Shown piece by piece: positions 1 to 34,184 of a stretch of 34,184 nt of DNA. The stretch is from Methylobrevis pamukkalensis. Its GTDB lineage: Bacteria; Pseudomonadota; Alphaproteobacteria; Rhizobiales; Pleomorphomonadaceae. Every line of letters starts with the position of its first letter. The first letter of the stretch is position 1. Under the pieces are notes generated by a model, which ran no database searches, was not told the origin of the DNA, and worked only from the letters and a program-made list of their open reading frames with translations. The position numbers and the translations under genes are program-made. The DNA lies in contig NZ_MCRJ01000031.1 in the NCBI RefSeq assembly GCF_001720135.1, positions 1-34,184 of the forward strand, written 5' to 3'.

Positions 1-549
1 GTCCGCAAGGGGGAGCAGAAGGAGCCGGGCTTCATGGCTCTCAACCCGAACGGCAAGGTGCCTGTGCTGGTCGATGATGTGAACGGCGAGCGGCTGGTCC
101 TGACGGAAAGCGCGGCCATCCTCGTCCACCTGGCGGAGAAGACCGGCAAGCTGCTTCCGGAAAGCGGTGCCGCCCGCGCCCGTGTCTTCGAGCAGCTCTT
201 CTTTCATGCGTCCGGCCTGAGCCCTGCCTTCGGCAATACCGGCTTCTTCAGGCGCTCGTCGCCCGAGCCGCAGCCGATCGCAGAGGGCCGCTTCGCCGGC
301 GAGGCCGAGCGCATCCTCGGTCTTCTCGACGCGGCGCTGGCCGACCGGGCCTTTGCCGCCGGTGATGTGTTCACGATCGCGGACATCGCCCATTTCGGCT
401 GGCTGTGGCGCCGGCAGTTCCCCGGCCTGACGCTCGACGGCCGGCCCAACCTGGCCCGCTGGTACGACGAGGTTGCCGCCCGGCCGGCCGTGCAGCGCGC
501 CGTCGCCCGCGTCGAGGCCCTGGTCGAGCTCCACCCGCCCGCCGCCTGA
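1..549 (+). CDS. Glutathione S-transferase family protein (5' end outside window)
   Basis: The frame is open from the first base, so the gene begins before the window; the ATG at 34 lies inside the domain and is not the start. What remains is the end of the thioredoxin-like GST domain, with the KVPVL segment carrying the cis-proline of the glutathione site, followed by LTESAAI, whose Glu-Ser pair normally contacts the gamma-glutamyl group. An all-helical C-terminal domain follows, with the typical TIADIAHFGWLW segment. GSTs conjugate glutathione to electrophiles or isomerise and dehalogenate substrates in the cytoplasm; the substrate cannot be told from this fragment. A crotonase-fold gene follows after 45 bases on the same strand and may share its transcript. 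Confidence 0.85.
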   Translation, partial: VRKGEQKEPGFMALNPNGKVPVLVDDVNGERLVLTESAAILVHLAEKTGKLLPESGAARARVFEQLFFHASGLSPAFGNTGFFRRSSPEPQPIAEGRFAGEAERILGLLDAALADRAFAAGDVFTIADIAHFGWLWRRQFPGLTLDGRPNLARWYDEVAARPAVQRAVARVEALVELHPPAA

Positions 550-594
550 TCCTTCCCGTCCATTCGCCCGATTCAAGACAGCAGGAGAACAACC

Positions 595-1364
595 ATGTCC
601 CCTTTCAGCACCTACAAGTATTCCTTCGCCAATGCCCGCCTGACCCGTTCGGAAAGCGGCGTCCTCGAAGTCGCGCTGCACACCGATGGTGGCAAGCTGG
701 TCTTCAACGGCCACACCCATGAGCAGTTCGTCGATCTCTTCCATCAGATCGGTTCGGACGCCGACAACCGGGTCGTGATCCTCACCGGCTCCGGCGATGC
801 CTTCATGGACGCGATCAGCCCCGAGGGCTTCGATTTCTTCTCGCCGCGCGGTACGACAAGATCTACCGCGAGGGCAAGAAGGTCCTGATGAACATCCTCG
901 ACATCGAGGTGCCGCTGATTGCCGCCCTGAACGGGCCCGTCCTGCTGCACTCGGAATATGTGCTGCTCGCCGACATCGTGCTCGCAACGCCGGAGACCGT
1001 TTTCCAGGACAAGCCGCATTTCGACTTCGGCATCGTGCCCGGCGATGGCGTGAACCTGCTGTGGCCGGAGGTGATCGGCAGCGTGCGCGGCCGCCATTTC
1101 ATCCTCACGCGGCAGGTTCTCGACGCCCGGACCGCCAGGGAATGGGGCGCCGTCAACGAGATCGTGCCGGCGGAAGACCTGCTGGCCCGCGCGCGCGAAA
1201 TCGCCGAGGGCCTGGCCGCCCTGCCGCCGCTGACCAGCCGCTACACCCGCATCGCCCTGACCCAGAAACTGCGCCGGATCGTCGACGAGGGCGCCGGTTA
1301 CGGCCTTGCGCTGGAAGGGATCAGTGCCGCCGAAGTCGCCCGCTCCATGGCGGCACAGGGCTGA
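595..1364 (+). CDS. Crotonase-superfamily hydrolase, 6-oxocamphor hydrolase-like, one-base frameshift near 850
   Basis: The N-terminal part reads in frame from ATG 595 until about 850, and the rest continues in another frame through the stop at 1364. Adding one base near 850 (in GCGCGGTACGAC) joins them into a 256-residue protein, the size of 6-oxocamphor hydrolase. From memory of that enzyme, its catalytic His, His, His, Asp and Glu appear to have counterparts here: His in FNGHTHEQF, His in GPVLLHSE, His in KPHFDFG, Asp in VPGDGV and Glu in LALEG. That family cleaves cyclic beta-diketones by a retro-Claisen reaction without needing CoA. An ordinary enoyl-CoA hydratase is the alternative, but the FQDxPHF and VPGDG motifs favour the diketone hydrolase branch. 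The break is probably a sequence error. Confidence 0.75.
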
Positions 1365-1435
1365 TCATGGCCCCGTCATCATCAAGACTCCCGAACGGAA
1401 GAAACTGATCATGTCCCTGCAATCAGCCGTGCTTC

Positions 1436-1463
1436 GTGACGGGGACCGAGGCCTCGCCGTCAC
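1436..1463. terminator. Hairpin between convergent genes
   Basis: GTGACGG and CCGTCAC form a perfect 7-bp stem around a 14-base loop that itself contains the palindrome CGAGGCCTCG. It overlaps the stop codon of the minus-strand membrane protein and lies 72 bases after the crotonase gene, so it could end transcripts from both sides. There is no clear T-tract, so its role as an intrinsic terminator is uncertain. Confidence 0.4.
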
Positions 1464-2035
1464 TGATCGCGCGCGAGATCCGCCATCAGCTTTCGCCGGT
1501 CGCGCCTGCCCCGGATCTGCTCCGTCCAGAGTTCCTCGCTGCGCAGCGCAGTCGTTGCTCCGTCCCCGCGGATGAGAAAGGTTCTGCGGGCACCCACCGG
1601 GAGATCTTCCGAACCGTAGATCCCGACGGCCTCGACCGTCATCCGGCGGAAGCTGGAAGGCGGGCGTGCGGCCGCGGCGAAGGCCTGCCGGACAAGGTCG
1701 CCGAAGGAACCGAGGTCACGGCTGGCTCCCGCTTCCAGCGGGCCCTGCCGGGTTGTGCCCTCCGTATCGATGTTGGTCACCGCGCCGGCGACATCGCCGC
1801 CCTCCAGAGCTAGCCGGATCTGGACACTCGAGACGTAGACCGCACCGGAACTCATGTTGGCGAGCAGGCAGCGCGCGGCAAGTCCTTCACCCGCGCCTCG
1901 GGTGATCACGAGCGTCGCGCGAAGGCTGCTCCGGTAGCTGCTGATGAACACCTGCAGATAGACGAGCCAGACGACCAGGGTTCCGGCGCTGGTGAGCGCC
2001 GAGACCGCGTCGCTGTTGCTGGCGATCCAGTCCAC
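1460..2035 (-). CDS. Hypothetical membrane-anchored protein
   Basis: I do not recognise the family. The chosen start is GTG at 2035, because a GGGAGGG ribosome-binding sequence lies 8 bases before it; an upstream in-frame start at 2101 would add 22 residues of low-complexity sequence. The product is 191 residues with one predicted membrane segment at about residues 11-33 (TSAGTLVVWLVYLQVF region) and a soluble remainder, probably cytoplasmic, rich in beta-type sequence (residues about 40-130) and ending in a charged RGRRDRRK stretch. It lies 76 bases after gcd on the same strand, so it may be co-transcribed with the glucose dehydrogenase. No function can be assigned. Confidence 0.6.
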   Translation of the reverse strand: MDWIASNSDAVSALTSAGTLVVWLVYLQVFISSYRSSLRATLVITRGAGEGLAARCLLANMSSGAVYVSSVQIRLALEGGDVAGAVTNIDTEGTTRQGPLEAGASRDLGSFGDLVRQAFAAAARPPSSFRRMTVEAVGIYGSEDLPVGARRTFLIRGDGATTALRSEELWTEQIRGRRDRRKLMADLARDQ

Positions 2036-2111
2036 CGTCTTGCCCTCCCGCCGTCCGGTGTCTGCGGGGCGGCAAAAGGGCGCGCCTCGCAAGCATTGCA
2101 CGCCTCAAGGC

Positions 2112-4531
2112 CTACCCGCGTTGCGGGAGCGCGTAGGCGATAACCTCGTCGCCGATCGGTGTCTCCATGAAGTGATGTCCGCCGGTCATGATGACCACAT
2201 ACTGACGGCCGCCGACCTCATAGGTCATCGGTGTCGCCTGGCCGCCCGCCGGCAGCGAGTCCTGCCATACGGTCTCTCCGGTCTCGATATCGATCGCCCG
2301 GATGAGACCGTCCGTGGCGGCGGCGATGAAGATCAGGCCGCCCGCGGTCACGACCGAGCCGCCGTTGTTGGGGGTGCCGATCGAGATCGGCAGCATGGAC
2401 GGAATGCCGAACGGGCCGTTGTTCAGGGCCTGGCCGAACGGCCGGTCCCACAGCGTCTCGCCGGTGGCGAGGTCGATCGCCCGGATGCCGCCATAGGGCG
2501 GTTCCTTGCACAGCAGATTGGTGACGGGCAAGCGCCAGCCCGCGTTGACGTCGATGGCGTAGGGGGTGCCGGCCTGCGGGTCGCCGGCGCCTTCCGCGCC
2601 GCCTTCACCGAGGCTGCCCCCGCGCTCCTCGCCGCGGGCGACCCAGCCCTGCGCGTCGGCCTCCGCGCGGGGCACGAGCCGGTTGTGGTTCGGCATGTCG
2701 TTGTAGTTGGCAATGAGGATGCCGCGGCTGGGATCGACCGTGACGCCGCCCCAGTCCGAGCCGCCGTTGTAGCCGGGGTACTGGATCCAGTGCGTGTCGC
2801 TCGTCGGCGCCGTGTAGATGCCCTCGTAGTGGGCCTGCCGGAACTGGATGCGGCAGATCATCTGGTCGATGGGCGACATGCCCCACATCGAGGCTTCGGT
2901 CAGCTCCGGCTTGCGCAGGGTGTGGTAGGTCGAGAATGGCTGGGTCGGCGAGCGCTCCTCCGGTTCGACGCCGCCCTGGGGAACCGGCCGTTCCTCGACG
3001 CCCGTCAGCGGCTGGCCGGTCCGGCGGTCGAGGACGTAGAGATCGCCCTGCTTGCTCGGCAGGACCAGCGCCGGCACGGTGCCCCCTTGCGCGGGGAAGT
3101 CGATCAGGGTCGCCTGCGAGCCGAGGTCATAGTCCCACACGTCCTTGTGGACCGTCTGGAACGACCAGACCGGATCGCCGGTGGTCACGTCGATGGCCGT
3201 GAGCGAGGTGGAGAAGCGGTTCTCCGCCTCCGTCCGGCTGCCGCTCCAGTAGTCGACGGCCGAATTGCCCATCGGCAGGTAGACGAGGCCCAGCTGCTCG
3301 TCGCCGGTCGCGGTGGTCCACATGTTCGGGGTGCCGCGCGTGTAGATCGCGTCGCCGGGCGGCGGCGCCGGCAGGTCGGGCTGGGTCATGTCCCACGCCC
3401 AGCGCAGTTCGCCGGTGACGGCGTCGAAGCCCTTGATCACGCCGGAGGGGGCGTCGCGCTTCTGGCCGTCGAGGACCTGGTGGCCGATCACCACGACGCC
3501 GCGCACGATGGTGGGTGCCGAGGTCATGGACACCATGCCCGGAACGATGTCGCCCATATTCTCCGAGGTCGAGACCTGCCCGTTGCCGCCGAAATCCGCA
3601 CAGGGCTCGCCCGTGGTGGCGTCGACCGCGATCAGGCGGGCGCGAGGGTGCCCTCGATGATGCGGCGGGCGCAGGCCGCGCCCGCATCGGCGCCGGGGGC
3701 CTCGAAATAGGCAACGCCGCGGCAGGCCGCCGTGTAGGGAATGTTCTCGTCGGAGACCTGCGGGTCATATCGCCAGCGTTCCTCGCCGGTTGCGGCGTCA
3801 TAGGCGATGATGATGTTCTTCGGAGTGCAGACGAAGAGGCTGTCGCCGACCTTGAGCGGCGTGTTCTCGGCGCCGTACTTGTCCTGCGCCAGCTCCGACT
3901 GAGGCAGGTCGCCGGTGTGGACCAGCCAGACGCGTTCGAGGTCGCCGACGTTGTCGCGGTTGATCTGGTCGAGCGGCGAATAGCGCCGCGCCGAGTAGGT
4001 TCCGCCATAGGCGGGCCAGTCGGCGCCGGCATCCTGCAGGGACGGCTCGGTCATCGTGTCGTTGCCGGGGGGCGGCACGGCGCGCGCGAGGATCGGCGGC
4101 GCGCTGGCCGAGATCGCCCAGCCTGCTGCCACCGCGACAACGATCACCGCCGCAATCGCCGTCCACGCATGGCCGGGCCGGATCGACGTCTGGCGAAGCG
4201 CGGGGAGCACGGCAAGCACCGGCACCAGCAGCACCAGCGGCGGGATCACGCGCGGGACGAGCGCCCAGCCGTTGACCCCGACTTCCCAGAAGGCCCAGGC
4301 GACGGTCAGCGCCACGACGAGGCAGTAGAGCCATGCGCCGGCGGCCCGGCGCAGGACGAGCAACAGGCCCGAGATCCCCAGTCCGATGCCGGCGAAAAGG
4401 TAATAGAGCGAGCCGCCAAGCGTGGCCAGCCAGGCGCCGCCGATGAGAAGCACGACGCCGATCAGCAGAATGATGGCGCCGAGCAGGCGAACGGCCCAAC
4501 GCGCCGGGCCGGACGTTGCGTGATCCTGCAT
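2112..4531 (-). CDS. gcd: Membrane-bound PQQ-dependent glucose dehydrogenase, one-base frameshift near 3645
   Basis: This quinoprotein oxidises glucose and other aldoses in the periplasm and passes electrons to ubiquinone. The N-terminal 140 or so residues hold about five membrane helices (AIILLIGVVLLIGG and following), the usual anchor of this family. An eight-bladed PQQ propeller follows, with the segments WSFQTVHKDVWDYD and PSKQGDLYVLDRRTGQPL, whose Lys and neighbours belong to the PQQ site, and the C-terminal GGHHFMETPIGDEVIAYALP. The upstream and downstream parts lie in two frames. Restoring a single base in CTCGCGCCCGCC (an A, giving L-D-A-R-L-I-A-V-D) repairs the gene to 806 residues, close to the family norm of about 800. 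ATG 4531 has GGAGG 10 bases upstream. It diverges from the cyo oxidase operon, its likely electron sink. Confidence 0.9.
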
Positions 4532-4708
4532 GGTCTGGAGGCCTCCCGTTCCGTGGAAAGCGACCGAACAGGGGCAAACTGTGATTGTTCCCCGATTTTA
4601 CGCGGCGGCCTCCGGATGACGGGATGGACCGGGAACACTTCGGGCGCGTCTCCGTTCGGTGCGCGGCGATCCGGCGGCAAGGCTGCGGACGACGAGGGGA
4701 CAACGGAC
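4532..4708. promoter_or_regulatory. Divergent control region between gcd and cyoA
   Basis: This 177-base gap must carry promoters for both gcd (minus) and cyoABCD (plus). It contains GAACA and TGTTC as an interrupted inverted repeat with GGGG and CCCC just inside and outside the arms (about 4566-4595), a possible regulator site. No clear -35/-10 pair stands out, so the promoters are not placed. Confidence 0.4.
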
Positions 4709-5665
4709 ATGAGGCAGGCGCTGCACATGGCGCCTCCGCTGGTCGCGAGCGTGCTGCTGGCAGGCTGCGGGGGAGGGGTGCTGGATCCGCAGGGACCGGT
4801 CGGCATGGGCAACCGGCAGATCCTGCTCAATTCGCTTGCCGTCATGCTGGTGATCGTCGTGCCGACGATCATCGGTACGCTGGCCTTCGCGTGGTGGTTC
4901 CGCGCCTCGAACCCGAAGGCGCGCTACAACCCCGGCTTCACCTATTCCGGCCGCATCGAGCTCATCGTCTGGTCGATCCCGACCCTGACGATCCTCTTCC
5001 TCGGTGGCCTGATCTACTACGGCTCGCACCACCTCGACCCGCGCCGGCCACTGGGCTCTGCCGACCGCACGCTGGAGATCCAGGTGGTCGCGCTCGACTG
5101 GAAGTGGCTGTTCATCTATCCCGACCGGCAGATCGCCACCGTCAACGAACTCGCCATGCCGGCCGGGGTGCCGGTCCGCTTCCGCCTGACCTCGGGCAGC
5201 GTGATGAACGTGTTCTTCGTGCCCCAGCTCGGCACGATGATCTACGCCATGAACGGCATGGAGAGCGAACTCCACCTTCAGGCCGACCATGCCGGCGAGC
5301 TCTACGGGCAGGGCGCCCACTACAGCGGCGCCGGCTTTCCCGGCATGAACTTCACGGTCCACGTGCTGCCGCAGGACGCGTACGACCGGTGGGCGGACAC
5401 GCTGGGCCGCGGCACGGAGGTTCTGAACGCCGAGACCTACCGCGCGCTCGCCCGGCAGAGCCAGGACGTCGCGCCGTTCGGCTACGGCGAGGTGGAGGCG
5501 GGTCTGTTCGACGCCATCGTGCGGCAGGCGCTGCCGCCGGCGCGCGGACCCGATGACGGGCGCGGCGGCGCACCGGAAATCCATCCGCTGCCGCTGGAGG
5601 CCAGCATCTGCACCACGCGCGTGGACACCGCGCGGATGCCCCTCGACGTCGAGAAGGGAGGCTGA
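4709..5665 (+). CDS. cyoA: Cytochrome bo3 ubiquinol oxidase subunit II
   Basis: Subunit II of the terminal quinol oxidase, anchored in the membrane with a periplasmic cupredoxin-fold domain. The 318-residue product has a lipoprotein signal ending LLAGC (lipidated Cys20), then two membrane helices at about residues 40-62 and 85-105, then the soluble domain. The CuA ligand set of cytochrome c oxidases is absent; instead the segment [16 protein letters not shown] and [11 protein letters not shown] are the CyoA pattern, which shows a quinol-using enzyme. ATG 4709 gives the lipobox at the right distance and has GAGGGG upstream. The stop at 5663-5665 is two bases from the cyoB start, so the genes form one operon. 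The open frame upstream of 4709 is only the shadow of gcd. Confidence 0.92.
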
Positions 5666-5667
5666 GC

Positions 5668-7669
5668 ATGCTGGGCAAGCTGGACTGGGCGGCCATCCCC
5701 CTCGAGGAGCCCATCCCCCTGATCGCCGCCGTGGTCGTCTTCCTGGGGATGATCGGCGTGGCGGCGTGGATCACCCGGCGCGGCTGGTGGTCCTATCTCT
5801 GGCACGAGTGGATCACCTCGGTCGATCACAAGCGCATCGGCGTGATGTACATCGTGCTGGCCGTGCTGATGCTGCTGCGCGGCTTCGTCGATGCCATCAT
5901 GATGCGCACGCACCAGACGGCGACCCTGTTCGGCGAGGGCTACCTGCCGCCGGATCACTACGACCAGATCTTTTCGGCCCACGGCACGATCATGATCTTC
6001 TTCGCGGCGATGCCCTTCGTCATCGGCCTGATGAATTTCGTCGTGCCGCTGCAGCTCGGCGTGCGGGATGTCGCCTTTCCCACGCTCAATTCCGTCGGCT
6101 TCTGGCTGACGGCGTCGGGGGCTCTTCTCGTCAACATGTCGCTGGTGATCGGCGAGTTCGCGCGCACCGGCTGGCTGCCCTATGCGCCGCTGTCGGAACT
6201 CGAATATTCCCCCGGCGTCGGCGTCGACTACTATCTCTGGGCGATCCAGATCTCCGGCGTCGGCACGCTGGTGACGGGCGTCAATCTCGTGACGACCATC
6301 CTGAAGATGCGTGCGCCTGGCATGGGCTATCTGCGCATGCCGATCTTCTGCTGGACGTCGCTCGCCTCCTGCATCCTGATCGTGGCGGCCTTCCCGATCC
6401 TGACGGCGACGCTGGCGATGCTGACGCTCGACCGCTATCTCGCTTCCACTTCTTCACCAATGACGCCGGCGGCAACCCGATGATGTTCGTGAACCTCATC
6501 TGGGCATGGGGGCATCCGGAGGTCTACATCCTCGTCCTGCCCGCCTTCGGCCTGTTCTCCGAGATCTTCTCGACCTTCTCGTCGAAGCCGCTGTTCGGCT
6601 ACCGCTCGATGGTGGCGGCGACGCTGTTCATCTGCGTCGTCTCCTTCACGGTCTGGCTGCACCACTTCTTCACGATGGGGGCAGGTGCCAACGTCAACGC
6701 GGCCTTCGGCATCGCCACCTCCGTGATTGCGGTGGGAACCGGCGTGAAGATCTACAACTGGATGTTCACGATGTATGGCGGTCGCATCCGCTTCGACACG
6801 CCGATGCTGTGGGCGCTGGGCTTCATCACCACCTTCACGGTCGGCGGCATGACGGGCGTGCTGCTGGCGGTCCCGGCGGCCGACTTCGTGCTGCACAATT
6901 CGATGTTCCTGGTGGCGCATTTCCACAACGTCATCATCTCCGGCGTCCTGTTCGGCGCCTTCGCCGGCTACACCTTCTGGTTCCCGAGGCCTTCGGCTTC
7001 AGGCTGCACGAGGGCTGGGGCAAGGCCGCCTTCTGGTTCACCCTGCTCGGCTTCATCCTCGTCTTCGTGCCGCTCTACATCGTCGGCCTGCAGGGCATGA
7101 CGCGGCGGCTGCAGAGCGTGCCGGTCGATGGCTGGGCGCCGGCGCTGCTCGTGGCGCTCCTTGGCGTCGCGGTGATGATCGTCGGCGCCGCGTGCCAGAT
7201 CATCCAGCTCGTCGTCTCGATCCGCCAGCGCGAGAGCCTGCGCGACGAGACCGGCGACCCCTGGGACGGCCGGTCGCTGGAATGGTCGACGCCCTCGCCG
7301 CCGCCGGCCTTCAACTTCGCCCGCCTGCCGCATGTGGAGGACGAAGAGCCCTACTGGAGCATCAAGCAGCGCGCCATCGAGGGGCAGTCGCCGGAGGTCC
7401 CGGAGAGCTACGAGCCGATCGAGATGCCGAAGAACAGCCCGACCGGCTTCGTCAGCGCCTTCTTTGCCACGGTGATCGGCTTTGCGCTGATCTGGCACAT
7501 CTGGTGGCTGGCGATCGTGGGCCTTGCCGGTGCCTATGCCACCTTCGTGGTCTTCGCCTGGCGCGACGAGGCCGACTACGAGATACCGGCCGGGGAGGTC
7601 GAACGCGTCGACCGGGCGCGGCTCGAGACGCGCGAAGCGTGGTACCGGCGCCGCGAGGGGGTCGCATGA
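5668..7669 (+). CDS. cyoB: Cytochrome bo3 ubiquinol oxidase subunit I, two one-base frameshifts (near 6442 and 6986)
   Basis: The catalytic heme-copper subunit, which reduces oxygen to water and pumps protons. Three consecutive frames together give one 667-residue protein, against about 663 in E. coli. Restoring one G in CTCGCTTCC (6442) gives RYLGFHFFTND, and one base in TTCCCGAGGCC (6986) gives WFP-x-AFGFRLH. Ligands are all present: His in SAHGTIMIF, His and Tyr in WGHPEVYIL (the CuB His-Tyr crosslink), two His in WLHHFFTMG, and the two heme His in VAHFHNVI. The ubiquinol-site residues Arg and Asp in [12 protein letters not shown] and His and Gln in HYDQIF mark it as a quinol rather than cytochrome c oxidase. 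Its stop overlaps the cyoC start by four bases. Confidence 0.92.
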
Positions 7670-8367
7670 GCGGGACATCAGCCACCGGCAGCCTGCCGAG
7701 CGACATCTCCGCCCGGAGCAGCGAGCAGGATCCCTATCGGGTCGGCCGCCATGACGGGCATGGACACAGACACGGTTCGATGGGCCACGGGGAGGGTGGT
7801 CCCGCCTCGCGCTACGTGACGGTGACCTACGGCTTCTGGATGTTCCTGCTCTCCGACATCATCATGTTCTCGGCCTTCTTCGCCGGATATGCGGTCCTGT
7901 CCGGCGCAACGGCCGGCGGCCCTGCCGCTCGCGAGCTGTTCGAGCTGCCGCGGGTCGCCCTCCAGACAGGGCTGCTGCTGACGTCGAGTTTCACCTGCGG
8001 TCTCGGCAGCCTCGCCAGCCACCGCCGCGACATGGTCTGGACCCAGATCTGGCTGCTGGTGACCGGGCTGCTCGGCGCCGGATTTCTGGCGCTCGAGATG
8101 CAGGAGTTCGCGGTCATGGTCGCCGACAGCGCCGGTCCCACGCGCAGCGCCTTCCTGTCGTCCTTCTTCGCGCTCGTCGGCTGCCACGGCCTGCATGTCG
8201 GGCTCGGCCTGCTGTGGCTCGGCACCATGATGGCCCAGATCTGGGTCAAGGGCTTTCGCGACGACATCCTTCGACGCCTGCACTGCTTCAACCTGTTCTG
8301 GCACGCGCTCGACATCGTGTGGATCGCGATCTTCAACCTGGTCTACCTGCTCGGAGCAAGCGCATGA
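7666..8367 (+). CDS. cyoC: Cytochrome bo3 ubiquinol oxidase subunit III
   Basis: Non-catalytic heme-copper oxidase subunit III, supporting the stability and proton uptake of subunit I. The 233-residue protein has a His- and Gly-rich N-terminal tail (residues about 25-45) and then five predicted membrane helices starting at the GFWMFLLSDIIMFSAFFAGY segment, including CHGLHVGLGLLWL and the C-terminal HCFNLFWHALDIVWI, all typical of the family. The start ATG at 7666 overlaps the cyoB stop as ATGA, and the end overlaps cyoD in the same way, so translation is probably coupled along the operon. Confidence 0.92.
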   Translation: MSGTSATGSLPSDISARSSEQDPYRVGRHDGHGHRHGSMGHGEGGPASRYVTVTYGFWMFLLSDIIMFSAFFAGYAVLSGATAGGPAARELFELPRVALQTGLLLTSSFTCGLGSLASHRRDMVWTQIWLLVTGLLGAGFLALEMQEFAVMVADSAGPTRSAFLSSFFALVGCHGLHVGLGLLWLGTMMAQIWVKGFRDDILRRLHCFNLFWHALDIVWIAIFNLVYLLGASA

Positions 8368-8771
8368 CCGCCAAGGACCATCGCGAGGATCATCCCCCGG
8401 ACATGGACGACGCGGCGCCCGGCGAGGAGGCGGTCAATTCCCGCGAGCCGGCCGGCGGGCTCCGCGGCTACGTCATCGGCTTCGGCCTGGCGATCCTGCT
8501 CACGGCGGCCTCCTTTGCCGTGGTCCAGACCGACCTCGTCTACCCCCCGGCCGTCATCTCGGCGCTCGTCGTGCTGGCGATCGGCCAGATGGGCGTGCAC
8601 CTCGTCTTCTTCCTCCACCTGACGACCGGACCCGACAACACCAACAATGCGGTGGCGCTCGCCTTCGGCGTGTTCGTCGTCGTCCTCGTCGTGCTGGGGT
8701 CGATCTGGATCATGTCGCATCTGAATCACAACATGATGCCCATGCACCAGATGAGCCGGGCAGGCGGGTAG
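8364..8771 (+). CDS. cyoD: Cytochrome bo3 ubiquinol oxidase subunit IV
   Basis: Small subunit IV of the bo3 oxidase, thought to assist assembly of subunit I. The product has 135 residues: a hydrophilic, acidic N-terminal tail to about residue 37, then three membrane helices, beginning with YVIGFGLAILLTAASFAVV and containing the family-typical QMGVHLVFFLHL. The tail is longer than in E. coli CyoD (about 109 residues). The ATG overlaps the cyoC stop by four bases. The C-terminus is Met- and His-rich (NHNMMPMHQM), a usual feature. A cation antiporter gene starts four bases after the stop, so the operon does not end here. Confidence 0.9.
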   Translation: MTAKDHREDHPPDMDDAAPGEEAVNSREPAGGLRGYVIGFGLAILLTAASFAVVQTDLVYPPAVISALVVLAIGQMGVHLVFFLHLTTGPDNTNNAVALAFGVFVVVLVVLGSIWIMSHLNHNMMPMHQMSRAGG

Positions 8772-8775
8772 GCCA

Positions 8776-10112
8776 GTGCTGTCGATCTTCGATCTTCTTG
8801 CCCTCCTGCTGGCGGCCACCGCCGGCTTCGCCTGGGTCAATCACGTCTATCTCGGCCTGCCGCACACGATCGGCCTCATGATCATGGGGCTCCTGTCGTC
8901 GCTGCTTCTGATCGCCGGAGAGCTGCTCGTTCCCCGCGTCCACATCTACGAAGACCTGACCAGCATCATCCGCCACATCGATTTCCAGAGGATCGTGCTC
9001 GACGGCATGCTCGCCTTCCTCCTGTTTGCCGGCGCGCTGCATGTGGATTTCTCGCAGATGCGGCGCCGTCGCTGGTCGATCGGTGCGATGGCGACGGTCG
9101 CGTGGTGATCTCGACCGCCGTGATCGGCACCGGCCTCTGGCTGCTCGCCCCGCTGATCGGCCTGACGATCCCCTACCTTTGGGCGCTGGTGTTCGGTGTG
9201 CTGATCAGCCCGACCGATCCGGTCGCCGTGCTGGCGATCCTCAAGACCGTGACGGTGCCGAAGTCGCTGGAGATCGACATGTCCGGCGAAAGCCTCTTCA
9301 ACGACGGGGTGGCGGTCGTCCTGTTCTCCGTGCTGCTGGCGGCGGCGACCGGCACGGAGGAGCTCGGGGTTGCCCGTGTCGCCGAGATGCTGGCGGTAGA
9401 AACGCTCGGCGGGGCGCTGATCGGGCTCGCCGCAGGCTATGTCGCCTATCGCGCCACGCGCCGCCTCGACGACTACGCGATCGAGGTTCTCATCTCCATC
9501 GCGCTGGCGATGGGGGCCTTCTCGCTGGCGACGCATCTCCACGCCAGCGGCCCGCTCGCCGTGGTCGTCGCGGGGCTCTACCTCGGCAACCGGGGGCCGC
9601 GGGATGCGCTGAGCGACGAGACGCAACGCTACCTGTTCGGCTACTGGACGCTGGTCGACGAGATCCTGAACTCGATCCTGTTCCTGCTCATCGGGCTCGA
9701 GGTGCTGGTGCTGCGCTTCGACTGGTCCCACTCGCTGGCCGCCCTCTGCCTCATCCCGGTGATCGTCGCGGCGCGGTTCACGGCGGCGGCAATTCCGGTG
9801 CTCGTGCTGCAACGCTGGCAGTCCTTCGCGCCGGGCAGCATCGCGATCCTGACCTGGGGCGGGCTGCGCGGCGGCATCTCCATCGCGCTCGCCCTGTCCC
9901 TGCCGGAGACGCCCGAGAAGCCGATCCTGCTGACGGCAACCTATTGCGCGGTCATCTTCACCCTCGCCGTGCAGGGCCTGACACTGAAACGCGTCATACG
10001 GCACTATTGCACGAAGCCGCAGGTGGCAGAGCCCAGGCAGGCCGAAACGCGGCCGGGGTCGCCCGGGCGGACGGGTGCCAGAAAAGGCGGGGGAGAGTCG
10101 AAACGCCCCTGA
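8776..10112 (+). CDS. CPA1-family Na+(K+)/H+ antiporter, one-base frameshift near 9100
   Basis: A membrane exchanger of the NhaP/NHE type, swapping cytoplasmic Na+ or K+ for protons. The hydrophobic N-terminal part starts at GTG 8776, four bases after cyoD. The main part continues in another frame after about 9100, where restoring one G in GGTCGCGTGG gives AMATVGVVIST. The repaired protein has 445 residues with about 12 membrane helices. Family hallmarks are ISPTDPVAVLAIL and GESLFNDGVAVVLF, whose Asn-Asp pair forms the ion site, and ILTWGGLRGGISIALAL. The polar C-terminal tail (about 40 residues) is short. Placement as a fifth gene of the cyo operon suggests linkage of proton pumping to cation or pH balance, which is an inference. 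Confidence 0.85.
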
Positions 10113-10187
10113 AGGTGGGAGGATGCCGGATCGATGTCGTCTCGCCGGCGGCAGAGAGGTGCCGCGCGGCCGGGAATTCTCCCGTTG

Positions 10188-10589
10188 TCAGGCGGCGTCG
10201 AGGGCCTTTTCGACGTCGGCCAGCGAATGCCCGGTCAGATCCTTGGCGAGTTCGCCGAGGAGAACCGCGGACAGAGCCTTGTGGTAATGCTGGCGCATCT
10301 CGCCCAGCGCCCGGGGCGCGGCGATGATCACGAGATTCTCGATCTTGCCGGTGAGCGCTTCCTGATTGAGGTGCTGCACGATGCCCGCGGAGAACTGATC
10401 CTCGCTGGCCTGTCCGTGATCGGGATTGGCGGCGCTCGACTGACGGCCGGTGCTCGTGCCCGCATCCGCCTCGACGGCCTCGTGCTTGACGTTCGAGAGC
10501 TTCATGCCGGCTTCGTCGCCGACATTGCGGAACAGATTGAACTTTTCACCGTCTGCGACGGCGACGATCGTGCCTTTGGGCAGCTTCAT
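10188..10589 (-). CDS. Host attachment family protein
   Basis: A 133-residue protein matching the small family described as required for attachment to host cells (Pfam host_attach, AtsE-like). The N-terminal KGTIVAVADGEKFNLFRN strand pattern and the C-terminal IENLVIIAAPRALGEMRQHY and LAKDLTGHSLADVEKAL are typical. Residues about 40-65 form a polar linker. There is no signal peptide, so it should be cytoplasmic; its biochemical role is unknown despite the family name, and the fold resembles ribonuclease-H or release-factor-like domains. ATG 10589 has AGGTG about 8 bases before it. It is a single gene, convergent with the antiporter gene and separated from recQ by about 215 bases in which I see no gene. 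Confidence 0.85.
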   Translation of the reverse strand: MKLPKGTIVAVADGEKFNLFRNVGDEAGMKLSNVKHEAVEADAGTSTGRQSSAANPDHGQASEDQFSAGIVQHLNQEALTGKIENLVIIAAPRALGEMRQHYHKALSAVLLGELAKDLTGHSLADVEKALDAA

Positions 10590-10804
10590 TGAATTTCACC
10601 TGATCAAATTGCAAATGCGCCGGAAGATGAAACGCACCGCCAGACACCGAAGTCGGTGACGGCGACAAGCGTTTCCTGCGCGCGAGATGTTCGAAGCGAC
10701 GCGACACGGCGCGTGGCCTTCTGGAGAACAGCTCCGGTGATGGCGTTGTTCCGGGAAATCGTCACGGGCGGCAATGGCCGCAGCAACACGTGGCAGGATG
10801 TCCG

Positions 10805-12620
<1,816 letters not shown>

Positions 12621-12736
12621 GGCGGCCTGTGCAAGAATCGAAGGGTTTGCGCTTCATACCAGCTTTGGCGGCAGGCCGCCCGTCTGCTGGCCGCGTGTCT
12701 GGCCCGAGCCATTCGAGAAGGTCGGTGGGAAGAGCG

Positions 12737-13342
12737 TTACGTGCCCGATGATCCGGACTTGCCCTCCGGCCAGCTTGCCAGCGCCTGCGCGGCAACGGCC
12801 TCCAGCGTTTCGCGGGGAGATCCGGCCTTGGCCAGCACGGCCATGCCGTGGAGGACGGCCATGACGTAGGCGGTGAGGGCCTCGGAACTGGCCGTTGCCG
12901 GCAGGTCGCCCTCCGCCTTTGCCCGTTCCAGCCGTTCGCGCAGCTGCGCCGCGCTGGCGGCGCGCATGTCGATCAGCATCTCCCGCACCGCGTCGGAGTC
13001 TTCCGATCCCGCCAGAGCGCCGTTGATGAGGAAACACCCGGTGTGGGTCGGGTAGCGGGTGTTGAGGTCGGCCGCATGGCTGAACAGATGCGCGACAACC
13101 TCGCGCGAGGTCGGCAGGGCGAGGGACGCCGGGAAATAGTCGAGATAGCGATCGTAGTAGCGGGCAAGGGCGCGCCGGAACAGCGCCTCCTTGTTGCCGA
13201 AGGCGGAGTAGAGCGCAGGGCGTTCCACGCCCGTCGCCGCGGTCAGGTCGGCGTAGGACGCGCCCTCGTAGCCGTTGCGCCAGAACACGCACAGCGCGGC
13301 GTCGAGCGCCTTGTCCACATCGAACTCGCGATGACGTCCCAT
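12737..13342 (-). CDS. TetR/AcrR-family transcriptional regulator
   Basis: A 201-residue repressor-type protein. Residues about 8-55 form the TetR DNA-binding domain with the helix-turn-helix ASYADLTAATGVERPALYSA, ending in FGNKEALF. The C-terminal ligand-binding part (TGCFLINGAL, about residues 100-110) resembles regulators of the YcdC/TetR_C subgroup, in which the TGCFL segment is common. It is divergent from an SDR gene across a 151-base gap that contains a promoter and a palindrome at the expected start site, so it probably represses that SDR gene and perhaps itself. The inducing molecule is unknown, though an electrophile or aromatic ligand is common in this subgroup. Confidence 0.9.
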   Translation of the reverse strand: MGRHREFDVDKALDAALCVFWRNGYEGASYADLTAATGVERPALYSAFGNKEALFRRALARYYDRYLDYFPASLALPTSREVVAHLFSHAADLNTRYPTHTGCFLINGALAGSEDSDAVREMLIDMRAASAAQLRERLERAKAEGDLPATASSEALTAYVMAVLHGMAVLAKAGSPRETLEAVAAQALASWPEGKSGSSGT

Positions 13343-13385
13343 CAGATTGTCTCACCGTATTTCATAACGACCATTATTAAACCGC

Positions 13386-13413
13386 TTGACAGGCCACGTC
13401 CAGTTTTCATACT
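13386..13413 (+). promoter_or_regulatory. Sigma-70 type promoter for the SDR gene
   Basis: TTGACA at 13386-13391, a perfect -35, is followed after 16 bases by CATACT at 13408-13413, which matches four of six -10 positions. It points toward the SDR gene at 13494. The surroundings are locally AT-richer than the genes. A second, unplaced promoter must read toward the TetR gene. Confidence 0.55.
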
Positions 13414-13422
13414 GATCGTTAT

Positions 13423-13438
13423 CGTAACAGTCGTTACG
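13423..13438. promoter_or_regulatory. Palindromic operator candidate at the SDR transcription start
   Basis: CGTAAC-AGTC-GTTACG is a perfect 6-bp inverted repeat. It lies 10 bases after the -10 element, covering the expected transcription start, which is where a TetR repressor would block initiation. The related sequence CATAACGACC at 13363-13372, next to the TetR start, may be a second half-site. Confidence 0.5.
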
Positions 13439-13493
13439 CTATCCCGACGCGGCATCGCCCGTTGGGGCCTCGAACAGGTATCAAGGGACTGTC

Positions 13494-14255
13494 ATGTCAA
13501 ATCTCCTCAAGGGCAAGGTTGCCCTCGTGACCGGCGGATCGCGTGGCCTCGGCGTGGCGATTGCCGAAGCCCTGGCCGATCAGGGCGCCGATGTCGCCAT
13601 CAGCTATGCGGCGTCCGTGGACAAGGCCGAGGCCGTGGTGGCACGGCTGAAGGCAAAGGGCGTGCGCGCGCTCGCCGTCCGGGCCGACCAGTCCGATCTT
13701 GCCGTTGCCGGGCCGCTTGTCGACACGGTGATGGCCGAATTCGGCCGGCTCGACATTCTCGTCAACAATGCCGGCATCGCGATCCAGGGACAGCTGGTGG
13801 ACGATCCGGCGCTCGATGGCGACCGCTACAATCGGCAGTGGCAGGTCAATGTTCTCGGCACGATCGCGATCACGCGCGCGGCGGCGCCGAAGCTCGCGGA
13901 TGGCGGACGGATCATCTTCATCGGCTCGCGGCTCGGCTCCGTGGTGCCCTTCGCGGGCGTTGCCGACTATGCCGGCACCAAGTGGGCGCTCGCCGGCTAT
14001 GCCAAGGGCATCGCGCGCGATCTCGGTCCGCGCAACATCACGGTCAACGTCGTCCAGCCCGGCATCATGCCGACCGACATGGCGGCCGATGTCGCGGGCG
14101 AGTTGCCGAACCGGGACGCCATCCTCGACATGCATCCGATCCGCCGGATCGCGACCCTCGAGGAGGTGGCCGACACCGTCTCCTTCCTCGCCGGTCCGTC
14201 GGCAGGCTACATCACCGGCGAGGCCCTCAACATTTCCGGCGGCATCGCCATCTGA
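13494..14255 (+). CDS. SDR-family NAD(P)-dependent oxidoreductase
   Basis: A classical short-chain dehydrogenase of 253 residues. The Rossmann motif TGGSRGLG is at about residues 14-21, NNAG at about 91-94, the catalytic Ser in IFIGSRLGS and the Tyr-x3-Lys in ADYAGTKWAL. The C-terminal GYITGEALNISGG is standard. The second-strand region (SYAASVDKAE) lacks an acidic residue at the usual NAD position and so favours NADPH, in line with 3-oxoacyl-reductase-like members; this is an inference. ATG 13494 has AAGGGA 5 bases before it. Control by the divergent TetR gene is likely. The substrate is unknown; such TetR/SDR pairs often handle reactive carbonyl compounds. Confidence 0.9.
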   Translation: MSNLLKGKVALVTGGSRGLGVAIAEALADQGADVAISYAASVDKAEAVVARLKAKGVRALAVRADQSDLAVAGPLVDTVMAEFGRLDILVNNAGIAIQGQLVDDPALDGDRYNRQWQVNVLGTIAITRAAAPKLADGGRIIFIGSRLGSVVPFAGVADYAGTKWALAGYAKGIARDLGPRNITVNVVQPGIMPTDMAADVAGELPNRDAILDMHPIRRIATLEEVADTVSFLAGPSAGYITGEALNISGGIAI

Positions 14256-14276
14256 CCGGGATTCACGCATGAGGAT

Positions 14277-14310
14277 GGCCTCCGGGATCGCGCTTTCGGT
14301 CCCGGAGGCC
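14277..14310. terminator. Hairpin between convergent SDR and sbcC-like genes
   Basis: GGCCTCCGGGA at 14277-14287 pairs perfectly with TCCCGGAGGCC at 14300-14310, an 11-bp GC-rich stem with a 12-base loop. It sits between two converging genes and may end both transcripts. No T-tract follows on either strand. Confidence 0.55.
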
Positions 14311-14322
14311 GTCCGTCTACGG

Positions 14323-16957
14323 TCAGGTCGGATCCGACGGACGCCAGTCGGTCATCTGCAGCGCATGGCCGCCGAGCTTCTGGAAGGCGCGCTGGCGGCA
14401 GGAGAAGACGATGATCTGCTGGTCCTTCGCCTGCCGGTGCAGGGCGTCGAACATCTTCTCGATGCGGTCGTCGTCGGAATAGACCAGCGCGTCGTCGAGG
14501 ATCACCGGCGCCGGCCGGCCGTCCCTGGCCAGCAGCCGGGCGAAGGCGAGCCGGGTCAGCACCGAAAGCTGCTCGCGCATGCCGCCGCTGAGCCGCTCGA
14601 CGTCCTCTTCCTGGCCGTTGCGCAGGATCGTCTGCGGCAGCAGCGTCTTTTCGTCGAAGGTGATCGCCACGTCGTCGAACAGCAGCCCGAGCAGCGGCCG
14701 GAGTTCGGCCATCACCGGCTTGAGATAGAGGTCGCGCGCCTCCGATCGGGCGGTTTCCAGCGCGCTCGTCAGCTGCTTCAGGACGGCCGCCTCCATCGCG
14801 AAGGCCTCCACACGCCGCTGGGCAGTGCTGAGCGCGTCGCGGTTTCCCGCCACAGTTCCTCGACCGCCTCGTCCGATTTCGCCCGGATCGCGGCATTGAG
14901 ACCGGCGATGGTCTCGCGCAGGGCGCCGGCCTCCTTCTCGGCGGCATCCGCAACCGAGCGGGCGCGCTTCAGCGCCGCTTCAGCGGACTCCAGATCGCCC
15001 GCCGCGGCCCGCAGCCGCGCCGCCTGCGCTTCGGCTCCGGCGAAGGCCACGTCAAGGTCGGCGAAGGCCGCAGCCAGCGCAGATTCACGGTCGGTACGCA
15101 CGTTCTCGGGGCCGAGCAGCGCGTCGACCTGCACGAGATCGGCCTTCAGCCCGGCCAGCGCCGTTTCGGCCGCGACGAAGGCGTCGCCGGCACTGGCCTG
15201 CAGCGGCTCCACCTCGCGCACCGCCTGCCGCGCCGCCTTGCGCCGGGCTTCGGCGTCGGCGAGGGCGGCACGGGTCGCGCCCGGGTCCTCCTTCAGCTCA
15301 AGCAATGCCACATCGATCGCCGCGCTGGCTTCGACCTCCTCGCGCAGCTTCGCCAGTCCGGCGGGCGCCAGTTGCAGCAGCTGGGCGTGCCGCTCGCGCA
15401 GTTCGGCCTCGATCTGCTGGGCGCGCACCTGCGCTGCCCTGGCGGCGACAAGATCGGCGACGCCCATCGACGCCAGCAACTGGCGTCGCTTCTCCTCGGC
15501 CTTCTCCAGCCGGTTGTCGCTTTGCGCCGGCTGGTTCGAGCGCAGCGTGAGCGTACCGATGCCGGGCAGGGCGATCCGCGCCTGCCCGTCGTAGCGGCGT
15601 TCTTCGCCGTCACCCAGCGGCGTGCCGTTCAGCGTCACCCGGCCGCTGGCCCCGGCCTCGTAGTCGACCGTCACCGTCGCGCGGGCGGCCTCGTCGACTG
15701 CCTTCAGCTTGGCGATGTCGATCTCGGTCGCCTGCAACAGGTCGATGGCGCCCGGGGGCAGCTTCACCCGCGGCAATTCCGCTTCGCCCGCCTCGATCGC
15801 GGCGCGGACGGCCTCGGCCGCCGCCAGCCGGGTTTTCAGATCGGCGAGGCGCGCGGAGGCGGCGCGGGCGCGCTCGGCGGCCTCGAGGCGGGCAAGCCGC
15901 TCGCGCAACTCCTGCTCGCCGGCCTCCGCAACCTCGGCCTCAAGGCGGGCCGCCTCGATCGCACCCGCCGCATCCCGGCGGCGGCCGATGGCATCTTCGC
16001 GCTGCCGTTCGGCCGCCCGCAGGCCGTCCTGCAGCTCGCGGGCCCGGACAAGGGCCGCGCGGTACTGTTTCAGCGCCTGATCGGCGGCGGTGCGACGGTC
16101 GCGGGCGAGGCGCAGTTCCGCCTCCGCCGTCTTCAGCGTCTCGCCCCGGGCGCGTGCGGCATCGAAGGCCGCCTGGGCGGTCTCGACCGCCGACTTGCGC
16201 GCCTGCCGGTCCTCGGCGTCGTCGATCTCGGCGAGGCGCTTCACCGCCCTGGCCCGCTCGTCCAGCGCGACGCGCAGGGCGGTGCGTCCGCGGACAGCCT
16301 GGCTTCCTCCGCGGCGAGCCGGTCGCGTTCGGCGATGGCGGCGGCATAGCGCCCGCCGGTCTTCGCACGGCCGCCGGCGGTCACGAGTTCGGACAGCGCC
16401 TCTTCGGCCGCGGCCATGATCTCGGCCATGCGCCGCCCGCCGGTGACGGCCTCGACCTCGCCCTGCACGGATTCCAGCAGGCTGGCGCGCACCTGCTTCT
16501 CGCTGTCCTCTTCGGAGCGGCTGCGCTTCTCGATGCCGGTGATGCCCTGGCGCACCCAGAGCAGGCCGGCCGGCCCCGACGTGCCGCCCTTGATCAGGCC
16601 GGCGATGAAATTCTCCGCCTCGTCGGCCTGCGCCACCAGCCGTCCGCTGGCAAGATCGGTGACGCGGGCGAACTTGCCGCCGTAATACTGCTTGGTGATC
16701 CGGAAGCGCCCGGTGTCGGTGGCGATGTCGGCCTCCACCAGCGGGCTGCCGCCGCTGTAGGGCCGCAGGTTGCGCACGTCGTTCGGCGTGCCGGAATAGG
16801 GCTGGAAGAACAGCGCGTGCAGCGCCTCGAAACTGGTCGACTTGCCGAATTCGTTGACCGCGCACAAGACGTTGACGCCGTCGCCGATGCCCTCGATGGC
16901 GACGCCGCGGCCGGCGAAGCGCTTGACATTGTGAAGCCGGAGCGCCGAGATCTTCAT
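14323..16957 (-). CDS. SMC-like DNA repair ATPase (SbcC/YhaN type), two one-base frameshifts (near 16280 and 14848)
   Basis: The ATPase partner of an Mre11-type nuclease. The N-terminal lobe (residues 1-50) carries the Walker A segment AVNEFGKSTS, in which the usual first Gly is Ala. A long Ala/Glu/Arg-rich coiled coil follows, interrupted in the middle by a small beta domain (VDYEAGASGRVTLNG region) where a hook or hinge would sit. The C-terminal lobe has the signature LSGGMREQLSVL and Walker B APVILDDALVYSDDDR. Parts lie in three frames: adding one base in GACGCACCGCC (about 16280) and one in GAAACCGCGACG (about 14848, giving WRETRDAL) gives 878 residues. It overlaps the nuclease gene upstream by four bases. 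The architecture fits the YhaN type better than classical SbcC because it lacks an obvious CxxC zinc hook. Confidence 0.8.
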
Positions 16958-18078
16958 GCCGACACCGCCTGCGCGTGGAAATAGAGCCGCGCCAGCGCCG
17001 CCCGGGCAATCTCGCGTTCGGCCGCCGGCCGGGTCTCGTCGCCGGCCTCGGCCAGGAGCGCGTTGGCCGCTTCCCGCAGCGCCCCGGCCCGGTCGATCCG
17101 GTCGAGGTCATCTACGTCGCACTCCACCGCAAGGCCGTCCTCGTCGAGGTCGAGCAGCGCGAAATCCGGCGCGGCGCTCTCGATCGCCTGCGCCAGCGCC
17201 GCGCGCTCGGCAAGGCCGCTGCGCCCGGTGGCCAGCACGCGCACCAGCGCGTTGCGCCGCTGCCGTTCACCGGGCAGCAACGCGTCCAGCGCCGGGACGG
17301 GATCGTCGCCGCGCAGGAGGTGCAGCTCGAGCGTGCGCCAGGCGAAGGTCGCCGTCTCGAAGGGCGTGACCGCGGGCGGGGCCGACGGGCCATCGAGGCT
17401 TACCAGCAGCGCCATGCCGGGGCGGTCGTGCTTGAACCGGTCCGGCTCCGGGCTGCCGCTGTAGCGGGTGCGCGGGTCGACCTCGACGGCGCCGTGCCAG
17501 TCGCCGAGTGCCAGATAGTCGAGCCGCGCGCGCCGCGCCCGGTCCGGCGCGATCACGTCGGAAGCGGCGGCTTCTTCAGAAAAGCTCTGGATCGCGCCAT
17601 GGGCAAGGCCGAGGCGCAGGGTGCCGTCCGGCGTCGGCGCGGCGTCCATCCAGTCGGTCAGGTCCCGGCCGGGCCGCCGCGTCGTGCAGGGGGCCGGCAG
17701 CAGCACCACGCCGGGGGCAAGGTCGATCGGCCGCGGCTCCACCGCCAGCAGGACATTGTCCGGCGCCTCCGCCCGCAGGCTCGCCCAGAGCTGCGTTGCC
17801 TGCAGCGAATCGTGGTTGCCGGGCAGGATCACCCAGCGGATCGGCGCATGCGCCCGCATCTCGGCGAGCGCCTGCCGCCGGACGTCGGGGGCCGGCGTCT
17901 CGGTGTCGAAGGTGTCGCCGGCGAGCAGGATCGTGCTCGCGCCCTCGGCCCGGGCGTGCGCCGCCAGCTTGCCGATCACCGCGTGCCGGGCTTCGCGCAG
18001 GCGGCTCGGCAGGTCGCCGGAGACATTGCCGAAGCGCTTGCCGAGATGCAGGTCGCTCGAATGGATGAAACGGATCAT
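16954..18078 (-). CDS. Metallophosphoesterase DNA repair nuclease (SbcD/YhaO type)
   Basis: A 374-residue calcineurin-like phosphoesterase. The metal-binding motifs are in order: SSDLHLGK (Asp and His), LLAGDTFD (Asp), ILPGNHDSL (Asn-His-Asp), LAHGAIQS and LALGDWH. A C-terminal capping region of about 130 residues follows. Enzymes of this family act as DNA exo- or endonucleases with an SMC-like ATPase, opening blocked or hairpin ends. The downstream ATPase gene begins within its stop codon (TCAT on the plus strand at 16954-16957), which supports a two-protein complex. The first codon ATG 18078 starts exactly at the MIRFIHSSD motif, as usual. Confidence 0.88.
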   Translation of the reverse strand: MIRFIHSSDLHLGKRFGNVSGDLPSRLREARHAVIGKLAAHARAEGASTILLAGDTFDTETPAPDVRRQALAEMRAHAPIRWVILPGNHDSLQATQLWASLRAEAPDNVLLAVEPRPIDLAPGVVLLPAPCTTRRPGRDLTDWMDAAPTPDGTLRLGLAHGAIQSFSEEAAASDVIAPDRARRARLDYLALGDWHGAVEVDPRTRYSGSPEPDRFKHDRPGMALLVSLDGPSAPPAVTPFETATFAWRTLELHLLRGDDPVPALDALLPGERQRRNALVRVLATGRSGLAERAALAQAIESAAPDFALLDLDEDGLAVECDVDDLDRIDRAGALREAANALLAEAGDETRPAAEREIARAALARLYFHAQAVSA

Positions 18079-18551
18079 GCCTGCCCGGATGCCTGAGGGG
18101 TGTCACCGTGCTGGTGCGCCCGTTCGATCGCTGCGTCAAGGCGCGCGGCCCCCCGCTGCGCGCCGCATGAAGACGAGCAGCCCGGCGAGGCCCGCCGCAG
18201 GATCGGACTGATCGAGCAAGACCGGATTGTCAAGGACGACGGCGGCGCGTTCGGCCGGCGGAGTGTCGGTGGTCGTATGGTGCCGGTCTTCGTTCAGCGG
18301 CGGATGGCAGGCCGCAATCTGCGAAACGCCCGCTCCGGACGGGTTCGGGCCTCGACTCCTCCCTTCGGGCACGGCGGCGCACGCCGGGCAAGCTGGTCGC
18401 CGGGCAGTGGCCGGTCGCTGGTCCGGATTTCCAGCCGGAGGACCGGGATGGCAGTGTGGCGGGCGCGGCGGTGAAACCGGGGTGATGCCGGTCACGATCG
18501 CGGGGTTATCGGCCGGCCGGGCACGGGCATCTATCGGCCGTGTCTGGCGCT
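18079..18551. other. Intergenic stretch without a convincing gene
   Basis: About 470 GC-rich bases upstream of the SbcD-like gene. Open frames here on both strands are Arg/Pro/Ala-rich shadows without ribosome-binding sites. The only protein-like piece is a minus-strand frame ending at 18136 (AAVVLDNPVLLDQ and LAGLLVFMRRA), which has no good start codon or ribosome-binding site, so I do not call it. The promoter for the SbcD/SbcC-like pair should be within this stretch, but I cannot place it. Confidence 0.4.
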
Positions 18552-18730
18552 TCAGACACCGAGCCACCAGCAGCGCATCCACACCTCGGGCGGCACCTCG
18601 GTCTCGCTGCGGGACGAGGCGTCGCGGGCGCGTCGGCAACGGCGAGGCGGTCCTCTTCGCGCAGCGGCGTGTTCAGGAGATCGGCATAGCCGGCAAGGCG
18701 GGCGATGAAGGCCGACAGCATGTTCCGCAT
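18552..18730 (-). CDS. Small hypothetical protein (about 59 residues), one-base frameshift near 18630
   Basis: I do not recognise the family. A strong ribosome-binding sequence AGGAAGGAG lies 7 bases before ATG 18730. The first 36 or so residues (MRNMLSAFIARLAGYADLL, then NTPLREEDRLAVADA) read like a real amphipathic, acidic protein. The frame then turns Arg/Pro/Cys-rich, while the neighbouring frame gives RDASSRSETEVPPEVWMRCW and a stop at 18552. Adding one base at about 18630 joins the two into 59 residues plus stop, the same one-base repair needed by the other broken genes. The ending VWMRCWWLGV is unusually Trp-rich. No signal peptide or clear membrane helix. It stands alone, with the nearest genes over 450 bases away. 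Confidence 0.5.
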
Positions 18731-18947
18731 CGACAGGCTCCTTCCTCTGATCCGTCTGCCGCGGGACTGGCCGCGGCGGCGCGTGTGCGCCCGGAATCTG
18801 GCAAGCAACTCCCGTGCCGACCGGGCAGGGAGGTCTCCGGCATGCCAAGTTCGCCGGCATGCAATGACGGGCGCTCTGGTGCTGTCTGGGTCAATGAAAT
18901 GCGCGGCTGTCCGGGCCGGGCGGCGGGCGCTGCGTGAAATCTCAGCC

Positions 18948-19087
18948 ACTCCACCGTCTTCGCCGGGCTTGACCCGGCGACCCAATGGCGGCGCGGCATC
19001 CGGACGGCAACCTGACCAGATTCGATGGAGATGTGCGCGTGGAGAGGCCCGTGGATTGCCGGGTCAGGCCGGCAAAGACGGTGGAGA
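18948..19087. repeat. Composite palindromic intergenic repeat (BIME-like)
   Basis: Two arms of about 37 bases, at 18948-18984 and 19052-19087, are inverted copies of each other (about 31 of 37 positions match with one gap), separated by about 67 bases. Each arm has its own hairpin: CGCCGGG-CTTGA-CCCGGCG in the left arm (18961-18979) and TGCCGG-GTCAGG-CCGGCA in the right (19057-19074). The core CCGGGCTTGACCCGGCGA followed by CCCA resembles dispersed palindromic repeats known from many Hyphomicrobiales genomes. Such units are normally intergenic and may be moved by REP-associated transposases; none is present here. Confidence 0.6.
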
Positions 19088-19157
19088 GTTTGGGTGAAAG
19101 GGGCGAGCAATGAGCGGAAGATGGAATTCATGGTCGCACTATCGGCAATAATTAGAT

Positions 19158-19179
19158 GTATACAGAAGTACAATACTTC
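19158..19179. promoter_or_regulatory. Operator candidate: GTATAC motif and GAAGTA/TACTTC palindrome
   Basis: ATGTATACAG has the GTATAC palindrome at 19158-19163, a form common in operators of FCD-type GntR regulators. Directly after it, GAAGTA-CAA-TACTTC (19165-19179) is a perfect 6-bp inverted repeat. Both lie 28-49 bases upstream of the likely -35 element for the gene at 19361, a position suited to an activator or a repressor. No GntR gene occurs in the window, so the regulator would be encoded elsewhere. Confidence 0.4.
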
Positions 19180-19206
19180 CATATCCAAATATATCTATAC
19201 AATTGA

Positions 19207-19235
19207 TTGACCTTAACATCCTTAGTGACTACAAC
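19207..19235 (+). promoter_or_regulatory. Sigma-70 type promoter for the opine-synthase-like pair
   Basis: TTGACC at 19207-19212 (five of six matches) is followed after 17 bases by TACAAC at 19230-19235 (four of six). It lies in the AT-rich patch and points to the gene at 19361, leaving a leader of about 120 bases. Confidence 0.45.
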
Positions 19236-19360
19236 ATTGCTTGTTCCTCCCGCAATAGAGGGTGGCGATTCAGCACGCATCCGCCAGTCGGAGGCGAACA
19301 GTCATTTGCGCGGATCACCGGGATGCGTTCGCATCCGGCCGCGACGGAAAGGACCGTGTG

Positions 19361-19843
19361 ATGAATGTGAAAGAGGTGATCGATGAGCTCGACGCCGAGC
19401 GCGAGAAGATCTGGCTGACCTGTCCGGACGAGGTGAAGGACATCGGTCAGGGCATCGTGCCGCGCGGCACCGGCTCGCGCGGCCAGTATTTCAGCACGCT
19501 CGTCTTCGCCGAGGGCGAGGCGCGCACGCTGGCCGACGAGATGCTCTGGGGCATCATCCAGGTCTGCGAGAAGCCCGACGCCGACCTCGGCACGCTGAAG
19601 CACGTGATCTCCGAGATCATCGGCTACAAGGCCGACTTCTTCGACTTCGTGGGCCTGCCGCATGCCGCGGCGATGATCCACAAATACGTCGCCGCCGCCC
19701 AGGAATGCGGCACGCTGGACGAGTTGAAGGCGCTGTCCTCGGCCTGCCTCACCTACGCCAACCGCGTGCACATGTGGGTCGACGCCGTTTTCCCCTGGGG
19801 CCTCGGCAACGCCTTCAAGCGCGTCGACCGCCGCTATCCCTGA
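19361..19843 (+). CDS. Cucumopine/mikimopine synthase C-terminal helical-bundle-like protein
   Basis: A 160-residue, probably cytoplasmic, all-helical protein. I associate it with the helical-bundle domain that forms the C-terminal half of the Agrobacterium opine enzymes cucumopine and mikimopine synthase, which condense histidine with 2-oxoglutarate. That match is from memory of the family and is not proven here. Visible features are an amphipathic first helix (VKEVIDELDAEREKIWLTC), a central ISEIIGYKADFFDFVGLPHA segment and a conserved-looking end ANRVHMWVDAVFPWGLGNAF with aromatic and His residues that could line an active site. ATG 19361 has GGAAAGGA 7 bases before it; an earlier in-frame start at 19262 would add a basic, non-domain tail. 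The DUF3830 gene follows after 27 bases, which supports a two-subunit enzyme. Confidence 0.6.
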   Translation: MNVKEVIDELDAEREKIWLTCPDEVKDIGQGIVPRGTGSRGQYFSTLVFAEGEARTLADEMLWGIIQVCEKPDADLGTLKHVISEIIGYKADFFDFVGLPHAAAMIHKYVAAAQECGTLDELKALSSACLTYANRVHMWVDAVFPWGLGNAFKRVDRRYP

Positions 19844-19870
19844 TCCATCGATTGCCAAGGAGTTCCGAAG

Positions 19871-20292
19871 ATGCGCGTTCGTCTCAAAGTGGACGGGGAA
19901 GAGGCCTGCCAGTTCGAGGTCTGGGAGGACAAGGTTCCGAACATCGCGGCGCTGTTCCGCGAGAAGCTGCCGGTGAAATCCACCCTGCAGCACGGCAAGC
20001 TGATCGGCGACATGGTGTTCTTCGTCACGCCCTTCATCGCGCCGTGGGAGAACATGTACCTGACGCAGGACGTCGGCCGCATGCGCCGCGAGGCCACCGG
20101 CCATTCCGCCGGCGCCGTGTGCTTCTACGGGCCGCGCCAGCAGCTCTGCGTCGTCTACGGCGACGACACGGCCGAGGAGCCGCTCAAGATCTCCTACATC
20201 GGCGAGATCGTGGAAGGTCATCTGAAGATGAAGCTCGTCGCGCCGAATGCTGGCTGCAGCAGGGCGCCATCGTCGAGATGGAACTGGCCTGA
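19871..20292 (+). CDS. DUF3830 family cyclophilin-like protein, one-base frameshift near 20249
   Basis: A small beta-barrel protein with a cyclophilin-like fold (DUF3830). It opens with the strand MRVRLKVDGEEACQFEVW, then the helix PNIAALFREKLP and the strand pairs GDMVFFVTPF, GAVCFYGPRQQLCVVYGD and LKISYIGEIV. The reading frame runs off after PNAG; restoring one base at about 20249 gives N-A-W-L-Q-Q-G-A-I-V-E-M-E-L-A and a stop at 20290-20292, for 140 residues. The N-terminal half of mikimopine/cucumopine synthases has this fold, so with the preceding gene this looks like a split version of that enzyme (inference). ATG 19871 has AAGGAG about 8 bases before it. A hairpin with a short T run follows. 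Confidence 0.7.
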
Positions 20293-20344
20293 CGCCTGCG
20301 CCGGCCGGGGGATGTCCCGGCGGCCGCGTCCGGCCGCGAGGGCA

Positions 20345-20379
20345 ACGGGCCGTCCTGCCGGGCGGCCCGTCTGCGTTTT
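20345..20379 (+). terminator. Rho-independent terminator after the DUF3830 gene
   Basis: ACGGGCCG at 20345-20352 pairs perfectly with CGGCCCGT at 20363-20370, an 8-bp GC stem with a 10-base loop, followed by CTGCGTTTTC. It sits between the converging DUF3830 and glutamine synthetase-like genes and reads as a plus-strand terminator. Confidence 0.65.
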
Positions 20380-21725
20380 CAGAAGAACTTGAGGTAGCGC
20401 TTCGTCTCCCATTCGGAGACGTGGGCCATGTAGGACATCCACTCCTCGCGCTTGTAGGCGATCCAGGCATCGGCCATGCCGTCGCCCATCACCTGACGCG
20501 ACAGCGGATCGGCGGCAAAGGCGTCGATCGCCTCGCCGAGCGTGCGCGGCAATTCGCGGATGCCGCGGGCGGCCAGTTCCTCGGCGGTCACCTCGTACAT
20601 GTTGCCGGTGTTCGGCGCGCCGGGATCGAGATCCTCCGCAATGCCCTCGAGGCCCGCCGCCAGCACCATCGCCGCGCCGAGATAGGGGTTGCAGGAACTG
20701 TCCGCCGGGCGCAGTTCGATGCGGCCGCCGCCGAGCGGAATGCGCACGGCGTTGGTGCGGTTGTTGTTGCCGTAGCAGCAGAAGATCGGCGCCCAGGTGA
20801 AGCCGGACATGGAGCCCTGCTTGACGAGGCGCTTGTAGCTGTTGACCGTCGGCGCCACGACCGCGCAGATCGCCGGCAGGTGGCGGACGACGCCGGCGAC
20901 AAACTTGTAGCCGAGCTCGGACAGGCCGCAGCCGCGCGGATCGGCCTTGTCGGCAAAGGCGTTCACGCCAGTTCCTAGATCGGCGAGCGACATGTTGAAA
21001 TGCGCGCCGCTGCCGGTGCGGTCGGCATAGGGCTTGGGCATGAACGATGCGAACAGGCCGTGCTTCTCGACCATCTTGTTGGCCATCATCCGCAGGAAGA
21101 CGAAGCGGTCGGCGATGGTCACGGCGTCGGCATAGGCAAAGTCGATCTCGAACTGGCCGAGGCCGTCCTCCTGATCGAAGGAATAGACGTCCCAGCCGAG
21201 GCCGTTCATGGCGCCGACCAGTTCGCCGAGCCAGCCCATGTTGTCGAGCACGCTCTGCCCGTCGTAGCAGGGCTTCAGCAGCGGCCGTTCCGACACCGGC
21301 GCATGGCCGGGCGCCCGGTCGAGCACGTAGAATTCGGCCTCCATGCCGAGATTGAAGCGATAGCCGAGACCGGCGGCCTTCGCCGTCTGCCGCTTCAGGA
21401 TGTTGCGGCTGCAGGCCTCGAACGGCTTGCCGGAGAGATGCAGGTCGCTGGCGAACCAGGCGACCTTGTCGTTCCACGGCAGCACCGTGCAGGACGCCGG
21501 GTCAGGCCGGGCGGACACCTCCTCGTCGTGGACGCTCTGAGGCACGCCGTCGAGGGCGGCGCCGGTGAACAGCTCCGATCCGGCGAGCATGTGCTCCAGA
21601 TGCGGCAGCGGCACCATCTTGGCCTTGGAGACGCCGTGCATGTCGACGTAGCTCGCCATCAGATAGTCGACGCCGGCGTCGGCAAGCGTCTGGCGAAGGG
21701 GGCTGGTGGGGGCGGTCGCGTCCAT
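20379..21725 (-). CDS. glnT: Type III glutamine synthetase (GlnT/gamma-glutamyl-amide ligase type)
   Basis: A 448-residue member of the glutamine synthetase superfamily, group GlnT/GmaS, ATP-dependent ligases joining glutamate to ammonia or to an amine such as methylamine. The N-terminal beta-grasp domain (SYVDMHGVSKAKMVPLP) leads to the catalytic domain with the metal-site strand NLGMEAEFYVL, the Glu-rich DQEDGLGQFEIDFAYADA, the ammonia/metal segment ADRTGSGAHFNMSL, the NSYKRLVKQGSMSGF loop and the Arg/Glu site ELRPADSSCNPYLGAA. The end MSYMAHVSEWETKRYLKFF is typical of the type III group. It lacks the adenylylation Tyr loop of GlnA, so regulation is expected by transcription. Its start overlaps the creatininase stop (TGATG), so translation is coupled. 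In a catabolic island, gamma-glutamylation of a pathway amine seems likelier than bulk nitrogen assimilation. Confidence 0.82.
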   Translation of the reverse strand: MDATAPTSPLRQTLADAGVDYLMASYVDMHGVSKAKMVPLPHLEHMLAGSELFTGAALDGVPQSVHDEEVSARPDPASCTVLPWNDKVAWFASDLHLSGKPFEACSRNILKRQTAKAAGLGYRFNLGMEAEFYVLDRAPGHAPVSERPLLKPCYDGQSVLDNMGWLGELVGAMNGLGWDVYSFDQEDGLGQFEIDFAYADAVTIADRFVFLRMMANKMVEKHGLFASFMPKPYADRTGSGAHFNMSLADLGTGVNAFADKADPRGCGLSELGYKFVAGVVRHLPAICAVVAPTVNSYKRLVKQGSMSGFTWAPIFCCYGNNNRTNAVRIPLGGGRIELRPADSSCNPYLGAAMVLAAGLEGIAEDLDPGAPNTGNMYEVTAEELAARGIRELPRTLGEAIDAFAADPLSRQVMGDGMADAWIAYKREEWMSYMAHVSEWETKRYLKFF

Positions 21726-22555
21726 CAGGATTGGTCTCCGGGAGATGTGCAGGTGAAACTCGGGCGAGGCGGGGCAGGGGCAGGCGGCGGGGCATCCACC
21801 CAGTCTTCCAGCGGGGTGCGCTCACGCAGGGCGCCCTGCAGCTGGTCGGCAAGGCTGGCCACCGCGAGCGACAGGATCGCTTCGCCGAAGTCCGCCGAGC
21901 CGCGGCTCGGCAGGCCGACGACGCCGTGCCGGCTCTCGCGGTCGACCGTGTAGGAGAAGAAGCAGCAGGTCGCCCGGTTGGGCTCGTCGACCGCGCGGTC
22001 CATGTGCACGAGATCCGGCCGCAGATGCAGCATCAGCGAGGTCTCGGCGTCGTTGGCGTGCCAGTTGGTGCCGCCGTCGTATTCGTAACAGGCGCGCACG
22101 TCGGCGGAAATTTCCCACAGCGAGCGCAGGCCGATCCGCATGGCCGGCAGATCGGTGCGGATGTTCTCCAGCGCGCAGCGCAGCGGTGCCCAGTTGGTGA
22201 CGTGGCCGTTGAGGATCAGCAGGCGGGTGAAGCCGGAATGGCCGACCCATTCGGCAATCTCCAGCACCAGCTTCGACAGCGTCTCGGGCCGCAGCGAGAG
22301 GGTGCCCGGCCACTTGCGGGAATGGCCCGGCGAGCAGCCGTAGGGCAGGGCGGGCAGCACCGGGATGCCGGTGCGGGCGGAGACGCCGAGCGCCACCGCC
22401 TCGGCCGACATCGTGTCAACGCCGGTCGGCAGATGCGGTCCGTGCTGCTCCGTGGCGCCGATCGGCAGGATGCAGAGGTCGATGCCGCCGTCGCGCACGG
22501 CGGCGATCTCCTCGAAGGAGCGTTCCTCCCAGCGGACAGGTTTTCCACTCGTCAT
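21725..22555 (-). CDS. Creatininase family amidohydrolase
   Basis: A 276-residue metal-dependent amidohydrolase. Members open cyclic amides such as creatinine or act on related amide and cyclic ketone substrates. The family metal motifs are visible: LPIGATEQHGPHLPTGVDT near residues 30-48 (Glu36, His38, Asp47), NGHVTNW near 116-122 (His118) and HANDAETSLML (Glu). The usual NGHGGN is here NGHVTN, so it is probably not a standard creatininase. The start is ATG 22555, which has AGGAAAGG 8 bases before it; the earlier in-frame ATG at 22582 lacks one. It is coupled to glnT downstream. Together the two enzymes could open a cyclic amide and then glutamylate the freed amine (inference). Confidence 0.82.
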   Translation of the reverse strand: MTSGKPVRWEERSFEEIAAVRDGGIDLCILPIGATEQHGPHLPTGVDTMSAEAVALGVSARTGIPVLPALPYGCSPGHSRKWPGTLSLRPETLSKLVLEIAEWVGHSGFTRLLILNGHVTNWAPLRCALENIRTDLPAMRIGLRSLWEISADVRACYEYDGGTNWHANDAETSLMLHLRPDLVHMDRAVDEPNRATCCFFSYTVDRESRHGVVGLPSRGSADFGEAILSLAVASLADQLQGALRERTPLEDWVDAPPPAPAPPRPSFTCTSPGDQS

Positions 22556-22635
22556 GTGCCGCGCCTTTCCTGCCGCCCGCATGCCGCCGGGCCGGATGAC
22601 AGACCGGGTGACAGACGCGGCTCATGAAATTTCAT

Positions 22636-22649
22636 CAAACGTTCAATTA
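22636..22649. promoter_or_regulatory. Operator-like motif upstream of the creatininase/glnT unit
   Basis: On the minus strand this reads TAATTGAACGTTTG, which matches the palindrome in the binding-protein promoter (TAATCGAACGATTA) at 11 of 14 positions. It has an AACGTT core and resembles the ATTGAACGTTCAAT-type boxes of some TetR regulators such as BetI. It lies about 80 bases before the creatininase start. Confidence 0.45.
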
Positions 22650-22739
22650 GTGCGAGGCTGATCATAAATCCTGCTCCAAGTGTATGCATGCCTGAATTCA
22701 GTGCATTTGCCTCCCGCCCTTGCTGCCGAAATCGGCGCG

Positions 22740-22760
22740 GACGCCCTCGCCGACGGCGTC
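22740..22760 (-). terminator. Hairpin just after the ABC ATPase gene
   Basis: GACGCC at 22740-22745 pairs with GGCGTC at 22755-22760 around a 9-base loop, starting directly after the minus-strand stop at 22762. It has no T-tract and a short stem, so it may only limit read-through into the creatininase unit. Confidence 0.35.
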
Positions 22761-22761
22761 T

Positions 22762-23564
22762 TCAGAGCAGCTTGGACAGGAACGCCCGCGTGCGCGGATG
22801 GCGCGGCTCGGAAAAGATCGTCGCCGGGGCGCTGGCCTCGACCACCGCGCCCTGATCCATGAAGGCGACCTTGTCGCCGACCTCGCGGGCAAAGCCCATC
22901 TCGTGGGTGACGACGATCATGGTCATGCCGTCACGGGCGAGATCCTTCATCACATCAAGCACTTCGCCGACGAGTTCCGGATCGAGCGCGCTGGTCGGCT
23001 CGTCGAACAGCATCAGCTTGGGCCGCATGGCCAGCGCCCGCGCGATCGCCACCCGCTGCTGCTGGCCGCCGGACAGTTGGCTCGGATAGGCATGGAGACG
23101 GTGGCCGAGGCCGACCCGGGAAAGCAGGGATTCCGCCCGTTCCGTCGCCTCCGACCGCGACTCCCGGCGCACGTGGATCGGGGCCTCCACCACATTCTCC
23201 AGCGCGGTCATGTGCGCGAAAAGATTGAACTTCTGGAACACCATGCCGATGTCGGCACGCTGCGCGGCCGCCTGTTTTTCCTTCAGCGGATGCAGCCGGT
23301 CGCCCTCGCGGCGGTAGCGACATGCTGTCCGTCGACCGTCAGCAGCCCGCCGTCGATCTGTTCCAGATTGTTGATGCAGCGCAGGAACGTGGACTTTCCC
23401 GACCCCGAGGGGCCGATCAGGCAGACCACCTCGCCGCGGTGCACGGTCAGGTCCACGCCCTTCAGCACCAGGCTGCCGTGAAAGCTCTTCTTCACCTGCC
23501 GGGCAAGGACCATCGGCGTGTCCGTCTGCCCGGCGCGGGTCGTCTCGATCTCGGTCATCGTCAT
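22762..23564 (-). CDS. Polar amino acid ABC transporter ATPase (GlnQ/HisP type), one-base frameshift near 23318
   Basis: The energising subunit of an uptake system. Walker [17 protein letters not shown] and the Q-loop segment [19 protein letters not shown] are in place, followed by the signature [17 protein letters not shown], Walker [17 protein letters not shown] and the switch His in [12 protein letters not shown]. The first quarter is in one frame and the rest in another; restoring one base near 23318 gives [17 protein letters not shown], the usual GlnQ-type insert, for 267 residues. ATG 23564 is chosen because the conserved domain starts shortly after it, though the ribosome-binding site is weak. 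It is divergent from the binding-protein and permease genes, an unusual split arrangement sharing one control region. Confidence 0.87.
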
Positions 23565-23648
23565 CGCTTCGCTTTCGCCCCCGGGTGGCCAGCAGGATGG
23601 AACGTCGCCCTCCGCTTTGCGAAGCCCGTGCCATTTCGTGTTCCTAAC

Positions 23649-23662
23649 TAATCGTTCGATTA
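23649..23662. promoter_or_regulatory. Perfect palindromic operator in the divergent transporter control region
   Basis: TAATCG-TT-CGATTA is a perfect inverted repeat (6-bp arms, 2-base centre) in the 214-base gap between the ATPase and binding-protein genes. A related copy occurs at 22636-22649 before the creatininase gene. It ends two bases before a sigma-54-type promoter, so a bound regulator could block or modulate it. Confidence 0.6.
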
Positions 23663-23665
23663 AAT

Positions 23666-23680
23666 TGGCATGTGATTTGC
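23666..23680 (+). promoter_or_regulatory. Sigma-54 (RpoN) type promoter for the binding-protein operon
   Basis: TTGGCATGTGATTTGC places GG at 23667-23668 and GC at 23679-23680 with exactly 10 bases between, as in the -24/-12 consensus TGGCACG-N4-TTGC; only one consensus base differs (TGGCATG). Transcription would start near 23692, giving a leader of about 87 bases. Sigma-54 control fits nitrogen-compound uptake, and would need an enhancer-binding activator such as NtrC, not found in this window. Confidence 0.5.
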
Positions 23681-23778
23681 GAAAGTGTCGACAGCGGTTC
23701 CGTATCCGCCTACGCCGCGACAGACGGCGTGCCGCCGGCACGGACGGGCCGGGTTTTCCGAAGAGAAGGATCGTTGCA

Positions 23779-24705
23779 ATGTCTGCGAATGTATTCGTCC
23801 GGGTCTTCGTTGCGGCCGGTCTCGCCGTGACCACCCTCTGCTCGCTCGCCTCCGTCGCGCCGGCCGTTGCCGCCCCCGACATGCCCATCCCCGAACAGGC
23901 CGTCGTGCCGGAACTGCATGCGCTGTTGCCCGAGAAGATCCGCAGCGCCGGCGTGCTCAACCTTGCCACCGACGCCCACTATCCGCCGTGCCAGTGGTTC
24001 CTGGAGGATGGCAAGACCATGATCGGCTACGAGGTCGACATCTGGAACGCGCTGGCGCAGGTGCTCGGCGTCAAGCTCGAGGCGGTGTCGATCGACTTTG
24101 CCGGCCTGATCCCCGGGGTTGCCGGCGGCCGCTACGATCTCGCCATGGAGTGCATCACCGACCGCACCGACCGCGAGGAGCAGGTGACCTTCGTCAACCA
24201 CTCGCTCGACTACGGCAACGCCTTCTACTACCTCACCTCCACCGCGACGATCACCGCCGGCGACGCGCTGTCGCTCTGCGGCCACAAGACCGCCGGCCAG
24301 TCGGGCACGGACTTCGTCGACAAGCTGGAGGCCCTCGCCAAGTGGTGCGTGGACCAGGGCAAGGAGACGATCGAGGTCGGCCAGTACCCGACCGCCTCGG
24401 GCGTGCTGCTGGCGCTCTTCTCCGGCCGCATCGATTTCGCCCTCAGCGAGGCCTCGGCGGTCGAGGAGCTCAAGGCGAACAATCCGGTCGACGTCGGCAC
24501 CATCTCCAACCCGCTGGAAGTCCAGAACTACCTCGGCATCGTCACCGCCAAGGACAACGAGCCGCTGCAGCAGGCGCTGCTCGGTGCGCTGAAGGCGATC
24601 AAGGCCAACGGCACTTACGACATGATCTTCGAGAAGTGGAGCCTGCCGCATGCCGCGCTCGACGAGTTCGGCATCAACATGACCACGACCAAGCCGCGCG
24701 GCTGA
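23779..24705 (+). CDS. ABC transporter substrate-binding protein, family 3 (polar amino acid type)
   Basis: A secreted 308-residue solute receptor. A Sec signal peptide spans residues 1-31 with cleavage likely after APAVA. The mature protein has the family-3 pattern: GVLNLATDAHYPPCQWF, the GYEVDIWNALAQVLGVK segment, and DREEQVTFVNHSLDYG, whose Arg normally binds a ligand carboxylate. At the position where amino-acid receptors usually have Asp for the alpha-amino group (the VxDxPxA motif) this protein has Glu (FALSEASAVEEL), so the ligand may differ from a plain amino acid. Cys occurs at several mature positions (YPPCQ, MECI, SLCG, KWCV), allowing disulphides. ATG 23779 has AAGGA about 8 bases before it. 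It is followed by a stable hairpin and then the permease. Confidence 0.87.
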   Translation: MSANVFVRVFVAAGLAVTTLCSLASVAPAVAAPDMPIPEQAVVPELHALLPEKIRSAGVLNLATDAHYPPCQWFLEDGKTMIGYEVDIWNALAQVLGVKLEAVSIDFAGLIPGVAGGRYDLAMECITDRTDREEQVTFVNHSLDYGNAFYYLTSTATITAGDALSLCGHKTAGQSGTDFVDKLEALAKWCVDQGKETIEVGQYPTASGVLLALFSGRIDFALSEASAVEELKANNPVDVGTISNPLEVQNYLGIVTAKDNEPLQQALLGALKAIKANGTYDMIFEKWSLPHAALDEFGINMTTTKPRG

Positions 24706-24712
24706 CGCCGCC

Positions 24713-24741
24713 GCGCCGCGGGGGCCATGTCCCCGCGGCGC
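24713..24741 (+). promoter_or_regulatory. Strong hairpin between binding-protein and permease genes
   Basis: GCGCCGCGGGG at 24713-24723 pairs perfectly with CCCCGCGGCGC at 24731-24741, an 11-bp stem with a 7-base loop, five bases after the binding-protein stop region. There is no T-tract. Hairpins at this place commonly protect the upstream message and lower downstream expression, giving more binding protein than permease. Confidence 0.6.
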
Positions 24742-24805
24742 CTGTCCTGCCTCGGACCGGTCCTGGCTGACCGGTCATCCGAAAGCTGCCGACGGAGCGA
24801 CGATC

Positions 24806-25744
24806 ATGGATGCCAACTCTCCCGCCAGGGCCGGGCGCGATCCCGAAGAGACGGGCGACGACCTCGTCGTCGTCACGCCGAAGCACCCGCTGCGCTGGGT
24901 GATGGTGGCGCTGGTGATGGTGATCGCCGGCTTCGCGCTGTCGTCGGTCGCAACCAATCCGAATTTCCAGTGGCCGGTGGTCGGCCGCTACCTGTTCGAC
25001 CCGATCGTGCTGTCCGGCTTCCTGACGACCCTGTGGCTGACGGTGGTCACGATGATCATCGGCGTGGTGCTCGGCATCGTGCTGGCGGTGATGCGCCTGT
25101 CGTCGAGTCCGATCATCTCGGGCGCGGCCGGGGCCTATCTCTGGTTCTTCCGCGGCACGCCGATGCTGGTGCAACTGATCTTCTGGTACAATCTGGCCGC
25201 TCTCTATCCCCGCTACTGGCTCGGCCTTCCGCTCGTCGACCTGACGCTGTTCGAGGGCTCGTTCAACGACCTGATCACGCCCTACACCGCGGCGATCCTC
25301 GGCCTCGGCCTCAACGAGGGCGCCTACATGGCGGAGATCGTGCGGGCCGGCATCGATTCCGTCGATGGCGGGCAGAAGGACGCCGCCCGCGCGCTCGGCA
25401 TGCCGCGCCGGCAGGCGATGCGCCGGGTCATCCTGCCGCAGGCGATGCGCTTCATCGTGCCGCCGACCGGCAACCAGACCATCGGCATGCTGAAGGGCAC
25501 GTCGATCGTCTCGATCGTCGCGCTGTCGGACCTGCTCTACTCGGTGCAGACGATCTACTCGCGCACCTTCCAGACCATCCCGCTGCTGCTGGTCGCCTGT
25601 TTCTGGTACCTCGTCGCGACCACGCTGCTCTCGATCGTCCAGGCCCGGATCGAGCGCCATTTCGCGCGCGGCGATGCCGGCCGCGGCCCGGCCCGCGACG
25701 AGCCGCCCGCCGTGATCCGTGCCGAGACCCGCCCCGGCGGATGA
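24806..25744 (+). CDS. Polar amino acid ABC transporter permease (HisM/GlnP type)
   Basis: A 312-residue membrane permease. After a hydrophilic N-terminal tail of about 28 residues there is an extra helix (WVMVALVMVIAGFAL) and then the HEQRO-type core starting at SGFLTTLWLTVVTMIIGVVL, with LWFFRGTPMLVQLIFWY. The coupling EAA loop that contacts the ATPase is visible as ARALGMPRRQAMRRVILPQA, followed by RFIVPPTGNQTIGMLKGTS, typical of the family. Only one permease gene is present, so it probably works as a homodimer, with the ATPase at 22762-23564. The polar, Arg/Pro-rich C-terminal tail is about 30 residues. The Rieske gene follows after 56 bases. Confidence 0.9.
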   Translation: MDANSPARAGRDPEETGDDLVVVTPKHPLRWVMVALVMVIAGFALSSVATNPNFQWPVVGRYLFDPIVLSGFLTTLWLTVVTMIIGVVLGIVLAVMRLSSSPIISGAAGAYLWFFRGTPMLVQLIFWYNLAALYPRYWLGLPLVDLTLFEGSFNDLITPYTAAILGLGLNEGAYMAEIVRAGIDSVDGGQKDAARALGMPRRQAMRRVILPQAMRFIVPPTGNQTIGMLKGTSIVSIVALSDLLYSVQTIYSRTFQTIPLLLVACFWYLVATTLLSIVQARIERHFARGDAGRGPARDEPPAVIRAETRPGG

Positions 25745-25800
25745 CCCTTCCCGCGCGTCGCGCGACCCCGACACCCACCCTTTTCCGGAGGTCCCCACTG

Positions 25801-26982
25801 ATGGATACCAACGCGCATTCCGCCGCAAGACTGCCCGATGATCTCGACCGGCTGGTGGACGAGGTTCTTGCCGGCGGCGGCCAGTCGCTGGCGCAGGCCG
25901 AGACGCTGCCGCCCGCGGCCTACACCTCGCAGGCCTTCTTCGATCTGGAGGTGGAGAAGATCTTCCGGACCGACTGGCTCGCGGTCGGCCATATCGCGCA
26001 GGTGCCGGAGGTCGGCGACTATTTCACGCTCGACCTGCTGGGCGAACCGCTGGTGGTGGTGCGCGGCGAGGACCGCATCCGGGTGATGTCGCGGGTCTGC
26101 CTGCACCGCTGGGCGCCGGTGGTGTCGGGCAAGGGCAACACCAAGCTGTTCTCCTGCCCGTTCCACCGCTGGGGCTACGGCCTCGACGGCCAGCTCAGGG
26201 TCTCGCCCTACATGCAGGAGGCGGCCGACTTCAATCCGAAGACCTGCCGGCTGCCGGAGGTGCGGTCCGAGATCGTGCTTGGCACGATCTACATCAACCT
26301 GTCGGGGGACGCCGCTCCGCTGGCGCCGCGCCTGTCCGGCCTCGTCGCCGAGTTCGCCAAGATCCCGGTGGACGACCTGATCGTCGGCTACTCGACCGAA
26401 TTCCGCTGTCCGTTCAACTGGAAGATCGCGGTCGAGACCTTCATGGAGTGCTACCACCACATCGGCGCGCACGCGAAGACCCTGCAGCCGCACAGCCCCG
26501 GCGGCGAGAGCTGGGGCGAGGACATGACCGACCCGGAGCAGGGCTGGATCACCCTGCGCCACCCGCTCCGCGCCGACCTTCCGACCGAACACGTGCTGAA
26601 ATCCGGCCTGCCGATCTTCGATGGCTTCACGGACGCGGAGATGCGGGTCGGCAGCCTCTACCACGTGTTCCCGATGAACCTGATCGGCACCAGCGTGGAT
26701 GCCGTGCGCTGGACGACGATCCTGCCGATCTCGCCCGACGAGACCTGGTGGATCCGCCATCACCTCGTCCGCAAGTCGGCCCGCGACATGCCGGGCTTCG
26801 ACGCGCTGATGGAGAAGACCAAGGCCAACGGCGCGGTGATCGCGGGCGAGGATGTCGAGGTCAACACGCTGCAGCAGATGGGCGCAAAGTCCCGCTACGC
26901 GCGGCCCGGTCGGCTCAGCCATCTGGAAAAGCCGGTCTGGCAGCTCGCCGACTATGTGCGGGCCAAGCTCGCCGACGCATGA
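25801..26982 (+). CDS. Rieske-type aromatic ring-hydroxylating oxygenase alpha subunit
   Basis: A 393-residue non-heme iron oxygenase. The Rieske 2Fe-2S site is C-x-H at Cys100/His102 (VCLHRW) and C-x2-H at Cys119/His122 (SCPFHRWGYG). The mononuclear iron site lies after FNWKIAVETFMECYHHIGAH, with His219 and His224 in the standard H-x4-H spacing. Three residues before His219 is Glu216, where naphthalene dioxygenase has its bridging Asp205. Such enzymes hydroxylate rings or cleave methyl or C-N groups (for example on quaternary amines), using NADH-derived electrons via a reductase. No reductase or ferredoxin gene is in the window, so a partner must come from elsewhere. ATG 25801 has GGAGG 10 bases before it. 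The frame is open far upstream, but that is a shadow of the permease gene. Confidence 0.9.
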   Translation: MDTNAHSAARLPDDLDRLVDEVLAGGGQSLAQAETLPPAAYTSQAFFDLEVEKIFRTDWLAVGHIAQVPEVGDYFTLDLLGEPLVVVRGEDRIRVMSRVCLHRWAPVVSGKGNTKLFSCPFHRWGYGLDGQLRVSPYMQEAADFNPKTCRLPEVRSEIVLGTIYINLSGDAAPLAPRLSGLVAEFAKIPVDDLIVGYSTEFRCPFNWKIAVETFMECYHHIGAHAKTLQPHSPGGESWGEDMTDPEQGWITLRHPLRADLPTEHVLKSGLPIFDGFTDAEMRVGSLYHVFPMNLIGTSVDAVRWTTILPISPDETWWIRHHLVRKSARDMPGFDALMEKTKANGAVIAGEDVEVNTLQQMGAKSRYARPGRLSHLEKPVWQLADYVRAKLADA

Positions 26983-27028
26983 GCCGGTCCACGGGACCCG
27001 CTCGGGACAAAGCGCAGGAACCACAGCG

Positions 27029-28015
27029 ATGAACTACGTGAAGCTCGGCCGGACCGGCCTCGACGTCTCGCGCCTCTGCCTCGGCTGCATGACCTATGCG
27101 GCAGGCCCCGGCGGCAGCCACAAGTGGCTGCTCAACGAGGCGGCGGGACGGCCCTTCATCCGCCATGCCCTCGAACAGGGCATCAACTTCTTCGACACCG
27201 CCAACGCCTATTCCGGCGGGGCGAGCGAGGAGGTGCTCGGCCGGGCGCTGAAGGACTTTGCCCGGCGCGACGAGGTGGTGATCCTCACCAAGGTCTACAA
27301 CCGGATGCGGCCGGGGCCGAACGGCGCCGGCCTGTCGCGCAAGGCGATCATGACCGAGATCGACGCCAGCCTGAAGCGGCTCGGCACCGACCATGTCGAC
27401 GTCTACATGATCCACCGCTGGGACTACGAGACGCCGATCGAGGAGACGCTGGAGGCGCTGCACGACGTGGTGAAGGCCGGCAAGGCCCGCTATCTCGGCG
27501 CCTCGTCGATGTTCGCCTGGCAACTGTGCAAGGCGCTCTACACCGCCGATCTGCACGGCTGGACCCGCTTCACCGTCATGCAGAACCACCTGAACCTCCT
27601 CTACCGCGAGGAGGAGCGCGAGATGATGGGGCTGTGCAAGGCCGAGGGCGTCGCTGTCGTGCCGTGGAGCCCGCTGGCGCGCGGCCGGCTGACCCGCCCG
27701 TGGAACGCCGAAGTGGACAGCGCCCGCGCCGGCAACGACGCCTACACCACCCACCTCTACGCCAAGACCGAGGAGGCCGACAAACGCGTCGTCGACCGGC
27801 TGATCGAAGTATCGGCCGCGCGCGGCGCCCCGCCGGCCGAGGTCGCACTCGCCTGGCTGCTGCAGAAGTCGCCGGTGGCCGCCCCGGTGATCGGCGCGAC
27901 CAAGCTTGCCCAGATCGACCAGGCCGTCGCCGCGCTGGACGTGACTCTCTCGCCCGCCGAGATCGCCGCGCTGGAGGAGCCCTACCAGCCGCATGCGGTG
28001 ATCGGCTTCTCGTGA
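27029..28015 (+). CDS. Aldo/keto reductase
   Basis: A 328-residue (beta/alpha)8 NADPH-dependent oxidoreductase of the AKR superfamily, YajO/Tas-like branch. The full catalytic tetrad is visible: Asp56 and Tyr61 in FFDTANAYSGG, Lys88 in VILTKVY and His129 in YMIHRWD. The cofactor segment near the end (VIGATKLAQIDQAV) is the standard NADP-binding loop. It would reduce an aldehyde or ketone formed in the pathway, or work in reverse as a dehydrogenase. ATG 27029 has AGGAA 9 bases before it and lies 46 bases after the Rieske gene; the flavoprotein gene starts 7 bases after its stop, so all are in one operon. Confidence 0.92.
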   Translation: MNYVKLGRTGLDVSRLCLGCMTYAAGPGGSHKWLLNEAAGRPFIRHALEQGINFFDTANAYSGGASEEVLGRALKDFARRDEVVILTKVYNRMRPGPNGAGLSRKAIMTEIDASLKRLGTDHVDVYMIHRWDYETPIEETLEALHDVVKAGKARYLGASSMFAWQLCKALYTADLHGWTRFTVMQNHLNLLYREEEREMMGLCKAEGVAVVPWSPLARGRLTRPWNAEVDSARAGNDAYTTHLYAKTEEADKRVVDRLIEVSAARGAPPAEVALAWLLQKSPVAAPVIGATKLAQIDQAVAALDVTLSPAEIAALEEPYQPHAVIGFS

Positions 28016-28022
28016 GGTACGG

Positions 28023-29699
28023 ATGACAGCCGTCGCTGTGAGCGTGGAGGAAACCTGCGACGTGCTGGTGGTCGGCTCCGGCGGCGCGGCACTGGTGGCA
28101 GCGCTCACCGCCGCGGCCGGCGGGCTCGACGTGATCGTCGCGGAAAAGACCGAGGTGCTCGGTGGCACGACCGCGATTTCGGGTGCCGGGATCTGGGTGC
28201 CGGCCAATCGACACGCGCGGGAGGCCGGGATCGACGACAGCCCGGAGCAGGCGCTCGCCTATATCCGCGCCGCCGCGCCGGAGGGCTGGGCCGAGGAAGA
28301 GGATCCGCTGTGGCAGCGCTTCGTGGCGGCCGCGCCGGCGATGCTCGATTTCGTGGAGGCCGCGACCCCGCTTTGCTTTGCCCTCAGCGACGACGCCGAT
28401 CCGCTGCTGCACCTTGAGGGCGCCAGGCGGACAGGCCGCATGGTCTCGCCGCGTCCGCTCCGGCGCCGGGTGGCCGGCGTGCTGGCGCGGCGCCTGCGCC
28501 GGCCGCCGCTGCCGCATCTCTTCACCTATCAGGAGGTGCGCGCCGCCGACGTGTTCCACCATCCCGTCCGCGCGGTGCTGGCGCATGCCCACCGCCTCGT
28601 CTGGCGGCTTGTCACCGGCAGACGCGGCAAGGGCACGGCGCTCATCGCCGGGCTCGTCGCCGGATGCCTTGCGAACGGCTGCCGCTTCAGGCTGGGCGCG
28701 AAGGCCACCGGTCTCCTGACCGATGCGGCCGGCGATGTGACGGGCGCCCTGGTCGAGACCGGCGACGCGCGGACGACGATCCGCGCGCGGCGCGGTGTCG
28801 TGCTCGCCTCCGGCGGCTTCGAATGGGACGCGGAACGGCTTGCCCGGCATTTCCCCGGGCCGGTCGATCTCGTCGGCAGCCCGCATGCCAACACGGGCGA
28901 CGCCCACCGCATGGCCGAGGCGGTCGGCGCGCGGCTCGCGCGGATGGACCAGGCCAACATCGCCCCGGCGATCCCCGCTGTCTACGACGGCCGGCCGCAC
29001 GGCTTTGCCACCTTCCATCACCGCGAGCCGAACGCGATCCTCGTCGGCCCCGACGGCCGGCGGTTTGCCAACGAATATCTGTTCAATCTCGGCGAGGTGC
29101 TGGACGCGCGCGACCCGGCGTCGGGACTGCCCCGCCACCTGCCGGCCTTCCTCGTCACCGACAGCCGCTTCTTCCGGCGCTCGCCGGTGATCGCCCGCTT
29201 TCTGCGCCGCGCGCCCGGCTGGGTGGTGACGGCGGCGACGATCGAGGCTCTTGCTGCCCGGATCAGTGTTCCGGTCGAGGGGCTGGCGGACACCGTCGCC
29301 CGCTTCAACGCCTTCGCGGCGACCGGGCAGGACCTTGAGTTCCAGCGAGAGCAGGACCTGCTCGCGCCCGGCGGCACCGACCCCGGCCGGATGGACCGGA
29401 TCTGCCGGCCGCCCTATGCGGCGATGCCGTTCAACCGCTCGTTTCTCGGCACCAAGGGCGGCCCGCGCACCGATGCGGACGGGGCCGTGCTGCGCGCCGA
29501 TGGCCGCCGCATCGGCGGGCTCTACGCCGCCGGCCTCGCGATGGCCAATCCCTTCGGCACCCGCGCGGTCGGCTCCGGCACCACAATCGGCCCGAACATG
29601 ACCTGGGGCTACGTCTGCGGCCTGAGCCTCGTCGCCGGCAAGCCGAGGCCGCCGCTCCCCGATCCGCCATGCGACAACAGCAAGGACACGCCGTCATGA
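28023..29699 (+). CDS. FAD-dependent oxidoreductase (fumarate reductase/3-ketosteroid dehydrogenase-like)
   Basis: A 558-residue flavoprotein of the FAD_binding_2 family. The dinucleotide fold is at residues about 13-36 (VLVVGSGGAALVAALTAAAGG) with a Glu (AEKTEVLGGTTAISGAG) for the ribose and the GGTT segment near the isoalloxazine. The C-terminal FAD segment is GGLYAAGLAMANPFGTRAVG, followed by GSGTTIGPNMTWGYVCG. Members introduce C=C double bonds into ketones or reduce unsaturated acids. An Arg-rich insertion at about residues 140-160 (RPLRRRVAGVLARRLRR) is unlike typical 3-ketosteroid dehydrogenases, so I do not name a substrate. It ends overlapping the SDR start by four bases (ATGA at 29696), which suggests coupled translation. 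Confidence 0.86.
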   Translation: MTAVAVSVEETCDVLVVGSGGAALVAALTAAAGGLDVIVAEKTEVLGGTTAISGAGIWVPANRHAREAGIDDSPEQALAYIRAAAPEGWAEEEDPLWQRFVAAAPAMLDFVEAATPLCFALSDDADPLLHLEGARRTGRMVSPRPLRRRVAGVLARRLRRPPLPHLFTYQEVRAADVFHHPVRAVLAHAHRLVWRLVTGRRGKGTALIAGLVAGCLANGCRFRLGAKATGLLTDAAGDVTGALVETGDARTTIRARRGVVLASGGFEWDAERLARHFPGPVDLVGSPHANTGDAHRMAEAVGARLARMDQANIAPAIPAVYDGRPHGFATFHHREPNAILVGPDGRRFANEYLFNLGEVLDARDPASGLPRHLPAFLVTDSRFFRRSPVIARFLRRAPGWVVTAATIEALAARISVPVEGLADTVARFNAFAATGQDLEFQREQDLLAPGGTDPGRMDRICRPPYAAMPFNRSFLGTKGGPRTDADGAVLRADGRRIGGLYAAGLAMANPFGTRAVGSGTTIGPNMTWGYVCGLSLVAGKPRPPLPDPPCDNSKDTPS

Positions 29700-30481
29700 C
29701 CGCGACGACACCCCCTCCCGCCGGCCCGCTCCACGGCCAGGTTGCCCTCGTTACCGGGGGCGCGAAGGGCATCGGCCGCGCGATCGTCCGGGAACTCGCG
29801 GGGAAGGGCGCCTCGATCATCGTCGGCGCGGGCCGCGATCTTGCCGGCGCCGAGGCGGTTGCCGAAGATATCACGGCCTCGGGCGGACGCGCGCGCGCGT
29901 TCGCCTGCGATCTCGGCGACCGGGCCTCGGTCGACGGCATGGTGGACGCGGCCGTCGCCGCCTTCGGCCGGCTCGACATCGTGGTCGGCAACGCCGGGGC
30001 GAGCGCGCGCGGCCTCCTGACCGATCTTTCGGCCGACGACTGGGACACGGTGTTCGCGATCAATACCCGCGGCTTCTTCTTCCTCGCGACGGCCGCAGCC
30101 CGGCACATGATCCCGCAGGGCTCCGGCCTCGTCGTCTCCATCGCCGGCGCGTCGGCGCACCGCTGCTATCCGGGTGCCGGCGGCTATGGTCCCTCGAAGG
30201 CGGCGGTGGTCAGCCTGACGCAGCAGATGGCGGTGGAGTGGGCGCGCCACGGCCTGCGCGTCAACGGCGTCAGCCCGGGACCGATTCGCGATCCGGACAG
30301 CGGTTGGCAGCAGCGCGAGCCGGCGCTTGCCGAGGAGGTGCTGAAGATCCCGCTGAAACGGGCCGGACGGCCGGAGGATGTCGCCCGCGCGGTGGGATAC
30401 CTCGCCGAGGCGGACTATGTCACCGGCCAGATGCTGGTGGTCGACGGCGGCTCGACCACGACATGGTATATTTCCGTGTGA
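29696..30481 (+). CDS. SDR-family oxidoreductase
   Basis: A 261-residue classical short-chain dehydrogenase. Motifs: TGGAKGIG (cofactor loop, about residues 19-26), GNAGAS in place of NNAG, catalytic Ser in SIAGASAHR and Tyr-x3-Lys in GYGPSKAAV. The C-terminal GQMLVVDGGSTT is standard. The start ATG overlaps the flavoprotein stop; an earlier start at 29669 would only add a tail inside that gene. The GxNAG change (G for the first N) is a mild variant also found in active members. It probably acts on an alcohol or ketone intermediate made by the Rieske/flavoprotein steps, an inference from context. Confidence 0.9.
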   Translation: MTATTPPPAGPLHGQVALVTGGAKGIGRAIVRELAGKGASIIVGAGRDLAGAEAVAEDITASGGRARAFACDLGDRASVDGMVDAAVAAFGRLDIVVGNAGASARGLLTDLSADDWDTVFAINTRGFFFLATAAARHMIPQGSGLVVSIAGASAHRCYPGAGGYGPSKAAVVSLTQQMAVEWARHGLRVNGVSPGPIRDPDSGWQQREPALAEEVLKIPLKRAGRPEDVARAVGYLAEADYVTGQMLVVDGGSTTTWYISV

Positions 30482-30487
30482 GAACAG

Positions 30488-30499
30488 GCGAATTTTCGC
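30488..30499. promoter_or_regulatory. Palindrome after the SDR gene, upstream of the TetR gene
   Basis: GCGAA-TT-TTCGC is a perfect inverted repeat seven bases after the SDR stop. A TTGACG -35-like element at 30524-30529 follows, but no good -10 is seen. It may be an operator for the TetR gene or part of a weak stem-loop at the operon end. Confidence 0.3.
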
Positions 30500-30597
30500 A
30501 AAAGGTGCCAGGTTGGCCGGTGGTTGACGCGTCGTGGATCGGGTTACTCTGGGCAGAGCGCTGCACGACCGGTTCGACGAACAGCTAAGGACGCTAC

Positions 30598-31296
30598 ATG
30601 ACGGCCACGACAAGGCGCCCGCGGCGGGCACGGACGGCGGCGATCGCCACCGACCCGGTTTCCGCCGAAACGGGAGCGGGGGGAGAGAAGACGAGTGGCC
30701 GGGCAGAGGCAGGCGTCAACGGGACAGCCGGTGCGGCGGAGATCCTCCAGCGCGTGGCGCTCGACCTGTTCGCGCAGCAGAACTATTCCACGGTCACGAT
30801 CAAGGACATCGCGGACGCCACCGGCTTCAACGCCTCGCTGATCTACTATTACTTCGGCAGCAAGGAAGCGCTGTTCATGAAGGCGGTCGAGACGACCGTG
30901 GAGGATGCCTTCAAGCATTTCGAGGCGATCACCGCCAAGGCGACGTCGCCGGAGGAAATCATCAGTCTGTGGATCGAGGTGCACATCCGCCAGTATGTGC
31001 CGCTGCAGAAGCTCGCCAAGATCAGCCTCGACTACGCCAGCACCCACAACCGCACGCCGCGGATCGACCGCGCCATCCAGGAATTCTACGACAAGGAAGC
31101 GGCGCTGCTCGGCAAGGCGATCCGCGACGGCATCCGCGACGGCATCTTCCGCCCGGTGAAGCCGGCGGACACGGTGGTCTTCATCTCGACCTTCCTCGAC
31201 GGCTCGCTGTTTCGCAACGTGATGTTCCCGAGCTTCAACTACGCCGCCGCGATCCGGAACATGCGCAAGATCGTGCTCGGCCACCTCCGGGTCTGA
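30598..31296 (+). CDS. TetR/AcrR-family transcriptional regulator of the catabolic island
   Basis: A 232-residue regulator. An unusual polar, Arg/Gly/Thr-rich N-terminal extension of about 40 residues precedes the TetR domain (VALDLFAQQNYSTVTIKDIA, then DATGFNASLIYYYFGSKEALF). The C-terminal all-helical domain is ligand-binding. It is encoded 116 bases after the SDR gene on the same strand, with AAGGA 6 bases before ATG 30598. Its place at the end of the oxidation operon makes it the best local candidate to bind the shared palindromic motifs at 22636-22649 and 23649-23662 (inference). The extension could be a mis-chosen start, since the domain itself begins only near residue 45; no later start with a good ribosome-binding site was found. 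Confidence 0.88.
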   Translation: MTATTRRPRRARTAAIATDPVSAETGAGGEKTSGRAEAGVNGTAGAAEILQRVALDLFAQQNYSTVTIKDIADATGFNASLIYYYFGSKEALFMKAVETTVEDAFKHFEAITAKATSPEEIISLWIEVHIRQYVPLQKLAKISLDYASTHNRTPRIDRAIQEFYDKEAALLGKAIRDGIRDGIFRPVKPADTVVFISTFLDGSLFRNVMFPSFNYAAAIRNMRKIVLGHLRV

Positions 31297-31343
31297 GCGG
31301 GCGATCGGCGGCATCCAGCGCCTGCCGGCGCAAAAGCGCGCCG

Positions 31344-31364
31344 CGCGGGACAGGGCGTCCCGCG
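31344..31364. terminator. Hairpin between convergent TetR and RTX genes
   Basis: CGCGGGAC at 31344-31351 pairs perfectly with GTCCCGCG at 31357-31364 around the loop AGGGC. It lies between the 3' ends of two converging genes. No T-tract follows on either strand, so its strength as a terminator is uncertain. Confidence 0.45.
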
Positions 31365-31388
31365 GCCGGCCAAGATCCCGTGGACGCG

Positions 31389-34115
31389 TCAGGCGACCAC
31401 GAAGTCGGCGCTGGTCATCGCCAGCCCGGTCGAAATGGTGGCGAACTGCACTGCGCCGCCGGCCGCGTTGCCGTTGCTGTCGTAGATCAGCGCGCCCGTC
31501 ACGTCGTTGTAGATGATCCGGTCGTTGGCATCCCCGGCCGCCGCTCCGATGACGAAGCGGCCTGCGGCGAGGGCACCGAGGCCGATCGCCGAGAAGATCG
31601 CGTCGTCGAGTTCGATCGTGTCGGCCGCAACATTGAAGTCCGAGATCGTGTCGATGTTGTTGATGCCGAGCGCGGACGAGAAGCGGAACGTGTCGTTGCC
31701 GCCGTTGCCTTCCAGGATATCAGCCGCCCCGCCTCCGTCGAGGACGTTGACACCGGCGTTGCCGACGAGGGTGTTGGACCTGCCATTGCCGGTGCCGTCC
31801 TTGGCGCCGCCCCCGGTCAGGACCAGGGTTTCGACGAAGCGTCCGACCAGCGAGTAGCTCACCGACGAATTGATGGTGTCATTGCCCTCGCCGTCGGCCT
31901 CGATCACCACGTCACCGATGTTGTCGACGATATAGGTGTCGTTGCCGTCCTTGCCTTCCATCGTGTCGGCCGCCACACCGCCATCGAGGACGTTGTTGCC
32001 GCTGTTTCCGATCAGGGTGTTGGCCTTGCCGTTGCCGGTGGCGTTCTTGTTGCCGGTGCCGGTCAGGATCAGGGTTTCGACGAAGCGTCCGACCAGCGAG
32101 TAGCTCACCGACGAGTTGATGGTGTCGTCACCCTCGCCATCGAGCTCGATGACGTTGTCGCCGATGTTGTCGACGATATAGGTGTCGTTGCCGCCCTTGC
32201 CGGCCATCGTGTCGGCGGCGACCCCGCCATCGATGATGTTGTTGCCGATGCCGCCGTTGATCGTGTTGGCCTTGCCGTTGCCGGTGGCATTGATCTGCCC
32301 GGCCGCGGTGATGTTCAGCGTCTCGACGAAGCGGCCGACCAGCGAGTAGGTCACGGTGGTGTTGATCGTGTCGTTGCCCTCACCGTCGGCCTCCACCACG
32401 TTGTCACCGGCGTGGTTGACGAAATAGGTGTCGTCGCCGTCGTGGCCGATCATCGTGTCGGGGCCGCCCTTGCCGTCGAGCGTGTTCGTGCCGTTGTTGC
32501 CTTCCAGGGTCTGCCCCTTGCCGTTGCCCGTCAGGTTGATGGCGGAGGTTCCGGCGATGTTCGTCACCGCCAGCACCTCGATGTCCTGATCGGCGGCCAG
32601 TGTGACGCTGCGGGTCGTGAAGATCCGGTCGTTGGTGCCTTCGCCAGCGAGTTCGACGACCACGTCGTTGACGTTGTCGATGAAATAGTCGTCGTCGCCG
32701 GTGCCGCCGGTCATGGTATCGACGTTGGCGCCGCCATCGAGGATATCGTTGCCGGACCCGCCGATGAGTTCGTCGTTGCCGGTGCGGCCGAGAAGCGTGT
32801 CGTCGTCATCGCCGCCATTGAGCAGATCGTTGCCGCCCTGGCCGTCCAGCTCGTCGTCGCCGCCGTTGCCAAGCATCACATCGCGCAGGCCGTCGCCGGT
32901 GAGGCTTTCCCCGGTGTCGTCGCTGGTCGTGGTCCGGACGATCCGGTCGATCTGGATGCTGACATGGGTGTCGTCCGGATCGACGTTTCCGTCTTCGATC
33001 GCGGAATTGGTATCAGTCCAAGCGGTGACGATGCTGCCGTTGCCGAATACGGCCACCGACGATTCGCGCTGATCCAGCCCTTGATTTTCGACCAAGCCGA
33101 GACTGAAGTGAACCTGCAGCGTGAGCGGATCGACCAGCGCGCTACGGATGTCCGTACCTGCCACATTATCCGTGAATGTGATGTAGATCAGGCCATTGCG
33201 CAGCTGGGTCAGCGATATGTCAGTGTCAGCGACGCTGTCCAGATCGAAGCGCGTGATCCCGCGCACACTGCCGTCGGCATTGAAGACGGCAATGGAGGAG
33301 GCCCCGCCCCCCGGGCCGTTGTCCTCGTAGACGACTGCAAAGCCGCCGTCGGCGAGGGCTACGATTTCCGGATGACGGTTCTGCGTGCCGACGTCGTCGA
33401 ACACCGTCGGTCCGAGGATAACCGTCCCGGTCGGCGAGACGATCTCGATGCCCATGCTGAAGGTGTCGGTGCCGTCGGTCGTCTCGACTTCATAGGCGAT
33501 GGCGATGTTGCCGTTGGTCAGCACCGTGACGGCGGGATCCTGTTCATCGGAGCCGGAATTGCCATTGAGCGCACGGCTCAGCACGAACGCGCCATTGGCA
33601 TCGTAGATGATGAGATCGGCATCCTGGTCGTCCGCACTCAGATTGTCCTGCTTGACCAGCGCCCAGCCGCCGCCGGGCAGGGCCCAGACATCGGCGACGA
33701 AGTCGTTGCCATCGGTAGTGGGAAGCTTGGTGTCGGCAACGATCGTGCTGCCATCGGTCGGATCGATGATCGCATGGTGGATGCCGGGGTCGTCGGTGTC
33801 CGTCCAGGTGACCAGGATCCCGCCGGTGGACAACTGCGTCATCGAGATGTCGGCCGTGATCGCGTTGCCGACGAACGTGTCGGGGAAGAGCGCACCGCCC
33901 GCTCGGATCGTTCCATCCTGGTTATAGATGTCGAGGATGATCGAATAGTCGTTTCCAGTGTTCGTATCGAGCCATTCGTAGGCGACGGCAAAGCCGCCAT
34001 CCTCGAGCGCGACAACAACCGGGTCGAATTCATCCGATTGCCGAGAAAAGCTCGTGGAATAGTCGGAACTGAACTCGGGAACAACGTTCTCGATGCTGAA
34101 GGATATGGACGCCAT
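31389..34115 (-). CDS. Secreted RTX calcium-binding protein with predicted propeller-like N-terminal domain
   Basis: A 908-residue, Asp/Gly/Asn-rich protein without a Sec signal peptide, as expected for type I secretion. Residues about 30-370 hold seven copies of a VxxLxxGGFAVxYxD-type repeat (near residues 33, 90, 142, 195, 250, 299 and 352, spacing 49-58), which suggests a seven-bladed beta-propeller. Seven tandem RTX nonapeptides (GGxGxDxLx type) cover residues 416-478 and should bind calcium outside the cell. Three 82-residue repeats follow at 547-792, each with a DTMxGxxGDDTY motif, and a C-terminal secretion domain after about 800 (NDTFRFSSALG, then DTISDFNVAADTIELDDAIF). The start is ATG 34115, with AAAGGGA 6 bases before it; an upstream in-frame ATG at 34169 lacks support. 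No enzyme motif is visible; adhesin or biofilm matrix protein is possible. No transporter genes are nearby. Confidence 0.85.
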   Translation of the reverse strand: MASISFSIENVVPEFSSDYSTSFSRQSDEFDPVVVALEDGGFAVAYEWLDTNTGNDYSIILDIYNQDGTIRAGGALFPDTFVGNAITADISMTQLSTGGILVTWTDTDDPGIHHAIIDPTDGSTIVADTKLPTTDGNDFVADVWALPGGGWALVKQDNLSADDQDADLIIYDANGAFVLSRALNGNSGSDEQDPAVTVLTNGNIAIAYEVETTDGTDTFSMGIEIVSPTGTVILGPTVFDDVGTQNRHPEIVALADGGFAVVYEDNGPGGGASSIAVFNADGSVRGITRFDLDSVADTDISLTQLRNGLIYITFTDNVAGTDIRSALVDPLTLQVHFSLGLVENQGLDQRESSVAVFGNGSIVTAWTDTNSAIEDGNVDPDDTHVSIQIDRIVRTTTSDDTGESLTGDGLRDVMLGNGGDDELDGQGGNDLLNGGDDDDTLLGRTGNDELIGGSGNDILDGGANVDTMTGGTGDDDYFIDNVNDVVVELAGEGTNDRIFTTRSVTLAADQDIEVLAVTNIAGTSAINLTGNGKGQTLEGNNGTNTLDGKGGPDTMIGHDGDDTYFVNHAGDNVVEADGEGNDTINTTVTYSLVGRFVETLNITAAGQINATGNGKANTINGGIGNNIIDGGVAADTMAGKGGNDTYIVDNIGDNVIELDGEGDDTINSSVSYSLVGRFVETLILTGTGNKNATGNGKANTLIGNSGNNVLDGGVAADTMEGKDGNDTYIVDNIGDVVIEADGEGNDTINSSVSYSLVGRFVETLVLTGGGAKDGTGNGRSNTLVGNAGVNVLDGGGAADILEGNGGNDTFRFSSALGINNIDTISDFNVAADTIELDDAIFSAIGLGALAAGRFVIGAAAGDANDRIIYNDVTGALIYDSNGNAAGGAVQFATISTGLAMTSADFVVA
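31740..32477. repeat. Three tandem 246-bp repeats inside the RTX gene
   Basis: The segment is three direct units of exactly 246 bases (82 codons). The same string TCGACGAAGC or TCGACGAAG begins at 31831, 32077 and 32323. The first two units by plus-strand order are nearly identical at DNA level around the codons for SVSYSLVGRFVETL, and the third has diverged. Unequal recombination could change copy number here. Confidence 0.8.
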
Positions 34116-34184
34116 GACTGGTCCCTTTCTGAAAAGATCCAGGTCGGAAAGGGCGCTGGGCCACGACATGTCGGACGGCAGCGA

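Follow-up and report, generated by a model that had tools for sequence, protein, structure and literature searches.

All characterised members of the cyclophilin-like Pictet-Spenglerase/cucumopine synthase family run, to our knowledge, in the synthetic direction. KslB, the Pictet-Spenglerase of the kitasetaline pathway (PDB 9ns6, 9nsc, 9nst and 9k0a; 2025 structures), converts L-Trp and 2-oxoglutarate to a beta-carboline and carries its helical domain first and its cyclophilin-like domain second. McbB, from the marinacarboline pathway (PDB 3x27), also takes tryptophan as substrate and has the opposite domain order. Both are single chains. The locus described here encodes the same two halves as separate proteins, in the order found in KslB. 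It lies in a stretch of 34,184 nt (hereafter the window; positions 1-34,184, forward strand, of contig NZ_MCRJ01000031.1) from Methylobrevis pamukkalensis, whose assembly (GCF_001720135.1) consists of 348 contigs and is 86% complete. The pair and its neighbours are as follows.

19361..19843, + strand: helical subunit, a free-standing Cucumopine_C protein of 160 aa (PF18631, phmmer, fold match)
19871..20292, + strand: cyclophilin-like subunit of about 140 aa, with a 1-base frameshift (alignment of 47 sequences, fold match)
20379..21725, - strand: GlnT-like type III glutamate-ammonia ligase, convergent with the pair; pathway membership uncertain (TIGR03105, 3e-164, over the NCBIfam cut-off)
21725..22582, - strand: creatininase-family amidohydrolase; pathway membership uncertain (PF02633, 2e-63)
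22762..23500, - strand: ATPase of an amino-acid-type ABC importer, with a frameshift near 23320 (profile match)
23782..24705, + strand: family 3 solute-binding protein of the importer (PF00497, 8e-27)
24806..25744, + strand: importer permease (PF00528)
25786..26982, + strand: Rieske oxygenase alpha subunit (PF00355, PF00848)
27032..28015, + strand: aldo/keto reductase (PF00248, 1.6e-72)
28023..29699, + strand: FAD_binding_2 dehydrogenase, ketosteroid-dehydrogenase-like (profile match)
29669..30481, + strand: short-chain dehydrogenase, SDR (profile match)

A preliminary description of this DNA had reported two adjacent genes 27 bases apart, and this is the layout found. The helical gene starts with the ATG at 19361 and its stop codon ends at 19843; the gap spans 19844-19870, and the second ATG, at 19871, is preceded by a GGAG that makes a good ribosome-binding site. 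With a stop codon and 27 bases between the two genes, the locus is a split variant, not a canonical one-chain synthase. The cyclophilin-like reading frame is intact to about 20250 (the break lies at about 20240-20250), and a 1-base shift is needed to reach the TGA at 20290-20292. The final 16 or so residues of the protein (WLQQGAIVEMELA and a few preceding ones) are thus encoded in the other frame; the alignment shows this C-terminus to be unbroken in orthologues. Single-base frameshifts also interrupt the ABC ATPase gene of the window and, elsewhere in the assembly, hutH and hutU (G000:C3:57508-58871; G000:C93:907-2534), which indicates residual sequencing errors. The break in the cyclophilin-like gene is therefore likely to be an assembly or sequencing error.

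The helical protein had been taken for the helical half of an opine synthase, and the profile match leaves little room for another assignment: residues 3-140 match PF18631 (Cucumopine_C) at 8e-49, with 166 bits against a cut-off of 27. It is the sole Cucumopine_C protein in the assembly. Its nearest relative of known structure by sequence is McbB (residues 181-334 of 3x27; phmmer, 7e-23), the entries with the helical domain first (9ns6, 9k0a and 9uwa) being more distant matches. In the alignment of 47 sequences the cyclophilin-like protein lines up with the corresponding parts of KslB, McbB and the relatives from opine plasmids. The name DUF3830 originally given to it had to be dropped: it scores 18.7 bits against PF12903, under the Pfam cut-off of 26, and the true DUF3830 protein of the assembly (contig C126) is a different one. 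Its score against Cyclophil_like2 (22.4 bits) falls just under the cut-off of 22.7. The pair is 20-33% identical to characterised members of the family, with KslB at about 20%.

For structural comparison, the two proteins were modelled as one chain by reading through the stop codon. The model (pLDDT 79, pTM 0.54) matches KslB across both parts, and in Foldseek KslB chains fill the first 32 places. The helical part superimposes on the McbB helical domain with a Z score of 19 (rmsd 2.1 Å over 147 residues), and the cyclophilin-like part on TM1367 with a Z score of 10. Superposed as a whole chain, the model deviates from KslB by 6-10 Å and does not reproduce its domain arrangement; together with the pTM value, this indicates that the domains are right and that their mutual arrangement is not predicted. 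A linked co-fold of an intact Microbacterium pair (three paired rows in its alignment) gave a pTM of 0.51 and an rmsd to KslB of about 18 Å. The two co-folds thus yield good single domains and no reliable domain arrangement, with whole-chain rmsd values of 6-19 Å overall.

Relatives were gathered from plasmids, from a pattern search of 84,980 genome species and from whole-genome samples. The family is rare, being found in 4 of 385 genomes of the class sample, 1 of 398 of the phylum sample (the window's own), 6 of 400 in a family centred on Amnibacterium and 9 of 395 in its class, and 6 of 395 in a family centred on Mangrovicella. Genome survey for conserved adjacency and natural fusions, as had been proposed, gave a uniform answer: all 45 helical domains in the fetched loci have a cyclophilin-like partner on the same strand, fused or within about 50 bases, and none stands alone. 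In 24 cases the two are split (13 helical-first, 11 cyclophilin-first) and in 21 they are fused (4 helical-first, 17 cyclophilin-first). This is strong evidence that the two domains work together. Conserved adjacency and the profile E-value of 8e-49 also rule out chance or artefact as the origin of the pair.

The absence of a firm interface in the co-folds, along with the frameshift, could be taken to mean that these are two separate proteins sharing an operon and not subunits of one enzyme, or that the cyclophilin-like gene is decaying here. We consider either very improbable. The partnership holds for every one of the 45 helical domains, in either order and whether split or fused; tandem duplications in three of the orthologous loci (L018-L020, see below) copied both genes; and the frameshift has its like in several other genes of the assembly.

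Two features first thought to set the locus apart need qualifying. The helical-first order holds in the window and is no novelty, since KslB and fusions from pRi2659, Paraburkholderia and elsewhere share it. Likewise, the pair does consist of two family halves, as proposed, but as a split form it has counterparts in the databases: split pairs are present on pRi1724, in Sodalis and on Sinorhizobium plasmids, where they are named only DUF3830 or hypothetical protein. The family, the helical-first order (in KslB) and the relatives in cucumopine-catabolic regions are all on record already. No paper describing a two-subunit form, or the reverse reaction as a physiological one, was found in the literature searched, whose reach ended short of Hooykaas (2022) on the cucumopine plasmid pAtAg67, a study that may treat cus homologues in catabolism.

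Some loci in the survey are unusual in themselves. One genome (G056) carries three forms inside 13 kb: one split pair and two fusions, of which one is cyclophilin-first and the other helical-first (L014 9055-9995 and L015 2288-5279, on G056:C31), a region that also contains oxoprolinase and hut genes. A very divergent split pair (L016 10166-11040; L017 646-1518) adjoins a gene that, read from its N-terminus, appears to encode a class II glutamine amidotransferase-like protein; L016 also has a glutamine synthetase that shares 29% identity with the ligase of the window. This pair lacks the catalytic glutamate discussed below and was not counted as having the function of the window pair; possibly the two-domain unit serves another function there.

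The active site of the window pair retains the glutamate that aligns with E97 of McbB (E118 of the tagged 3x27 chain, the numbering offset being 21), which we take to be the catalytic residue. It lies in the motif TAEEPLK, and its position is shared with KslB. An equivalent glutamate is found in every cyclophilin part aligned (47 sequences) except the two from L016 and L017. In contrast, H87 of McbB is replaced in the window pair and is not conserved outside the McbB type. The alignment further reveals insertions around the active site that are particular to the helical-first split clade.

The genomic context of this clade is informative. Nine other helical-first split loci (L018, L019, L020, L048, L049, L050, L070, L071 and L072), from actinobacteria and one Rhizobiaceae-type genome, encode orthologues that are 46-67% (helical part) and 41-71% (cyclophilin part) identical to those of the window. 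Histidine-utilisation (hut) genes are present in 8 of the 9, and a solute-binding protein and permease like those of the window in 6 of the 9. The window's solute-binding protein is 45-48% identical to those beside the orthologous pairs in L018-L020, L070 and L072, its permease 55-58% identical to the permeases beside orthologous pairs, and its ATPase, in two pieces, 54-59% identical to that of the Amnibacterium locus (L020). There the gene order is SBP-permease-ATPase-SDR-SDR-[hel-cyp]x2-hutH-hutU-M20 amidohydrolase-hutF. Regulators in the orthologous loci are of the IclR, RpiR or GntR type. None of the 12 loci with McbB-type fusions (L013, L024-L029, L066-L069 and L077) has hut genes; the difference (8/9 versus 0/12) has a one-sided hypergeometric P of 4e-5 at face value, several of the loci being close relatives. 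Linkage to hutH and oxoprolinase extends to cyclophilin-first split pairs and to fused opine-plasmid types (Sodalis, Paraburkholderia, G056). Inside the window there is no hut gene; hutH and hutU lie elsewhere in the same assembly.

Three Microbacteriaceae genomes (L018-L020) carry two helical-cyclophilin pairs in tandem. The copies differ in the cyclophilin part, which is 44-51% identical to that of the window in one and 56-59% in the other, and may act on two different substrates or on a pair of stereoisomers. Only C-4 distinguishes cucumopine from mikimopine (PMC9103826).

The presence together of importer, pair and hut genes suggests a catabolic scheme of uptake and cleavage. We think it probable that the pair acts in catabolism as a two-subunit enzyme of the family, cleaving an imported histidine-derived tetrahydropyridine to histidine and a carbonyl compound by a retro-Pictet-Spengler reaction. 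The amino-acid-type ABC importer would bring in an opine-like tetrahydro-imidazopyridine. The predicted complex would form its pocket jointly from both subunits, the cyclophilin-like one providing the glutamate as acid/base. Ring opening would run the Pictet-Spengler reaction in reverse: the imidazole carbon would be reprotonated, the C-C bond cleaved to give an iminium ion, and this ion hydrolysed to L-histidine and an oxo acid or aldehyde. The histidine released would enter the hut pathway and end as glutamate, while the neighbouring oxidoreductases and dehydrogenases would probably process the remaining oxo compound. The preliminary description had left open whether the ring is made or broken; the neighbourhoods favour breaking, with histidine as the predicted product. 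Against the catabolic reading stand the lack of a hut gene in the window, the convergent orientation of the pair and its neighbours, the replacement of H87, the missing interface in the linked co-folds, the frameshift in the cyclophilin-like gene, the synthetic direction of the characterised members known to us and, for cucumopine as substrate, the lack of an oxoprolinase gene nearby.

The nearest solved structures, KslB and McbB, both belong to synthetic enzymes. One may therefore envisage that the two subunits make up a biosynthetic Pictet-Spenglerase, which would build a histidine or tryptophan alkaloid from the amino acid and an oxo acid; the adjoining oxidoreductases could tailor the product, and importer and hut genes would merely supply or drain histidine. 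This is unlikely given that the orthologues adjoin amino-acid-type importers and complete hut operons with their IclR, RpiR or GntR-type regulators, whereas the McbB-type fusions, which are probably biosynthetic, have no hut context, and given that relatives occur in regions of the cucumopine-catabolic type on pRi2659 and pTiAg57. There is a small but real chance that the enzyme is catabolic and two-subunit and acts on a histidine-containing compound in a different way (by hydrolysis, isomerisation or racemisation, for example), leaving the ring uncut. The low identity to characterised members, the replaced H87 and the clade's own active-site insertions would fit such an enzyme; conservation of the catalytic glutamate in all clades but one speaks for ring cleavage instead, as do the two domains and the hut context that the clades of the cucumopine-catabolic regions have in common.

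Returning to the window and to the cleavage scheme, the transporter and oxidation genes noted earlier beside the pair are indeed an ABC importer, a Rieske oxygenase, an aldo/keto reductase, an FAD dehydrogenase and an SDR. The pair itself is transcribed toward the ligase gene and lies outside the importer operon. The FAD dehydrogenase and the SDR have counterparts, each 53% identical, in L075, a locus where hutH, a 2-hydroxyacid dehydrogenase, a GntR-type regulator and a further importer accompany a cyclophilin-first split pair; these oxidoreductases therefore travel with a histidine-linked pair elsewhere too. Plasmid relatives of the FAD dehydrogenase, among those examined, lie in unrelated clusters. 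The Rieske oxygenase probably performs a further processing step. Neither it nor the aldo/keto reductase, the ligase or the creatininase is linked to pairs in other loci, except for the 29% identical ligase relative in L016. The ligase may, next to the creatininase, gamma-glutamylate an amine in the same pathway. No RNA families or tRNAs were found in the window, at whose edge lies a reading frame of 926 residues with RTX calcium-binding repeats (31389-34169, - strand).

Profile searches found no oxoprolinase gene in the window. On cucumopine/mikimopine plasmids the relatives are accompanied by oxoprolinase, a lactam-opening enzyme, which is missing from both the window and the closest orthologous loci; the substrate is thus probably not cucumopine or mikimopine, nor any other opine of 2-oxoglutarate.

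A broader proposal, whose chances we put a little short of even, is that actinobacteria and proteobacteria without T-DNA possess a widespread but rare two-subunit retro-Pictet-Spengler enzyme that frees histidine from opine-like alkaloids, and that the agrobacterial opine synthases arose from it or alongside it. If so, the missing ring-opening step of histidine-opine catabolism would have a name, and genetically workable soil bacteria would be at hand to study it. Enzymes of the KslB/McbB/opine-synthase family would then work both ways, as in the known precedent of mannopine, whose synthetic and catabolic enzymes are homologous. Histidine-derived ring compounds would be a food source far outside crown galls, and the pairs would offer two-component catalysts for building or cutting such rings.

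Compared with the known systems, the pair shares with KslB the order of its halves and the best structural match over both parts; it differs in being split, in its predicted catabolic role and in its sequence. McbB provides the nearest helical domain, by sequence and by structure, along with the equivalent of Glu97; hut genes are absent from the surroundings of its actinobacterial relatives. As the preliminary description had it, the halves are encoded separately and in a catabolic setting, off any T-DNA. The cucumopine/mikimopine catabolic regions of agrobacteria differ in having oxoprolinase A/B and hut genes nearby, neither of which is in the window. The cucumopine plasmid pRi2659 has two fused relatives, one per order, among oxoprolinase and a full complement of hut genes (hutC, hutH and hutF-I-G-U-D), in 45 kb that contain no annotated rol gene; an amino-acid importer lies nearby, as in the window, and the differences from the window pair are the fusion, the plasmid location and the oxoprolinase. 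The octopine/cucumopine plasmid pTiAg57 has a region of the same kind; its annotation divides the cyclophilin-first fusion gene into two pieces (L082 11541-12504), so this gene may be broken there. The split pair of pRi1724 lies beside a fused gene that is probably mis (mikimopine synthase). It belongs to another clade, with the cyclophilin half first, 28% identity in the helical part and linkage to oxoprolinase genes; like the window pair, it has the two domains on separate chains and adjoins an ABC importer.
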